Of a stretch of 64,000 nt of DNA, positions 1-64,000 are shown piece after piece. The position numbers and the translations under genes were made by a program. The DNA comes from Rubrobacter calidifluminis (lineage in GTDB: Bacteria > Actinomycetota > Rubrobacteria > Rubrobacterales > Rubrobacteraceae). How positions within the stretch are numbered: position 1 is the stretch's first letter; each line of letters opens with the position of its first letter. The stretch is taken from assembly GCF_028617075.1 (NCBI RefSeq), contig NZ_JAQKGV010000002.1:124001-188000 (forward strand). Direction: 5' to 3'. Below the pieces are notes generated by a model. The model was not told where the DNA came from, did not search any database, and was given only the letters and a program-made list of their open reading frames with translations.

Positions 1-1
1 C

Positions 2-2269
2 GAGCCGGTCCTGGTGGAGGGCAAGGCGATCCAGGTGCACCCGCTGGTGTGCGCGGCGTTCAACGCGGACTTCGACGGCGACCAGATGGCGGTGCACGTG
101 CCGCTCTCGCCGGAGGCGCAGGCCGAGGCGCGCATCCTGATGCTCTCTACGCAGAGCATCCTTCAGCCCTCGAACGGGTTCCCGATCGCGGTCCCGTCGC
201 AGGACATGGTTCTCGGGCTCTACTACATCACCTATGCTCCGGAGGGCTACGAGGACGAGGAGCCCAAGGCCTACCTCACCTCCTACGAGGAGGCGGAGGT
301 CGCCTACAGGAACGGGACGCTCAAGGTGCACGACAAGGTCATCTTCCGGCGCGAGGGCGAGCGGATAGAGACCACCCTCGGCCGGGTCATCTTCAACGAG
401 AGCGTAGAGGAGACCTTGAGGGATTACCTCGGTGATTCCTACGATCCCTCCTCCTACGAGTTCGTCAACTACGAGCTCAGGAAGGGCGAGATCAAGAACC
501 TCGTCGCCGAGTACGTGAGCCGCTACCCGACCGAGCTGACCAGCCGGCTGCTCGACACGTTGAAGGAGGTCGGGTTCCGCACGGCGACGCGGGCCGGGAT
601 CTCGATCGGCAAGAACGACATCGTCGTGCCCCAGGAGAAGCCGGAGATCGTCGCCAGGTACGAGGAGCTCGTCGCCGAGGTCGAGGAGCAGTGGGATCAG
701 GGCTTCATCTCCGACGACGAGCGGATGGAGCGCATCATCGAGCTGTGGACGCGGGCCCGGGACGAGGTCGAGGAGGCGATGAAGAAGAACTTCTGGAGCC
801 TCAACCCGATGCACATCATGGCCCACTCCGGTGCCCGGGGCAACTACTCGGCGATCACGCAGCTCGCCGGGATGCGTGGCCTGATGACCAACACGAAGGG
901 TGAGATCATCCCGGAGCCGGTCAAGAGCAATTTCATGGAGGGGCTCTCGGTCCTGGAGTACTTCACCTCGACCCACGGGGCGCGCAAGGGGCAGGCGGAC
1001 ACCGCTCTCAGGACCGCCGACTCTGGTTATCTGACAAGAAGGCTGGTCGACGTCTCGCAGGGGATCGTCGTGACCAGCGAGGACTGCGGCACCGACGGGT
1101 ACGTCGAGATCCCGCTCTACCTCAAGAACGGCGACCCGAACGACTCGGTGGCGGCCCGTTACCTGGCGCGCGATCTGGTCAACCCCGAGACGGGCGAGGT
1201 GGTGGCCGAGGCCGGTACGGACGTCACCCCGGACATCCTGGCGCGCTGGCGTGAGGAGCTGCCCAAAGAGACGATGGTCCCGGTCCGGACGCCGACCAAG
1301 TGCGAGGATCCGAACGGCGTGTGCCGCAAGTGCTACGGCAGGGCCCTCTCCACCTACCAGCCGGTGGACATCGGGGAGGCCGTCGGGATCATCGCGGCCC
1401 AGTCGATCGGCGAGCCGGGGACGCAGCTCACCATGCGTACCTTCCACAGCGGCGGTGTGGCGGGTGAGGACATCACCGCCGGGCTGCCGAGGGTGGTCGA
1501 GCTCTTCGAGGCGCGCCACCCGAAGGCCGAGGCGATCCTGTGCGAGATCGACGGCACCGTGAGCATCGAGGACGAGGGTGATCGGCTCGTCAAGGTCGTC
1601 GTCACCTCCGCCGACGGCTCCGAGAGCCGGGAGTACCGGGTCGAACGCCAGCTCCTCAACCCCGAGGTGAGGGAGGGGGCCGAGATAAGGGCCAACACCC
1701 CGCTCACCGACCCGGAGAACACGGCGCTCTACCCGCACGCGATCCTGGAGAACGACCTGCGCTACGGCCGGGGCACGACCGCCACCGAGCGCTACCTGGT
1801 CGACGAGGTACAGAAGGTCTACCGGGCGCAGGGGGTCGACATCCACGACAAGCACATAGAGATCGTGGTGCGTCAGATGCTGCGGCGCGTGGTCGTCGAC
1901 GACCCGGGCGACACCAGCTTCCTGCCCGAGCAGGTGGTGGATCGCTTCACCCTCGAGAAGGAGAACGAGCGGGTCGAGGCCGAGGGCGGCCGGCCGGCGA
2001 GCGCCCACCGGGTGCTCATGGGCATAACCAAGGCGTCGCTCGCCACCGACAGCTTCCTCTCGGCGGCCTCTTTCCAGGAGACCGCGCGCGTGCTGACCGA
2101 CGCGGCCATAGAGGGCAAGGTGGACGAGCTCTCCGGGCTCAAGGAGAACGTGATCATCGGCAAGCTCATCCCGGCGGCGACGGGTCTGCCGAAGTACCGC
2201 AGGCTCACGGTGACCGTGGACGGACACAGGACCGACGATGTCGATGAGCTTGACATAGCGGCTTCTTAA
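2..2269 (+). CDS. rpoC: DNA-directed RNA polymerase beta' subunit, C-terminal part (5' truncated by window edge)
   Basis: Largest catalytic subunit of RNA polymerase; about 756 codons are present and the reading frame is open to the left edge, so the start lies outside the window. The catalytic magnesium motif [12 protein letters not shown] is seen about 20 residues in. Further on are the trigger-loop/bridge-helix region ([20 protein letters not shown], then [24 protein letters not shown]) and the second zinc site, with one cysteine in [10 protein letters not shown] and three in [11 protein letters not shown]. The C-terminal end ([14 protein letters not shown]) is typical. A hairpin follows the stop, before the str operon genes. 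Identification is certain. Confidence 0.98.
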
Positions 2270-2281
2270 GCCTAAAATAGC

Positions 2282-2345
2282 GCGTCGCGGTGCGGCATGG
2301 GCTGGCTCACGTGCCGGGCCTTTCCGGCCGCGACGCGCGACTTTG
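2282..2345 (+). terminator. Probable terminator or attenuator after rpoC
   Basis: A 9-bp perfect outer stem (GCGTCGCGG at 2282-2290 with CCGCGACGC at 2328-2336) encloses a 37-nt region that can fold further, and is followed by the T-rich tract GACTTTGTTTGTG. It lies between the rpoC stop and rpsL and could end or attenuate rpoBC transcription. The long loop makes strength uncertain. Confidence 0.5.
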
Positions 2346-2393
2346 TTTGTGTAAACCCCCTTTTCTACAGAAAGAGAAAGGAGAGGCGCGGTC

Positions 2394-2762
2394 GTGCCGA
2401 CGATCAACCAGCTTGTGCGCAAAAAGCGGGTGAGAAAGACCAAGAAGACGGCCACCCCGGCGCTGGGCGGGGCGCCACAGCGGCAGGGTGTGTGCACCCG
2501 CGTCTCGACCCAGACGCCGAAGAAGCCGAACTCGGCGCTGCGCAAGATCGCACGAGTGAGGTTGACCAACGGCAACGAGATCACGGCGTACATCCCCGGG
2601 GAGGGGCACAACCTGCAGGAGCACTCCGTGGTTCTGGTACGCGGGGGACGCGTGAAGGACCTGCCGGGAGTGCGCTACAAGGTGATCCGGGGCTCCCGGG
2701 ACGCGCTGGGGGTCAGCGACCGCAAGCAGGCCCGATCCAGGTACGGGACCAAGAAGTCTTAG
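2394..2762 (+). CDS. rpsL: 30S ribosomal protein S12
   Basis: Small-subunit protein at the decoding centre, 122 residues. It begins with the canonical [12 protein letters not shown] from a GTG codon preceded by AAAGGAG. The conserved loop [11 protein letters not shown], where streptomycin resistance changes map, carries the usual lysines, and the second loop [10 protein letters not shown] is present. First gene of the rpsL-rpsG-fusA-tuf (str) group; rpsG starts 13 bases after the stop. Confidence 0.98.
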
Positions 2763-2775
2763 GAGGTTTTGAGAG

Positions 2776-3246
2776 ATGCCCAGGCGTGCAGCGCCGCCGA
2801 AGAGGAAGATCCCACCCGATCCCGTCTACGGGAGCGTGCTCGTGCAGCAGCTCATAAACAAGGTCATGGTGGACGGGAAGAAGAGCAAGGCGGAGAAGAT
2901 AGTCTACGACGCTCTTGCGCGGGTCGAGGAGCGCACCGGCAACAACCCGGTGAGCGTCCTCAACAACGCGGTCGAGAACGTCAAGCCCCGCCTGGAGGTC
3001 CGCTCGCGGCGGGTCGGTGGGGCCACCTATCAGGTGCCGATGGAGGTGCAGCCCCGCCGGGCGAACACGCTGGCGCTGCGCTGGCTGGTGGGCTACGCCC
3101 GCGCCCGCCGGGAGAAGACGATGGGGGCGCGTCTCGCTGGCGAGATACTCGACGCGAACGACAACGTCGGCGCGAGCGTCAAGCGCAGGGACGACACCCA
3201 CCGGATGGCGGAGGCCAACCGGGCATTCGCACACTACAGATGGTAG
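2776..3246 (+). CDS. rpsG: 30S ribosomal protein S7
   Basis: Primary 16S rRNA-binding protein that nucleates assembly of the 30S head; 156 residues, the usual length. The N-terminus [16 protein letters not shown] and the internal [18 protein letters not shown] are family signatures. Preceded by AGGAGG and followed within 17 bases by fusA, as in the classical str operon. Confidence 0.98.
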
Positions 3247-3263
3247 ACGAGGTGCTTTGACCT

Positions 3264-5408
3264 ATGGCGGTATCCGTAGCTAGAAAGACACCCCTGAGCC
3301 GGGTCCGGAACATCGGGATCATGGCTCACATAGACGCTGGTAAGACGACCACGACCGAACGTATCCTGCTCTACGCCGGACTGACCCACAAGCTGGGCGA
3401 GGTCCACGACGGGAACGCCGTCATGGACTGGATGGCGCAGGAGCGCGAGCGCGGCATCACCATAACCAGCGCCGCGACCACCGTCTTCTGGGGCGGTATC
3501 GAGGGAGACTCCAGAAACGGTAAGACCCAGAAGGGTTCCCACAGCCGCATACCCGAACAGCACCGCATCAACATCATAGACACGCCCGGACACGTGGATT
3601 TCACGGTCGAGGTGGAGCGATCGCTGCGGGTATTGGACGGTGCGATCGCGCTGTTCGACTCGGTTGCGGGTGTCGAGCCGCAGTCGGAGACGGTGTGGCG
3701 GCAGGCGGACAAGTACCACGTGCCGAGGATCGCGTTCGTCAACAAGATGGACCGCATCGGGGCGGACTTCTACCACGCGGTAGAGACGATGAAGGAGAGG
3801 CTCGGGGCGAACGCGGTTCCGGTGCAGCTCCCGATCGGCAAGGAGGCCGAGTTCACGGGGATCGTGGACCTCGTGGAGATGAAGGCGATCATCTACAAGG
3901 ACGATCTGGGGGCCGAGTGGGACGAGACCGAGGTCCCGGAGGACATGCGGGCGCAGGTCGATGAGTATCGGGAGAAGCTCATCGAGGCTGCGGCGGAGTA
4001 TGACGAGGATCTCATGGTCGCCTACCTCGAGGGGGAGGAGATAGACCCCGATCAGCTCCGGGCGGCGATAAGGAAGGGGACGCTCGCGATCCAGATGACT
4101 CCCGTCTTCTGCGGTTCGGCGTTCAAGAACAAGGGCATCCAGCCGCTGCTGGACGGGGTCATAGACTACCTGCCGAGCCCGCTGGACGTGCCGCCGCTCA
4201 GGGGGCAGACCCCCGATGGCGAGGAGGTCGTGCGCGAGGCGGACGAGAACGGGCCGCTCGCGGCGCTGGCGTTCAAGATCCAGGCCGACCCGCACGTCGG
4301 GAAGCTGACCTACATAAGGGTCTACTCGGGTACGCTCCGGGCCGGCTCCTACGTGTACAACACCACCAAGGGGGTGCGTGAGCGCGTGGGGCGGCTCCTG
4401 CAGATGCACGCGAACTCGCGGGAGCCGCGTGACGAGGTGTACGCAGGGGAGCTCGTGGCGGCGATCGGGCTGCAGAACACGAGCACCGGGGATACGCTGG
4501 TCGCCGCCGACGATCCGGAGAAGATCGTCATCGAGCAGATGACCTTCCCGGAGCCGGTCATAGACCAGGCGATCGAGCCCAAGACCAAAGCCGATCAGGA
4601 GAAGCTCAGCCAGGCCCTGCAGCGGCTCGCCGAGGAGGACCCCACCTTCCGGGTGCGCACCGACGAGGAGACCGGTCAGACGGTCATCGCCGGGATGGGT
4701 GAGCTGCACCTGGAGATCATCCTGGACCGGCTCACCCGGGAGTTCAAGGTCGATGCGAACATCGGCAAGCCGCAGGTCGCCTACCGCGAGACGGTCAGGA
4801 GGCGTGTCGAGGGCGTCGAGGGAAGGTTCGTGAGGCAGACCGGCGGGCGTGGTCAGTACGGGCACGTCATCATCAACCTCGAGCACAACGACGAAGGTGG
4901 CTACGAGTTCGAGGACAGGATCGTCGGTGGGGTCGTCCCCAGGGAGTACATACCGAGCGTCGACAAGGGCATCCAGGAGGCGCTCGAGTCCGGCGTGGTG
5001 GCGGGCTATCCGGTCGTCGACGTGAAGGTGGAGCTCGTGGACGGCTCCTACCACGAGGTCGACTCCTCGGAGATGGCCTTCCAGATCGCCGGCTCGATGG
5101 CCGCCAAGGAGGCCCTGAGGCGTGCCGACCCGGTGCTGCTCGAGCCGATCATGGCCGTGGAGGTCACCGTACCCGATGAGTTCATGGGGGACGTGATGGG
5201 TGACCTCTCGGCGAGGCGCGGGCAGATCCAGGGCATGGACAGCCGCGGTAGCGGGCAGGTCATCCGGGCGATGGTGCCGCTCGCCGAGATGTTCGGGTAC
5301 GCCACCTCGCTCAGGAGCAGGACCCAGGGACGGGCGACGTTCACCATGCAGTTCGACCACTACGCCGAGGTGCCGAAGAACATCGCGGCCGAAATCGCAT
5401 CGGAGTAA
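3264..5408 (+). CDS. fusA: Elongation factor G with an insertion near switch I
   Basis: Translational GTPase driving translocation; 714 residues. P-loop AHIDAGKTT (residues 21-29), switch [10 protein letters not shown] (106-113) and NKMD are present, followed by domains II-V (domain IV around [11 protein letters not shown]-terminal [25 protein letters not shown]). Between ATTVFW and [11 protein letters not shown] there is an extra charged stretch (about residues 77-98, including [12 protein letters not shown]), roughly 20 residues longer than the usual few-residue link. The reading frame and flanking strands are intact, so function is expected. Followed 15 bases later by tuf. Confidence 0.97.
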
Positions 5409-5423
5409 GGAAGGAGGAACGAG

Positions 5424-6626
<1,203 letters not shown>

Positions 6627-6636
6627 AGCGGGGACC

Positions 6637-6948
6637 ATGGCCGTATCGAAGATAAGGATCAAACTCAAGGCCTACGACCACGAGGTCATAGACAAGACGG
6701 CCAAGTCCATCGTGGAGACGGCCGAGCGGACCGGGGCCTTCGTCTTCGGCCCCGTTCCGCTGCCGACCAAGCGCAGCCGCTACACGGTGATAAGGAGCCC
6801 GTTCAAGGACAAGGACTCGCGGGAGCACTTCCAGCTGCACACGCACAAGCGTCTGATCGACATCCAGCAGCCCACCCCCAGGACGGTGGACTCGCTGCAG
6901 CGGCTGGACCTCCCGGCGGGCGTGAGCATCGAGATAAAGGCGACCTGA
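6637..6948 (+). CDS. rpsJ: 30S ribosomal protein S10
   Basis: 103 residues, start of the S10 ribosomal operon; S10 in the 30S head also binds NusB in antitermination. Family signatures [33 protein letters not shown] and THKRLIDI are visible. Its TGA stop shares a base with the ATG of rplC, so translation of the two is probably coupled. Confidence 0.98.
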
Positions 6949-7565
6949 TGGCTACGGCAGTATTCGGACGCAAGAAGCACATGACACAGGCCTTCGAGGA
7001 GGACGGCACGCTGGTTGCCGCCACCGTGATCGAGGTCGAGCCCAACTTCGTCGCCGCGGTCAGGACCCCGGAGAAGGACGGCTACCAGGCGGTGCAGCTC
7101 GGCTTCGGCACGGTGCCCTCCCGGAAGGTGAACAGGCCCCACGCCGGGCAGTTCGAGAAGCACGAGACCCCTCCCCGGCGCCATCTGAGGGAGGTGCGCG
7201 GGGCGCAGGCCGAGGTGGGCCAGACCATCGGGGTCGAGGTCTTCGAGGTCGGCGAGAGGGTGGACGTGAGCGCGACGAGCAAGGGCAAGGGCTTCCAGGG
7301 GACCGTCAAGCGCCATGGGTTCGGGCGTGGACCGGTGACGCACGGCTCGCACAACATCCGCCAGCCCGGCTCGGTCGGGGCCTCGGCGGACCCCTCGCGC
7401 ATCTTCCCCGGTCAGCGGATGCCGGGGCACACCGGCGACCGCACCGCGACCATCAAGAACCTGCGGGTGGTGAGGGTCGACCCGGAGAAGAACGAGCTCT
7501 GGGTGCGCGGTGGCGTGCCCGGGGGGCGTGGGGCGATAGTCAGGATCCGGAAGGCGGGTGATTAG
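6948..7565 (+). CDS. rplC: 50S ribosomal protein L3
   Basis: 205-residue early-assembly protein of the large subunit, binding 23S rRNA near the peptidyl transferase centre. The family signature around [17 protein letters not shown] and the extended tip loop [14 protein letters not shown] are present. The ATG overlaps the rpsJ stop; rplD begins across its end. Confidence 0.97.
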
Positions 7566-7566
7566 G

Positions 7567-8196
7567 TTGGCCGAAGCGCAGATCTTCGACGCGAGAAGCG
7601 GCGAGCGTTCTTCGGCCGGGCTGGCCCCCCGCCTCGAGGTGGAGCCCAAGGAGCACGTCATACACCGGGCCGTGGTGGCCGAGCTCGACGCCAGGAGGCG
7701 CTACACGGCCTCGACGAAGGGCCGCAGCGAGGTGCGCGGCTCGGGGGCCAAGCTCTACCGCCAGAAGGGGACCGGACGGGCGCGGGCCGGCGACATCAAG
7801 ACTCCCGTGCGCGTCGGCGGTGGGACCTGGGGCGGTCCGAAGCCGAAGGGCCCCCGCTACGGCAAGCGGATAAACCGCAAGGAGGCGAAGGCCGCCTTCT
7901 ACGGGGCGCTGTCGGCCAAGGCCCGCGAGGGCGAGCTCTACGTGCTGGATTCGCTCGAGTTCGAGAAGCCCTCGACCAAGGAGGCCAGGAAGGTACTCGA
8001 GGGCATGGGGCTCTCTGGTCCGGTGCTCCTCGTGCTCGACCGGGGCGAGGACGACGCGGCACTCTCGTTCAGGAACCTCCCTGAGGTGACGGTCGTCGGG
8101 CCGCACGAGTACGGGGTCTACGAGGTGCTTCGGGCGAAGGAAGTCGTCTTCTCGCGGGCCGCTTACACCAGGCTCGCCGGAGAAGGAGGGAGCTGA
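7567..8196 (+). CDS. rplD: 50S ribosomal protein L4
   Basis: About 209 residues; structural large-subunit protein that in many bacteria also autoregulates the S10 operon. The conserved loop [26 protein letters not shown] is clear. The TTG start at 7567 is preferred because GGTGAT, a full match to the anti-Shine-Dalgarno extension, lies five bases before it and gives the usual N-terminus MAEAQIFD. An in-frame GTG at 7558, overlapping the rplC end, is the alternative. Its TGA overlaps the rplW ATG. Confidence 0.96.
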
Positions 8197-8483
8197 TGGA
8201 CCCGCATCAGATCATCATACGCCCGGTAATCTCGGAGAAGAGCTACAACCTGATCGAGAACCAGAACCAGTACACCTTCGAGGTGGACCGCCGGGCGAAC
8301 AAGAACCAGATCAAAAAAGCGGTGGAAGAGGCCTTCGACGTGAGCGTGGAGAAGGTGAACACGGTCAACGTCAAGAGCAAGCCCAAGCGGCAGGGCTTCA
8401 CCCGCGGCCGTACATCCAACTGGAAGAAGGCCGTGGTGAAGCTGGCCGAGGGCGACCGCATAGAGCTTTTCGAGGGGGTCTAG
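8196..8483 (+). CDS. rplW: 50S ribosomal protein L23
   Basis: 95-residue protein at the exit of the nascent peptide tunnel, docking site for trigger factor and SRP. Signatures are [22 protein letters not shown] at the start and the [15 protein letters not shown] rRNA-binding loop. Overlaps the rplD stop by one base; rplB follows after three bases. Confidence 0.97.
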
Positions 8484-8486
8484 CAC

Positions 8487-9326
8487 ATGCCTGCAATACG
8501 CTACAAGCCGACGAGCGCAGGCCGCAGGAACTCCTCGGTTCTCACGCGTGACTCGGTGACGCGTGAGAAGCCCGAGAAGTCTTTGCTGAGGAAGCTTCAC
8601 AAGACCGGCGGGCGCAACAACCAGGGGCGCATCACCACCCGGCACATCGGGGGTGGGCACAAGCGGCGCTACCGGCTCATAGACTTCAAGCGCGACAAGG
8701 ACGGTGTGCCGGCGACGGTGGCGGCGATAGAGTACGACCCGAACCGCTCGGCGAACATAGCGCTCCTGCACTACCACGACGGCGAGAAGCGATACATCCT
8801 GGCGCCGCGCAACCTCGAGGTGGGCAAGGTCGTTATGAGCGGACCCGGGGCGGAGGTCGACGTTGGTAACGCGCTGCCGCTCAACCGCATCCCGGTTGGC
8901 ACGGTGGTACACGCGGTCGAACTCGAGCCCGGAAAGGGCGCGCAGCTGGCGCGCTCGGCCGGTACCAGCGCGCAGATCATCGCCCGCGAGGGTTCGCTCG
9001 TGACGCTGCGACTCCCCTCGGGGGAGCGGCGGATGGTACGCGCCGAGTGTCGGGCCACCGTCGGGGTGGTCGGCAACCAGTCGCACCAGAACGTGCGCTG
9101 GGGCAAGGCCGGCCGCAAGCGCTACCTCGGCGTGAGGCCGACGGTGCGCGGCACGGCGATGAACCCCGTCGACCACCCACACGGAGGAGGAGAGGGCAAG
9201 GCCGGCCCGGGTCGGGCGCCGGTCACGCCGTGGGGCAAGATCACCCAGGGGCAGCCCACGCGCAAAAAGAAGAAGCCTTCCGACGCCATGATCGTCAGCC
9301 GACGCGGCAAGGGAAGGAGGCGTTAG
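8487..9326 (+). CDS. rplB: 50S ribosomal protein L2
   Basis: 279-residue core protein near the peptidyl transferase centre. Conserved [20 protein letters not shown] (N-terminal) and [12 protein letters not shown] containing the functionally important histidine near residue 230 are present, with the basic tail SRRGKGRRR. Length is standard. Confidence 0.98.
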
Positions 9327-9331
9327 GAGAG

Positions 9332-9613
9332 ATGACGAGATCCGCCAAGAAGGAACCCTTCGTCGAGGAGCGTCTGATGGAGCGCATCAGACGGATGAAC
9401 GAGCGGGGCGAGAAGAGGATGCTCAAGACCTGGAGCCGGGCGAGCGTGATCTACCCGGAGTTCGTCGGGCACACCATCGCGGTGCACGACGGGCGCAAGC
9501 ACGTGCCGGTCTACGTCACCGAGAGCATGGTGGGCCACCGGCTCGGCGAGTTCGCCCCCACCCGCACCTTCCGTACCCACATAAAGAGCGACCGTACCGC
9601 GAGGAGGCGCTAG
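9332..9613 (+). CDS. rpsS: 30S ribosomal protein S19
   Basis: 93 residues. The ATG at 9332, preceded by GTTAGGAGAG, yields the expected N-terminus [15 protein letters not shown]. An open frame extends upstream into rplB but has no homologous residues. Signatures [31 protein letters not shown] and [12 protein letters not shown] are present. Binds 16S rRNA with S13. Confidence 0.97.
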
Positions 9614-9615
9614 GG

Positions 9616-9984
9616 ATGAAGGCCGTAGCGAAATACGTGCGCATCTCGCCACGCAAGGCCCGGCTCGTTGCGGACCAGGTGCGCGGCAAGAGCTACCCGG
9701 AGGCGCTCTCCATCCTGCAGTTCACGAACAAGAAAGCCGCCAGGATCATCGACGAGGTCCTCAGGAGCGCCGGCGCCAACGCCGAGAACAACCACGCCAT
9801 CGACCCCGACGAGCTGGTCGTGCGCGAGATCCGGGTCGACGAAGGTCCCACCCTCAAGCGCTACAGGGCCCGGGCCCTGGGCCGGGCGACCATGATCCGC
9901 AAGAGGACCAGCCACATAACCGTGGTGCTCGGTGAGCCCGCCGCGGTCGCCGTGGGCACGCCCGGAAGCGAGGAGGAAGGATAG
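9616..9984 (+). CDS. rplV: 50S ribosomal protein L22
   Basis: 122 residues; lines the peptide exit tunnel. Family signatures [18 protein letters not shown] and the beta-hairpin/C-terminal block [22 protein letters not shown] are seen. Starts two bases after rpsS; the rpsC start follows four bases after its stop. Confidence 0.97.
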
Positions 9985-9988
9985 GCTT

Positions 9989-10648
9989 ATGGGGCAGAAG
10001 ATACATCCCGAGGGCTTCCGGCTCGGCGTCAGGCGCAGGGGCGAGAAGCTCGACTTCAAGAGCAACTGGTATTCGGACAGGGACTTCGCCGAGCTCCTCG
10101 GCGAGGATCTCAAGATCCGCGACCACATAACCAGGAAGCTCACGCGGGCCGGGATCGCGGACATCCAGATCCGAAAGGCCGCGGAGCAGGGTGAGATCGC
10201 GGTGGACATCTACACGGCGCGTCCGGGGATCGTGATCGGCAAGGGCGGCAGCGAGGTGGATGCCCTGAGGGCCGAGCTTGAGCGCCTCACCAGCAAGCGG
10301 GTGCAGGTCAACGTCCGGGAGGTCTCCCGGCCCGAGCTCAACGCCTATCTCGTCGCCGAGTCGATAGCCGAGCAGCTCGAGGGGAGGGCCTCCTTCCGGC
10401 GGGCGATGAAGCGGGCGCTCACGAGCGCGATGCGCAGCGGGGCCGAGGGCGTGCGCATACAGTGCGCCGGGAGGCTCGGCGGCATAGAGATGAGCCGGCA
10501 GGAGACCATCTCCGAGGGAAGGGTGCCGCTCCACACGCTCGACGCCGACATCGACTACGGGTTCAAGGAGGCCCGGACCAAGATGGGTCAGATCGGGGTC
10601 AAGGTCTGGATCAACCACGGTATCCACGAGGACGGAGGCGAGGGGTAG
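9989..10648 (+). CDS. rpsC: 30S ribosomal protein S3
   Basis: 219 residues; forms part of the mRNA entry channel. The ATG at 9989 gives the conserved [13 protein letters not shown]; the open frame extends 19 codons upstream inside rplV but without family similarity. The KH domain GXXG-type loop in [14 protein letters not shown] is present, and the C-terminal domain ends near [25 protein letters not shown]. Confidence 0.97.
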
Positions 10649-10651
10649 GCG

Positions 10652-11062
10652 ATGCTCGTACCCAAGAAGCTCAAGTACCGCAAGCCCCAGCGGGGCAGGA
10701 TGCGGGGCAAAGCCAAGGGGCAGACTGAGGTGCAGTTCGGCGAGTACGGGCTGCAGGCCCTCGAGCCCGCCTGGGTGACCAACCGGCAGATAGAGGCCGC
10801 GCGTATCGCGATGACCCGCAAGATAAGGCGTGGCGGGAAGGTCTGGATCAACATCTTCCCGCACAAACCCGTCACCAAGAAGCCCGCCGAGACCAGGATG
10901 GGCAGCGGCAAGGGCAGTCCGGAAGAGTACGTCGCGGTCGTCAAGCCCGGGCGGGTCATGTTCGAGATGAGCGGCGTGAACGAGGAGCTCGCGCGGGAGG
11001 CCATGATGCTCGCCGCGCAGAAGCTTCCAATAAAGAGCCGTTTCGTCGTCCGAGGAGGTTGA
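10652..11062 (+). CDS. rplP: 50S ribosomal protein L16
   Basis: 136 residues; binds 23S rRNA near the A site. Signatures [23 protein letters not shown] and the glycine-rich [20 protein letters not shown] are complete. Ends with a TGA that overlaps the first possible ATG of rpmC. Confidence 0.97.
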
Positions 11063-11067
11063 TGAGG

Positions 11068-11262
11068 ATGAAGACGGCTGAGATAAGGGAGCTGGACGTC
11101 GAGGAGCTCGAGCAGCGGGTCGCCGAGGCCCGCCGGGAGCTCTTCAACCTCCGCTTCCAGCATGCGACGGGACAGCTCAAGAACACGGGACAGCTCAGGG
11201 AGGTCCGCAGGAACATCGCCCGACTTCTGACCGTGTTGAACCAGAAGAAGCAGGAGAACTGA
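11068..11262 (+). CDS. rpmC: 50S ribosomal protein L29
   Basis: About 64 residues, two-helix protein at the tunnel exit, with [23 protein letters not shown] as signature. Two ATGs compete: 11062 overlaps the rplP stop but is only two bases from the AGGAGG, while 11068 is eight bases from it and gives the standard MKTAEIREL beginning, so it is preferred. Confidence 0.95.
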
Positions 11263-11269
11263 ACCGAAG

Positions 11270-11626
11270 ATGACAGAGGAACCGGAAAACCAGGAGCTCG
11301 TGGAGGAGCCGTCTCCCGTCTCGGGTGGTCCGAGGCTCGACCAGGACCAGGGCCAGGTACAGAAGGCCGACTCCAGTCGGGGACGGCGCAAGGAGAGGGT
11401 CGGCATGGTCGTCTCCGACGCGCAGGACAAGACCGTGACGGTCTCGGTGGAGACGTTGGTCGAGCACCCGCTCTACAAAAAGCGCGTGAGGCGTTCCAAG
11501 AAGTTTCTCGCGCACGACGAGAACAACGAGGCACGCGTCGGGGATACGGTCAGGATCATAGAGACCCGGCCGCTCAGCCGGCGCAAGCGCTGGCGGGTGG
11601 CGAGGATTATCTCGAGGGCGGAGTAG
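11270..11626 (+). CDS. rpsQ: 30S ribosomal protein S17 with an acidic N-terminal extension
   Basis: 118 residues, against about 80-90 in most bacteria. The S17 core starts near residue 39 ([31 protein letters not shown]) and includes the OB-fold and [20 protein letters not shown]. The first 38 residues are acidic and low-complexity ([19 protein letters not shown] and following). The ATG at 11270 is seven bases after the rpmC stop, and an internal start closer to the core with a good ribosome binding site was not seen. Confidence 0.95.
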
Positions 11627-11630
11627 CAGG

Positions 11631-11999
11631 ATGATCCAGAACGAAACCAGGCTGCGGGTTGCGGACAATACGGGGGCGAGAAGCCTCCTGTGCATCAGGG
11701 TGCTCGGTGGCAGCAGGCGGCGCAGCGCGGGGATAGGCGACGTCATAGTGGCCTCGGTCAAGGAGGCTGCGCCCGGCGGTGCGGTGCGCAAAGGGGACGT
11801 GGTCCGGGCCGTGGTGGTCAGGACCACGAAGGAGACCCGGCGCAGCGACGGCTCCTACATCCGTTTCGGGGAGAACGCCGGCGTGATCATAAACAACGAC
11901 GGCGCCCCGCGCGGTACCCGCATCTTCGGGCCTGTCGCCCGGGAGCTCAGGGACAAGGGGTACACCAGGATAATCTCGCTCGCACCGGAGGTGTTGTAG
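11631..11999 (+). CDS. rplN: 50S ribosomal protein L14
   Basis: 122 residues, the standard length. Signatures [28 protein letters not shown], the [13 protein letters not shown] strand and the C-terminal [10 protein letters not shown] are complete. L14 contacts helix 14 of 16S rRNA across the subunit interface and is the docking site of the silencing factor RsfS. Confidence 0.98.
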
Positions 12000-12001
12000 C
12001 G

Positions 12002-12319
12002 ATGGGGCAGAAGATAAGACGCGGGGACACCGTGGTGGTGATCTCCGGCAAAGAGAAGGGCAAGCGGGGCGAGGTCGAGCGTGTCCTGCCCCGCGAGAAC
12101 CGGGTGGTTGTGAGCGGGGTCAACGTTCGCACCCGCCACGCGCGCCCGAGCCAGAACAACCAGGAGGGGCTCTACACGTTCGAGGCCCCGATACACGTCT
12201 CGAACGTGATGCTCGTCGACCCGGCCTCCGGGGAGCCGACCAGGGTCGGCTACCGTTTCACCGAGAGCGGGGAGAAGGTCCGGGTCGCCAGGCGGTCCGG
12301 GAGGGATATAGATGGCTAG
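12002..12319 (+). CDS. rplX: 50S ribosomal protein L24
   Basis: 105 residues; assembly initiator of the large subunit. The ATG at 12002 gives [25 protein letters not shown], a KOW motif. An open frame extends upstream through rplN but is out of context. The end overlaps the rplE start by eight bases. Confidence 0.97.
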
Positions 12320-12851
12320 GCTGAAGGACTACTACATGAGCGAGGTGGCCCCGACGCTGCGCGACAGGTTCGGTATAGAGAACGTGATGCGCACACCGAA
12401 CCTGGAGAAGATCGTGGTCAACATGGGCGTCGGGGAGGCCGCGCAGGACTCCCGGGCGCTGGACGGGGCGATGAACGATCTGGCGCGCATCACGGGGCAG
12501 AAGCCCCAGGTGCGGCGGGCCAAGAAGAGCATCGCGGGTTTCAAGATCCGGGAGGGCATGCCCGTGGGGGCGCGCGTGACCCTCAGACGTCAGCGGATGT
12601 GGGAGTTCCTGGACCGCCTGATCTCGGTCGCGCTGCCCCGGGTGAGGGATTTCCGGGGGGTGAACCCCGACTCCTTCGATGGGAGAGGAAACTACGCGCT
12701 GGGGCTCAGGGAGCAGCTCATCTTCCCGGAGATCCCGTACGACGAGATAGACCGCACTCGCGGGATGGACGTGGTGATCGTCACCACTACCGACAGCGAC
12801 GAGGAGGCCCGGGAGCTTCTCAGGCTCCTCGGCATGCCGTTCAGGAGCTAA
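12312..12851 (+). CDS. rplE: 50S ribosomal protein L5
   Basis: 179 residues; binds 5S rRNA and contacts P-site tRNA. Signatures are [16 protein letters not shown] and the loop [25 protein letters not shown], with the [17 protein letters not shown] region near the C-terminus. Start overlaps the rplX end. Confidence 0.98.
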
Positions 12852-12874
12852 GGGAGAAGAGAGGTTTTGGAGAG

Positions 12875-13060
12875 ATGACCAGGAAAGCGCTTCTGGTGAA
12901 GCAGAGAAAGCCGCAGAAGTACTCGACGAGGGAGTACAACAGGTGCCAGCGGTGCGGCCGGGCCCGCGCCTATTACAGGAAGTTCGGGCTGTGCAGGATC
13001 TGCCTGCGGCAGCTGGCGCACGAGGGGAAGGTCCCCGGGGTAAAGAAGGCGAGTTGGTAG
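12875..13060 (+). CDS. rpsZ: 30S ribosomal protein S14, zinc-binding type Z
   Basis: 61 residues. The short zinc ribbon form is shown by [20 protein letters not shown], i.e. C-X2-C-X12-C-X2-C, and by the length (the non-zinc form is about 100 residues). The ATG at 12875 lies after GGAGAG. Located between L5 and S8, as in the spc operon. Confidence 0.97.
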
Positions 13061-13071
13061 GGCTTATAGAG

Positions 13072-13470
13072 ATGTCCGTCAACGATCCGATAGCAGATTT
13101 CCTGACCCGCATACGCAACGCCGGGATGGCCCGGCACGAGACGGTGGAAATGCCGTACTCCAGGATAAAGCGCGAGCTGGCCCGCATCCTCAAGGAGGAG
13201 GGCTACATAAAGGACTACTCCGAGAAGGGTGCCGGAGCCCAGGCGCGCCTCGTCGTCGAGCTCAAGTACGACCCGGAAGGCAGGTCTGCGATAACGGGTC
13301 TGCGGCGCATGAGCCGCCCCGGGCGCCGCATCTATCGCAAGCGGGCGGAGATCCCGCGGGTACTGGACGGTCTGGGCGTCGCGATCCTGTCCACCTCCAG
13401 GGGTATCCTCACCGACCACGAGGCGCGCAGGATGGGTGTGGGCGGCGAGGTCCTCTGCTTCGTCTACTAG
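13072..13470 (+). CDS. rpsH: 30S ribosomal protein S8
   Basis: 132 residues. The ATG at 13072 gives [18 protein letters not shown]; the C-terminal signature [27 protein letters not shown] is complete. S8 binds the central domain of 16S rRNA and in several bacteria represses the spc operon. Confidence 0.97.
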
Positions 13471-13482
13471 GAGGTTTGTGAG

Positions 13483-14016
13483 GTGTCTAGGATAGGCAGG
13501 GCTCCGGTGAGCTTGCCCGACAGCGTACAGGTCGAGATGGACCGGCGCAGCGTCCGGGTCACCGGGCCTAGGGGCGAACTTACCGTGCCGGTCGGCCGGG
13601 GGGTCAGCGTGCGCCAAGAGGATGGCCGGCTCGTCTTCGAGCGGGCTTCGGACTCTCCTGAGCACAAGGCGATGCACGGTCTGACCCGCACGCTGGTGCA
13701 GAACGCGGTCACGGGGGTCACTGAAGGGTTCTCGAAGACGCTGCAGATCTCGGGCGTAGGTTACCGGGCCCAGCTGCAGGGCCGGAACCTCACCCTCCAG
13801 GTGGGCTACTCCCACCCGGTGGTGATCGAACCCCGGGAGGGGATAGAGCTCGAGGTGCCCAACCAGACGACCATCGTTGTGCGCGGGATCGACAAGCAGC
13901 AGGTCGGGCAGACCGCGGCGGAGATAAGGGCCGTGCGGCCTCCGGAGCCGTACAAGGGCAAGGGTATCCGCTACGCCGACGAGCAGATACGGCGCAAGGT
14001 CGGCAAGGCGGGCTAG
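13483..14016 (+). CDS. rplF: 50S ribosomal protein L6
   Basis: 177 residues; GTG start after AGGAGGTTTGTGAG. Two repeated L6 domains are seen: [19 protein letters not shown] at the start and [20 protein letters not shown] near the end. Located near the sarcin-ricin loop in the ribosome. Confidence 0.97.
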
Positions 14017-14035
14017 AGCCGGGAGGTTTGAAGAG

Positions 14036-14389
14036 TTGAGGACGGTCAAGGCCAAGCAGCTGCACAGGAACAGGCGCCGGGCCCGCGTGCGGCGCAAGAT
14101 CTACGGGACGGCCCGGAGGCCGAGGCTCTCGGTCTACAGGTCCAACGTACACATCTACGCCCAGCTCATCGACGACGACGCGGGGCATACCCTGGTCGCG
14201 GCGGACTCGCGGGAGGTCGGCGAGGCCGAGAGCCGCGTGGAGGCTTCGCGCAGGGTCGGGGAGCTGGTGGCTAGGCGCGCGGTGGAGGCCGGCATAGAGG
14301 AGGTGGTCTTCGACCGCGGGGGGAACAAGTACCACGGCCGGGTGGCGGCGCTCGCGGAGGGTGCCCGCTCCGGCGGACTGAAGTTCTGA
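14036..14389 (+). CDS. rplR: 50S ribosomal protein L18
   Basis: 117 residues; 5S rRNA-binding protein. TTG start preceded by GGGAGG. Family features: arginine-rich N-terminus ([11 protein letters not shown]), [19 protein letters not shown], and the C-terminal [20 protein letters not shown]. Confidence 0.97.
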
Positions 14390-14408
14390 TGACGAGGAGG
14401 TTGTGACC

Positions 14409-15038
14409 TTGGGACGACCGAGAGGAGAGAGGAGCCGGGGGCAGGGCCCTTCCGGCACCAGCCGCGGCGGCGGTATGGACAGCCGTGGCGGCGCCCGTGG
14501 TGGTGGCAGGACCACCAGGGAGCGCAGCGACGGCCGTCCCACGCCCCGCGAGCGGCAGCGCGAGGGCGGCTCGGAGCTGCAGGACAGGCTCGTCGAGATC
14601 CGGCGGGTCGCCAAGGTCGTCAAGGGCGGGCGGCGCTTCAACTTCAGCGCGCTCGTCGTGGTCGGCGACGGTAACGGGCGCGTGGGCGTCGGGCTCGGCA
14701 AGGCCAACACGGTCCCTGAGGCTATAGCCAAGGGTCAGGAGAGGGCCAAGCGCGACATGTTCGACGTGCCGATGCGCAACACGACGATACCGCACGAGGT
14801 GATAGGCGAGTTCGAGAGCTCGGCGGTGCTTCTGAAGCCGGCCTCGGAGGGTACCGGGGTGATCGCGGGCGGTCCCGTGCGGGCGGTGCTCGAGCTCGCC
14901 GGCATAAAGGACGTGCTCACCAAGTCGCTCGGCTCCACGACGGCCGTGAACCTGGCCCGGGCCACCGAGCAGGGGTTGCGGTCGCTGCGCACCAAGGCCG
15001 CCATAGAAGAGATAAGGGGGGTGAAGATAAGGTTATGA
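14409..15038 (+). CDS. rpsE: 30S ribosomal protein S5 with a long Gly/Arg-rich N-terminus
   Basis: About 209 residues. The S5 core begins near residue 55 ([39 protein letters not shown]) and carries the dsRBD-like fold and the C-terminal [24 protein letters not shown]. The first 50 or so residues are glycine/arginine/serine repeats, disordered in appearance and longer than in most S5. TTG at 14409 is eight bases from AGGAGG; GTG at 14403 is only two bases away. Confidence 0.96.
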
Positions 15039-15220
15039 GCCCTCTGAAGATAACCCAGACGAAGAGCTCGATAGGGGCCATCGAGCGGCACAAGCGGACG
15101 CTAAGGGCGCTCGGTCTGAAGCACCTGCACGATTCCCGGGTGCACCGTGATACGCCCCAGATCCGCGGCATGATCCGCAAGGTCTCCCATCTGGTCCGCG
15201 TCGAGGAGGTGGACGGCTAA
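15035..15220 (+). CDS. rpmD: 50S ribosomal protein L30
   Basis: 61 residues. [35 protein letters not shown] is diagnostic. ATG overlaps the rpsE stop (ATGA), and rplO starts directly at the next base after its stop. Confidence 0.97.
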
Positions 15221-15682
15221 GTGAAGCTCAACGAACTCTCCCCGGCCCCCGGCTCCAAGCGTGCGCGCAAGAGGGTCGGCCGCGGCGAGGGGAGCGGCTA
15301 CGGGAAGACCTCCGGCAGGGGGCACAAGGGGGCGGGCGCCCGTTCGGGGGCTGCCATCCCGGCCGGCTACGAGGGCGGTCAGATGCCCCTGCAGCGCCGG
15401 CTGCCGCGCCTGAGGGGGATGGCGCGCGGGAGGCACACCCCGGCGCACCCCACGGTGTACGCGGTGGTGAACGTGGGGCAACTGGAGCGTTTCTCCGGTG
15501 ATACCATAGACGTGGAGGATCTCAGGGCTGCCGGGCTGGTGGCCAAGAAGGACATGCCGGTCAAGATCCTCGGCGAAGGGGAGATCGAGAGGGTGGTGAC
15601 CGTACGGGCCCACGCCTTCTCCGGATCCGCGAAGAAGAAGATAGAGGCGGCCGGCGGGAGAGCCGAGACAGTGGAGAGATAG
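15221..15682 (+). CDS. rplO: 50S ribosomal protein L15
   Basis: 153 residues, GTG start with AGGAGGTG upstream. Glycine-rich N-terminus (RKRVGRGEGSGYGKTSGRGHKGAGAR) and C-terminal SGSAKKKIEAAGGRAE are typical. Immediately precedes secY. Confidence 0.97.
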   Translation: MKLNELSPAPGSKRARKRVGRGEGSGYGKTSGRGHKGAGARSGAAIPAGYEGGQMPLQRRLPRLRGMARGRHTPAHPTVYAVVNVGQLERFSGDTIDVEDLRAAGLVAKKDMPVKILGEGEIERVVTVRAHAFSGSAKKKIEAAGGRAETVER

Positions 15683-15685
15683 GAG

Positions 15686-16966
15686 ATGCTCGAAGCCTTA
15701 GCGAACGCCTGGCGCATCCCCGAGCTGCGCCGGAAGCTGCTTTTCACCGGGTTGATGCTCGCCCTGTACCGGCTCGGGTCTTACATACCCGCGCCCGGCG
15801 TCAACCCCCAGGTCATAGCTTCCGGCGGGCTCGGGGGCAGTGGCAACGCGATAACCAACCTGTTCGGCATATTCACCGGGGGTGCCTTCAACACGCTCTC
15901 CATCTTCGCCCTCGGGATCATGCCCTACATCACGGCGGCGATCGTGATGCAGCTTCTCACGGTCGCCGTGCCGCGCCTGCAGGCGCTCGCTAAGGAGGGG
16001 GAGGTCGGCCAGCAGAAGATAACCCAGTACACCCGCTACTTCACGCTGGCGCTCGCGCTCATCCAGTCGGCTGCCTTCGCGCTCCTGTTCCTGCCGAGCC
16101 AGTTCGGCTCCTCGTTCGCTCCGGACGCGCTGCACAAGCTTTTGATCATCGTGAGCATGACCACCGGGGTGATGCTCATCATGTGGATGGGCGAGCTGAT
16201 AACCCAGCACGGGCTGGGCAACGGGATCTCGCTCATAATCACGGTGGCGATCCTCTCGCGGGCGCCGCTCGGGTTCCAGGCCCTGCGGGAGAACGCGAGC
16301 GCTATCACCTGGGTGGTGCTGGCGGTGATAGCGGTTCTGATCGTGGCGGCGATCGTCTTCGTCAACGAGGGTCAGCGCCGGATCCCCATAACCTACGCCA
16401 AGCGTCAGGTCGGGCGGAGGATGAGTCAGGGGGGGACGACCTACCTGCCGCTGAAGGTGAACATGGCTGGGGTCATCCCTATACTCTTCGCCGCTTCGCT
16501 GCTTCTGGTCCCCATCACGATTGCGCAGTTCGCCGGTGGTAACCCGAACACCGCGCTCGGGCGTCTGGCTCAGTTCTTCGCTCCGGGCAGCGGCCCCTAT
16601 CTGGCGCTGTATGCCGTACTGGTCATACTCTTCACTTACTTCTACACGGCGGTGCAGTTCAACCCGGTAGAGCACGCGGACAACCTGAAGAAGACCGGTG
16701 GGTACATCCCCGGGATAAGGCCGGGGGAGCCCACGGCCCGCTACCTGAACAACGTCCTGACGCGCATCACGCTCTTCGGGGCCATCTTCCTGGCGGCGAT
16801 AGCCGTGCTGCCGTACATCATAACGGGGGCGCTCAACCTGCCCAACACGATCTACATCGGGGGCACCTCCATCCTGATCGTGGTCGGCGTCTCGCTGGAT
16901 ACGGTCAGGCAGCTCGAGGGGCAGCTCATGATGCGTAACTACGAGAGCTTCCTGAGGAAGCGATGA
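15686..16966 (+). CDS. secY: Preprotein translocase channel subunit SecY
   Basis: 426 residues with about ten hydrophobic segments, the protein-conducting channel of the Sec system in the cytoplasmic membrane. The N-terminal block LALYRLGSYIPAPGVN, the plug/TM2 region MPYITAAIVMQLL and the cytosolic loops QRRIPITYAKR and KKTGGYIPGIRPGEPT are conserved. Between rplO and adk, as in most bacteria, with a four-base overlap with adk. Confidence 0.98.
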   Translation: MLEALANAWRIPELRRKLLFTGLMLALYRLGSYIPAPGVNPQVIASGGLGGSGNAITNLFGIFTGGAFNTLSIFALGIMPYITAAIVMQLLTVAVPRLQALAKEGEVGQQKITQYTRYFTLALALIQSAAFALLFLPSQFGSSFAPDALHKLLIIVSMTTGVMLIMWMGELITQHGLGNGISLIITVAILSRAPLGFQALRENASAITWVVLAVIAVLIVAAIVFVNEGQRRIPITYAKRQVGRRMSQGGTTYLPLKVNMAGVIPILFAASLLLVPITIAQFAGGNPNTALGRLAQFFAPGSGPYLALYAVLVILFTYFYTAVQFNPVEHADNLKKTGGYIPGIRPGEPTARYLNNVLTRITLFGAIFLAAIAVLPYIITGALNLPNTIYIGGTSILIVVGVSLDTVRQLEGQLMMRNYESFLRKR

Positions 16967-17598
16967 GGGTGATCCTGATCGGGCCTCAAGGGGCCGGGAA
17001 GGGCACCCAGGCCAAAAGGATCTCGGAGAAGACCGGGGCGCGCGTGATCTCGACGGGGGACATGGTCCGCGCGGAGATAAAGGCAGGGACGGAGCTGGGC
17101 CGGAAGGTCAAGGAGTACAACGACCGCGGGGAGCTGGTGCCCGACGAGATCATAGTGGAGATGGCCAAACCTCATCTCGGGGCGCCGGAGGGTTGGGTGC
17201 TGGACGGGTTCCCGCGCACCGAGGCGCAGGCCCGGGCTCTGGAGGAGGTACTCGCCGAGCTCGGCATTGGCATAGACCGTGTGATCGCGCTTGAGGCCCC
17301 CGACGAGGTGCTCGTGGAGCGCCTCTCTGGGAGGCGGCAGAGCCAGGCGACGGGACGGATATACCACGTCAGATACGACCCGCCGCCTCAGGACAGCGAG
17401 GAGGATCCGGGGCCCTTCGTGCAGCGCGACGACGATACGGAGGAGGCCATCCGGCGCAGGCTCGAGCTCTACCACGAGCAGACCGAGCCCTTGAAGCGGT
17501 ACTACGCCCGGCAGGGGCTCCTCGCGGAGGTGGACGCCACGCGGAGCATACCGGAGGTGACCGAGCAGGTGATGAAGGCGATCCGGGAGAACGGATGA
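16963..17598 (+). CDS. adk: Adenylate kinase
   Basis: 211 residues; interconverts ATP + AMP and 2 ADP. P-loop GPQGAGKGTQ (residues 7-16), AMP site ISTGDMVR and the DGFPRT motif are visible. The LID domain (GRRQSQATGRIYHVRYDPP) lacks the four-cysteine zinc site of many Gram-positive and thermophile enzymes. ATG overlaps the secY stop; map overlaps its own end (ATGA). Confidence 0.98.
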   Translation: MRVILIGPQGAGKGTQAKRISEKTGARVISTGDMVRAEIKAGTELGRKVKEYNDRGELVPDEIIVEMAKPHLGAPEGWVLDGFPRTEAQARALEEVLAELGIGIDRVIALEAPDEVLVERLSGRRQSQATGRIYHVRYDPPPQDSEEDPGPFVQRDDDTEEAIRRRLELYHEQTEPLKRYYARQGLLAEVDATRSIPEVTEQVMKAIRENG

Positions 17599-18374
17599 TC
17601 GTACGCAAGAGCAGGGCGGAGCTGGAAGCGATGCGTGAGGGTGGCGTCATAACCGCCGCGTGCATCAGGATGCTGCGTGAGCACGTGCGCCCCGGGGTGA
17701 CGACGAGGGAGCTCGACCACCTCGCCGAGGAATTCATCCGCTCGCGTGGCGGCACCCCCGAGTTCAAGGGGTACCAGGGGTTTCCGGCTTCGATCTGCAC
17801 CTCGCCGAACGACATGATCGTGCATGGTATCCCCGGACGCTACAGGTTGAAGGAGGGGGACATAATCTCGCTCGACGTCGGGGTCCGCTACGAGGGTTTC
17901 GTCACCGACAGCGCGACCACGGTGGCCGTCGGTGAGATCTCCCCCGAGGCGCAGGGGCTGCTCGACGTCACACAGGAGTGCCTCGAGGCGGCCACCCGGG
18001 AGGTCAGGCCCGGCAACCATCTGGGGGACATCGGGTATGCGATACAGGAGCTCGCGGAGGGGCGCGGCTACGGGGTGGTGCGGGACCTCGTCTCGCACGG
18101 CGTCGGGCGCGAGATGCACGAAGACCCGCAGATCCCCAACTACGGCAGGAGGGGTAGCGGTCCGCGGCTTCTGCCGGGGATGACCTTCGCCATAGAGCCC
18201 ATGATCACCCTGGGCAGCTACGAGATAAAGATCGACGAGCATGACGGGTGGTCGATCTACACCGCCGACGGTTCTCTAGCCGCCCACTACGAGCACACCA
18301 TCGCCGTCACCGACGACGGACCCTGGATCCTCACCCTCGAAGAGGGGGTCGATAGCCGCAGGAAGAGCGCGTAG
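17595..18374 (+). CDS. map: Type I methionine aminopeptidase
   Basis: 259 residues; removes initiator methionine from nascent proteins. Metal and catalytic motifs are in place: MIVHGIP histidine, DVGVRYEGFVTDSATT with two aspartates, SHGVGREMHEDPQIPN histidine, the glutamate in GMTFAIEPM and the last glutamate in AHYEHTIAV. No N-terminal zinc-finger extension. Overlaps adk by four bases. Confidence 0.98.
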   Translation: MIVRKSRAELEAMREGGVITAACIRMLREHVRPGVTTRELDHLAEEFIRSRGGTPEFKGYQGFPASICTSPNDMIVHGIPGRYRLKEGDIISLDVGVRYEGFVTDSATTVAVGEISPEAQGLLDVTQECLEAATREVRPGNHLGDIGYAIQELAEGRGYGVVRDLVSHGVGREMHEDPQIPNYGRRGSGPRLLPGMTFAIEPMITLGSYEIKIDEHDGWSIYTADGSLAAHYEHTIAVTDDGPWILTLEEGVDSRRKSA

Positions 18375-18472
18375 CGGTGCCGGGTGTAACGGTGGGATTT
18401 ACGTGGTAACATATTCGATTGGTTTCTGTCACCTTGTAACGACCCCGAGAGCATCGGAAGCGAAGGAGGTCC

Positions 18473-18694
18473 TTGGCTAAGGAAGGCGTCATAGAGGTTG
18501 AGGGAACGGTAACGGAGGCGTTGCCAAACACCCAGTTCAGGGTGGAGCTCGACAACGGGCACGAAGTTCTGGCCCACATCTCCGGCAAGATGCGGATGAA
18601 CTACATCCGGATACTCCCCGGGGACAGGGTCAAGGTGGAGCTCAGCCCGTACGACCTTAACCGGGGACGGATAACCTACAGATTCAGGAGCTGA
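18473..18694 (+). CDS. infA: Translation initiation factor IF-1
   Basis: 73-residue OB-fold factor occupying the ribosomal A site during initiation. [30 protein letters not shown] is diagnostic. TTG start, six bases after GAAGGAGGT. About 100 bases separate it from map; that gap has an AT-richer patch (TAACATATTCG) that could hold a promoter, but no clear -35 hexamer was found. Confidence 0.97.
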
Positions 18695-18715
18695 TGGCAA
18701 GGAGCCTGGAGGACG

Positions 18716-18829
18716 ATGAAGGTAAGAGCGAGTGTGAAACCGATATGCGAGCGGTGCAAGGTAATAAGACGCCGCGGGGTGGTGCGCGTGATCTGCTCCA
18801 ACCCGCGACACAAGCAGAGGCAGGGGTAG
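18716..18829 (+). CDS. rpmJ: 50S ribosomal protein L36
   Basis: 37 residues, beginning [19 protein letters not shown] and ending RHKQRQG. The zinc ribbon is complete: C-X2-C-X12-C-X4-H. Lies between infA and rpsM as in most alpha operons; ribosome binding site CTGGAGGA. Confidence 0.97.
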
Positions 18830-18830
18830 C

Positions 18831-19199
18831 ATGGCGCGGATAGCCGGGGTAGACCTGCCGAGGGAGAAGAGGGTCGAGATCGGCCTGACCTACATCTACG
18901 GCATCGGCCGCTCGACGGCGAAGAAGATCTGCGCCGAGACCGGGGTCGATCCCGACACCAAGGTGCGCGATCTGGCCGAGGGCGAGATCAGCGCGATCCG
19001 CAGCTACATAGACCAGAACCTGCGGGTCGAGGGTGATCTCAGGCGCGAGGTGAACCAGAACATACGGCGTCTGATAGACATCGGCTGCTACCGCGGCATC
19101 AGGCACCGCAGGGGGTTGCCGGTGCGCGGGCAGCGCACCCGGACCAACGCGCGTTCGCGCAAGGGACCGAGGCCGGCGATAGGCGGGAGGAAGAAGTAG
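18831..19199 (+). CDS. rpsM: 30S ribosomal protein S13
   Basis: 122 residues of the 30S head, contacting tRNA and L5. [26 protein letters not shown], the helix-hairpin region, and the basic tail [16 protein letters not shown] are seen. The rpsK ATG starts at the base following its stop. Confidence 0.98.
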
Positions 19200-19604
19200 A
19201 TGGGCAGGCAGCGCCAGCGCACGCGCGGGGGACGTTCGCGCCGCAGGGTCCGCCGGAACATATCCACCGCGGTTGTGCACATAAAGAGCTCCTTCAACAA
19301 CACGATCATCAGCGTCACCGACCCGGAGGGCAACGTCATCGCCTGGGAGTCGGCGGGTTCTCTGGGCTTCAAGGGCAGCCGCAAGAGCACCCCCTACGCC
19401 GCGCAGATGACCGCCGAGAGCGCGGCGAACAAAGCGATGGAGCAGGGCGTGCGCCGGGTGGACATCCAGGTCAAGGGCCACGGGGCGGGTCGGGACATGG
19501 CGACCAGGACGTTCCAGGCTCTCGGGATCGAGGTTCTCTCGATAAAGGATGTCACCGGGCAGCCGCACAACGGCTGCCGGCCGCCCAAGAGGCGCAGAGG
19601 CTAG
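19200..19604 (+). CDS. rpsK: 30S ribosomal protein S11
   Basis: 134 residues, lining the platform near the mRNA exit. Signatures: [38 protein letters not shown] and the C-terminal [17 protein letters not shown]. Confidence 0.98.
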
Positions 19605-19630
19605 AGCGAGCAGGAGGGTACTGAGAAGCA

Positions 19631-20233
19631 GTGGCGCGTTATACGGGACCGAGAGGCAGGCGCGACCGCCGGGCCGGCGTGATGATCTCCTCGATGCAGA
19701 AGAATCCGCTGGAGAGGAAGCCCTACCCGCCGGGAGAACACGGCCGGGGCCGTCAGCGGCAGACGGAGTACGGCATCCGGCTGATGGAGAAGCAGAAGGC
19801 CCGCTGGTACTACGGCGTGTCGGAGAAGCAGTTCAGGCGGGCCTACGAGAAGGCGAGCCGTGCTCAGGGCGTCACGGGTGAGAACCTGCTGCGCCTGATG
19901 GAGCTGAGGATGGACAACGTGGTCTACAGGATGGGCTTCGCCACCAGCAGGCCTCAGGCGCGGCAGCTCGTGGTGCACGGGCACTTCCTGCTCAACGGCC
20001 GCAAACACAACATCCCCTCGGCGGTTCTGAAGCCGGGGGACGTGATCACGGTGCGCGACAAGAGCCGCAGGATCGAGCCGATCCAGAACGCCGTGGAGCA
20101 GGTGGTGGCGGTCCCCGCGTGGCTCGAGGCCGACCACGAGAACTTCACCGGCCGGGTGCTCCACGTGCCGAGCCGGGACGAGATCGACGCCCCGGTCGAG
20201 GAGCAGCTGATCGTCGAGTACTACAGCCGGTAA
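19631..20233 (+). CDS. rpsD: 30S ribosomal protein S4
   Basis: 200 residues; primary 16S rRNA binder. GTG start. The S4 RNA-binding domain RLDNVVYR-type segment appears as ELRMDNVVYRMGFATSRPQARQLVVHGHFLLNG. The N-terminal region lacks the zinc-binding cysteines found in some S4 proteins (C- paralogue type). Sits between rpsK and rpoA. Confidence 0.97.
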   Translation: MARYTGPRGRRDRRAGVMISSMQKNPLERKPYPPGEHGRGRQRQTEYGIRLMEKQKARWYYGVSEKQFRRAYEKASRAQGVTGENLLRLMELRMDNVVYRMGFATSRPQARQLVVHGHFLLNGRKHNIPSAVLKPGDVITVRDKSRRIEPIQNAVEQVVAVPAWLEADHENFTGRVLHVPSRDEIDAPVEEQLIVEYYSR

Positions 20234-20272
20234 CGGTACCGGAAGAGTCTTTTTCTGGCAGGTGATGGTGAT

Positions 20273-21223
20273 TTGACGATGTTGGACGTAGCACCGCCCC
20301 GTTTCAGGGTGGAAGAGGAGGAAGAACGGCGGGCGATCTTCGTCGCCGAGCCGCTGCCCCGTGGGCTCGGCCACACTCTGGGCAACTCGCTGCGGCGGGT
20401 GATGCTCAGCGGCCTGCCGGGGGCCGCGGTGACCAAGGTGCGCATCGAGGGCGTCTCGCACGAGTTCTCGACGATCCCCGGCGTCAGGGAGGATGTGGTC
20501 GACCTCATCCTCAACATCAAGGAGCTCAAGTTCAAGCTCGAGCGTGACGAGCCGGTGGAGCTGGAGGTCAACAAGAGCGGTCCCGCCGAAGTCACCGCCG
20601 GGGACATCGAGCTCAAGGCGGACGTCGAGGTGGTGGACCCCGAGACGCACATCGCCACCGTCTCCGAGGGCGGCAGGCTGGAGATGCGCCTGACGGTGGA
20701 GCGTGGGGTCGGCTACGTGCGGGCCGAGCAGAACAAGAGCGACGCGGACCCGATCGGGGTGATCGCGGTCGACTCTCTGTTCTCGCCGGTGCAGAAGGTA
20801 AACTACTCGGTGAGCGAGACGCGGGCTGGGGCACGCACCGACCTGGATTCGCTGAGGATCGAGGTGGAGACCGACGGCAGGATCTCCCCGCGCGAGGCCC
20901 TGCAGAGCGCGGCGCGCCAGCTCATCGACATGCTCGGGCTCTTCACCGACGGCTACGAGGGCTCGCGCGCCCCGGAGAACCGCTGGAGCGGCGGCCGTCA
21001 GGTGATAACGGACGAGCGCCCGATAGAGGAGCTGGAGCTCACCGTGCGCTCCTACAACTGCCTCAAGCGTGAGGGCGTGGACACCATCGGTCAGCTGGCG
21101 ACGATGACCGAGGAGGAGCTGATGAACATCCGCAACCTCGGGATGAAGAGCGTCGAGGAGATCCGGTCCAAACTCGCGGAGTACGGTTATCAGCTGGAGA
21201 GCGAGAACTATGAGACACGCTAA
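20273..21223 (+). CDS. rpoA: DNA-directed RNA polymerase alpha subunit
   Basis: 316 residues. The N-terminal domain (EPLPRGLGHTLGNSLRRVMLSGLPGAAVTKVRIEG) drives dimerisation, and the C-terminal domain (NCLKREGVDTIGQLATMTEEELMNIRNLGMKSVEEI) contacts UP elements and activators. Start may be TTG 20273 or ATG 20279, each with a GGTGAT-type site six bases upstream. The end overlaps rplQ by 14 bases. Confidence 0.97.
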   Translation: MTMLDVAPPRFRVEEEEERRAIFVAEPLPRGLGHTLGNSLRRVMLSGLPGAAVTKVRIEGVSHEFSTIPGVREDVVDLILNIKELKFKLERDEPVELEVNKSGPAEVTAGDIELKADVEVVDPETHIATVSEGGRLEMRLTVERGVGYVRAEQNKSDADPIGVIAVDSLFSPVQKVNYSVSETRAGARTDLDSLRIEVETDGRISPREALQSAARQLIDMLGLFTDGYEGSRAPENRWSGGRQVITDERPIEELELTVRSYNCLKREGVDTIGQLATMTEEELMNIRNLGMKSVEEIRSKLAEYGYQLESENYETR

Positions 21224-21581
21224 GAGGGGACGCAAGCTGGGACGCGACGCCGCCCACCGCCGGGCGATGCTCGGCACGATGGCCGGGCAGCTCATAACCC
21301 ACGGCAGGATCAGGACGACCGAGCCGAGGGCGAAGGAGCTGCGTGGGGTGGTGGACCGGCTCATCACAACGGCCAAGCGCGACGACCTGCACGCCCGCAG
21401 GCAGGCGGTGCGCGTCCTGAAGGACAAGAGGGTCGTGCGCAAGCTCTTCGAGGACGTGGCCCCGGAGCTCGACGATCGCAGCTCGGGCTACACCCGCATC
21501 CTCAAGCTGGGTCCGCGTCCGGGCGACGGCGCCGAGCAGGTCTACCTGGAGCTGGTGAACTACCGACCCACGGAGGGATAG
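21210..21581 (+). CDS. rplQ: 50S ribosomal protein L17
   Basis: 123 residues; MRHAKRGRKLGRDAAHRRAMLGTMAGQLITHGRIRTTEPRAKE is diagnostic. Last ribosomal protein of the large cluster; start lies inside the rpoA end. A strong palindromic hairpin follows 36 bases downstream. Confidence 0.97.
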   Translation: MRHAKRGRKLGRDAAHRRAMLGTMAGQLITHGRIRTTEPRAKELRGVVDRLITTAKRDDLHARRQAVRVLKDKRVVRKLFEDVAPELDDRSSGYTRILKLGPRPGDGAEQVYLELVNYRPTEG

Positions 21582-21617
21582 ACGCCGGAGGGGTTCTCCG
21601 CAGAGAGTCTTCCCGGT

Positions 21618-21652
21618 GGGGCCCGCCGCGGCGGGCCCCCGGTCGTCTCTTT
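21618..21652 (+). terminator. GC-rich hairpin after rplQ
   Basis: GGGGCCCGCC (21618-21627) pairs with GGCGGGCCCC (21630-21639), giving a very stable nearly perfect palindrome, then the pyrimidine tract TCGTCTCTTTCTCC. It probably ends or attenuates the ribosomal transcript before ecfA1. The tract is not a pure T-run, so read-through into the ECF genes is possible. Confidence 0.6.
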
Positions 21653-21659
21653 CTCCGGG

Positions 21660-22448
21660 GTGTCGTGCCTCTACCCGGGGTCTTCGCGCGCGGCCGTCTC
21701 GGGGCTCGACTTTTCGGTATACGAGGGCGAGTACGTCGGGGTGGCCGGTCCGAACGGGGGCGGAAAATCCACGCTCGTCAAACTCCTGAACGGGCTGCTC
21801 GTGGCGTGTGAGGGCGAGGTGAGGGTGGCGGGCTTCGACCCCGCCGCCGAACCGCACGAGGTGCGCCGCAGGGTCTCTTTGGTCTTCCAGAACCCGGAGA
21901 GCAACCTCATCGCGCCCTCCGTCGAGGACGACGTGGCCTTCGGGCTCGAGAACCTGGGCGTGGAGCGGGGGGAGATGCGCCGGCGGGTCGTCGCAGCGCT
22001 CTCTTCCGTCGGCCTTGCGGGTTACGAGCGCCGCGAGCCGCACACGCTCTCCGGGGGCGAGAAGCAGCGCGTCGCGCTCGCGGGGGCGCTGGCGATGGAG
22101 ACGGAGGTGCTCGCGCTCGACGAGCCGACCTCGATGCTGGACCCAGCCGGCAGGAGGGAGGTTCTGGAGGTGATCCGGGCGCTGAAACGCAGGCGCACCA
22201 TAGTTCATGTCTCGCACGACCTCTCCGATCTTCTGGCAGCCGACCGCGTGCTGCTACTGCGCAGAGGTCGGCTGCTCGCCGACCTGCCTCCCTCGGGGCT
22301 GCTCGCCGACGGCCGGCTCCTCGAGGAGGCGGGCCTGGTTCTGCCGGTCGCCGCGAGGCTCGCCGCCGGGCTCGGCCTCGGGGTCTGCACCGGTCCGGAG
22401 GAGCTCGCGCGGGCCGTATTGAAGCGGCTGGGGGTGCAGACCCGATGA
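21660..22448 (+). CDS. ecfA1: ECF transporter ATPase subunit A1
   Basis: 262 residues from the first usable start (GTG). One of two ABC ATPases powering energy-coupling-factor vitamin/metal uptake. Walker A GPNGGGKST, Q-loop VFQNPESNL, signature LSGGEKQRVALAGAL, Walker B VLALDEPTS and the switch histidine in VHVSHDLSDL are intact. The first beta strand of the fold appears to be cut: the frame upstream reads VVSFSGVSCLYPGSS without an in-frame ATG, GTG or TTG. Ends four bases into ecfA2. Confidence 0.93.
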   Translation: MSCLYPGSSRAAVSGLDFSVYEGEYVGVAGPNGGGKSTLVKLLNGLLVACEGEVRVAGFDPAAEPHEVRRRVSLVFQNPESNLIAPSVEDDVAFGLENLGVERGEMRRRVVAALSSVGLAGYERREPHTLSGGEKQRVALAGALAMETEVLALDEPTSMLDPAGRREVLEVIRALKRRRTIVHVSHDLSDLLAADRVLLLRRGRLLADLPPSGLLADGRLLEEAGLVLPVAARLAAGLGLGVCTGPEELARAVLKRLGVQTR

Positions 22449-23248
22449 GGCTCGAGCTGGAGGATATCTGGTACTCCTATCCGGGAGGACGTGCGGTCCT
22501 TAAGGGGATCTCGCTCGCCGTCGCGGAGGGGGAGGTGCTCGGGATTATAGGCCCCACGGGCTCGGGGAAGAGCACGCTCGCCCGGCAGATGAACCTGCTG
22601 CTCGAGCCGGAGCGCGGACGGGTCCTCATAGACGGGGAGGACGCCGGGCGGATGGACCGCAGGGAAATCCGGCGCAGGATCGGGCTCTCCTTCCAGTTCC
22701 CCGAGGCTGCGCTCTTCGCCCCGACCGTGAGGGAGGACGTCGCCTTCGCCCCGAGGCAGCTCGGGCTGCCGGAAGAGGAGGTGACGGAGAGGACGGAGCG
22801 GGCGCTCGCGGCGCTGGACGCCTCCCACCTCGCGGAGCGTTCGATCTACGCGCTCTCCGGCGGCGAGAAGCGTAGGGTGGCCATAGCCGGTGTTCTGGCC
22901 ATGGAACCCGAGGTGCTCGTGCTCGACGAACCGACGGCGGGCCTCGATCCCGCGAGCAGGCGGGCCCTGATCTCGTTGATCGGCGATCTCGCGGGGGAGG
23001 GTAGGTCGGTGGTTCTCATCTCGCACGACGTCGACGAGGTGGCGGAGGTGTCCGACCGTGTCTGCCTGCTCGATGATGGGGTGGTGCGCGCGTTCGGGAC
23101 GCCTGCGGAGGTCTTCTACGCAAATCCGGATTTCGCCCCGGCGACCGTACGGACCGTGCTGCACCTGCTGGAGAGCTTCCCGCACCTCGGCCGACCGGTG
23201 CGTTTCGGCGAGACGCTCTCGGTCCTCAGGGATCTTCTGGAGGGGTAG
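22445..23248 (+). CDS. ecfA2: ECF transporter ATPase subunit A2
   Basis: 267 residues. N-terminus MRLELEDIWYSYPGGRAVLKGIS is complete. Walker A GPTGSGKST, Q-loop SFQFPEAALF (the SFQFPE form typical of EcfA2), signature LSGGEKRRVAIAGVL, Walker B VLVLDEPTAGLDP and ISHDVDEV are seen. Overlaps ecfA1 by four bases (ATGA); ecfT begins two bases after its stop. Confidence 0.95.
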   Translation: MRLELEDIWYSYPGGRAVLKGISLAVAEGEVLGIIGPTGSGKSTLARQMNLLLEPERGRVLIDGEDAGRMDRREIRRRIGLSFQFPEAALFAPTVREDVAFAPRQLGLPEEEVTERTERALAALDASHLAERSIYALSGGEKRRVAIAGVLAMEPEVLVLDEPTAGLDPASRRALISLIGDLAGEGRSVVLISHDVDEVAEVSDRVCLLDDGVVRAFGTPAEVFYANPDFAPATVRTVLHLLESFPHLGRPVRFGETLSVLRDLLEG

Positions 23249-23249
23249 C

Positions 23250-24038
23250 GTGGTACGGAGGGGCTTCGGCAGGTTCTACCCGGCGTCCTCCCCGCTGCAT
23301 GCGCTCGACCCGCGTACGAAGCTGCTCGGGACGGTGCTGGTCGTGGCGGGGCTCTTCTTCGTCGGGAGCCTGGCGGGGCTCGCGCTCTTCGCCGCGGCGG
23401 TGGGCATCCTGTTCGTGGCGAGCCGGGTCCCGCCGCGGGCTTTCCTGGGGGCGCTCTGGCCGGTGTCTTACATCGTCCTCCTGACTTTCGTCTTTCAGGC
23501 CCTCTTCTACCATCGGGGAGCGATCGTGTTCTCCTCCGGCCCGGTCGAGGTTCACGCCGGGGGGATCCGGATGGGCTTCTTCCTCGCCTCCCGGATAGTG
23601 CTGCTCGTGCTGGCCGCCGGCCTTCTCACCGCGACCACCAGCCCTCTCGCGCTCGCCGACGGGCTCGAGATCCTCCTCTCGCCGCTGCGCCGGGTGCGCT
23701 TCCCGGTCCACGAGCTGACGATGATGGTAACGATAGCGCTGCGCTTCATCCCGACGCTGCAGGAGGAGGCGGAGAGGATACGCGAGGCCCAGGCCGCACG
23801 AGGGGCCGTCTTCGACGAGGGCGGCCTGCTCGGGCGCGCGAGGAGCTTCGTCCCTATCCTGGTGCCCCTCACGGTCGGGGCGTTCCGGCAGGCCGACGAG
23901 CTCGCCGAGGCGATGGAGAGCCGGGGCTACCGCGGCGGTGCGGGCCGCACCCGCTACCGCGAGCTGCATTTCGGCGGACAGGATGCGCTGGCGCTCACCT
24001 GCGCCGCGCTGCTCTTCCTCGCGGGGGTGGCGCTGTGA
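23250..24038 (+). CDS. ecfT: ECF transporter transmembrane subunit T
   Basis: 262 residues, GTG start. GRFYPASSPLHALDPRTKLLGTVLVV is the EcfT N-terminal motif; several hydrophobic segments follow, and the two Ala-Arg-Gly/Ala-Arg-Ser-type coupling motifs appear in REAQAARGAVFDEG and MESRGYRGG. It couples ATP hydrolysis to an S-component; none is encoded in this window. Overlaps truA by four bases. Confidence 0.94.
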   Translation: MVRRGFGRFYPASSPLHALDPRTKLLGTVLVVAGLFFVGSLAGLALFAAAVGILFVASRVPPRAFLGALWPVSYIVLLTFVFQALFYHRGAIVFSSGPVEVHAGGIRMGFFLASRIVLLVLAAGLLTATTSPLALADGLEILLSPLRRVRFPVHELTMMVTIALRFIPTLQEEAERIREAQAARGAVFDEGGLLGRARSFVPILVPLTVGAFRQADELAEAMESRGYRGGAGRTRYRELHFGGQDALALTCAALLFLAGVAL

Positions 24039-24799
24039 GGTTCGCCGGGCTCGTCGAATACGACGGGACGGACTTCTCCGGCTGGGCCCGCCAGCCGGGC
24101 CGGAGGACGGTCGAGGAGACGCTCTCCCGGGCGCTCTCCACCATTTTGCGCCAGCCGGTGAGGCTCACCGCCGCGGGGCGCACCGACGCCGGCGTACACG
24201 CACGGGGGCAGGTCGTCTCCTTCGACGCCGAGACCGGCCTCTCCCCATCCCTCATCGCCTACAAGACCAGCGCCGTACTGCCGGAGGACGTCGCCCTGCG
24301 CCGCTGCGTACGCGTCCCCGAGGGGTTCGACGCCCGGCGGGACGCCGTGAACCGCAGCTACGAGTACAGGATAGTGAACTCCCCGACCCGCTCGCCGCTT
24401 GAGCGCCGCTACGCCGTCCACGTGCCGGCTGTCCTCGACCGGGATTTGCTCGCGGAGGCCGCCTCGCTCGTTCGCGGCACCCACGACTTCAGGGCCTTCA
24501 CCCCGGCGAAGACCTACCACGTCCGCTTCGAGCGGCTAATCAGCGAATCCCGTTGGGAGGAGAAGGGTGACGTCCTTGCCTACAGGATCACGGCCGACGC
24601 CTTCATGTACAACATGGTCCGCTCGCTGGTGGGCACGATGCTCGAGGTGGCGCGCGGCAGGAGGAGCCTGAGGGATTTCGGCCGCCTGCTCGAGGGTGCA
24701 GAGCGCTCCGAGGCCGGCCCGACGGCGCCGGCGAGGGGCCTCACCCTCGTCGGGGTGGAGTATGATGAGGACCCATGGGAGAGAAGCGATGATGGATGA
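24035..24799 (+). CDS. truA: tRNA pseudouridine(38-40) synthase
   Basis: 254 residues. The catalytic aspartate is in AAGRTDAGVHARGQVVSF, and the DFRAFTPAK and DAFMYNMVRSLVGTMLEVARG blocks are conserved. GTG start overlapping the ecfT stop. Order rplQ-ecfA1-ecfA2-ecfT-truA is widely conserved. Confidence 0.96.
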   Translation: MRFAGLVEYDGTDFSGWARQPGRRTVEETLSRALSTILRQPVRLTAAGRTDAGVHARGQVVSFDAETGLSPSLIAYKTSAVLPEDVALRRCVRVPEGFDARRDAVNRSYEYRIVNSPTRSPLERRYAVHVPAVLDRDLLAEAASLVRGTHDFRAFTPAKTYHVRFERLISESRWEEKGDVLAYRITADAFMYNMVRSLVGTMLEVARGRRSLRDFGRLLEGAERSEAGPTAPARGLTLVGVEYDEDPWERSDDG

Positions 24800-25454
24800 G
24801 GCAGTGCTGGAGGCGTTGGACGCCTACGTGGAGTGCCTTTTCGCGCCGCAGGACGAAGCCCTCGAGTTCACGCTCTCCGCCTCGCGCCGCGCCGGGCTCC
24901 CGGACATACAGGTCTCCCCGGCCGAGGGACGGTTGCTGCAGCTGCTGGCTCTGATGGTCGGGGCGGGGCGCATCCTCGAGATAGGGACCCTCGGCGGCTA
25001 CAGCGCCATCCATCTCGCCCGCGCCCTGCCCGACGTGGGGACCATGGTCTCTCTGGAGGCGAGCGCGCACCACGCGGAGGTGGCCCGCGCCAACATCGAG
25101 CACGCCGGGCTCTCCGAAAAAGTCGAGGTCCGCACCGGTGACGCCCGCAAGCTCCTCGCCCGTATGATCCAGGACGGCGAAGAGCCCTTCGACGTCGTCT
25201 TCATAGACGCAGACAAGAGAGGCTACCCGGAATACCTCGAGCTCTCCCTCACGCTCTCCCATCCCGGTACCCTCATCCTCGCCGACAACACCTTCCGGGG
25301 CGGCGCCGTGGTACAGCCCGCGGACGAAACCTCCCGCGTCCTGCACGAGTTCAACCTCTCGCTGGCGCGCGATCCCCGGCTCGACTCGATCCTGATACCC
25401 GTCGTCAGAGAGCGGGTGGATGGCCTCTCCATCGCCAGGGTGAAGAACATCTGA
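24789..25454 (+). CDS. SAM-dependent O-methyltransferase family protein
   Basis: 221 residues, similar to the caffeoyl-CoA/catechol O-methyltransferase fold (PF01596). The SAM-binding loop ILEIGTLGGYSAIHLARALP, the acidic residue in VSLEASAHHAEVA, the metal-binding DVVFIDADKRGY and LADNTFRGG are visible. Substrate unknown; such enzymes methylate small catechol-like molecules. The ATG overlaps the truA end; no signal peptide, so cytosolic. Confidence 0.88.
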   Translation: MMDEAVLEALDAYVECLFAPQDEALEFTLSASRRAGLPDIQVSPAEGRLLQLLALMVGAGRILEIGTLGGYSAIHLARALPDVGTMVSLEASAHHAEVARANIEHAGLSEKVEVRTGDARKLLARMIQDGEEPFDVVFIDADKRGYPEYLELSLTLSHPGTLILADNTFRGGAVVQPADETSRVLHEFNLSLARDPRLDSILIPVVRERVDGLSIARVKNI

Positions 25455-25504
25455 GCCCGTTTCCGGCTTAGAAAGGGCTTTTGCAGGACTTTCCCAAAAT
25501 ACCG

Positions 25505-25533
25505 TTGACACTGAAACGGCCCGGCAGCATAAT
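25505..25533 (+). promoter_or_regulatory. Sigma70-type promoter upstream of the cobalamin riboswitch
   Basis: TTGACA (25505-25510) and CATAAT (25528-25533) are separated by exactly 17 bases, an almost consensus housekeeping promoter. The expected start near 25540 is just before the riboswitch, so it probably makes the nrdA-nrdB transcript. Confidence 0.85.
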
Positions 25534-25537
25534 GAGA

Positions 25538-25715
25538 GCGGCGCCGGTCGCCGGGCCCTTGGGGTCTGGCGCGAAGAGGGAATCCGGTGAGAATCCGGAG
25601 CTGCCCCGCAGCGGTGAGCGGGAACGAAAGCCGCAAGGGAGGCACTGACCCCTGATCTCCGGGGGCTGGGAAGCCGCGGCGAGTAGGTGGCCTGTGAGCC
25701 CGAAGACCTGCCGGC
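25538..25715 (+). promoter_or_regulatory. Adenosylcobalamin riboswitch controlling nrdAB
   Basis: Conserved cobalamin riboswitch elements occur in order: GGGAATCCGGTGAGAATCCG, GAGCTGCCCCGCAGCGGTGA, CACTG, CTGGGAAGCCG, and the B12 box GAGCCCGAAGACCTGCC (25696-25712). Its position before a B12-independent ribonucleotide reductase is the known arrangement in Streptomyces, where B12 switches the oxygen-dependent enzyme off while a B12-dependent class II enzyme works. The 433 bases between the O-methyltransferase and nrdA hold this element, its promoter and a terminator-like hairpin. Confidence 0.95.
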
Positions 25716-25758
25716 GCTGCCGCCTTTGGGGGCGGGTGGTGGTCTGGCCTTCGAGGGA

Positions 25759-25845
25759 GAGGTCGGCCGCGCGAGAGGGTTGATGTCGTGCCGGGGTGGA
25801 GGGCCGTCCCGGTTTCTCACATCTTCCTTGCGGCCGCCTCTTTTC
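25759..25845 (+). terminator. Candidate expression-platform terminator of the cobalamin riboswitch
   Basis: GAGGTCGGCCGC (25759-25770) can pair with GCGGCCGCCTC (25830-25840) as 11 base pairs with one bulged T, followed by TTTTC. The 59-base loop is long. Its location between the aptamer and nrdA suggests ligand-controlled termination, but alternative pairing was not computed. Confidence 0.5.
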
Positions 25846-25887
25846 ACGAAGGCTGAGAGTGAGGAAGACGGACGAAGGGGGAGCGTT

Positions 25888-28686
25888 TTGATCACGGGGG
25901 AGATGCAGGTCAGGAAGCGGGATGGTCGGATCGTTGCTTTCGACGCGGGCAGGATAGCTCGAGCCGTCGAAGGAGCGTTCCGCGCGGAGCGGGGGCTCGG
26001 CAGGGACGACGCACTCGACGAAGAGCTGCGCGAGGAGGTCGAGCGCACGACGACGGCGGTGGTCTCGCGCCTGCCGCGGGACGGCGGGCCGGTCGAGGTG
26101 GAGACCATACAGGATCTCGTCGAGGAGCAGCTCATGCGCGACGGGAACTACCGGGTTGCCCGCCGCTACATCGTCTACCGCGAGGAGCGCAAGAAGGCGC
26201 GGATGCTGCGCGGCGAGGAGGGCGAGGCCCGGGGCGGTCCCTCCATCAGGGTACGCTACGCGGACGGCAGGGAGAGCGCGGTGGAGACCTGGCGCATCCG
26301 GCGCAGGATCGAGGAGGCCTGCCGGGACCTTCCGGACGTGGATCCGCAGCGGGTTTTGGACGAGACGCTCGCCTCGCTCTACGACGGGATAACGCCGGGG
26401 CAGCTGCAGCAGGCGATGGTGCTCGCCGCGCGCTCGTTCATAGAGGTCGAGCCCGCATACAGCACGGTCGCCGCCCGTCTTTTGCTCGGGATCATCTACC
26501 GGGAGGCGTGGGGCGGGATGCCGCGACCGGAGGAGTTCGAGGAGGTCTATCGTGCCCGCTTCGCGGAGTCTCTGCGGCGGGGTGTCGAGGCCGAGAGGCT
26601 CGATCCAAAGCTGCTCGACTTCGACCTGGAGAAGGTCTCCGCCGCGCTCGAGCCCGCCCGTGACGACAGCTTCACCTACCTGGGGCTTCAGACCATCTAC
26701 GACCGGTACCTCATCCAGGCCGACGAGCAGCGCATAGAGTGCCCGCAGTACTTCTGGATGCGGGTCGCGATGGGGCTCGCGCTGCGCGAGGAGGAGCGCG
26801 AAGAGCGGGCCATAGAGTTCTACCAGATGCTCTCCACCTTCCGGGTCGTCTCCGCCACGCCCACCCTCTTCAACTCCGGGACTACGCACCCGCAGCTCTC
26901 CAGCTGCTACCTCACCACCGTCTCCGACGATCTCGAGGGCATCTTCAAGGCCATCTCCGACAACGCCAAGCTCAGCAAGTGGGCCGGCGGGCTCGGCAAC
27001 GACTGGAGCCGCATCCGGGCTACGGGTTCTCTCATCAAGGGGACGGGCGGCAAGAGCCAGGGGGTCATCCCGTTCCTCAAGATCGTCAACGACACCGCCG
27101 TGGCGGTGAACCAGGGCGGCAAGCGCAAGGGTGCGGCCTGCGCCTACCTGGAGACCTGGCACCTCGACATAGAGGACTTTCTCGAGCTCAGGAAGAACAC
27201 CGGGGACGAGCGGCGCCGCACCCACGATATGAACACCGCGGGCTGGGTGCCGGACCTCTTCATCAAGCGGGTCATCGAGGGTGGGGAGTGGACTCTCTTC
27301 TCCCCGAACGAGGTCCCGGATCTGCACGAGCTCTACGGCCGGGCGTTCGAGGAGCGCTACCTGGAGTACGAGCGGATGGCGGAGGAGGGGAAGCTCCGGC
27401 AGTACAAGAAGGTCGAGGCCACATCCCTGTGGAAGAAGATGCTCTCGATGCTCTTCGAGACCGGGCACCCCTGGATCACCTTCAAGGACCCCTCCAACAT
27501 CCGCTCGCCGCAGGATCACGCCGGCGTGGTGCACAGCTCCAACCTCTGCACCGAGATACTGCTGAACACCTCCGACGAGGAGACCGCCGTCTGCAACCTG
27601 GCCTCGGTCAACCTGGCGGCCCACACCGACGCCTACGGTCTCGACGAGGAGAGGCTCGCCGAGACCGTGAGGGTCGCCGTGAGGATGCTGGACAACGTCA
27701 TCGACATAAACTTCTACCCCACGCCCGAGGCGCGGCGGGCCAACCTCAGGCACCGTCCGGTGGGGCTGGGGATCATGGGCTTTCAGGACGCGCTCTTCGA
27801 GCAGCGCATCAGCTACGCGAGCGAAGAGGCCATCCGCTTCGCCGACTACTCGATGGAGTTCATCTCCTACCACGCCATCCTCGCCTCCACCGAGCTCGCT
27901 GCCGAGCGGGGCACCTACGAGAGCTACGAGGGCTCTAAGTGGAGCCGGGGGCTGCTGCCCATAGACACGATAGACCTGCTCGAGGAGGAGCGCGGGATGC
28001 CGGTCCTGATGGACCGGCAGAGGACGCTCGACTGGGAGCCGGTGAGAAAGGCCGTCGCCGAGCACGGGATGAGGAACAGCAACGTGATGGCCATAGCCCC
28101 GACCGCGACCATCTCGAACATCTCCGGCGTCTCGCAGTCCATCGAGCCCACCTACTCGAACCTCTACGTCAAGAGTAACCTCTCAGGGGACTTCACCATC
28201 GTCAACGAGCACCTGGTGCGTGATCTCAAGAAGCGCGGGCTCTGGGACGAGGAGATGCTCGAGGACCTCAAGTACTTCGACGGCTCGGTGCAGGAGATAG
28301 AGCGCATCCCCGAAGACCTCAAGAAACTCTACCTCACCGCCTTCGAGATAGACTCCGGCTGGCTCATAGACTGCGCGAGCCGCCGCCAGAAGTGGCTGGA
28401 CATGGGGCAGTCGCTGAACCTCTACCTCGCCCGCCCGAGCGGCCGGGAGCTCTCCGAGATGTACCTCAACGCCTGGCGCAAAGGTCTCAAGACCACCTAC
28501 TACCTGCGCAGCCGCGGGGCCACGGGCGTCGAGAAGGCGAGCATGGACATCAACAAGCGGGGCATCCAGCCGCGCTGGATGAAGAGCGTCTCGGCCTCCA
28601 GCCGGGTGAAGGTGGAGGAGGACGAGCCTGTCGTGAGGGGGGCGACCTGCTCCCCGGACGACGTCGAGTGCGAGGCCTGCCAGTAG
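25888..28686 (+). CDS. nrdA: Ribonucleoside-diphosphate reductase alpha (large) subunit, class I
   Basis: About 932 residues. Reduces ribonucleotides to deoxyribonucleotides. Active-site cysteines are C340 (SSCYL) and C569 ([10 protein letters not shown]), with the N552-C554-E556 catalytic motif in [10 protein letters not shown]-terminal shuttle cysteines are C921, C928 and C931. Two ATP-cone domains lie in tandem at the N-terminus ([18 protein letters not shown], then [18 protein letters not shown]). TTG 25888 has AGGGGGAG four bases upstream; ATG 25903 is an alternative start giving MQVRKRDG. The open frame reaches back into the riboswitch, which is not coding. Partner nrdB follows 22 bases later. 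Confidence 0.95.
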
Positions 28687-28708
28687 GTAGAAGAGAGGAG
28701 GGAGATTC

Positions 28709-29773
<1,065 letters not shown>

Positions 29774-29789
29774 GGCAACACGGGAGAGT

Positions 29790-29830
29790 CCCCGGGGGCC
29801 TTTGGCGGCTTCCCGGGGCCTTCTCGTGCC
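29790..29830 (+). terminator. Terminator after nrdB
   Basis: CCCCGGG (29790-29796) pairs with CCCGGGG (29812-29818) around a 15-base loop, then CCTTCTCG. Located 16 bases after the nrdB stop and before the rplM promoter. The T-tract is weak. Confidence 0.5.
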
Positions 29831-29858
29831 TGACCTTATTGTAGGTGTATGCTACTAT
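29830..29858 (+). promoter_or_regulatory. Promoter for rplM-rpsI
   Basis: CTGACC (29830-29835) and TACTAT (29853-29858) are spaced by 17 bases, in an AT-richer patch between the nrdB terminator and rplM. Each hexamer matches the sigma70 consensus at four or five positions. Confidence 0.6.
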
Positions 29859-29907
29859 TTGACGCGTCGTCAGGGTCAGTTGTAACCGTCGGAGATTCCG
29901 GAGGAAC

Positions 29908-30339
29908 ATGAAGAGTTACATGGCGCGACCCGGAACGGTCGAGCGGAAGTGGTACGTCATAGACGCCGAGGGCAAGCATCTTGGGCGTCTGGCCGCCGAG
30001 ATAGCGATGCTCCTGCGGGGCAAGAGGAAACCACAGTACACCCCGCACGTGGACGTGGGGGACTTCGTGGTCGTCGTGAACGCCGAGAAGGTCGTGGTCA
30101 GCGGGCGCAAGGCCGAGCAGAAGCTCTACCGCTGGCACACGGGATACCCGGGCGGGCTCAAGAGCCGCACCTACGAGGAGATGCTGCAGAAGCGGCCGAC
30201 CGAGATCATCCGCAAGGCGGTCTACGGGATGATGCCCAAGACCAGGCTCGCCCGCAGGCAGCTCGGGAAGTTGAAGATCTACGCCGGGCCTGAGCACCCG
30301 CACGCAGCTCAGAGCCCCGAGCCCTACGAGGTGAGGTGA
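29908..30339 (+). CDS. rplM: 50S ribosomal protein L13
   Basis: 143 residues. [41 protein letters not shown] and the [29 protein letters not shown] block identify it. Ribosome binding site CCGGAGGA. Forms a pair with rpsI as in nearly all bacteria; the ends overlap. Confidence 0.97.
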
Positions 30340-30344
30340 GAGGT

Positions 30345-30737
<393 letters not shown>

Positions 30738-30789
30738 TTACGCGGGAGATTTCCCACTGTCACCGTTGCCGGGCGCCGGGTGGATCGGG

Positions 30790-32109
30790 TTGGCTGGGTC
30801 GAGGATCAGGTTCGGTACGGACGGGGTGCGGGGGGAGGCGAACTCCACCCTGCGCCCGGAGCACGCGCTACGCCTCGGCCTCGCCGCCGCCCGGACGCTC
30901 GGCAGGCGGGTGTGCATCGGGCGCGACACCCGGCTCTCGGGCGGGATGCTCTCGTGTGCGCTGGCGGCCGGGCTCGCGAGCGGCGGGACGGAGGTGCTCG
31001 ACCTCGGTGTCTTGCCGACGCCGGCGGTCGCGGCACTCGCTCCCGAGCTCGGGATGGATGCGGCGGGGGTGGTGAGCGCCTCGCACAACCCCTACCCGGA
31101 CAACGGCATAAAGTTCTTCTCCGGCGAGGGGGTCAAGCTCTCCGGGGAGCAGGAGCGGGAGCTCGAACGCCTCGCGGCCGGGGAGTTCCCGGAGCGGCCC
31201 GTCGGCAGCGGGGTCGGCGGCGTGAGGGCGGTGGAGGATGCCGCCGGCATGTACGTCGAGGGGGTTCTCTCGCGGCTGTATCCGGATGCCGGAGGCCGTA
31301 GGATACTGCTCGACTGCGCCAACGGGGCGGCGTGCGAGACCGCTCCGCTGGCCTTCGAGAGGCTCGGAGCGCATTTCGGGCTGGTCGCGGCGGAGCCGGA
31401 CGGCACGAACATAAACGACGGCTGCGGTTCGACCCACATAGGAGATCTCGACCCCTCCGGGTACGACGTGGCCTTCGCCTTCGACGGGGACGCCGACCGG
31501 GTGCTCGCGCTGGACGAGCGCGGAGGGGTGGTGGATGGGGACAGGATCATCGCCATCCTGGCCCGGGACCTCGCCGAGCGGGGCCAGATAGGCGGGGGGA
31601 TCGTGGTGACCGTCATGAGCAACCTGGGGTTTTTCAAGGCGATGGAGCGGCTGGGGATACCCTGCGAGGTCGTACCGGTCGGGGACAGGTACGTGGCCGA
31701 GGCGATGCGGCGTACGGGTGCTGCGGTGGGCGGGGAGCAGTCCGGGCACGTGATCGTTTCGCGTTACACGAAGACCGGGGACGGGCTCGTGACCGCGCTG
31801 GCGCTGCTCGAGGTTATGGAGCGTTCCGGGATGCCGCTGTACGAGCTGGCGGGGGTGATGGAGGTCTACCCGCAAACCCTGATCAACGTGCCCGTCGGTG
31901 GAGCTGATGCGGGGGAGGTCTGCGGCTCGGAGGAGGTGAGGCGGGCGGTGGAGGAGGCCCGGCGCCGGCTCGGGGACGAGGGGCGTATTTTGCTCAGGCC
32001 GAGCGGGACGGAACCGGTGGTACGGGTCATGGTCGAGCACCTGGACGAGAGGGTGTGCACGGAGGTGTGTGAAGAAGTTGCAGAGGTGGTCGCGGGGGTG
32101 AGGTGTTGA
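30790..32109 (+). CDS. glmM: Phosphoglucosamine mutase
   Basis: About 439 residues; converts glucosamine-6-phosphate to glucosamine-1-phosphate for UDP-GlcNAc and peptidoglycan. RIRFGTDGVRGEAN at the N-terminus, phosphoserine loop VVSASHNPYPDNGIKFF, metal loop AFDGDADR and the sugar-binding GGEQSGH and RPSGTEPVVRVMVE are all present. Start chosen at TTG 30790 (GGTGGATC just upstream); TTG 30766 is an alternative. Follows rpsI, a common order. Confidence 0.95.
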   Translation: MAGSRIRFGTDGVRGEANSTLRPEHALRLGLAAARTLGRRVCIGRDTRLSGGMLSCALAAGLASGGTEVLDLGVLPTPAVAALAPELGMDAAGVVSASHNPYPDNGIKFFSGEGVKLSGEQERELERLAAGEFPERPVGSGVGGVRAVEDAAGMYVEGVLSRLYPDAGGRRILLDCANGAACETAPLAFERLGAHFGLVAAEPDGTNINDGCGSTHIGDLDPSGYDVAFAFDGDADRVLALDERGGVVDGDRIIAILARDLAERGQIGGGIVVTVMSNLGFFKAMERLGIPCEVVPVGDRYVAEAMRRTGAAVGGEQSGHVIVSRYTKTGDGLVTALALLEVMERSGMPLYELAGVMEVYPQTLINVPVGGADAGEVCGSEEVRRAVEEARRRLGDEGRILLRPSGTEPVVRVMVEHLDERVCTEVCEEVAEVVAGVRC

Positions 32110-32963
32110 GGTTCGTGGGATGCGCCCTGGCCTGGCGGCCGGGAGAGGCGGACAAAAAGGTCTCGGCGCTCTCGGTCCTCGACGAGCGGGGCAACATCAT
32201 AGCCAACACCTTCTGCGGGACGGTCGAGGAGATCGCGGGCGCTGTCGAGGGCTACGATGCAGGACACGGTGAGATCATCGTCGGCGTCGATGCTCCGCTC
32301 GCGGTGCCGAACGAGCGGGGAACCCGGCGGGTGGAGCGGCTGCTCTCGCGGCTTTCGCTCCCGGCTTACTCTGCGAGCCGCAAGATCTTCGACGGCCGAC
32401 CCCGCTCGGAGGAGCTGCTCGCGGCGCTGGAGAAGGTCGGTATCGAGTACACCGACTACCCGTTCAGGCGCGAGCGTGACCAGAGCGTCGTCGTCGAGGT
32501 CGACTCGGCTGCGACCCTCAAGGTGCTCTCGCTCGAGCGCAAGGGGATTTCTCAGAACGGCGACCTCTCCCGTCGGCTGGAGGAGATGAGGGAGCCGAGG
32601 TTGCGCAAGGGCAACAAGAAGGCCCGGGCGGAGGCGATAAAGGACGCGATAGACGTCCTGTGGAACACCCCGGGGCTGAGGTTGCGCACCGGGAACCTCT
32701 CGGCGGACCTGCACTCGCCCGAGAACGTGGACCTCTCGAAGCTTGAGGTGAACGAGGAGCTCTCCCACGCCGAGCTGGACCGGATCGTCGCCCTGATCGA
32801 GGCCACGCTCGCCGCCTACACGGTATACCGCCACTGGAAGGGTCGCGACGGTTCGCTCGTGCTCGGCAGCGGGGATGCGGGGGCGGTCCTCATCCCGGCG
32901 AGCGGGGCGCTGCGCGGGTGGATCTTCCGGGAGTGCAGGGCCGCCGGGATGCCCTGCGCCTGA
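32106..32963 (+). CDS. DUF429 family protein (predicted RNase H-like fold)
   Basis: 285 residues. [19 protein letters not shown]-type first strand followed by [26 protein letters not shown] and [23 protein letters not shown] are features of the DUF429 family, whose members are predicted to be nuclease-like but have no established role. TTG overlaps the glmM stop; GTG 32103 is also possible. It is followed closely by hisF, so it may be co-transcribed. No signal peptide. Confidence 0.75.
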
Positions 32964-32968
32964 GAGAG

Positions 32969-33757
32969 ATGTCCCTCTGCGTGCGCATAATCCCCTGTCT
33001 GGACGTGGACGCCGGACGCGTCGTGAAGGGCACCCGCTTCGAGAACCTGCGCGACGCGGGAGACCCGGTCGAGCTCGCCGCCCTCTACGACCGCGAGGGG
33101 GCCGACGAGATCGTCTTCTACGACATCACCGCCTCCCATCAGCGGCGCTCTACGGCCGTGGAGCTGGCCCGGCGCGCCGCCGAGGAGGTCTTCGTCCCCT
33201 ACACGATAGGCGGAGGGGTGAGGACCGTGGAGGACATGCGGGCGATGCTGCGGGCCGGGGCGGACAAGGTCTCGGTGAACAGCGCCGCCGTCAGGGACCC
33301 CGCCCTCATAAGCCGGGGCGCGGAGCGTTTCGGGAGCCAGTGTATCGTGCTGAGCGTGGACGTGAAACGCGGGGAGGGTGGCGCGGGTTGGGAGGTCTAC
33401 CTGAACGGGGGCCGGGTGAACACCGGCAGGGACGCGCTGGAGTGGCTCGCCGAGGGCGAGCGGCGGGGCGCCGGGGAGTTCGTTTTGAACAGCATGGACT
33501 CCGACGGTACCGAGACCGGATACGACCTGGATCTCATCTCCGCGGTCGCCGGGAGGACGACCCTTCCGATCGTGGCCTCCGGGGGGGCGGGGCATCCGGA
33601 TCACATGGTGGCGGCCGTCGAGGCGGGGGCGAGCGCGGTGCTGGCGGCGAGCATCTTCCACTTCGGATCGTGGAGCATACGGGATGTCAAGGAGTACCTG
33701 GCGAGAAAGGGGGTCCCGGTCCGTTTTGAGCGCGGCGGGGAACGTGAACTTCGGTGA
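32969..33757 (+). CDS. hisF: Imidazole glycerol phosphate synthase cyclase subunit
   Basis: 262 residues, (beta/alpha)8 barrel. With HisH it converts PRFAR and glutamine-derived ammonia to imidazole glycerol phosphate and AICAR. The catalytic aspartates lie in [17 protein letters not shown] and [10 protein letters not shown]. The ATG at 32969 follows GAGAG. hisH is not in the window. Its end overlaps hisIE by about 30 bases, so the two are coupled. Confidence 0.96.
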
Positions 33758-34367
33758 GAGCGGGCTGGTCCCGGTCGTGGCGCAGGACGCGAACACGGGC
33801 GAGGTCCTCACGCTCGCCTACGCCAACAGGGAGGCTCTGGAGCGTACGCTCGAGAGCGGCGAGGCGCATTACTACTCCCGATCGCGGCGGGAGCTGTGGC
33901 GAAAGGGGGCGACGAGCGGCAACACCCAGAGGGTGGTCGAGGTGCGGGTGGACTGTGACGGAGACGCGCTCCTCTACAAGGTGGAGCCGCGGGGGCCGGC
34001 GTGCCACACGGGGCAGAAGAGCTGCTTCTTCAAGGCGCTCGCAGGGGAAGGGGTGGGGCTCGCGCTCGGCGGGAAGAAGGAGGAGGACGATTTCGGGGCG
34101 ATGGTGCGCGAGCTCGCCGGGACGATAGCCCAGCGCCACCGCGAGATGCCCGAGGGGTCCTACACGGCGGAGCTCCTCCGGCAGGGCAGGGCCCGGGTCG
34201 CGCAGAAGGTGGGCGAGGAGGCGGTCGAAGTCGTGGTGGCCGCGCTTGCGGGTGAGAGGGTGGCCGAGGAGACGGCGGATCTCCTCTACCACCTGCTGGT
34301 CCTGCTCGAGGAGCAGCAGGTGGGTGTGGAGGACGTGACGCGCGTCCTGCGCGAGCGGCATGGCTAG
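33726..34367 (+). CDS. hisI: Bifunctional phosphoribosyl-AMP cyclohydrolase / phosphoribosyl-ATP pyrophosphatase
   Basis: About 213 residues, a HisI-HisE fusion (hisIE) for histidine steps two and three. The HisI half carries [45 protein letters not shown] with the zinc cysteines; the HisE half has the all-alpha [31 protein letters not shown] and [16 protein letters not shown] 33726 or GTG 33744 could be the start, both inside or at the end of hisF. The trpE ATG overlaps its stop. Confidence 0.93.
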
Positions 34368-35871
34368 CGGGGCTCTCACCCCCACGCTGAACGAGGCGCG
34401 CTCTCTCGCCGCGAGCTACGACGTGGTTCCTGTCTACGCCGAGTTCATCGGGGATCTCGAGACGCCGATCTCGGCGGTGATGAAGTTCGGCGGGGAGGAG
34501 AACCTCTTCTTGCTCGAGAGCGCGGAGGCGGCCGAGCGCTTCGGGCGCTACTCCTTCGTCGGCTTCGACCCCAAACGCACGCTCTCCTACCGCGGCGGCG
34601 TCTACACCGTGGTGGACGCCGACGGGGCGCGCGAGGTGGCCGCCGGGGACCCGTTCCGGGGGCTCGCCGGCATAGTGGGCAGAAAGAGCGTCGCCCCGCT
34701 GCCGAACCTGCCGGCTTTCGTCGGCGGGGCGGTGGGCTACTTCTCCTACGACGCGGTGCGCTACCTGGAACGGCTGCCGGACGCCCCGCCGGACGATCTG
34801 GGTATCCCGGAGGCTTACTTCCTGCTCACGGACACCCTCGTCGTCTTCGACCACCTGCGCCACCGGGTGCTCGTGGTCTCGCTTCTGGACGCCTCCGGGC
34901 TCTCGGACGTGGGCGGGGAGGGTTTCGTCGCGGCCTACCGCCGGGCGGCGGACGACATCCGGAGGGTTTCGGAGCGCCTGGCGGCCCCTCTCCGGTCGCG
35001 AAACCTGCCGTCCGGAGAGGGCAGCCTCGAGATCACCTCGAACATGGACCGGAGAGAGTACGAGGAGGCGGTGGCACGGGCGATAGAGTACATCCGGGCG
35101 GGTGACGCCTTCCAGGTGGTGCCCTCCCAGCGCTTCGAGGCCGGGGTGGGGGAGCTGGACCCGCTGCTCCTGTACCGTGGTCTGCGTACGGTCAACCCTT
35201 CCCCGTACATGACCTACCTGAAGATGGGAGACTTCGCGCTCGTCGGTGCTTCCCCCGAACCGCTGGTGCGGGTGGAGGGGAGAAGGGCGATGACCCGGCC
35301 CGTGGCGGGGACCAGGAGGCGCGGGGCTTCGCCGGAGGAGGACGTGGCCCTCGAGAAGGAGCTCCTCGCCGACGAGAAGGAGCGGGCGGAGCACGTGATG
35401 CTGGTCGATTTGGGGCGCAACGACCTGGGGCGGGTGTGCGAGGTCGGATCGGTCGAGGTCTCGGCCTTCATGCAGATAGAGCGCTACTCGCACGTGATGC
35501 ACATAGTCTCCACGGTGGAGGGCGACCTGCGGGAAGACCTCACGGCGCTGGACGCCCTGGCGTCGGCCTTCCCGGCTGGAACGGTCTCCGGGGCGCCGAA
35601 GATCAGGGCGATGGAGATCATCGACGAACTGGAGCCCACCCGCCGCGGACCCTACGCCGGCGCGACGGGCTACTACGGGGTGGACGGGAGGCTCGACACC
35701 TGCATAACCCTGCGCACGGCGCTGGTGAAGGGGGGGAGGGTCTACTTCCAGGCCGGCGGCGGGGTGGTGGCGGACTCGGTTCCTGCTCTGGAGTACGAGG
35801 AGAGCCGCAACAAGGCCCGCGCGATCGTCCGGGCGCTGGAGGTGGCTCGGAGCCGCCCAATGTGGCTCTAG
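34360..35871 (+). CDS. trpE: Anthranilate synthase component I
   Basis: 503 residues; converts chorismate to anthranilate, first committed step of tryptophan synthesis. The feedback-site region near [16 protein letters not shown] and the catalytic half with [70 protein letters not shown] are conserved. The glutaminase partner TrpG is not in the window. Starts inside the end of hisIE, so his and trp genes appear to share a transcript. Converges with the TetR gene, the stops overlapping by four bases. Confidence 0.95.
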
Positions 35872-36446
35872 AGCTTCTCCGAGGCGAGGTCGCGCAGCCC
35901 GCGGGCTATCCGCTCCGAACTGAAACCTAGCACGTGCCGCTGGTAGTGGTAGAGATCCACCGCGAGCGGGGCGAGCAGGGCGTGCGCCAGATACTCGAGG
36001 TCGAGCCCCCGTCTGATCGCACCCTCCCGCTCGGCTTCTCGCAACAGCACCAGCACGGTCCAGCGCTGCCAGTCGTAGGCCGGGTGCGAGAACCGCTCGA
36101 CCCTGTCCGAGCCGCAGAGCGGCTCCTGGCCCCCGTAGAGCAGCTCCAGGTTCTCCTCGGTGAAGAGGACCATCTCCTCCAGAAACCGATCCAGCTTCTC
36201 CAGCGCACCGATCCCGCTCTCCGAGACGAGCTTCATCGTCCGCCGCTGGAAGACGCGGGTGGGCTCGTCGAGGAGCGCCTCGCACAGAAGCCCCTTGTTC
36301 GGAAAACGCCGGTAGAGCGTCCCCTTCCCGACCCCGGCGGCCCGGGCGATCTCGGACATCGTCACCCCCGTCACCCCGCGCTCGGAGAACAGAGCGCGCG
36401 CCGCATCGAGGATCCTCTCCCGGTTGCGCACCGCGTCTTTGCGCAT
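35868..36446 (-). CDS. TetR/AcrR family transcriptional regulator
   Basis: About 192 residues from the ATG at 36446 ([25 protein letters not shown]). Upstream in-frame ATGs at 36479 and 36512 add 11 or 22 residues; 36479 has AAAGGTG at 11 bases. N-terminal HTH is [28 protein letters not shown]; the rest is a helical ligand domain of unknown specificity. Divergent from wrbA, with a 12-bp palindrome in the gap, so it probably controls wrbA and itself. Confidence 0.9.
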
Positions 36447-36502
36447 CCCCTCTTCGCCTCTCGACCACGAACCCCGCATGTGAGCCCGTACACCTTTCGT
36501 CC

Positions 36503-36555
36503 TTGACAGCATGAGTCTACCGCGTTAACTTCACGGCATAAACGGACTGTAGTCC
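36503..36555 (+). promoter_or_regulatory. wrbA promoter region with candidate TetR operator
   Basis: TTGACA (36503-36508) could be a -35 element for wrbA. GGACT-GT-AGTCC (36544-36555) is a short inverted repeat just before the wrbA ribosome binding site, in the space between the divergent TetR gene and wrbA. Assignment as operator is inference from position. Confidence 0.4.
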
Positions 36556-36575
36556 ATATATTGGAAGGAGTCTGG

Positions 36576-37181
36576 ATGGCGGTCAGGGTAGCGGTGATCT
36601 ACTACAGTGCGACGGGCAACGTCTACCGGCTGGCGCGGGCTGTCGAGGAGGGTGCCCGGGAGGCCGGGGCGGAGGTGCGTCTGCGCAAGGTACGGGAGCT
36701 GGCGCCGCAGGAGGCGATAAAGAGCAACCAGGGCTGGTACGAGCATTCGCTCGAGACGCAGGACGTACCGGAGGCGAGCCTGGAGGATCTGGAGTGGGCG
36801 GACGCGTTCGTCTTCGGGACGCCGACGCGGTTCGGGAACGTCTCGGCGCAGCTCAAGCAGTTCCTCGACACGACGGGTCCGCTGTGGGCGGAGGGGAAGC
36901 TCGCGGACAAGGTGGCGAGCGCGTTCACGAGCGCGCAGAACGCCCACGGCGGGCAGGAGACGACCATCGCGACGCTCTACAACGTGTTCGCGCACTGGGG
37001 TGCGGTGATCGTACCGCCCGGGTACACCGCTCAGGAGGTCTTCGAGGCGGGGGGCAACCCCTACGGGGCGAGCAGCACCGGGCGCGAGGAGGGGCCGACC
37101 GGGGAGGAGCTCGCCGCGGCCCGCTACCAGGGACGCCGGGTGGTCGAGAAGGCTGCGGCCCTGGTAAGGAGCCGGGTGTAG
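36576..37181 (+). CDS. wrbA: NAD(P)H:quinone oxidoreductase, WrbA type
   Basis: 201 residues, flavodoxin-like. VAVIYYSATGNVYRLARAVEEGAREAG is the FMN phosphate-binding loop; GTPTRFGNVSAQLKQFLDTTGPLWAEGKLADKVASAFTSAQNAHGGQETT is diagnostic of WrbA. Two-electron quinone reduction avoids semiquinone radicals. ATG 36576 lies six bases after GGAAGGAG. Followed by the iron-type dehydrogenase within 12 bases. Confidence 0.95.
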   Translation: MAVRVAVIYYSATGNVYRLARAVEEGAREAGAEVRLRKVRELAPQEAIKSNQGWYEHSLETQDVPEASLEDLEWADAFVFGTPTRFGNVSAQLKQFLDTTGPLWAEGKLADKVASAFTSAQNAHGGQETTIATLYNVFAHWGAVIVPPGYTAQEVFEAGGNPYGASSTGREEGPTGEELAAARYQGRRVVEKAAALVRSRV

Positions 37182-37192
37182 AATCCCCTGGT

Positions 37193-38215
37193 GTGAGAGC
37201 GGGGACGCACACCTTCCTTCCCACGCGCCGGGTGCATTTCGGCGCGGGCAGCGTCGCGAGGCTCGAGGAGGAGGCGCGGCCGTACGGCCGCGCCTTCGTC
37301 GTCACCGGCCGGACGCTCGACGAAAAGACGGACCTGGTGAGGAGGGTGGAGGGGCTTCTGGGGGAGCGTCACGCCGGGACCTTCGCCGGGATGGGCGAGC
37401 ACACGCCGGGGAGCGCCGTGGAGCGGGCGGCGGAGCGGGCGCGGGAGGCCGACCTCCTAGTCGCCTTCGGCGGGGGGAGCGTCGTAGACGGGACGAAGGC
37501 GGTGGCTGCGAGAGTCGGTTACCCGCAGCAGGTCGCCGTCCCGACGACCCTCTCGGGGGCCGAGTGGGCGCACCTCGTCGGGGTGACCGACGAGGCCGCC
37601 GGGCGCAAGGCGGGGTTTGCGGACGAACGGGCGGTGCCGCCGGTGGTCATACTCGACCCCGAGCTCACGCTCGCCACGCCCGAGAGGCTCTGGCTCTCGA
37701 CCGGCATCCGGGCGCTCGACCACGCGGTGGAGGGAATCCTCTACGGGGGGGAGCACCCGGTGACCGACGTGACCGGGGTTGAGGGTGCGCGGCGTCTGGT
37801 GCGGCTTCTTCCGCGCTCGAAGCGCGAGCCCGGGGACGTGGAGGTGCGGGGTGAGCTTCAGGTCGCATCCTGGCTCGCGTACTTCGCCCCGCTGAACACC
37901 CCGATGGGGATCTCACACGTGCTCGGGCGCAGGTTGGGGGCGAGCTACGGTATACCGCACGGCATCACCTCGTGCATCACGCTCGCCCCGAGTCTGGAGG
38001 TCATGCGGGAGGGCTTCGCCTCACAAAGGTGGGAGCTTCTCTCCGGGGCGCTCGGCGGGGACCCGCCGGAGAGGGTGGCGGCGCTGGTCCGGGAGCTCGG
38101 TCTCCCGCACAGGCTGCGGGACTTCGGCGTGCCCGAAGAAGACCTGGAGAAGGTGGCTTCGGAGTTCGGGGAGCGCGCCGCCCGGGCGCTCGAGATACTG
38201 CGCCGGGCCTACTGA
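37193..38215 (+). CDS. Iron-containing alcohol dehydrogenase, maleylacetate reductase-like
   Basis: 340 residues, GTG start. The N-terminal Rossmann-like part has VAFGGGSVVDGTKAVA; the C-terminal helical part carries the metal-site residues in TGIRALDHAVEGIL and GISHVLGRRLGASYGIPHGIT. Length and THTFLPTRRVHFGAGS fit the maleylacetate reductase branch, used in aromatic ring degradation, but the substrate is not proven. A TAGAAT box lies eight bases before the GTG, so the gene might also be transcribed as a leaderless mRNA. Confidence 0.82.
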   Translation: MRAGTHTFLPTRRVHFGAGSVARLEEEARPYGRAFVVTGRTLDEKTDLVRRVEGLLGERHAGTFAGMGEHTPGSAVERAAERAREADLLVAFGGGSVVDGTKAVAARVGYPQQVAVPTTLSGAEWAHLVGVTDEAAGRKAGFADERAVPPVVILDPELTLATPERLWLSTGIRALDHAVEGILYGGEHPVTDVTGVEGARRLVRLLPRSKREPGDVEVRGELQVASWLAYFAPLNTPMGISHVLGRRLGASYGIPHGITSCITLAPSLEVMREGFASQRWELLSGALGGDPPERVAALVRELGLPHRLRDFGVPEEDLEKVASEFGERAARALEILRRAY

Positions 38216-39129
38216 TCCGCGACCCTGAGTACGATCTTGCCGCGGGTGTGGCCGGACTCCACCCGCTCGTGGGCCTCGGCCGCACTCGCGAGCGGCAGGA
38301 CGTCCGCGACCTCGACGTGCAGCCTGCCGGCGTCGATCATCTCCGCTAACCTCTCCAGCCTGGGGCGGTCGGAGGTCGCGCTGAAGGCGTGGTAGGAGAT
38401 CCCACGCCCCACCTCCTCGCCGAAGGCGACTATCGAGACGACGCGCCCGCCGTCGCGCACCGCGCCGAAGCTCCTTCTGAAGGTCTCGCCGCCGACGCAG
38501 TCGAAGACGGCGTCAACACCGTCCGGAGCGGCTTCCCTCACCGCCGAGACCCAGTCGCCGTGGTAGTCGATGGCCGCCTCTGCGCCGAGATCGCGCAGGT
38601 AGTCGTGGTTGCGGGGGCTCGCGGTCCCTATGACCCGCGCCCCGATCACGCCGGAAGCCAGCTGGACGGCGAAGGTGCCCACACCGCCCGTGGCCCCGGT
38701 GATGAGGATGGTCTCGCCGCGGCGGAGCCCTATCTCGTCGAAGAGAGCCTGATGCGCCGTGCAGCCCGCGATCGGGACCGCCGCGGCCTCCTCGAAGGAG
38801 AGCGAGGCCGGTTTGTGGGCCACGACCCCGGCCGGGGCGGTGACGTACTCCGCGTAGCAGCCGCCCGAAGCGAGGTAGACCTCATCCCCCTCGGCGAACC
38901 CTCCGGCCTGCGGACCGGCCGCCTCGACCACGCCCGCGCCCTCGAGCCCGAGGACGTGGGGGAAGCTCCTTCGCCCGAAGAGCCCCTCGCGCTCCTTGAC
39001 GTCCCAGGGGCCGACCCCGGCGGCCCGGACGCGTACGAGCACGCCCTCGGGGGAGACTTCCGGTTTCGGGAGCTCTACGAGCCGCATGCGCTCCCGGCCG
39101 CCGAAACCGTCTATCGCCACCGCTCGCAT
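38209..39129 (-). CDS. MDR-superfamily NAD(P)-dependent oxidoreductase (quinone oxidoreductase-like)
   Basis: 306 residues. GroES-like N-terminal domain (EVSPEGVLVRVRAAGVGPWDVKEREGLFG, HVLGLEGAGVVEAAG) and a Rossmann domain with GATGGVGTFAVQLAS. It lacks the zinc-ligand cysteines of true alcohol dehydrogenases, so a zinc-independent quinone or enone reductase is likely. ATG at 39129 matches the family N-terminus; the open frame extends further without similarity. Starts six bases after the diadenylate cyclase stop, so co-transcribed with it. Convergent with the iron-type dehydrogenase, ends overlapping. Confidence 0.88.
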   Translation of the reverse strand: MRAVAIDGFGGRERMRLVELPKPEVSPEGVLVRVRAAGVGPWDVKEREGLFGRRSFPHVLGLEGAGVVEAAGPQAGGFAEGDEVYLASGGCYAEYVTAPAGVVAHKPASLSFEEAAAVPIAGCTAHQALFDEIGLRRGETILITGATGGVGTFAVQLASGVIGARVIGTASPRNHDYLRDLGAEAAIDYHGDWVSAVREAAPDGVDAVFDCVGGETFRRSFGAVRDGGRVVSIVAFGEEVGRGISYHAFSATSDRPRLERLAEMIDAGRLHVEVADVLPLASAAEAHERVESGHTRGKIVLRVADQ

Positions 39130-39134
39130 CACGG

Positions 39135-39728
39135 TCAGTCGGACTTCCCGATGACGGTGATGTCCTCCTCCGTGCGGGTGAAGGTCCTGCCTTCGAGGCG
39201 GGAGTTGTACCCGTCCCACATCCAGAACTCTGGGACGATCTCCGAGATGAGCTCCCCATCGTCGAACATCCGGACCATCGAGCTCTCCGAGACGACTATC
39301 GCGACCGCCCCGGTCTGCCGGGTCACCGAGGCCGCGGCCATGTGCCGGCTGCCCAGCCCCAGCGGCAGCTCGACCCCCTCGGAGGTCGTGTCGATGTAGC
39401 GGGTGGCCGAGACGACGACGCCATCGTCCGAAACGACGAAAGCCCCATCGAGCTGGGCTAGCTCCTTTACCGTCTCACGCATGTTGGCGTCCTCTATGTG
39501 CTTGCGCTCCTCCGGATGCCCCTCCAGGGGGTCGAGGATCAGGGTCTTCGAGCGCCTGAGCACCTCCTCGGAGTCCCCGACCACGAAGAGCGTACCTATC
39601 TTGCGTCCCTCGCGTCCCTCGCGCGCTATCTCGACCGCCAGGGCTATGGTCTGCTCCAGGACCCTGGTGTTGACCCCCCGCTTCTGGGAGCAGATCTCCT
39701 TGAAGAGCGTCCTCTTGCCTTTGGCCAA
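39135..39728 (-). CDS. Stand-alone diadenylate cyclase (DisA_N/DAC domain) protein
   Basis: 197 residues. The DAC catalytic motifs are D94-G95-A96 in QLDGAFVVSDDG and R128-H129 in GLGSRHMAAASV; the third position of the usual RHR is Met130. Such domains make cyclic di-AMP from two ATP. There is no transmembrane segment (unlike CdaA) and no C-terminal HhH domain (unlike DisA); an approximately 90-residue N-terminal region precedes the core, containing KIGTLFVVGDSEEVL. TTG start eight bases after GGAGG. Activity is expected from the motifs but not shown. Confidence 0.87.
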   Translation of the reverse strand: MAKGKRTLFKEICSQKRGVNTRVLEQTIALAVEIAREGREGRKIGTLFVVGDSEEVLRRSKTLILDPLEGHPEERKHIEDANMRETVKELAQLDGAFVVSDDGVVVSATRYIDTTSEGVELPLGLGSRHMAAASVTRQTGAVAIVVSESSMVRMFDDGELISEIVPEFWMWDGYNSRLEGRTFTRTEEDITVIGKSD

Positions 39729-39911
39729 GTATCAAACCTCCATCTTCTCGAGAAGAGAACCGCCGGCTTCTCCGGGTGCCACGTGCTGACCCCTGCTTTC
39801 CCACCCCGGGGAATATACGAAGAAACATCCCCCCGGTAGCGAGCCTCCCGTATGGATTTATATAAGCATTGTATCATGAGCCGGCCTCTCTTCCCGCATC
39901 CGCGGTCTCCC
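39729..39911 (-). promoter_or_regulatory. Intergenic region upstream of the diadenylate cyclase gene
   Basis: 183 bases between the VOC dioxygenase stop and the cyclase start. The part near 39850-39885 is distinctly AT-rich (minus strand contains TACAATGCTTATATAAATCC) and likely holds the promoter for the cyclase-MDR pair. No clear -35/-10 pair with standard spacing was settled on. Confidence 0.4.
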
Positions 39912-40859
39912 TCAGCCTCTGGAGAGGGCGGGGAGGAGTCCTTCCAGACTCGTGCGCTGAGGTTCGAGCCACGGTGGCAGCTGGAGCCTCTCTCCGAGGT
40001 GGTCGGGGTCCTCGTCTACGGTGAAGCCGGGAGGGTCGGTTGCGATCTCGAAGAGGACGCCGCCGGGCTCGCGGAAGTAGACCGAGCGGAAGTACTTGCG
40101 GTCCATCACCGGTGTTACGTGGTACCCGAGGGAGGACAGTTCCTCCCTCAGCGCGAGCTGGCTCTCTTCGTCCGGGACCCGGAAGGCCACGTGGTGGACG
40201 GTGCCCACCCCCGTGCTGCCGCCCGGGAACCCCGCGGCCTCCGAGACGTCCACGAGCGAGCCCGGCTTCCCGTCACCGGCCGCGAACCGAACCCGGCCCT
40301 CCGTCTCGCCGACCTTCCGGAAACCGAGGTGTTCGGTGAGAAGCTCCGCGGTCTTCTCGGCACCTTCGACGGCGAGCGTGACGTGGTGCAGCCCGCGCAC
40401 CGCGCTCTCCGGTGGGACGGGACCGCCGAAGTATCCCTGCCGGGTCTCCTTCCTGCCTGCGACGAGCTCCAGACGTAACCCGTCAGGATCCTGGAAGCCG
40501 AGAACCGTGTCCCCGAACCGCTCACGCGGCTTTTCGAAGCGGACTCCATTTTCTATGAGCCTCTGTGTCCAGTATCCGAGCGAGCCCGCGGGTACGGAGA
40601 CGGCGGTCGTGATCACCTGCCCCGACCCCTTGCGTCCCTTCGGGGCGCCCGGCCAGGGGAAGAAGGTGATGATCGTGCCGGGGCTGCCGGTCCCGTCGCC
40701 GTAGTAGAGGTGGTAGGTCGTGGGGTCGTCGAAGTTCACCGTCTTCTTCACCAGACGCATCCCCAGGACCTCCGAGTAGAACAGCACGTTCTCACGCGGC
40801 GGACCGGCTATCGCGGTGAGGTGGTGTATCCCGTGGGTTACGGTCTTCGTCTCGCCCAT
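39912..40859 (-). CDS. VOC-family ring-cleaving dioxygenase (MhqO-like)
   Basis: 315 residues with two tandem glyoxalase/VOC modules: GIHHLTAIAGPPRENVLFYSEVLGMRLVKKTVNFDDPTTYHLYYGD and VRGLHHVTLAVEGAEKTAELLTEHLGF. Metal ligand histidines in HHLTAI and VHHVAFRV and a glutamate in GVLFEIATDPPGF are visible. Related B. subtilis proteins (MhqO) act in quinone and catechol detoxification. ATG lies ten bases downstream of the restored end of the PPOX gene, so likely one operon with it, DoxX and MarR. Confidence 0.88.
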   Translation of the reverse strand: MGETKTVTHGIHHLTAIAGPPRENVLFYSEVLGMRLVKKTVNFDDPTTYHLYYGDGTGSPGTIITFFPWPGAPKGRKGSGQVITTAVSVPAGSLGYWTQRLIENGVRFEKPRERFGDTVLGFQDPDGLRLELVAGRKETRQGYFGGPVPPESAVRGLHHVTLAVEGAEKTAELLTEHLGFRKVGETEGRVRFAAGDGKPGSLVDVSEAAGFPGGSTGVGTVHHVAFRVPDEESQLALREELSSLGYHVTPVMDRKYFRSVYFREPGGVLFEIATDPPGFTVDEDPDHLGERLQLPPWLEPQRTSLEGLLPALSRG

Positions 40860-40869
40860 CGCACCGCCT

Positions 40870-41279
40870 TCAGCCCATGTGGGTGGTGTGCTCGGGACGG
40901 ACGTAGATTATCACCCGCTCCTCTCCCGGCCGCCGGTCGGGGTATTCGTCCACCCGAGATACTTCTTGGCCATCGCGTTTATGAAGTCGAAGTTCGGATC
41001 GTCCTCGATGCGCTCCACCACACCGCGTACCTCGAGGTAGCGGTAAGGGTTCTCGGGATCGACGATCGAGAGGGCTACCCTCGGGTCGCGCCTGAGGTTG
41101 CGGTACTTCTGGCGCGTCTTGGTCTGGCTGAACTTTATGTACTCGCCGTCCCAGTCGAACCACACCGGGTTGCTCTGCGGCTCGCCTTTGGGACCCACGG
41201 TCGCCACGTGGGCCAGCGCCTTGCTCCTGAGCAGATCCTCGAACTTATGCGGGATGACGGAGGAAGTCTTCTCGCTCAA
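40870..41279 (-). pseudogene. PPOX-class F420/flavin-dependent oxidoreductase, C-terminal frameshift
   Basis: The first 107 or so residues (LRSKALAHVATVGPKGEPQSNPVWFDWDG, RVALSIVDPENPYRYLEVRG, INAMAKKYLG) are a clear split-barrel PPOX-type enzyme. After KKYLG the frame runs out of register (WTNTPTGG and a stop at 40911). The family tail VDEYPDRRPGEERVIIYVRPEH is encoded in the next frame and ends at 40870. A single base is missing at or near the CCC run 40953-40955 (GGG on the coding strand). Either a real mutation or an assembly error; the truncated product could retain part of its function. TTG start, directly after the doxX stop. Confidence 0.85.
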
Positions 41280-41783
41280 CTACTCTCCCTCCTCCTGTAT
41301 CTCTCTCTCGCTCTCCTGAACGGCTTTCGCGACGATAGCGAGCGCGACCACGAGACCGACCGGCCCCACCCAGCCGGGCAGCCGGATGCCGAAGAGCCGG
41401 TCCAGAGAGTACCTGTCGGGTCCGGAGAGCATGAGCGCAAGCGCGATCGCCATGTTGGTGAGCGGAAGCTCCGCACCGCCCTCCGTCGCCCAGATCGGCT
41501 TGTTCCAGTGCACCTTGCGCGCCGCCATCGCCATCGCCCCGATGATCCCGAGCGGCCCCACCGGGTGGAAGAGCCCGAGCGCGGTGAGCACCCCGCCACC
41601 GAACTCCGAGGCACCGCCCACGAACGCCCAGCGCTCGGCGGGTTTGAGGTTGAGCGTCTCCATCATACCCCTGGTTCCCTCGGGGCCGGGGCCCCCGAAC
41701 CAACCGAAGAGCTTCTGCCCCCCGTGACCGGCGAGGAGTGTCCCCGCAGTACCCCTCAGCACAAGCTGCGAAAGATCTTTCAC
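41280..41783 (-). CDS. DoxX-family membrane protein
   Basis: 167 residues with four hydrophobic segments. LRGTAGTLLAGHGGQKLFGWFGGPGPEGTRGMMETL and PAERWAFVGGASEFGGGVLTALGLF fit the DoxX/MhqP-like family found in quinone and redox stress operons. Stop codon abuts the TTG start of the PPOX gene (TAGTTG). Located in the cytoplasmic membrane. Molecular function of the family is not settled. Confidence 0.88.
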   Translation of the reverse strand: MKDLSQLVLRGTAGTLLAGHGGQKLFGWFGGPGPEGTRGMMETLNLKPAERWAFVGGASEFGGGVLTALGLFHPVGPLGIIGAMAMAARKVHWNKPIWATEGGAELPLTNMAIALALMLSGPDRYSLDRLFGIRLPGWVGPVGLVVALAIVAKAVQESEREIQEEGE

Positions 41784-41847
41784 TACCGACCTCCCTTTCC
41801 TCTCTGGATCGTCTCTGGATCGCTACACACAGACTGCCCGACAGCCG

Positions 41848-42306
41848 CTACTCGTTAACGCCCGTCACCCCCTCCAGGTTGCCCCGTACCCTCTCCAGAA
41901 GGCCTCGCAGAAGAGCCCTCTCTTCGCTGCTCAGACCGTCGAGCGCCTCCTGCTCGACCTGCTCCCAGCAGCGGAAGACGCGTTCCACCGCACTCCGTCC
42001 TCGCCCGGACAGATACACCCGGAAGCTGCGCGCATCCTCGGGGTCCCTCCGCCTCTCGACGAACCCGCAGCGCTCCAGACGCTGGACCATCCGGGTCGCC
42101 GTCGGCGGTTCCACCCCAAGCCTCCCGGCCAGCTCGCATACCCGCAGACCGTCCTCCCGCCACAGCTCCGCCAGTACCAGCTCCTGACCCGGGTGCAGTC
42201 CCAGCGCCGCCAGCTCACGCCCGACCCTGCCCCGGTGAGCCCTGCTCACCCGGGCCAGCAGATGCCCGGTGGTCTCCCTGATCTCTTCTCCGCTTCCGCG
42301 GTTCAC
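41848..42306 (-). CDS. MarR-family transcriptional regulator
   Basis: 152 residues from GTG 42306, which is eight bases after GGGAG. Winged-helix core: LHPGQELVLAELWREDGLRVCELAGRLGVEPPTATRMVQRLERCGFVERRRDPEDARSFRVYLS. Upstream ATG at 42348 would place the operator inside the coding region. It heads the minus-strand group with doxX, the PPOX gene and the VOC dioxygenase, and probably represses them together with itself in response to quinones or electrophiles (inference by analogy with MhqR). Confidence 0.9.
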   Translation of the reverse strand: MNRGSGEEIRETTGHLLARVSRAHRGRVGRELAALGLHPGQELVLAELWREDGLRVCELAGRLGVEPPTATRMVQRLERCGFVERRRDPEDARSFRVYLSGRGRSAVERVFRCWEQVEQEALDGLSSEERALLRGLLERVRGNLEGVTGVNE

Positions 42307-42332
42307 TCTCAGACTCCCGCCAGACCAATTAG

Positions 42333-42373
42333 TTAGCCGGCTAAACATCTAACACGGGAGGGATGTTTGTCAA
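42333..42373 (-). promoter_or_regulatory. marR promoter with palindromic operator
   Basis: On the minus strand TTGACA (complement of 42368-42373) and TAGATG (complement of 42346-42351) are spaced by 16 bases. The perfect palindrome TTAGCCGGCTAA (42333-42344) adjoins the -10 element, a typical position for MarR autorepression. Confidence 0.6.
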
Positions 42374-42403
42374 GAAGATCAGCGTTTTTGGGGGCTGTCC
42401 GCC

Positions 42404-42877
42404 TCATCCCGGGCGTGGCGTGAAGTGTGCGAGCGCCAGCAGTCGTCCGAGGAGGGTTCGGGCGAACGGCCGGTAGCGGGTGTTCTGGAACGCGGCGAGG
42501 CGCCAGCCTTTCTCTCCTTCTCTGACGGCGACCATCGTCTGGACGGAGAGCCGCCGGCTCGAGGGGTGATTCTGGTGTGCCCGGAGGATGGCTCCCCTGC
42601 TGTGGATGAGAGCCACGTCGGGTGAGAGGAAGCGCAGCGAGGAGGACTCGGTGACGAGGCGGGAGCCTTTCATGAACCGATCGAAGAGCGGCCGGTGGGC
42701 CTCGGCGATCTCCTGGCGTCCTTTGAGATGCGTCCCGTCGAAGACGACGTAGTCGGCGTCTTCGGTGAACAGGGAGGCGTAAGCGTCGGCATCACCCCGG
42801 TCCCAGGCCTCACCTAACTCCTGTATGAGGCCCTGGATGGCGGCTTCGTCATTCGGGTGTGGTGTTTTCTTCTGCAT
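42404..42877 (-). CDS. SnoaL-like / DUF4440 NTF2-fold protein (SgcJ/EcaC family)
   Basis: 157 residues. NDEAAIQGLIQELGEAWDRGDADAYASLFTEDADYVVFDGTHLKGRQEIAEAHRPLFD is the family signature; a cone-shaped NTF2 fold with unknown ligand is expected. ATG 42877 has AGGAGA seven bases upstream, so is preferred over 42904. Positioned after the exporter gene on the same strand, 94 bases apart. Confidence 0.82.
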   Translation of the reverse strand: MQKKTPHPNDEAAIQGLIQELGEAWDRGDADAYASLFTEDADYVVFDGTHLKGRQEIAEAHRPLFDRFMKGSRLVTESSSLRFLSPDVALIHSRGAILRAHQNHPSSRRLSVQTMVAVREGEKGWRLAAFQNTRYRPFARTLLGRLLALAHFTPRPG

Positions 42878-42971
42878 CTTCGTTTCTCCTGCATCGTTGA
42901 GCACGCTGTATTTCTTTGGTGTCCGTGATCTGAGCGGGCTGCGCGCCGTCCTGGCGTGCCACCCGGTGGAA

Positions 42972-44606
42972 CTATCCGGTGGTTGTGTCTTCGGTCATGA
43001 ACACCTGATGATCTTTGCGCCGGTTGTCCACGGCGAGGCAGCCCAGGGCGGCGAGCAGGACGACGGCTATCGGGAGCACCATCGTCGGGTGCATCGCGTC
43101 CACGAAGCCGTGGGTGAAGACGCTGTGGGCGGCGCTCTCTATGCGGTGAGCGAGCTGCGGGGGTACGCTCCGCGGTAGGTGCGTCCCGCCTCCCGTCTGG
43201 CCGGCTCCCACCTCGAAGCCTCTCTTCGCGGCGTGACCGAAACCCGCCACGAAGCGGTCGCGGACCTGCGGCGGGAGCTGCGAGGAGCGGCTTGTGGCCT
43301 GGTCGTGGAGGGCTGAGGCGAGGCGGTTCTGAAGGAGGGCGCCGACGGCTGCGCCGGCGATGACGCCGCCGAGCTCCTGGGTGGTGTTGAGCACCCCGGA
43401 TGCCGCACCTGCGAGCTCGGGCCTGAGGTTCCGGGTAGCGATGCTGTAGACCGGGCCCCAGACGCAGGCGAGCCCTGCGCCGCTCGCGATCAGGCCGGGC
43501 AGGAAGATCCAGCGGGGGGAGCCTGCGTGGGCGACCCAGTCTATGTAGCCCACTCCGGAGGCGAAGACCGGGAGGCCGAAGAGGAGGACGTACTTGCCGC
43601 CCATCCTGTCTGCGAGGATGCCAGCGAAGGGGGAGACGAGCATCATCGCGAGAGGTTGCGGCGCTATGGTGAGCCCGGCCGCGAGCGCGCTGTAGCCCAG
43701 GACCGACTGCAGGTAGATCGTCAGGGGGAGGTAGACGCCGAGCATCGCGAAGCCTATCGCCGCCAGGACGAGCGTCATCAGGGTGAAGTTGCGGTCCCTG
43801 AAGACGGCGAAGGGTACGAGCGGCTCGCTGTTCTGGTGGAAGCGCTGGTGGATGAGGAAGATGGCGAGGAGAGACGCGCCCGCGCAGATGATCTCGGGTA
43901 TGGTTATGAAAGAGTAGACCTTCCCCCAGTCGTGGCGCTCGCCTTCGATGAGGCCGAAGACGACGCCGAGGAGTCCGGCGGTGGCTAGGAGGACTCCGGT
44001 GAGGTCGAGCCGGTGGCGGCGTCCGGGCCGGAGGTCGGGGACGAGGGCGAAGGCGAGGGCGATGACGGCGAGGCCCACGGGCACATTGACGTAGAAGATC
44101 CAACGCCACCCCAGATGGGTGACGATGAAGCCGCCCAAGGTCGGCCCGGCGAGTACTGCGAGCCCACTCACTATGCCGTTTAGAGCGAAGACGGCCCCGC
44201 GCTGTCCGGGCGGGAAGAGGCTGGTCATGAGGGGGAGACCCTGCGGGGCCAGGAGCGCGGCCCCGAGCCCCTGCAGCGCGCGGGCGGCGATGAGCTGGGC
44301 CGGGTCCCGGGCGAGGCCGCTTGCGACCGAGGCCGCGGTGAAGAGGGCGATGCCCGCGATGAACAGGTTGCGCGGCCCGAGGATATCGCCGAGCCTTCCG
44401 GCGGTGATGAGCAGCACCGCGTAGAGCAGGCTGTAGGCGTTGAGGACCCACAGAACCTCATCGAGCGAGGCCCCGATGCCGTCTATGATCCTCGGTATGG
44501 CGATGTTGACGATGGTCAGGTCGAGCAACGTCATGAAGAGGCCCAGAACGAGCACCGCCATCACCGCCCAGCGGTTGCCCCGCACCCGGCCTTTCTGGTC
44601 AGACAT
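42972..44606 (-). CDS. MFS multidrug exporter, DHA2 (EmrB/QacA) family
   Basis: About 544 residues with 14 hydrophobic segments. Motifs: VLGLFMTLLDLTIVNIAIPRI (DHA2 motif D1), WVLNAYSLLYAVLLITAGRLGDILGPR (motif A), RALQGLGAALLAP and LAGPTLGGFIVTHLGWRWIFYVNVPVG (motif C). Proton-driven drug or toxin efflux in the cytoplasmic membrane. ATG 44606 (MSDQKGRVRGNRW) is chosen; ATG 44642 would add 12 residues. Substrate unknown; neighbours suggest electrophiles or aromatics. Confidence 0.92.
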   Translation of the reverse strand: MSDQKGRVRGNRWAVMAVLVLGLFMTLLDLTIVNIAIPRIIDGIGASLDEVLWVLNAYSLLYAVLLITAGRLGDILGPRNLFIAGIALFTAASVASGLARDPAQLIAARALQGLGAALLAPQGLPLMTSLFPPGQRGAVFALNGIVSGLAVLAGPTLGGFIVTHLGWRWIFYVNVPVGLAVIALAFALVPDLRPGRRHRLDLTGVLLATAGLLGVVFGLIEGERHDWGKVYSFITIPEIICAGASLLAIFLIHQRFHQNSEPLVPFAVFRDRNFTLMTLVLAAIGFAMLGVYLPLTIYLQSVLGYSALAAGLTIAPQPLAMMLVSPFAGILADRMGGKYVLLFGLPVFASGVGYIDWVAHAGSPRWIFLPGLIASGAGLACVWGPVYSIATRNLRPELAGAASGVLNTTQELGGVIAGAAVGALLQNRLASALHDQATSRSSQLPPQVRDRFVAGFGHAAKRGFEVGAGQTGGGTHLPRSVPPQLAHRIESAAHSVFTHGFVDAMHPTMVLPIAVVLLAALGCLAVDNRRKDHQVFMTEDTTTG

Positions 44607-44732
44607 CTCTCTGCTGGCTCCTTCCTGATGAATGGAGTTCATCTGCTACCCTGCGGAGCCTGCGACCTGCTATGCTTGAGGGTACGCACGACCCCGACGG
44701 TCCGCTCCGCAGGGCTGTTACGGGGAACGTCC

Positions 44733-44766
44733 GGCCCCGGCGGGTGTGGCCGCACCCGCCGGGGCC
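44733..44766. terminator. Strong hairpin between the exporter and DDN-type reductase genes
   Basis: A 14-bp perfect stem, GGCCCCGGCGGGTG (44733-44746) with CACCCGCCGGGGCC (44753-44766), and a six-base loop TGGCCG. It lies 12 bases after the reductase stop on the minus strand and most likely ends that transcript. No good T-run is present, but the stem is very stable. Confidence 0.65.
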
Positions 44767-44777
44767 TCTCTGTCTAC

Positions 44778-45251
44778 TCAAACCATCTTTCCTCCCTCGA
44801 TCCTGAATACCGGGCACCGCGGCGCCAGGCCCGCGAACTCCTCCGGAGACCCGGAGATGCCGTACAGGCGCCGGAAGAACGTTACGCCGCCCGGCACCTT
44901 CTCCGGGAACTCCCTGAGGATGGGGACGCGCTCCTCGACGGGCAGCTCGACCAGCCTCACGCGCTCCTCGCGGCGCCCGCGGGAGAGGATCGCCCACCCC
45001 GCCCTTCGGGCATTCTCCACCCAATCCGCCTCCCCGGTGCCGGCGACCACGTAGCGCCGGCCGTCCACCACCAGCAGGGAGACCGGCGTCGTGCGCATCC
45101 TGCCGCTCCTGCGGCCCGGGACCGAGATCAGACACATCGGCCCAACCACCAATCCCAGCCGCTGCAGAAAAGCGACCACCGGGTTGACCAGGCTCAACCA
45201 GCCGGGCAACCCCAGCTCCTCCAGACGCCTCCTCTTCCCGCTGCCCGCCAT
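44778..45251 (-). CDS. Deazaflavin (F420)-dependent nitroreductase/quinone reductase family protein (DDN-like)
   Basis: 157 residues. VVGPMCLISVPGRRSGRMRTTPVSLLVVDGRRYVVAGTGEADWVENARRAGWAIL fits the DDN split-barrel family (L-T-T-x-G-RxSG-x-R-x-TPL pattern, W-N-A segment). Members use reduced F420 to reduce quinones or nitro compounds. Ribosome binding site GGAAGGAGG. Divergent from the MarR-DUF4097 regulator, sharing an AT-rich control region, so probably its target. Cofactor use is inferred from family. Confidence 0.85.
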   Translation of the reverse strand: MAGSGKRRRLEELGLPGWLSLVNPVVAFLQRLGLVVGPMCLISVPGRRSGRMRTTPVSLLVVDGRRYVVAGTGEADWVENARRAGWAILSRGRREERVRLVELPVEERVPILREFPEKVPGGVTFFRRLYGISGSPEEFAGLAPRCPVFRIEGGKMV

Positions 45252-45288
45252 CAGCCTCCTTCCGTCACCGTGCTACACTGCAATAAGT

Positions 45289-45335
45289 TTAGTTGCTAAT
45301 GGGAAATTAAAAAAATATTTTAGATGGTAAACTAA
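45289..45335. promoter_or_regulatory. AT-rich divergent promoter region with MarR-type boxes
   Basis: A 110-base gap between divergent genes holds a markedly AT-rich tract (AATTAAAAAAATATTTTAG) unusual for this GC-rich sequence. TTAG-TTG-CTAA (45289-45299) and TTAGATGGTAAACTAA (45320-45335) resemble MarR operator halves (TTAG...CTAA). An extended -10 TGGTAAACT overlaps the second box. Binding is inference. Confidence 0.5.
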
Positions 45336-45361
45336 TAGCAGCATAAACGGAGGTGAGGAAG

Positions 45362-46450
45362 TTGTCAAGTGGGTCACCGAAAAAACGCGAGGAGTTGCTG
45401 GTGGAGCTGGAGAGGGAGGTCCGCCAGACGAACGTGCTCGGGGAGTTCTTCTTCCGGGCCATAGCGGACAGGGTCGGGTTGAACGCGATAGATCTGCAGG
45501 TCGTGAACATACTGGACATCACCGGGCCGGTGACGGCGGGTGAGCTCGCGGAGATGACGGGGGTGACGACCGGGGCGATCACGGGTCTTATCAACCGGCT
45601 GGAGAGGGTTGGGCTGGTGCGGCGGGAGAGGGACCCGGGCGACCGCCGGCGGGTGATCGTCCGGCTGGTTCCGAACGAGGAGTTCATGCGTAAGGCCGGT
45701 CCGATCTTCGACTCCATCGGGAGGTCCTGGGCCGGGCTGGTCTCCGACTACGACGACGAGCAGCTGGCCTTCCTGGTGGACTTCCTGAGGCGGAGCAACG
45801 CGATGACCAGGGCTGAGATCTACAAGCTGCGAGGGGGGGAGGGAGGGGAGTTCGTATCACCGCTCGGTGGGGTGGAGCGCGGGAAGCTGGTGTTCGCGGC
45901 CGGGGCGTCGCGGGTGATCATCAGCGCCGACCCGGACCTGGAGGAACTTTACCGGGCGCACTTCGAGGGGCCCTCTCCCGAGGTGAGGGAGAAGGGCGGC
46001 ACCGTCACCATCCGCTATCCGCGGCGCTTCAGGCCGATGGAGTGGCGCAGGAGGTCCGGGAGGGTCACGCTGAACGCCGGAATACCGTGGGAGATCGAGG
46101 TTCGGGGAGGGGCTTCGGAGCTCGTGGCGGACCTCGCGGTTCTCAAGCTCTCCTCGCTCGAGATCAAAGGCGGAGCCAGCAAGGTAGAGGTCTCTCTACC
46201 CGAACTGGAGGGCACGGTGCCGGTGCGCATCTCCGGCGGGGCGAGCGGCATAACGTTGAGCCGCCCGCAGGGGGCGGCCGCGCGGCTGGTCGTGAAGGGA
46301 GGGGTCAGCGGGCTGAATTTCGACGACCAGCACCTCGGCGCGGTGGGAGGGACGCTAAGGCTGCAGAGTAAGGGTTACGAGAGCTCGGAAGACCGCTACG
46401 AGATCGTGCTCTCCGGCGGGGCGAGCAGGCTGGACGTTGTCATCCGCTAG
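45362..46450 (+). CDS. MarR-type regulator fused to a DUF4097-like beta-repeat domain
   Basis: 362 residues. Residues 1-150 form a MarR winged helix (LQVVNILDITGPVTAGELAEMTGVTTGAITGLINRLERVGLVRRERDPGDRRRVIVRL). After a glycine-rich linker, residues 170-362 form a beta-rich domain with repeated short strands ending in GGAS (IEIRGGASELVADL, LEIKGGASKVEVSL, VRISGGASGITLS, IVLSGGASRLDVVIR) like the DUF4097/bactofilin-type beta-helix. Two-domain arrangement is unusual; the second part may sense a surface, lipid or ligand, or oligomerise. TTG 45362 is five bases after GGAGGTGA; GTG 45353 has no spaced site. Stop overlaps the selD stop on the other strand. Confidence 0.88.
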   Translation: MSSGSPKKREELLVELEREVRQTNVLGEFFFRAIADRVGLNAIDLQVVNILDITGPVTAGELAEMTGVTTGAITGLINRLERVGLVRRERDPGDRRRVIVRLVPNEEFMRKAGPIFDSIGRSWAGLVSDYDDEQLAFLVDFLRRSNAMTRAEIYKLRGGEGGEFVSPLGGVERGKLVFAAGASRVIISADPDLEELYRAHFEGPSPEVREKGGTVTIRYPRRFRPMEWRRRSGRVTLNAGIPWEIEVRGGASELVADLAVLKLSSLEIKGGASKVEVSLPELEGTVPVRISGGASGITLSRPQGAAARLVVKGGVSGLNFDDQHLGAVGGTLRLQSKGYESSEDRYEIVLSGGASRLDVVIR

Positions 46451-47481
46451 GGGATCACCCTGACTCCGGAGTCTTCCGTGACCTCCCCGATGATGTTCGC
46501 GAGCTCCCCGCGGGCCTTCAGCGCCTGCACCAGCTCTCCGGCTCTCTCCGCCGGGACCGAGAGCAGGAGGCCTCCGCTCGTCTGCGGGTCGTAGAGCGGC
46601 AGGAGGTCTTCCTCCGATACACCGTCCGGGTGCACCTTCTCCTGCAGATAGGTGCGGTTGTTGTTCAGGCCGCCGGGGTAACAGCCCTCTGCGGCGAGCG
46701 AAGAGGCGCGATCGAGCAACGGGACGCTACGCCGGTGCACGATCGCTCCTGTCCCGCTCGCCTCCATCATCTCCAGGAGGTGTCCGAGCAGCCCGTAGCC
46801 GGTGACGTCCGTGGCGGCGGAGACGCCGACCTCGCGGGCCGCGTCGCGGGCGCCGCGGTTGAGGCGGGTGGCCCACCGCACGGTCTCCTCGAGGTGCTTC
46901 TCCGGGAGCAGGTCGCGTTTGAGGGCGGTGGTCAGGATGCCGGTGCCCAGAGGTTTGGTAAGTACGAGAGCGTCGCCGGGGCGTGCCCCGGTGTTCCTGG
47001 TGACCCGATCCTCTTCCACCCAGCCGGTGACAGAGAGGCCGTACTTCGGTTCGTCGTCCTGTACCGAGTGCCCGCCGCAGAGCCTGGCTCCGGCCTCCTC
47101 TATCTTCGAGAGCCCACCGGCGAGGATCTCCCGCAGTATGCCGAGGTCGAGCGAGCAGGGGAAGGCGACCAGGTTCATCGCGGTAAGGGGCTCGCCGCCC
47201 ATCGCGTAGACATCCGAGAGGGCGTTGGCCGCGGCGATCTGGCCGAATCGGTACGGATCGTCCACGATCGGGGTGAAGAAGTCTGCCGTCTGCAGCAAGA
47301 GACCACCCCCGAACGGGATGTAGCCTGCATCGTCGCGGCTCTCTATCCCGCTCACGAGTCCGCCGGCGTCGCCGGGAACGAGTCCCGAGAGTGCCTGCTC
47401 CAGGTCCCCCGGAGCGAACTTCGACGCTCAACCGGCCTTGGTGGAGTACCTGGTGAGCCTTATCCTCGTTCGCTCGTCCAT
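46447..47481 (-). CDS. selD: Selenide, water dikinase with in-frame TGA (selenocysteine)
   Basis: Makes monoselenophosphate from selenide and ATP, the selenium donor for Sec and selenouridine. The ATG is at 47481; codon 18 is TGA (47428-47430 complement), giving STKAG-U-ASKFAPGDL. This aligns with the E. coli active site C17-G-C-K20: Sec18 replaces C17 and Lys21 is the catalytic lysine. A hairpin fitting a bacterial SECIS follows. The rest is canonical: QTADFFTPIVDDPYRFGQIAAANALSDVYAMGG, GGHSVQDDEPKYGLSVTG, ATDVTGYGLLGHLLEM, YDPQTSGGLLLSV. If TGA were read as stop, only an N-terminally truncated SelD starting at 47355 would be called. About 344 residues with Sec. Confidence 0.93.
47397..47415 (-). 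promoter_or_regulatory. Candidate bacterial SECIS hairpin of selD
   Basis: On the minus strand GCTCC and GGAGC pair around the nine-base loop GGGGGACCT, beginning about 12 bases after the TGA. Bacterial SECIS elements lie at this distance and carry a guanine-containing apical loop for SelB. Extra pairing below the stem was not computed. Confidence 0.6.
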
Positions 47482-47490
47482 CTCGCGGAG

Positions 47491-47496
47491 AGTATA
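47491..47496 (-). promoter_or_regulatory. -10 element of selD promoter
   Basis: TATACT on the minus strand ends nine bases before the selD ATG, so the transcript may be nearly leaderless. No convincing -35 hexamer was seen. Confidence 0.45.
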
Positions 47497-47526
47497 ACTC
47501 CCCGGCAGGAGGCTCCGCCGCCGGCG

Positions 47527-47555
47527 TTGACCGGCACCGATCGGTGGGTTAAGCT
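47527..47555 (+). promoter_or_regulatory. glpP promoter with palindrome in the spacer
   Basis: TTGACC (47527-47532) and TAAGCT (47550-47555) are separated by 17 bases. The perfect 12-bp palindrome CACCGATCGGTG (47535-47546) lies between them, a position where a repressor would block polymerase. Confidence 0.5.
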
Positions 47556-47635
47556 CGAAGCGATGCCGGTCTCATGCGCCCGGCCGTCTCTGTCGCCGAC
47601 GGCTGCCGCGCTGAGCGGGGTAGTGGAGGAGAACC

Positions 47636-48259
47636 ATGGTGAAGCAAGCCGAGAGAACGGAGCCCAAGCCGCTCGTGCGCCGGCTGCTCCTCGCGCTTTC
47701 CAAAAACCCCGTGATACCCGCGGTGCGCGCCCCGGACGAAACGCTGGAGGAACTGCTCGCCGGGGACCACCCGGCCATCTTCGTCCTCGGCGGGGATGTC
47801 TTCAAGATCGTCGAGCTCTGTCGTCGCGCCCGGCGTCGGCCCCCGGTCTGCATAAACGTGGACATGGTAGGCGGGATAGCCTCCGATGCCAGCGGGCTCG
47901 GGTTCCTCTCCGGCAGGGTGGATGGGATCATCTCAACCCACCGCCACGTCATAGAGATCGCCAGGCAGACCAACCTCATCACCATCCAGCGCCTCTTCGC
48001 CATAGACTCCAGCGCGGTCCGGAGGGGGATGAAGCTCATCCGCCAGGCCGACCCGGACGGCGTGGAGATACTGCCCGGCGTCGTATACCCGGAGATCGCC
48101 GCCGAGTACGCCGGTACCCTCAAGCCGCTCACCCTGGCCGGCGGGCTCGTCCGGGACCGGGGGACCGTGCGCGCTATCGTGGACGCCGGCGCAGCCGGCG
48201 TCTCGACCAGCACCAGGGCGCTCTGGCGCTCCCTTGACGTGGAGCCCGCGAACCTGTAA
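47636..48259 (+). CDS. glpP: Glycerol-3-phosphate-responsive transcription antiterminator
   Basis: 207 residues. NPVIPAVRAPDETLEELLAGDHPAIFVLGGDVFKIVELC, ICINVDMVGGIASDASGLGFL-type phosphate barrel motif (here INVDMVGGIASDASGL), GIISTHRHVIEIARQTNLITIQRLFAID and PGVVYPEI are typical of GlpP, which with glycerol-3-phosphate binds leader mRNA and prevents termination. ATG start. It precedes a leader terminator and the glp/dha genes, which fits the B. subtilis arrangement. RNA binding is inferred from family. Confidence 0.9.
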   Translation: MVKQAERTEPKPLVRRLLLALSKNPVIPAVRAPDETLEELLAGDHPAIFVLGGDVFKIVELCRRARRRPPVCINVDMVGGIASDASGLGFLSGRVDGIISTHRHVIEIARQTNLITIQRLFAIDSSAVRRGMKLIRQADPDGVEILPGVVYPEIAAEYAGTLKPLTLAGGLVRDRGTVRAIVDAGAAGVSTSTRALWRSLDVEPANL

Positions 48260-48309
48260 AGTGAATGCGCATAAATAGTAATCTGCGTTGCGCAGGGCGC
48301 AGAGAGAAG

Positions 48310-48390
48310 AGAGAGCCCCGCGCAGAGCTGCGATAGGTTTGCCGTGCGGCTGCCGCGTCGCGGCTTTGCGCGGGGCTCTCTAGCTTTAGG
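48310..48390 (+). terminator. Leader terminator before glpK, likely GlpP target
   Basis: AGAGAGCCCCGCGCA (48310-48324) pairs perfectly with TGCGCGGGGCTCTCT (48367-48381), 15 bp, and pairing continues inward with GAGCTGCG and CGCGGCTT. AGCTTTAGG follows. It lies between glpP and glpK and would stop transcription unless opened. Its strength and neighbourhood make it the candidate antitermination site. Confidence 0.75.
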
Positions 48391-48520
48391 TGGAGAACCG
48401 CGGGGCGGTATGCTGGGTACGAGGAAAGAGGAGGTGGGGAAGGCGGATTAGGGGTGATCTTTAGACGTGTGACGGAGGCCTTTTGGTCTGGCAGCAGCGG
48501 GGAGGGAGAGGAGGAAGTGT

Positions 48521-50044
48521 ATGCCGGGAGAATACGTACTGGCGGTCGATCAGGGGACCACTAGCTCCAGGGCGATAGTCTTCAACCACGACAGCGCCAC
48601 GGTCGGTGAGGCGCAGAGGGAATTCACCCAGCACTACCCGCGTCCCGGGTGGGTCGAGCACGACGCGAACGAGATCTGGGAGGTCACGCTCGGGGTCATA
48701 AGGGACGCGCTCGAAGATGCCGGGGTCTCGGCCGGCTCGCTCGCGGGGATAGGGATAACCAACCAGCGCGAGACGGTGGTGATGTGGGATCGCAGGACAG
48801 GGGAGCCGGTGCACCGGGCCATCGTCTGGCAGGACCGGAGGGGCGCGGGGATCTGCGACGATCTCGTCGCGCGCGGCTACGAGAAGCTGGTACGGGACAA
48901 AGCCGGGCTTACGGTCGACGCCTACTTCTCCGGTTCGAAGGTCAAGTGGCTTCTGGACAACGTCGAGGGTCTGAGGGAGAAGGCCAGGTCCGGGGAGATC
49001 TGCTTCGGCACGATAGACTCCTGGCTCGTCTACAGGCTCACCGGGGGGCGAGAGCACATAACCGACTACTCGAACGCCTCGCGCACGATGCTCTACAACA
49101 TCTACGACCTCAGGTGGGACGACGAGCTTTTGGAGATGCTCGACGTGCCGCGCGAGATCCTGCCCGAGGTCATGCCCTCCTCTTACGTCTACGGGAAGAC
49201 CGATCCGGACGTCATGTTCGGGGCCGAGGTTCCGATCGCCGGGATCGCCGGAGACCAGCAGGCGGCGCTCTTCGGGGAGGTCGCCTACGAGAGGGGGCTC
49301 ACCAAGAACACCTACGGTACGGGATCGTTCGCGCTGATGAACACCGGCACCGAGGGCATCCGCAGCGGTGGGGATCTGCTGACCACCATAGCCTGGAAGC
49401 TCGGGGACGAGCCGGTCGAGTACGCGCTGGAGGGTGCGATCTTCATCACCGGGGCTGCCGTGCAGTGGCTGCGGGACGGGCTCGGGATAATCCAGAACGC
49501 GGCCGAGACCGAAGATCTCGCCCGCAGCCTGGATTCCAACGACGACGTGTACTTCGTCCCGGCGCTCGTGGGGCTCGGGGCCCCGCACTGGGACTCCTAC
49601 GCCCGGGGGACCATCGTCGGGATCACCCGCGGTACCACCAGGGCGCACCTGGCGCGGGCCGCGCTCGAGAGCATGTGCTACCAGACACGCGACGTGGTCG
49701 AGGCCATGGAGAAAGATTCCGGGATAAAGCTCCCGAGCTTCAAGGCCGACGGTGGGGCCGCGGCGAACCGCTGGATGATGCAGTTCCAGGCGGACATTCT
49801 CGGCGTTCCGGTCGAGGTCCCAGAGACGCTCGAGACCACCGCGCTCGGGGCGGCTTACCTCGCCGGGCTCGCCACCGGCTTCTGGGAGAATAAGGAAGAG
49901 CTGGTGAACCGCTGGCGCCTCAGGCGGCGCTACGAGCCGCAGATGGGCGAGGAGGAGCGTGAGCGGCTCTACGCCCGGTGGAAGGAAGCTCTCGAGCGCT
50001 CCCGGCGGTGGGCCAAAGAAGCCGTCGAGTCGCCGCTGGCCTGA
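48521..50044 (+). CDS. glpK: Glycerol kinase
   Basis: 507 residues; ATP-dependent phosphorylation of glycerol. [20 protein letters not shown] is the first FGGY motif, with the ATP-binding [27 protein letters not shown] and [21 protein letters not shown]. Active-site residues in VIVWQDRR-type ([11 protein letters not shown]) and the FBP-binding region of E. coli cannot be judged. Ribosome site GGGAGGAGGAAG. First gene of the glycerol/DHA operon. Confidence 0.97.
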
Positions 50045-50055
50045 GGAGGCGGAAG

Positions 50056-51057
50056 ATGAAGAAGATCATCAACGCCCCCGAGCGCGTCGTAGAGGAGATG
50101 CTGCGGGGGATGGAGCTCGCCAACCCGGGTCTGATCCGGCTGATCCCCGAGCACAACGTCGTCGTCCGGGCCGACGCCCCCGTCGAAGGCAAGGTCGCGC
50201 TCGTCTCCGGCGGCGGTTCGGGGCACGAACCGACCCACGGCGGGTACGTCGGGCCCGGGATGCTCGACGCCGCCTGCGCCGGGGCCGTCTTCACCAGCCC
50301 CACCCCCGAGCAGATGCTCGAGGCCACCAAGGCCGTGAACGGCGGGGCCGGGGTGTTCTACGTCGTCAAGAACTACACCGGGGACGTCTTGAACTTCGAG
50401 ATGGCCGGGGAGCTCGCCGAGGCCGAGGGGATAGAGACCGACTACGTCGTCACCAACGACGACGTGGCCGTCGAGGACTCCACCTACACCAGCGGGCGGC
50501 GCGGGATCGCGGGTACGATCTTCGTGCACAAGATCTGCGGCGCCGCGGCCGACGACGGCAAGAAGCTCCCCGAGATAAAGGAACTCGCCGAGAGGGTCAA
50601 CGCCAACGTCCGCTCGATGGGGATGGCCCTAACCAGCTGCACGCCGCCGGAGGCCGGGGAGCCCATCTTCCAGATCGCGGACGACGAGATGGAGATCGGG
50701 ATCGGCATCCACGGCGAACCCGGAGCCGAGCGCAGGAAGATAGAACCCGCCGACAGGATAGTCGATCGGATGCTCGAGAAGATCCTCGGCGACTCGGTGG
50801 ACTACTCCGGTTCCGAAGTCGCCGTGATCGTCAACGGGCTCGGCGGCACGCCGTTGATGGAACTCTACGTCGCCTACCAGCACGTACACGACGTGCTGAA
50901 GAGGGAGGGTATCGAGGTCTGGAGGAGGCCTTACATCGGGGACTACATGACGTCTCTCGAGATGGCGGGCTTCTCGATAACGCTCCTGAAGCTGGATGAA
51001 GAGATGAAGCGCTACCTCGCCGCACCCTGCACGGTCGCGGCGGGCAGGCCGTTCTAG
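50056..51057 (+). CDS. dhaK: Dihydroxyacetone kinase, DHA-binding subunit
   Basis: 333 residues. Binds dihydroxyacetone covalently as a hemiaminal; the His is H219 in IGIGIHGEPG. GGGSGHEPTHGGYVGPGMLDAACAG and ALVSGGGSGHEP are the family loop. DhaK needs DhaL-ADP plus DhaM phosphoryl transfer from PEP (all three are in this operon, with glpF inserted between). ATG 50056 follows GGAGGCGGAAG. The open frame upstream belongs to glpK's alternate frame and is not used. Confidence 0.96.
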   Translation: MKKIINAPERVVEEMLRGMELANPGLIRLIPEHNVVVRADAPVEGKVALVSGGGSGHEPTHGGYVGPGMLDAACAGAVFTSPTPEQMLEATKAVNGGAGVFYVVKNYTGDVLNFEMAGELAEAEGIETDYVVTNDDVAVEDSTYTSGRRGIAGTIFVHKICGAAADDGKKLPEIKELAERVNANVRSMGMALTSCTPPEAGEPIFQIADDEMEIGIGIHGEPGAERRKIEPADRIVDRMLEKILGDSVDYSGSEVAVIVNGLGGTPLMELYVAYQHVHDVLKREGIEVWRRPYIGDYMTSLEMAGFSITLLKLDEEMKRYLAAPCTVAAGRPF

Positions 51058-51072
51058 AGGAAAGGAGTAGCT

Positions 51073-52053
51073 ATGGCACAGGCTGCAGCACCACCCAGGC
51101 GAGGCTGGCGTTCCACGGTGTGGGGCGAGCTCTCGGCCGAGTTTCTGGGCACTTTCGTTCTGATAGCCTTCGGAGACGGCGTGGTCGCGATGGCGGTCGC
51201 CGCGCTCAACCAGTCGGGCCGGGCGGAGAACGGGCACACCATCTTCCTGGCCTCCGGCGACTGGTTGCTCATAACCTGGGGCTGGGCGATGGCGGTCGCC
51301 TTCGGCGTCTACGTCGCTGGAGGGATAAGCGGGGCCCACCTGAACCCGGCGGTGACGCTCGCGCTGGCGGCGAAGAGAGACTTCCCGTGGCGCAAGGTTA
51401 TACCGTACATGGTGGCTCAGGTGGTAGGGGCGTTCGTGGGCGCCGCCCTGGTGTATCTCGTCTACCACAACGCGATAGCTAGCTTCGAGCAGGCGAACCA
51501 CATAACCAGGGGCGATCCGGCTTCCAACACGACCTTCTCGATCTTCGCGACCTTCCCCGCCCCGTACTTCCACGGCAGCATGGTGGGACCGCTCATCGAC
51601 CAGATCGTGGGCACGATGTTCCTCGTCATGTTCGTCTTCGCGCTCACCGACGACCGCAACCAGCCCCCGCTGTCCAACATGGCCCCGTTCCTCGTCGGCA
51701 TGGCGGTAGCGGCGATAGGTATGTCCTACGGGGCGAACGCGGGTTATGCGATAAACCCGGCCCGTGACTTCGGACCCAGGCTGCTGGCTTGGTTCGCCGG
51801 CTGGGGGCAGGTGGCGATGCCGGGTACGGTAAAGGGGTCGTTCAGCAACTACTTCTGGGTTCCGATAGTCGGACCGCTGGTTGGAGGGGTGATCGGCGCC
51901 TACGTCTACGACTTCTTCATCCGGAACGTGCTCCTCTCCAGAGGACAGCCGCCGACGCCGGCCGTGGAGGCCCAGGGGGAGACCAACGTTGATCAGCGCG
52001 GAGCGGACACCGGACGCGAGGCCGAGCCCCGGGGGAGGACTGTAAAGGAGTAG
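51073..52053 (+). CDS. glpF: Glycerol uptake facilitator, aquaglyceroporin
   Basis: 326 residues with six predicted membrane spans and two half-helices bearing the NPA motifs: GAHLNPAVTLAL and GYAINPARDFGPR. The arginine after the second NPA is the selectivity filter. Extracellular loops are longer than in E. coli GlpF (281 residues) and a hydrophilic C-terminal tail of about 40 residues is present. Imports glycerol for GlpK. Follows dhaK by 15 bases. Confidence 0.94.
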   Translation: MAQAAAPPRRGWRSTVWGELSAEFLGTFVLIAFGDGVVAMAVAALNQSGRAENGHTIFLASGDWLLITWGWAMAVAFGVYVAGGISGAHLNPAVTLALAAKRDFPWRKVIPYMVAQVVGAFVGAALVYLVYHNAIASFEQANHITRGDPASNTTFSIFATFPAPYFHGSMVGPLIDQIVGTMFLVMFVFALTDDRNQPPLSNMAPFLVGMAVAAIGMSYGANAGYAINPARDFGPRLLAWFAGWGQVAMPGTVKGSFSNYFWVPIVGPLVGGVIGAYVYDFFIRNVLLSRGQPPTPAVEAQGETNVDQRGADTGREAEPRGRTVKE

Positions 52054-52078
52054 GATGTTCTACCGGTGCGGGGCTGGA

Positions 52079-52118
52079 GGCGGAGGTCCGGCGCGAGGCG
52101 GCCGGACCTCCGCCTTCC
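52079..52118 (+). terminator. Hairpin between glpF and dhaL
   Basis: GGCGGAGGTCCGG (52079-52091) pairs with CCGGACCTCCGCC (52102-52114), 13 bp with a ten-base loop, followed by TTCCCC. It falls inside the operon, so it may partially end transcription or stabilise mRNA ends and lower dhaL-dhaM expression. Confidence 0.6.
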
Positions 52119-52153
52119 CCGGGATGTGATGGTTCCCTGAGAAAGGAGTTTTC

Positions 52154-52783
52154 TTGAGTTCCGCTGAGTCTACGATCGCGGTCGTGAGGGCGATGGCCGC
52201 CGCGGTGGAGGAGCACCGGCAGGAGCTGACCCGGCTCGACTCGAAGATCGGCGACGGCGACCACGGGACGAACATGCACCGGGGCTTTCAGGCCGCGCTG
52301 GAGCGTCTGGAGACAGACGCTCCGTCCACACCCTCCGACGTGCTCAAGGCCGTCTCGATGGCGCTGATCAGTAAGGTGGGCGGGGCCGCCGGCCCGCTCT
52401 ACGGCACGGCTTTTCTCAGGGCTTCCTCCGCGCTCTCAGGCAAGGAAGAGCCGGATGCTTCGGACGCGGTGGAGGCGATGGAGGCGGCCCTCGCTGGCAT
52501 CAAGCAGAGGGGCAAGGCCGAGGTGGGTGACAAGACTATGGTCGACGCGCTCGAGCCCGCGGTCGAGGCGGCTAGGAAGGAGGCCGGGTCCTCGGGGGAC
52601 GTGGGCCGGGTGCTCCGGGCGGCGGCCGAGGCGGCAGCCCAGGGGGCGGAGTCGACTGTTCCGCTCGCCGCCCGGCGCGGGAGGGCGAGCTACCTCGGTC
52701 AGCGGGCCGCAGGGCACAAGGACCCCGGGGCGGCCTCCATGCACCTGCTGCTGGACGCCGCGGCCCTGGCTTTGGAGGCGTGA
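52154..52783 (+). CDS. dhaL: Dihydroxyacetone kinase, ADP-binding subunit
   Basis: 209 residues. Aspartates of the magnesium-ADP site are in RLDSKIGDGDHGTNM; GGAAGPLYGTAFLRAS and GDKTMVDALEPAVEAA are signature blocks. TTG start ten bases after AAAGGAG. Bound ADP is phosphorylated by DhaM and passes phosphate to DHA on DhaK. Confidence 0.95.
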   Translation: MSSAESTIAVVRAMAAAVEEHRQELTRLDSKIGDGDHGTNMHRGFQAALERLETDAPSTPSDVLKAVSMALISKVGGAAGPLYGTAFLRASSALSGKEEPDASDAVEAMEAALAGIKQRGKAEVGDKTMVDALEPAVEAARKEAGSSGDVGRVLRAAAEAAAQGAESTVPLAARRGRASYLGQRAAGHKDPGAASMHLLLDAAALALEA

Positions 52784-53175
52784 TGGCAACGGGCCTGGTG
52801 CTCGTCTCCCACAGCCCCGAGATAGCTTCGGGCACGGCGGAGCTGGTGCGGCAGATGGCCGGAGATGTCGAGGTCCGGGCCGTCGGGGGGGATCCGGACG
52901 GCGCCCTCGGAACCGACCCGGACAGGATAGGGAACGCCATAGAGGAGATCGGGACGGACGAAATCCTCATCTTTATGGATATCGGGAGCGCGGTCCTCTC
53001 GGCCGAGGCGGTGATTGAGATGCTCGACGAGGGACTCAGGGAGCGGGTCCATCTGGTCGACGCCCCATTCGTCGAGGGGGCGTTCGCAGCCGGGGTGGTC
53101 GCCTCCGCAGGCGCCGACGCCCGGGAGTGCATGGAGGCGGCCCGGCAGGCCAGGACGGAGCCGAAGCTGCATTAG
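52783..53175 (+). CDS. dhaM: PTS-dependent dihydroxyacetone phosphotransferase subunit
   Basis: 130 residues, only the EIIA-mannose-like domain. The phosphorylated histidine is H10 in LVLVSHSPEIASGTAELV; GNAIEEIGTDEILIFMDIGSAVLSAE is typical. E. coli DhaM also carries HPr and partial EI domains; here they are absent, so separate EI and HPr must supply phosphate. ATG overlaps the dhaL stop. Confidence 0.93.
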   Translation: MATGLVLVSHSPEIASGTAELVRQMAGDVEVRAVGGDPDGALGTDPDRIGNAIEEIGTDEILIFMDIGSAVLSAEAVIEMLDEGLRERVHLVDAPFVEGAFAAGVVASAGADARECMEAARQARTEPKLH

Positions 53176-53252
53176 GGGATGTGCTTGCTCTTCCTGACCT
53201 CCGCCGGTGAGCCGGGTACAAAATGAATGTGCAGCCAGAGGAAGGAGCGGGT

Positions 53253-54917
53253 ATGACGCGCAAGGTACCGGGTGACATAGAGCAGTACCCCTTTGATCTC
53301 ATCGTCGTCGGGGCCGGGATAAACGGGGCCGGGATCGCCCGCGACGCGGCGATGCGAGGTCTACGCGTGCTGCTCCTGGACAAGGGGGACATCTCCAACG
53401 GGACCACCCAGTGGGCGACCAGGCTCATCCACGGGGGGCTCAGGTACCTGGAGTACTACGAGGTGGCTCTGGTGCGCGAGTCGCTGCACGACAGGGAGAT
53501 CCTGCTGCGCATAGCCCCGCACCTGGTCAGGCCGCTCGGGTTCATGGTCCCGATCTACGAGCGCTCCAGGCGCGGGCCGCGCATGATCCGGCTGGGGATG
53601 ATCGCCTACGACATCCTCTCCTACGAGAAGAGCATGCCGCGCCACAGGATGTTTGACCGGGAGGGGGCGCTTGAGCGCGAGCCGGGCCTCAACCCCGATG
53701 GTCTGCTCGGTGCCGCCTTCTACTACGACGCGCAGGCCGAGTACGCCGAGCGGCTGGCGGTCGAGAACGCCATCAGCGCGCGAGAGCACGGGGCGATGGT
53801 CATCACCTACGCGAAGGTCGAGCGGCTCTTGCGCGAGGGAAAGAACGTGGTCGGGGTGGAGTTCTCCGACCTGCTCGACGGCGGCAGGCGCCGCGTCGCC
53901 CGCGCCCCGGTCACGGTCAACGTCTCGGGGCCGTGGGTGGACGAGGTGCTGGGCAACCTCTCCCCGAAGCGCATGATCGGCGGCACCAAGGGCAGTCACC
54001 TGGTCGTCGACCCGTTCCCCGGGGCGCCCAGGAACGAGGCGCTCTACGTCGAAGCCCGCAGGGACGGGCGTCCCTACTTCATCGTGCCCTGGAACGGGCG
54101 CTACCTCATCGGCACGACCGACATCCCCTACGAGGGGGACCTCGACTACGTCTCGGCCGAGGAGTGGGAGATAGAGTACCTGCTCGAAGAGACCAACCAC
54201 GTCATCCCGCAGGCGGGTCTCACCCGCCAGGACGTACTCTACACCTACGCCGGCGTCCGGCCGCTGCCCTACGAGCCCGACGCCGACGCCGGCAGCATCA
54301 CGAGGAGTCACATCGTCTACGATCACGCCCGGCACGAACCGCGTCTGGAGGGCCTCATCTCGATCATAGGGGGCAAGCTCACCACCTACCGTAACCTCGG
54401 GCGTCAGACGACGGACATGGTCTACAGGAAGCTCGGGCAGAAGCCGCCGAAGAGCGCGACCTCCATCGTCCCCCTGCCCGGCGGCAGGACCGGCGACTTC
54501 GAGTCGTTCTCGGAGCGCTTCAAGGCCGAGAGCGGGCTCCTGCCCCAGATCTCCGAGCGGCTGCTCAAGCTCTACGGGGCCCGGGCGTGGGACGTGCTCG
54601 AGATGGCCGGGGAAGACCCTTCGCTCAGGGAGCCGCTCGTCACGCCCGCCACCGTGCAGAACGGGCTCATCGGGGCCGAGGTACTCTACTCCTTCGAGCG
54701 GGAGATGGCCGAGAAGCTCTCCGACGTGCTCCTCAGGAGGAGCATGGCCGCGCTCGACCGGGAGGCCGGGCTCGACGTCGACGAGGCGGCGGCGAAGGTG
54801 GCGGCGAGGCACTTCGGGTGGGACGAGGAGCGTACGGAAGGCGAGGTGGAGGAGTACCGCGATTACATCCGGCGCTACCACCCGAAGGCCCTGCAGGAAA
54901 CCTCGGGACGCAGATAA
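53253..54917 (+). CDS. glpD: Glycerol-3-phosphate dehydrogenase (FAD-dependent)
   Basis: 554 residues; oxidises glycerol-3-phosphate to dihydroxyacetone phosphate, passing electrons to the quinone pool; membrane-associated. FAD-binding LIVVGAGINGAGIARDAAMRGLRVLLLDKGD, then LIHGGLRYLE, GTKGSHLVV, and C-terminal GGKLTTYRNLGRQTTDMV are conserved. ATG 53253 lies six bases after GGAAGGAG; ATG 53223 would add ten codons without a good site. Ends the glp/dha operon. Confidence 0.96.
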   Translation: MTRKVPGDIEQYPFDLIVVGAGINGAGIARDAAMRGLRVLLLDKGDISNGTTQWATRLIHGGLRYLEYYEVALVRESLHDREILLRIAPHLVRPLGFMVPIYERSRRGPRMIRLGMIAYDILSYEKSMPRHRMFDREGALEREPGLNPDGLLGAAFYYDAQAEYAERLAVENAISAREHGAMVITYAKVERLLREGKNVVGVEFSDLLDGGRRRVARAPVTVNVSGPWVDEVLGNLSPKRMIGGTKGSHLVVDPFPGAPRNEALYVEARRDGRPYFIVPWNGRYLIGTTDIPYEGDLDYVSAEEWEIEYLLEETNHVIPQAGLTRQDVLYTYAGVRPLPYEPDADAGSITRSHIVYDHARHEPRLEGLISIIGGKLTTYRNLGRQTTDMVYRKLGQKPPKSATSIVPLPGGRTGDFESFSERFKAESGLLPQISERLLKLYGARAWDVLEMAGEDPSLREPLVTPATVQNGLIGAEVLYSFEREMAEKLSDVLLRRSMAALDREAGLDVDEAAAKVAARHFGWDEERTEGEVEEYRDYIRRYHPKALQETSGRR

Positions 54918-55005
54918 GCACCCCGATCTCCAAGTTTACGCCCGGCCGTTTCCGGGAAGTTAGGTAGCGGTGTTTCAACAGTAAATCGCAGGAGGTCGGG
55001 AAGCC

Positions 55006-55515
55006 ATGGAGACCGGACGCGGAACCCAGGGCATATTCTCTGAGGAGATGCGCCAGAAGAGAGAAGAGATAATCGAGCTCCTCAAGAAGGCATACTTCAT
55101 GGAGCTTGAGACGGTGATGAACTACGTCACCAACTCCGTCAACCCTGACGGGGTGAGGGCCCAGGAGATCAAGGAATCCCTCGAGGAGGACATCCAGGAG
55201 GAGCTCGGTCACGCCCAGCAGTTCGCCGCCAGGATCAAGGAACTCTACGGGGTGGTTCCGGGCTCGATGGATTTCAAACCCGAGCAGAGCTACCTGCAGC
55301 CCCCCGAAGAGCAGACCGACGTCGTGAGCATCATAAAGGGCGTCATCGAGGCCGAGACGGGCGCGATAGAGCACTACACACGCATCGTCGAGGAGACCGA
55401 GGGTGTCGACCACGTCACCCAGGACATGGTGATAGACATCCTGCACGACGAGCAGGAGCACCGCCGGCTCTTCGAGGGGTTCCTGCGCGAGTACCAGGCA
55501 GAGGGGCTCGCCTAG
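55006..55515 (+). CDS. Ferritin-like diiron protein (DUF/bacterioferritin-like)
   Basis: 169 residues of mostly helix. Iron ligand pairs appear as E in YFMELETVMNY, ExxH in EEDIQEELGHAQQFAARI, E in IKGVIEAETGAIEHYTRI, and ExxH in ILHDEQEHRRLFEGFL. Such proteins bind two irons and handle iron storage or peroxide. AGGAGG eight bases upstream. Not recognised as canonical Dps or bacterioferritin; specific role unknown. Confidence 0.85.
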   Translation: METGRGTQGIFSEEMRQKREEIIELLKKAYFMELETVMNYVTNSVNPDGVRAQEIKESLEEDIQEELGHAQQFAARIKELYGVVPGSMDFKPEQSYLQPPEEQTDVVSIIKGVIEAETGAIEHYTRIVEETEGVDHVTQDMVIDILHDEQEHRRLFEGFLREYQAEGLA

Positions 55516-55538
55516 AAGGGGCGGGAAAAAAGAAGCTG

Positions 55539-55572
55539 GGAGCGCCGGCAGGATACCGGCGCTCCTTTTGTT
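55539..55572. terminator. Bidirectional terminator between the ferritin-like gene and the phosphatase gene
   Basis: GGAGCGCCGG (55539-55548) and CCGGCGCTCC (55556-55565) form a ten-bp stem with loop CAGGATA; TTTTGTT follows on the plus strand and TTCTTTTTTCC on the minus strand. It serves both convergent genes. Confidence 0.88.
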
Positions 55573-55573
55573 G

Positions 55574-56176
55574 CTAGTGCCGTTCTCCCTCCATCCTCTG
55601 CGCGAAGGCGTGGACGAACTCCACCTGCGAGGGGGTCTGCAGAGCACCGGGCCTCGCCAGCCTTACGGCTTCTATGGCCTCCTCCGGGGTGTGGCGTCCC
55701 AGCGCGGCGAGGACACACGCTGCGACCGTCCCGCTCCTCCCGAGCCCGGCGCGGCAGTGTAAGACCGTGTTGTTGCCTTCGCCGAGGTTTCGGATGATCT
55801 TCTGCACCAGATCTCCGAAACGTTCCGCCTCTGCTTCGCGTGGCACGTCCACGTCCCGGATCGGGAAGCGCTCTATCTTCACCCCTTGGAGCAGGGAGCT
55901 TCTCGACAGCTCGGGGACCCCGAAGGCGTGGTACTCGTGATCCTGCATGAGCGAGACGAGCAGTCGCGTGTCGTAGACCTCCTTCAGCCTGAGGAGATCC
56001 GCCCGCAGGTTGCGGTCCCAGCTCCGGCCGTCGAGCTCGGGATCCTTGAGCCCGGGGCACATGCACAGTCCGAGGTGGCCGGGAAGGGGAAGATCTTCCC
56101 GGCGGAGGAAGTCCACGTGCAGTGGATGCGAACTGGAGGTGTAGGGTTTCCCGCTCTCGTTCTGCTTCCTCTCCAT
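55574..56176 (-). CDS. Dual-specificity/tyrosine phosphatase family protein
   Basis: 200 residues. The CX5R active site is HCRAGLGRSGTVAACVL, preceded by the aspartate in PIRDVDVPREAE. Similar to CDKN3-type and other cysteine-dependent protein phosphatases. Contains no signal peptide, so probably cytosolic, with unknown substrate. Start ATG with the family alignment beginning near residue 20 (HVDFLRREDLPLPGHLGLCMCPG). Confidence 0.85.
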   Translation of the reverse strand: MERKQNESGKPYTSSSHPLHVDFLRREDLPLPGHLGLCMCPGLKDPELDGRSWDRNLRADLLRLKEVYDTRLLVSLMQDHEYHAFGVPELSRSSLLQGVKIERFPIRDVDVPREAEAERFGDLVQKIIRNLGEGNNTVLHCRAGLGRSGTVAACVLAALGRHTPEEAIEAVRLARPGALQTPSQVEFVHAFAQRMEGERH

Positions 56177-56181
56177 CGGGG

Positions 56182-56684
56182 TTATGCTACACCGAGAGCC
56201 GTGGATGGTCCGGGTGCCCCCGACTGGTAGCTCTCTCCACCGTAGCCGCCTGAACTCTCACCCTTGTTCTCTACCGGGTGTCCGTTCGGAGAGAATGCGT
56301 ACCACTCTCCGCCGAAGCTCTCATCCCTTCTCCCCTGACGTCTCCGGTCTTGCCGTCCGGTGCGTAATAGGGGGTGCCCGTCGCAGGTGGCTTGCAACAG
56401 GCCACCTTTCCTTGGGCTCGTGACGAGCCTGTTCCGTGGCTCGTGAGGGGCGGGCAGGTTTCGGCGCAGGCGCCCGAGCAGGCAGATCCGCCGTTCCTGT
56501 CCGCGGTGAACAGATAGAGCGTATGCCCGTTCGGGCCAGCAAGGATCCTGCCCGGCTTCGGGTTCGTGCCGACTCGGACGATGGCATTCCGCTGACCGCC
56601 GCCGTTGCCTGATGAGGATGGGGTGCTGCCACCGGATGAGGCCTGGGAGGCGGAGCCTCCGCAGCCGGTAAGCAGCAGGGTCAC
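56182..56684 (-). pseudogene. Decayed lipoprotein gene (COG4315-like secreted repeat)
   Basis: LLLTGCGGSAS is a lipobox but the rest of the signal peptide is missing: an in-frame TGA lies two codons upstream of the first possible GTG. IVRVGTNPKPGRILAGPNGHTLYLFTADRNGGSACSGACAETCPPLTS is the first repeat of the family. The second repeat is split over frames: DGHPL in one, YYAPDGKTGDVRGEGM in another, then FGGEWYAFSPNGHPVENKGE in the first again. At least two frameshifts are therefore needed. Likely an inactive remnant, unless caused by sequencing errors. Confidence 0.82.
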
Positions 56685-56895
56685 CGGGGATCAGTGCCGC
56701 GACAAACCACGTCCTTACAGGTTTCTTTCTGGATATCGCAGATCAGCCTTTCTCCTGGCTCGGTGTGGTTCATGGCGCGCGGTTATACGGTGGGGTGTCG
56801 GATCGGTTCAGCTGGGAGGGCGGGAGGATTGAATCGCTGCTTCCCCGGGGATAACTGCCAACGTGGAGGGCAGGAACATCTCGGAAAGGAGCGAC

Positions 56896-57273
56896 GTGCC
56901 GGACGAGAGAGGTGAGCGGAGTCCCAGGCAGGAGACCTTCGGGCCCGGGAGGGGACCGCAGGCTCTCGCCCAGCTTCAGGCGACCGGAGCCGAGGTTCTG
57001 GGCCCCGACGGTATCAAGATCGGCAGGCTCAAGAAGGTCTACGGGAGCAACTTTTCCGTGGACCGGGGGCTGCTCAGGCGCGAGATATACGTGCCGGTGA
57101 GACACGTAAAGGAGATAGACGCCCAGGAGAACATAGTGCTCGACGTCACGGCCGAACAGGCCGGTGAGATGGGTTGGGAGAAAGGTGGGGGACGTCCGAA
57201 CCCTCCGACCAGCTCTTCGGAAAGTGACAGGGTCGAGAAAGGGACCTGGGAGATCAGACGCGAACAGAGCTGA
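56896..57273 (+). CDS. DUF2171/PRC-barrel-like protein
   Basis: About 125 residues. TGAEVLGPDGIKIGRLKKVYGSNFSVDRGLLRREIYVPVRHVKEIDAQENIVLDVTAEQAGEMGWE resembles DUF2171, a PRC-barrel-type domain. The ends are hydrophilic and low complexity. Start GTG 56896, four bases after GGAAAGGAG; GTG 56863 is alternative. Function unknown. Confidence 0.78.
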   Translation: MPDERGERSPRQETFGPGRGPQALAQLQATGAEVLGPDGIKIGRLKKVYGSNFSVDRGLLRREIYVPVRHVKEIDAQENIVLDVTAEQAGEMGWEKGGGRPNPPTSSSESDRVEKGTWEIRREQS

Positions 57274-57323
57274 AAGCCTGCCCCTGGAAGAGGGATTAAT
57301 TTTCCCGACTTTTCCCCCATCGG

Positions 57324-57352
57324 GTGACCCCGGGCGCGCTCTGGGGTATACT
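57324..57352 (+). promoter_or_regulatory. Promoter of the cold shock gene
   Basis: GTGACC (57324-57329) and TATACT (57347-57352) with a 17-base spacer. It leaves a leader of about 108 bases before the csp ATG; such long leaders in cold shock genes fold as thermoresponsive structures in other bacteria (inference). Confidence 0.7.
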
Positions 57353-57466
57353 CCCAATGGTAAGTTGCAGGATACGAGGTCGCGCTGACCCGAGCGTCAC
57401 CCCGATCGAGGAGACATTCCCGGTCGCCGCGGTCTCGTAAGAAGAGAAAGGTGGGCTTAAGGTAGT

Positions 57467-57670
57467 ATGGCCCAGGGTACCGTAAAGTGGTTCAGCGCCG
57501 AGAAAGGCTACGGCTTCATCAAGCCCGACGACGGTGGTGAGGATGTCTTCGTGCATCACACCGGCATCGCGGGCTCCGGATTCAAGAGCCTGGAAGAAGG
57601 CGAGCAGGTAAGCTTCGAGACCGAGCAGGGACGCAAGGGCCTGCAGGCGAAGAACGTAACCCGGATCTGA
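57467..57670 (+). CDS. Cold shock protein, CspA family
   Basis: 67-residue OB-fold RNA chaperone. [18 protein letters not shown] is the RNP1-containing start, DVFVHHTG is the RNP2-like motif. Two strong flanking elements: a sigma70 promoter upstream and a terminator after. Complete and standard length. Monocistronic. Confidence 0.97.
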
Positions 57671-57711
57671 AGCACTAAAAGCAGCGGAGGCTCGTACTCC
57701 GCGCACGCCGA

Positions 57712-57750
57712 AGAGAGGGACCCCAGACGGGGTCCCTCTCTTTCGTTTCT
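57712..57750 (+). terminator. Terminator after the cold shock gene
   Basis: AGAGAGGGACCCC (57712-57724) pairs with GGGGTCCCTCTCT (57729-57741), 13 bp with the tetraloop AGAC, followed by TTCGTTTCT. Strong intrinsic terminator. Confidence 0.92.
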
Positions 57751-57768
57751 GAGAGGGTGAAAGGGACG

Positions 57769-57774
57769 TAGAAT
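57769..57774 (+). promoter_or_regulatory. -10-like TAGAAT box just before the EamA gene
   Basis: TAGAAT ends seven bases before the GTG start, which is the spacing for transcription beginning at the start codon. No Shine-Dalgarno sequence lies in the gap. Leaderless translation is an inference; no good -35 element was seen. Confidence 0.45.
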
Positions 57775-57781
57775 CCGTCCC

Positions 57782-58663
57782 GTGAAGGACGCGTCGCACA
57801 GGGATTTTCTCTCCGAAGCCTCGCTCCTCGCGGCGGTATTCTTCCTCGGGACCAACCCGGTTGCGGTCAAGTACGCGATCCTCGAGATCCCTCCCCTCGT
57901 CTTCGTCGCGCTGCGCTTCACGCTGGCGGGGCTTCTGCTGTGGACCTTCCGGAAGGCTGTAGGGGCCAGGGAGCCGCTCGGCGCGCGCGAGCTTCTCCGG
58001 ATGGCCGGGGTGGGGGCTTTCGGTGTCGGGCTTAACAACGTGCTCTTCACGCTCGGGGTGAGCATGACGAGTGCCTCGGAGACGGCTTTGATCTACGCCA
58101 CGCCCCCTCTCTGGGGGATGCTGCTCGGGTTTCTGCTCGGGCAGGAGCGCCCGACGAAAAGGGGTGTGACGGGTGTGGCTATCGCCATGGTGGGGGTGAC
58201 GGTGGTCGTCTCGGGTGGGATGGGCTCCGCGGCCCCGTCCTTCGCGGGGGACCTGCTGGTAATGTGTGGAGCCGTGTGCTGGGGGGCCTACACTGTGCTC
58301 GGGATGCGGTTGTTGAGGCGCCACCCACCTCTCACCGTTGCCGCGTACACGACCCTCTCTGGCGGGCTCGCCACCCTGCCGCTCGGGGCCTTGTCGTTCT
58401 TCAGGAGTTCCGGGGGGCATCCCGGCGGGCTCGTCTGGGCTGCCGTGGCATACTCCACCTTTCTCGTCGCCGCCTACGGGTTCTTCGCCTGGCAGAGAGG
58501 GATCTTTCGCCTGGGGGCTAACCGGGTTCTCGTCTACCAGTATCTCATCACGCTCGTAGGCGTCATCTCCGGCATCCTCGCCCTCGGGGAACGCCTCGGC
58601 CCAGCGCAGATTATCGGGGGAGCCGTGATCCTCGCCGGTGTGTTCGCCGCGAGGAAACAGTAG
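57782..58663 (+). CDS. EamA/RhaT-family permease (DMT superfamily)
   Basis: 293 residues with about ten hydrophobic segments in two repeated halves (EASLLAAVFFLGTNPVAVKYAILEIPPLVFVALRFTLAGLLL and the second EamA domain LLVMCGAVCWGAYTVLGMRLLRRH). Drug/metabolite exporter type; substrate unknown. GTG start without a ribosome binding site, possibly leaderless. Confidence 0.88.
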   Translation: MKDASHRDFLSEASLLAAVFFLGTNPVAVKYAILEIPPLVFVALRFTLAGLLLWTFRKAVGAREPLGARELLRMAGVGAFGVGLNNVLFTLGVSMTSASETALIYATPPLWGMLLGFLLGQERPTKRGVTGVAIAMVGVTVVVSGGMGSAAPSFAGDLLVMCGAVCWGAYTVLGMRLLRRHPPLTVAAYTTLSGGLATLPLGALSFFRSSGGHPGGLVWAAVAYSTFLVAAYGFFAWQRGIFRLGANRVLVYQYLITLVGVISGILALGERLGPAQIIGGAVILAGVFAARKQ

Positions 58664-58736
58664 CCGCCGGACGTGTGGCTGCCTCCGGAGAGGCTAGAAT
58701 GCGCCTGGTAGGAACGGAAACTGGAGGTTTGCCTTA

Positions 58737-59924
58737 ATGAGCGAGCGCAGGAAAGGGGGGCGGGGGCCTGATCCCGGCGACTTCCTCGACCTCGACACGC
58801 TCCTCTCCGAGGAGGAGAAGCGCGTGCGCGAGAGGGTGCGGGAGTTCGTGGATCGCAGGATTCGACCCAACATAAACGAGTGGTACGAGCGGGCCGTCTT
58901 CCCGCGCGAGCTCGCGCCGGAGCTCGGTGAGCTCGGGGTGCTCGGGATGCACCTGAAAGGATACGGCTGCCCGGGAAGGAGCGCCGTCGAGTACGGGCTC
59001 GCGTGCATGGAGCTCGAGGCCGGGGACTCGGGGCTGAGGACCTTCGTCAGCGTGCAGGGATCGCTCGCGATGAGCGCGATCCACAGGTTCGGGAGCGAGG
59101 AGCAGAAGAACGGGTGGCTGCCCCGCATGGCCAGGGGCGAGGCCATAGGCTGCTTCGGGCTCACCGAACCCGGCGCCGGGAGCGACCCGGCGAGCATGCA
59201 GACGCGGGCGCGCAAGGAAGGGTCCCATTGGATCCTGAACGGAACGAAGCGCTGGATCGGGCTCGGTTCGATCGCCGATGTAGCCGTGGTCTGGGCGAAG
59301 ACCGACGACGGCATCAGGGGGTTTCTCGTCCCCACCGACACCCCCGGATTCTCCGCGACGAACATCGAGCCCAAGCTCTCGATGCGCGCCTCGGTGCAGT
59401 GCGAGCTGCATCTGGAGGAGGTGCGGCTTCCGGAGGATGCGATGCTACCGGGCGTCAAAGGGCTGCGCGGGCCCTTCTCCTGCCTCAACGAGGCCCGTTA
59501 CGGGATCATCTGGGGTGCGATGGGGGCGGCGCGCGACTGCTACGAGTCGGCGCTCGCCTACGCGAAGGAGAGGGAGCAGTTCGGGAAGCCCATAGCCTCC
59601 TTCCAGCTCGTGCAGAAGAAGCTCGTGGACATGATGATCGAGATCCAGAAAGGCACGCTGCTCGCGCTGCACATCGGGCGGATGAAGGACTCGGGGACCC
59701 TGAAGCACCAGCAGATCTCCTTCGGCAAGCTGAACAACGTGCGCGCGGCGATAGAGATAGCGCGCGAGGCCCGCACCGTCTTCGGCGGGAACGGCGTGAC
59801 CCTCGACCACCCTCCCCTGAGGCACGCCAGCAACCTGGAGAGCGTGCGCACCTACGAGGGGACCGACGAGGTGCACACCCTCATCCTCGGGGAGACGATA
59901 ACCGGAATAGAGGCGTTCAGATAG
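58737..59924 (+). CDS. Acyl-CoA dehydrogenase, glutaryl-CoA dehydrogenase-like
   Basis: 395 residues. FAD-dependent; the catalytic glutamate is in the [23 protein letters not shown] segment, matching the human GCDH motif [43 protein letters not shown] is the first ACAD signature, and [23 protein letters not shown] and [16 protein letters not shown] also resemble GCDH. Some relatives decarboxylate, others act on different substrates, so the product is uncertain. Preceded by a TAGAAT box at 58695. First gene of a fatty/aromatic acid degradation operon. Confidence 0.9.
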   Translation: [395 protein letters not shown]

Positions 59925-59934
59925 GGGGTTTGTC

Positions 59935-60711
59935 TTGGCTTACGAGACCATCCTGACCGAGAACCGCGACGGCGTCGGCGTCGTCACGATAAACCGGCCC
60001 GAGGTCAGAAACGCGATGAACGCGCAGGTCACCCGGGAGCTGCGCGACGCGCTCGAGCGCTTCCGGGAGGATGACGGGATCGGGGCCGTCGTCTTCACCG
60101 GGGCCGGGGAGAGGGCCTTCGTCGCCGGGGCGGACATCGGCGACCTGAGGGAGAGGACGATGCTCGACGGGATCGCGGCCCCGATGCAGCGGCTCTACGA
60201 CGAGGTGGAGGAGTTCGAGAAGCCGACCGTCGCGGCGGTCAACGGATACGCCCTGGGTGGGGGGTGCGAGCTCGCGATGGCCTGCGACATCCGGCTCGCC
60301 TCGGAGAACGCCCGCTTCGGGCTGCCGGAGACGGGGCTTTCGATCATCCCGGGGGCCGGCGGCACCCAGCGTCTGGCACGCCTGGTCGGGAAGGGAAGGG
60401 CGGTCGAGATGATCCTGACCGGACGCATCATCGACGCGGTCGAGGCTCGCGACATCGGGCTCGTCTCGCGGGTCGTGCGCCCGCAGGAGCTGATGGACGC
60501 CGCGCTCGAGACCTGCCGCACGATCCTCTCCAAGGGCCCGCTCGCTGTGCGGCTCGCCAAGCTCGCCGTCAAGCACGGCTTCGAGACCGACCAGGGCACC
60601 GGGATGCTCATCGAGCGCCTCGCGCAGGCGATCCTGCTCTCCACCGAGGACAAGCTCGAGGGGATGAGCGCCTTTCTGGAGAAGCGCGAGCCGAACTTCA
60701 AGGGGAGGTAA
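59935..60711 (+). CDS. Enoyl-CoA hydratase/isomerase
   Basis: 258 residues, crotonase fold. TINRPEVRNAMNAQVTRELRDAL, oxyanion-hole VAGADIGDL and GGGCELAMACDIRLASENARFGLPETGLSIIPGAGGTQRL are complete, with the catalytic glutamates in GGGCELAM and PETGLSI. TTG start. Hydrates trans-enoyl-CoA to L-3-hydroxyacyl-CoA between the dehydrogenases of this operon. Confidence 0.93.
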   Translation: MAYETILTENRDGVGVVTINRPEVRNAMNAQVTRELRDALERFREDDGIGAVVFTGAGERAFVAGADIGDLRERTMLDGIAAPMQRLYDEVEEFEKPTVAAVNGYALGGGCELAMACDIRLASENARFGLPETGLSIIPGAGGTQRLARLVGKGRAVEMILTGRIIDAVEARDIGLVSRVVRPQELMDAALETCRTILSKGPLAVRLAKLAVKHGFETDQGTGMLIERLAQAILLSTEDKLEGMSAFLEKREPNFKGR

Positions 60712-60715
60712 CCCG

Positions 60716-61612
60716 GTGGCAGAGCCGAACATAGAGAACGTCCGCAGGATACTCGTCGTCGGTTCCGGGGCTATGGGATCCCAGATCGGGATGGTCTGCG
60801 CCCTGGCCGGCTACGAGGTCACCCTGCAGGATATCGAGGAGGAGATGCTCGGGCGGGCGCGGGAAGAGCTCGAGCGGCGCATGGGCCGCAACGTCGAGAA
60901 GGGCCGGATGGGCCGCGAAGAGGTCGAGGCGGCCTTCGGCCGGATGACCTTCACCACCGACCTGGAGGGCCCGGCCTCGGAGGCGGACTTCGTCATAGAG
61001 GCCGTCGTCGAGCGGCTCGACGTGAAGCGCGAGGTCTTCCGGCGCCTCGACCGGGCGGCGCCCGGGCATGCCGTCCTCGCGACCAACTCCTCGACGATCG
61101 TCTCCTCGCGCATCGCCGATGCGACCGGCCGCCCCGAGCTGGTCTGCAACATGCACTTCTTCAACCCGGCGCTGGTGATGCGCTGCGTCGAGGTGGTCAG
61201 AAACCCGAAGACCTCCGACGCCACGGTAAAGACCACGGCGGAGCTGGCCCGCCGGGTGGGCAAGGAACCCGTCGTCATAAACAAGGAGGTTCCCGGCTTC
61301 GTCGCCAACCGCATCCTGCACGCGATCCGCTCCGAGGCGCTCTGGCTCTATGAGAACGGGGTCGCCTCCTTCGAGGACATAGACGCCGCCTGCCGCACCG
61401 CGCTCGGGCACCCGATGGGCCCCTTCGAGCTGATGGACCTCACCGGGATAGACGTCGCCTACCACGCGGCCAACTCCCGCTACGAGGAGAGCGGCGACCC
61501 GAAAGACAGACCCGCGAAGAGCATCGTCGAGAAGTACGAGCGGGGCGAGCTCGGCCGCAAGAGCGGCAGGGGATGGTACACCTACGATGAGGAGGGGCGC
61601 AGAGTCGAATAG
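60716..61612 (+). CDS. 3-hydroxyacyl-CoA dehydrogenase
   Basis: 298 residues. Rossmann motif GSGAMGSQIGMVCALAGYEV, signature ATNSSTIVSSRIADATGRPELVCNMHFFNPALVMRCVEVV with the catalytic His-Glu pair (HFFNP and E of RCVEVV), and C-terminal NRILHAIRSEALWLYENGVASFEDIDAACRTALGHPMGPFELMDLTGIDV. Stand-alone NAD type; could also act on 3-hydroxybutyryl-CoA. GTG start four bases after the hydratase stop. Confidence 0.93.
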   Translation: MAEPNIENVRRILVVGSGAMGSQIGMVCALAGYEVTLQDIEEEMLGRAREELERRMGRNVEKGRMGREEVEAAFGRMTFTTDLEGPASEADFVIEAVVERLDVKREVFRRLDRAAPGHAVLATNSSTIVSSRIADATGRPELVCNMHFFNPALVMRCVEVVRNPKTSDATVKTTAELARRVGKEPVVINKEVPGFVANRILHAIRSEALWLYENGVASFEDIDAACRTALGHPMGPFELMDLTGIDVAYHAANSRYEESGDPKDRPAKSIVEKYERGELGRKSGRGWYTYDEEGRRVE

Positions 61613-61624
61613 GAGGGACCCCTT

Positions 61625-63175
61625 ATGTCGCTCAACCTGACGGTAATGCTGGACGAGAGCGCGAAGGTGAGGCCGCAGAAGCCCGCACTCGTCCTCGGGG
61701 AGGAGAAGGTCACCTACGCCGCTTTGCGCGAGGCGTCGATGCGCTTCGCCGCCGCGCTGTCCTCGCTCGGGATCGAGCCCGGGGACAGGGTCGCGATCAT
61801 GGTGCCAAACGTCCCCCAGTTCGCCATCGCCTACTACGGCATCCTGCGAGCCGGGGCGGTGGTCGTCCCGCTGAACGTGCTCCTGCAGGGCCCAGAGGTC
61901 GCCTACCACCTGGGGGATTCCGGGGCGAAGGTGCTCGTCGCTTGGGATGGGTTCCTGGAGGCGGCCGGAAGGGGATACGAGGAGGCCTCCGGCTGCGGGC
62001 ACCTGATCGTGGCGGGGGAGAAGGAGGAGGTGCCCGAGGGGGCGCTCGGCTTCAGGGAGCTTCTGGAACAGAACCCGCCGGAGTTCGAGACCGTGCAGAC
62101 GATGCCCGACGACACGGCGGTCATCATCTACACCAGCGGGACCACCGGTCGGCCGAAAGGGGCCGAGCTCTCCCACTTCAACCTCTTCTACAACGCGGTG
62201 TGCAACGCGGACAAGCTCGTTCAGACCAGCGAGGAGGACGCCGGGATCGCCGCACTCCCGCTCTTTCACATCTTCGGGCAGACCGCGGTCCTCAACACCT
62301 TCGTCTACAGCGGGAACACGATCACGATGATCCCGCGCTTCGAGCCCGAGGCGGTGCTCGGTGCGATAGAGCGCGACCGCATCACCATCTTCACCGGGGT
62401 GCCCACGATGTACCAGTACCTGCTGCACCACCCGGCTGCGGACGCACACGACACCTCCTCGCTCAGGCTCGGGATCTCCGGCGGGGCCTCGATGCCGGTC
62501 GAGGTGTTGAGGAGGTTCGAGGAGAAGTTCGGGATCACGATACTCGAGGGCTACGGCCTCTCCGAGACGAGCCCGGTCGTCTGCTTCAACCGCTCCGCCG
62601 AAGAGCGCAAGGTCGGCTCCATAGGGCTTCCGATCTGGGGGATCGAGGCGAAGGTCGTAGACGAGGACGACCGCGAGGTGCCCCGCGGCGAGACCGGGGA
62701 GCTCGTGGTGCGCGGGCACGCCATCATGAAGGGCTACTACGGGAGGCCAAAGGAGACCGCGGAGGCGATGCGCGGCGGCTGGTTCCACACCGGCGATCTG
62801 GCCAGGATGGACGAGGACGGCTACATCTTCATCGTCGACCGCAAGAAGGACATGATCGTGCGCGGTGGTTACAACGTCTACCCGCGCGAGGTCGAGGAGG
62901 CGATCTACGAGCACCCGGCGGTCGCCGAGGTCGCCGTGGTCGGCGTCCCGCACGAGGAGCTCGGCGAGGAGGTCGTCGCCGTGGTCGTCCCGAAGGAGGG
63001 GGCGAGGGTGGAAGAGGAGGAGATCATAGCCTTCGCCCGCGAGCGGGTTGCCAGATACAAGTACCCCCGCCACGTCGTCTTCGTCGACGAGCTGCCCAAG
63101 AACGCAACCGGGAAGATACTCAAGCGCGAGCTCGACCCGGAGAGGCTCGGCCCCGAGGTTAGACGCAGCCGGTGA
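61625..63175 (+). CDS. Acyl-CoA synthetase (AMP-forming), long-chain fatty acid CoA ligase-like
   Basis: 516 residues. ATP/AMP-binding motif IIYTSGTTGRPKGAELSHFN, YGLSETSPVVCFNRS, GWFHTGDLARMDEDGYIFIVDRKKDMIVRGGYNVYPREVEE and the lysine in PKNATGKILKRELDP are complete. Activates a carboxylic acid for the operon. No thiolase or acetyl-CoA acyltransferase is in the window, so the thiolytic step must come from elsewhere. Confidence 0.93.
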   Translation: MSLNLTVMLDESAKVRPQKPALVLGEEKVTYAALREASMRFAAALSSLGIEPGDRVAIMVPNVPQFAIAYYGILRAGAVVVPLNVLLQGPEVAYHLGDSGAKVLVAWDGFLEAAGRGYEEASGCGHLIVAGEKEEVPEGALGFRELLEQNPPEFETVQTMPDDTAVIIYTSGTTGRPKGAELSHFNLFYNAVCNADKLVQTSEEDAGIAALPLFHIFGQTAVLNTFVYSGNTITMIPRFEPEAVLGAIERDRITIFTGVPTMYQYLLHHPAADAHDTSSLRLGISGGASMPVEVLRRFEEKFGITILEGYGLSETSPVVCFNRSAEERKVGSIGLPIWGIEAKVVDEDDREVPRGETGELVVRGHAIMKGYYGRPKETAEAMRGGWFHTGDLARMDEDGYIFIVDRKKDMIVRGGYNVYPREVEEAIYEHPAVAEVAVVGVPHEELGEEVVAVVVPKEGARVEEEEIIAFARERVARYKYPRHVVFVDELPKNATGKILKRELDPERLGPEVRRSR

Positions 63176-63195
63176 TCGGGTAGGAAAGACAGAAG

Positions 63196-63270
63196 CCCGG
63201 CCCGGAGAGCCGGTCGAAGCCCCCTCCGGCAGATAGCCTTCACAACAACGCTCCGGGCCGGGTCCCTCCT
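63196..63270 (+). terminator. Possible terminator after the acyl-CoA operon
   Basis: CCCGGCCCGGAG (63196-63207) can pair with CTCCGGGCCGGG (63251-63262) around a 43-base loop, followed by TCCCTCC. It is the only structural feature in the 213-base gap before the next gene. Confidence 0.45.
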
Positions 63271-63319
63271 TCGGTGGCGGCCTGCCTGGTTCCGGTGGGA
63301 TGCCATCCTCTTTTCAAGA

Positions 63320-63325
63320 TAGAAT
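63320..63325 (+). promoter_or_regulatory. -10-like TAGAAT box upstream of the glcD-like gene
   Basis: TAGAAT lies about 64 bases before the ATG of the FAD-linked oxidase gene. No convincing -35. Confidence 0.35.
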
Positions 63326-63388
63326 CTGGTTCGGAGCGATCGGCTCCACGCCGTCCGGCGACGCGAGGAGAAAGGGGATCGCAGGCAG

Positions 63389-64000
63389 ATGGAACGCAGC
63401 CGGCTTATAAGGACGATGGAGTCCATCCTGGGGCCGGAGGGGGTGATCCACGAGCGCGAGCAGCTACGCACCTACGAATGCGACGGGTTGATGAACTACC
63501 GGGTCATCCCGGATCTGGTCGTCCTGCCCGAGAGCGCCGAGCAGGTGCAGAAGGTGGTGAGGGTGTGCCACGAGGAGGGCATCCCGTTCGTCGCTCGCGG
63601 GTCGGGGACCGGGCTCTCGGGCGGGGCGCTGCCGGTGGAGAAAGGCATCCTGATCGTGCTCTCCAGGATGCGACGGATACTCGAGGTCGATCTGGAGAAC
63701 GAACGCGTCGTCGTCGAGCCCGGGGTGATAAACCTCTGGGTGACGCAGGCCGTCTCGGATGAGGGATACTTCTACGCGCCGGACCCCTCGAGCCAGCTCG
63801 TCTCCTCGATCGGGGGGAACTGCTCGGAGAACTCCGGCGGGGTCCACTGCCTGAAGTACGGGTTCACCACCAACCACGTAACCGGCGCGGAGGTGGTGCT
63901 GCCCGACGGGGAGATGGTCCACCTCGGGGGCGGCAAGGCCCCCGACGAGCCGGGATACGACCTGCTCGGGGCCTTCGTCGGCTCCGAGGGCACTTTAGGG
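63389..64000 (+). CDS. glcD: FAD-linked oxidase, GlcD-like (3' truncated by window edge)
   Basis: 204 residues are visible and the frame is open to the right edge. RSRLIRTMESILGPEGVIHEREQLRTYECDGLMNYRVIPDLVVLPESAEQVQKVVRVC, FVARGSGTGLSGGALPVEKGILIVLSRM and PDPSSQLVSSIGGNCSENSGGVHCLKYGFTTNHV are the FAD PCMH-domain features of the glycolate oxidase subunit D family. The relatives oxidise glycolate, D-lactate or other 2-hydroxy acids. ATG start follows AGGAGAAAGGGG by about 13 bases; a GGCAG is closer. Gene symbol is by family; substrate unproven. Confidence 0.85.
   Translation, partial: MERSRLIRTMESILGPEGVIHEREQLRTYECDGLMNYRVIPDLVVLPESAEQVQKVVRVCHEEGIPFVARGSGTGLSGGALPVEKGILIVLSRMRRILEVDLENERVVVEPGVINLWVTQAVSDEGYFYAPDPSSQLVSSIGGNCSENSGGVHCLKYGFTTNHVTGAEVVLPDGEMVHLGGGKAPDEPGYDLLGAFVGSEGTLG

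Follow-up and report, generated by a model that had tools for sequence, protein, structure and literature searches.

A one-base frameshift in an Rv1155-type PPOX oxidoreductase gene of Rubrobacter calidifluminis that is intact in two same-genus genomes

The broken gene and its family

MSMEG_3380 (PDB 3f7e), an FDOR-B F420H2-dependent reductase, is a homodimeric split barrel whose pocket residues are listed in the accessible portion of PMC3034190. A PDB sequence search with an intact relative of the gene studied here gave MSMEG_3380 as the best match (E 1.5e-33), with 46% identity to the intact relative's model. The copy in the window, which is the whole stretch of 64,000 nucleotides of R. calidifluminis DNA that was analysed, lacks the C-terminal strand of MSMEG_3380 and encodes a product of 122 aa, in which 109 native residues are followed by 13 aberrant ones. 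This product scored 122.9 bits against TIGR03618 (Rv1155-type F420-dependent PPOX class oxidoreductase; cut-off 79.05) and 70.4 bits against PF01243 (cut-off 28.1), bearing out the family named in the first-pass annotation, PPOX/F420 oxidoreductase. It shares positions 2–101 of the 127 in the TIGR03618 profile, the C-terminal part of which is absent from the product. The gene is a broken member of the TIGR03618/FDOR-B F420-dependent PPOX oxidoreductases. It also resembles young frameshifted bacterial pseudogenes, with a frame broken here by a one-base frameshift and intact in close relatives, whereas its lesion, unlike those of young pseudogenes generally, is known from a single genome record. 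No paper dealing with the Rubrobacter gene turned up in literature searches, and we do not claim that none exists.

The lesion was located by alignment to G001 and G002, two same-genus genomes, and the features of the locus are as follows.

39912–40859, minus strand: VOC/glyoxalase-superfamily protein, 315 aa, downstream neighbour (ORF list, profile match)
40870–40955, minus strand: out-of-frame native C-terminal tail, DNA identical to G001 and G002 (alignment)
40911–41279, minus strand: PPOX/F420 oxidoreductase ORF, 122 aa, TTG start (ORF list of the window, profile matches, alignment to relatives)
40953–40955, minus strand: one-base length difference in a short run, G on the coding strand and C on the plus strand (alignment to G001 and G002)
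41280–41783, minus strand: DoxX-family protein, 167 aa, upstream neighbour, its stop directly adjoining the PPOX start (ORF list, profile match)
41848–42348, minus strand: MarR-family regulator, upstream of DoxX (ORF list, profile match)

The native tail, ...VDEYPDRRPGEERVIIYVRPEHTTHMG, sits in the second frame and ends at 40870 on the minus strand. This frame matches residues 110–136 of the G001 protein at 100%, so the tail match is beyond chance. The actual stop at 40911 falls 41 bases short of the relatives' stop at 40870, and the gap to the ATG of the VOC gene (40859) is 51 bases with the actual stop and 10 bases with that of the relatives. The first-pass annotation had described a PPOX frame broken by a frameshift, with its tail in the next frame, a base missing at the CCC run and a restored frame ending ten bases before the next start, and each of these points holds in the comparison with G001 and G002, both of which are one base longer at the run.

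The MarR, DoxX, PPOX and VOC genes all lie on one strand. A VOC match was present on the same strand in 15 of 43 loci and a DoxX match in 6 of 43 (limited flanks, duplicates included), so this gene order is common to some relatives only. After the VOC gene comes a gene with a DAC domain (PF02457; 39135–39728, minus strand), whose best NCBIfam match, diadenylate cyclase DacZ, is below the cut-off and which has a match in 6 of the 43 loci (duplicates included). Upstream of the DoxX gene is an 11-base tandem duplication (41801–41822), of which G001 has one copy fewer. The aligned contigs of G001 and G002 lack a segment of about 2.25 kb (43012–45268) that holds the greater part of a DHA2-type MFS efflux gene (42972–44642, minus strand) and an ORF at 44778–45251 (minus strand), which we take to resemble a deazaflavin-type nitroreductase. 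An Rfam scan of the window at gathering scores gave one match, a cobalamin riboswitch on the plus strand at 25528–25729 (113.3 bits), far from the lesion, and a tRNA scan of the window gave no match.

The lesion in comparison with related genomes

G001 and G002 were the two same-genus genomes among those searched, and the PPOX gene is intact in both as a 136-aa frame. They amount to about one comparison, because they are 99.5% identical over the compared 29.5-kb contig. A blastn alignment of 530 bases around the PPOX gene to G001 and G002 gave 95.5–95.9% identity with three gap columns in 532, two of which lie in the DoxX gene and one inside the PPOX gene, at the G/C run, where the window is a single base shorter than both relatives. 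From this run to the relatives' stop, the window DNA is identical to both. Elsewhere in the gene, six further aligned base differences from G002 result in two amino-acid changes. Six differences in about 408 bases are fewer than the 3.7% divergence of the longest piece shared with G002 would give, which argues that the gene was constrained until very recent times. The identity of the window contig to G001 is 95.6% in the longest aligned piece, of 71.8 kb, and 91–98% across the six pieces longer than 5 kb.

Among 60 related genomes searched, 46 give some match to the PPOX protein. Of the 35 genomes from this genus or family, 21 have a match of at least 63% identity (the one in G007 partial), a count on which the incompleteness of many of these assemblies bears. 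With only 21 of 35 showing such a match, loss of the gene looks tolerable. We searched 29 loci (L007–L035) by tblastn with the intact G002 protein, and all 20 close orthologues (L007–L026, at least 62% identity) stay in one frame up to residue 135 or 136, the match in L024 starting at query residue 24. An orthologue in G007 (L027, 1447–1710), whose assembly is 77% complete, has a 38-residue internal gap, which reflects either damage to a second copy or faulty assembly. Frames were also read at 36 of 42 loci (L036–L070 and L074; left out were L071, L072, L073, L075, L076 and L077), and all 36 run to a stop after 129–161 residues, none ending early. The two sets overlap, and the counts are not independent because several loci stand in both; L036 (Rubrobacteraceae bacterium isolate HOT.MB2.74), for example, is the same contig as that of G002 and is one place with L007, taken twice.

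The identity to G001 and G002 past the break and the single frame of all 20 close orthologues lead us to read the frameshift, from sequence comparison, as either the recent, derived loss of one base or a slip in sequencing or assembly. The perfect conservation of the tail would also be expected if ribosomal frameshifting or transcript slippage restored part of the full-length protein. However, the close orthologues all keep one frame, which leaves no conserved site for recoding, and the lesion reads CTC GGG TGG, presumably not a classical slippery heptamer, with a three-base G run that we take to be short for transcript slippage. We regard recoding as exceedingly improbable.

Predicted consequence of the truncation

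To compare the intact and broken forms, AlphaFold2 models were built for an intact orthologue, with an alignment of 25 relatives, and for the window product, with one of 26 relatives. The intact model (pLDDT 94.7, pTM 0.87) has its last strand at 122–135. This strand is missing from the window model (pLDDT 88.3, pTM 0.76), which does not show a complete split-barrel fold with a C-terminal strand; the long strand 77–93 of the intact model is shortened to 77–87, and the pLDDT drops to 60 and 48 in the last two blocks. The best PDB match of both models is MSMEG_3380 (3f7e), with a TM score by query length of 0.83 for the intact model and of 0.85 for the window model, the latter having been built with an alignment of intact relatives. 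The match of the window model does not speak for gross misfolding, and some folding may be possible.

Past the break, the product loses P129, which is invariant among the 26 aligned relatives, and Y113, P114, P118, G119 and R122, each at least 90% conserved among them. On a phmmer alignment, the break lies downstream of every cofactor-groove position of MSMEG_3380 given in the accessible part of PMC3034190, and just ahead of L106, a pocket residue from its list; this mapping assumes that the numbering in that source equals chain position, which agrees at M34 and W35. The upstream position of the groove would suit a functional short variant of 122 aa. Against such a variant stand the loss of the six conserved residues and, in the predicted model, of the last barrel strand, as well as the lack of any early end among the 36 frames and the 20 close orthologues, with L027 ambiguous because of its internal gap. 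We consider a functional short variant extremely unlikely, and it is highly unlikely that a working short form, or a tail made by low-level frameshifting, lets the one-base loss tune rather than kill the enzyme. Even taken together, recoding and a functional short form are very unlikely. The 122-aa product is probably non-functional, as it has lost near-invariant residues and the final strand of the barrel.

The cofactor of the family is probably made by the host. The genome containing the window (3.09 Mb, 54 contigs) encodes CofD (326.5 bits, cut-off 257.45) and CofE (285.5 bits, cut-off 180.65), the two F420 pathway steps covered by our profile search; in the CofD control, three of six were over the cut-off, and E. 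coli, Thermotoga and Lactococcus also matched, apparently below it. No close paralogue able to take over was seen in the window's genome, where the other two matches are 39% and 34% identical.

Recent loss or an error in the record

The choice between recent inactivation and sequencing error, posed by the first-pass annotation, is still the right pair of alternatives now that intact orthologues are known from two same-genus genomes. If the record is one base short in a short homopolymer, the organism's gene is intact. Several points speak for an error: the lesion is a single base of a G/C run, conservation is good across the remainder of the gene, the tail matches G001 and G002 at every base, as a working gene would, and further decay was not seen in the gene; a very recent mutation, however, would equally show no decay.

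The frequency of frameshifts in the assembly also bears on this alternative. We compared two contig stretches of the window's genome (128.7 and 117.4 kb aligned) with G001 only and listed indels in 171 putative coding ORFs with a coding-type substitution pattern, 98 on G001 contig C5 (87.0 kb) and 73 on C6 (68.9 kb), about 156 kb in all. The automatic screen gave a net shift in 14 of the 171 ORFs (9 on C5 and 5 on C6), PPOX included. Ten were dropped because tblastn finds their counterparts open in a single frame as far as the end, starting either among the first residues or at the probable true start, with the shift confined to a wrongly assigned 5' extension or to the extreme end: 65042–65638, 67391–67786, 67783–68502, 76521–77060, 89666–92563 and 149755–150900 on C5, and 238–672, 32319–34031, 37402–38031 and 99402–100613 on C6. 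Also rejected were 12128–13687 on C6, whose stops and shift are confined to a long 5' part ahead of the conserved protein, and 61387–62343 on C5, which overlaps an opposite-strand ORF of 395 aa that looks like a real protein. The 100-aa ORF 99763–100065 on C5 (window about 18290–18588, minus strand) continues in a second frame, with 95% and 97% identity and a one-base difference near 18393 in the window; it is probably spurious, judged from composition, and stands as doubtful. Apart from this ORF, no recognisable gene among the 171 other than PPOX has an interior frameshift.

An in-frame stop or changed length was flagged in 9 of the 98 C5 ORFs of G001, and in the reverse direction (frameshifts in G001, C5 stretch only) in 8 of 99 ORFs, PPOX included in both. 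Among the flagged ORFs, of which those of the forward direction were considered individually, 123467–124372 and 62542–62784 overlap likelier opposite-strand ORFs, and most of the remaining ones differ by 9–15 residues at one end. The compared stretches are not riddled with indels, because the 171 ORFs show no excess of interior frameshifts. This argues against frequent indel errors only, and the screen does not separate one true frameshift from one isolated error. We give an error in the record a chance somewhat short of even.

A real recent loss of one base in this lineage is the reading that we favour, with slightly better than even confidence, although short G runs are also prone to sequencing slips. 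By this account, a conserved FDOR-B/Rv1155-type F420-dependent oxidoreductase gene would recently have lost one base in its short G run, and its product, without the last split-barrel strand, would not be a working enzyme. The gene would be a young pseudogene among intact neighbours, and the lost gene is probably dispensable. Translational coupling to the VOC gene may be weakened, since 51 bases instead of 10 now separate the PPOX stop from it.

The locus is an ordinary bacterial enzyme gene with a frameshift, and we saw no sign of anything more unusual. For annotation, the PPOX gene should carry a frameshifted label, and F420-dependent activity of this gene is not to be assumed for the strain. 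If the loss is real, it would be a small example of how a gene with a patchy distribution in its family breaks while its neighbours remain in place.

Follow-up and report, generated by a model that had tools for sequence, protein, structure and literature searches.

The selD gene of Rubrobacter calidifluminis contains an in-frame TGA at codon 18 and is almost certainly a standard bacterial selD in which the catalytic cysteine is encoded as selenocysteine (Sec). The gene is located on the minus strand at positions 46447 to 47481 of the window, i.e., the whole stretch of 64,000 nucleotides that was analysed, and its predicted product is a selenophosphate synthetase (selenide, water dikinase) of 344 amino acids. 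The reading frame starts with the ATG at 47481, ends with the TAG at 46449 to 46447, and has the TGA at 47430 to 47428 as its sole internal stop; the N-terminus of the minus-strand translation reads MDERTRIRLTRYSTKAG-U-ASKFAPGDL. When the product was translated with read-through of the TGA, the SelD profile TIGR00476 matched with 357.9 bits (E=4e-107), far above its curated equivalog cut-off of 125 bits, covering profile positions 1 to 310 of 311 and beginning at residue 8. AIRS and AIRS_C domains were found as well. An alignment to E. coli SelD (PDB 3u0o, the Cys form) showed full-length homology and placed U18 over Cys17 and K21, encoded by the AAG codon at 47419 to 47421, over the essential Lys20, whereas Cys19 of the E. 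coli protein is replaced by Ser20. The catalytic Cys/Sec and the lysine of the N-terminal glycine-rich loop of SelD are thus represented by U18 and K21, and lysine occupies the latter position in all Rubrobacteraceae SelD sequences examined. These results confirmed what a sequence-only reading of the same DNA had proposed, namely, a TGA at codon 18 of a frame opening at 47481, aligned with the catalytic Cys17 of E. coli SelD, followed three residues later by the essential lysine and flanked on both sides by continuous, family-like sequence.

The same reading had anticipated that a gene caller would truncate the protein at 47355. Indeed, the longest open reading frame in this frame under translation table 11 starts with the GTG at 47355 and extends to 46447 (minus strand), giving a product of 302 amino acids that lacks both Sec18 and Lys21. 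If the UGA were a true stop, a shorter active protein could be translated from this GTG; the frame is open and contains the AIRS domains. We consider this very improbable, as such a product would be devoid of the catalytic residue and of Lys21, both of which belong to a conserved N-terminal region encoded upstream of 47355, and the synonymous constraint just past the TGA (see below) fits a coding region harbouring a bacterial Sec insertion element (bSECIS). Reading codon 18 as Sec corrects the annotation, since without recoding selD loses its catalytic residue.

The conservation of the TGA was analysed in 40 Rubrobacteraceae genomes, 34 of which gave selD matches. Codon 18 was TGA in all 30 family selD loci that could be read across the site, including those of the single-contig genomes G015 and G016, and the corresponding proteins were 64 to 93% identical to the query. 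Because the TGA recurs in 30 of 30 loci, its presence at this codon is more than chance. Cys in a different frame in the SelD of close relatives, which the sequence-only reading had named as evidence that would speak against it, was not what the relatives have: they carry TGA in the same frame. Among 76 more distant selD loci, the aligned codon was TGA in 64 and TGT or TGC in 9, with 3 not resolved by motif search. The in-frame UGA is thus aligned with Sec or Cys of its homologues, and judged from these alignments the exchange between TGA and Cys codons has the signature of a selenoprotein. A sequencing error at a genuine TGC or TGT codon, or a pseudogene, would be the obvious alternative for a draft genome of 54 contigs, all the more so with decayed 5' remnants of selD existing in two relatives (G019 and G022). 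Conservation over many assemblies, however, appears to exclude both, the remainder of selD is intact, and the genome encodes the full Sec machinery, so that we regard this alternative as extremely improbable.

Two partial, stop-free selD matches were set aside. The one in G018 comprises only residues 91 to 342, which leaves the site outside the piece, and the one in G019 is a decayed 5' remnant in which TGG replaces TGA. The latter is located on the minus strand of contig C28 near 7464 to 7577, with a stop soon after the TGG, and an intact selD is also present in G019; a comparable decayed 5' fragment was seen in G022 (C308, about 2395 to 2561). These fragments may be remnants of a selD duplication or assembly artefacts. 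In G006, codon 6 of selD, a position mostly occupied by Arg in relatives, is also an in-frame TGA; this second TGA probably reflects an assembly error or a local mutation.

Downstream of the TGA, where the sequence-only reading had suggested a bSECIS scan (47380 to 47430), an upper stem-loop is predicted at 47415 to 47397 on the minus strand (GCUCCGGG-GGA-CCUGGAGC). It consists of an 8-bp stem and a 3-nt apical loop with G at loop positions 1 and 2, at a distance of 20 nt between UGA and loop, and has a minimum free energy (MFE) of -15.8 kcal/mol when calculated for the 40 nt after the UGA and of -18.4 kcal/mol for 46 nt. The published bSECIS model specifies a loop of 3 to 9 nt beginning with GG, a stem of 4 to 16 bp, a location 16 to 37 nt from the UGA, and an MFE of at most -7.5 kcal/mol (PMC13188914). 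The selD hairpin lies within every one of these limits, and a comparison with the consensus of that model revealed no difference in loop, stem, GG, spacing, or MFE. Within the family, all eight pairs are retained in 28 of the 30 loci and seven pairs in the other 2, and the loop reads GGN at identical spacing in every locus. In 27 family selD genes, codons 22 to 28, which form the hairpin, displayed the lowest synonymous entropy of all 169 six-column windows in the gene; specifically, GCT was used in 25 of the 27 genes, and GGG, CTG, and GAG were used in all 27. Note that the fold of a single sequence carries little weight here because the DNA is GC-rich: the MFE of the hairpin region was unexceptional in comparison with dinucleotide shuffles (z from -0.73 to -1.75), and in a loose model about 4% of the 1376 TGA triplets in the 64-kb window are followed by a stem of at least 8 bp, only two of these having a 3-nt loop that starts with GG. 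The case for the predicted bSECIS accordingly rests on conservation and not on one fold, and synonymous constraint is a stronger test of the recoding signal than single-sequence folding. The stem is nearly invariant within the family, leaving almost no covariation to score.

A selenocysteine codon in selD implied a full Sec system in the organism, as the sequence-only reading had pointed out, and such a system was found. On contig C16, i.e., a contig other than that of selD, selA (G000:C16:75877-77190; 518 bits), selB (G000:C16:77231-79030; 335 bits, above the curated cut-off), and the tRNA-Sec gene selC (G000:C16:79068-79158; 69.7 bits; anticodon UCA according to ARAGORN) follow one another within 3.3 kb (C16:75877-79158). 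The absence of selB and selC, which had been named as evidence that would speak against the proposal, is hence not what the genome displays. The fold of the tRNA-Sec has 12 pairs, instead of 13, in the acceptor plus T stems, and two positions of the Rfam consensus are missing between the acceptor and D stems; in this it resembles the tRNA-Sec of Rubrobacter xylanophilus, reported in 2017 to possess an unusual 12-bp acceptor/T stack (PMC5330540). A tRNA-Sec was detected in 30 of the 40 Rubrobacteraceae genomes, representing all 13 genera, and most of the genomes without one are fragmentary assemblies. The Sec trait is thus widespread in the Rubrobacteraceae. A search of the genome with TIGR03167 for mnmH (ybbB), responsible for selenouridine, gave no match, whereas the E. 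coli control was detected; absence of mnmH in Actinobacteria is also reported in PMC1794560. Since mnmH is absent, SelD of R. calidifluminis most likely serves selenocysteine alone.

Besides SelD, targeted searches for in-frame TGAs in two families, formate dehydrogenase alpha and AhpC-TSA, yielded four further genes with a TGA at Sec/Cys catalytic sites, two of the FdhA type and two peroxiredoxin-like (G000:C21:24733-26760; C3:63550-64293; C8:12917-13288; C3:76617-77051). The TGA is found in the motif NRA-U-HAASVTGL of an FdhA scoring above the family cut-off, in ARI-U-HSSTVPGL of an FdhA-like gene, and in GDW-U-PYC and LG-U-IFC of the two peroxiredoxin-like genes (UxxC). The genome thus appears to encode at least five selenoproteins including SelD, as predicted from these motifs, and the true number may be higher because only two families besides SelD were sampled. 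The four additional genes are likely mis-called as well. When the window was compared with G028, a genome of the same genus, to find further conserved in-frame TGAs, many false candidates arose, with all frames looking conserved, because the two are about 91 to 97% identical in DNA. A genome-wide reassignment of UGA, to Trp or to Gly as in code 25, would place that amino acid at residue 18. Nothing specific favours it, and its probability is negligible: TGA is the stop codon of the neighbouring full-length FGGY-kinase gene (48521 to 50044), the in-frame TGAs that were found are positioned at Sec/Cys catalytic sites, and the genome possesses SelB and a tRNA-Sec with a UCA anticodon.

Two other features of the window were recorded. 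A glycerol/dihydroxyacetone gene group adjoins selD on the plus strand (47636 to 54917) and comprises genes for a G3P-responsive antiterminator, an FGGY kinase, Dak1, an MIP channel, and a glycerol-3-phosphate oxidase-like DAO protein. A Cobalamin riboswitch (RF00174, 113 bits) is located at 25528 to 25729 on the plus strand.

From the sequence evidence, we infer Sec insertion at codon 18 and enzymatic activity of SelD. Translation would start at the ATG at 47481, and a ribosome arriving at the UGA of codon 18 would meet the bSECIS hairpin, which has its loop 20 nt further on and would recruit SelB, GTP, and Sec-tRNA-Sec; Sec would then be inserted and translation continue to the TAG at 46449 to 46447. 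The resulting SelD would use Sec18 and Lys21 to convert selenide and ATP to selenophosphate, which would be passed via SelA to Sec-tRNA-Sec and thereby supply SelD itself and at least four other predicted selenoproteins. The self-dependence of Sec-SelD is a general puzzle. A profile search of the 54-contig draft detected a single selD locus and no Cys-type SelD. As SelD is itself dependent on Sec and a Cys-type alternative was not detected in the genome, the system might form an obligate self-feeding loop that could not restart once both SelD and Sec-tRNA were lost, unless it is bootstrapped by basal read-through or by a low-activity SelD with another residue at position 18. We put this forward only tentatively, as it is more doubtful than probable; if true, the Rubrobacteraceae would provide one more test case.

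Only one other selenoprotein is more widespread among prokaryotes than Sec-SelD. For R. xylanophilus, Zhang et al. (2006, PMC1794560) give five selenoproteins and name SelD in their tabulation of families that sister organisms have lost. The claim of the sequence-only reading that SelD is a known selenoprotein in some bacteria therefore holds; according to this source, it is common and reported from Rubrobacter. The Sec-SelD proteins of R. xylanophilus and R. calidifluminis are alike in having Sec at the catalytic Cys position, in the bacterial Sec machinery, and in family, the species being the sole difference. Five selenoproteins were likewise predicted in R. calidifluminis, but the available text does not itemise the five of R. 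xylanophilus, so that the two sets can be compared by number only. Overall, the finding of a predicted Sec-SelD in R. calidifluminis is correct and ordinary, of use chiefly for annotation; it concerns a lineage for which Sec-SelD has already been reported and involves no new mechanism.
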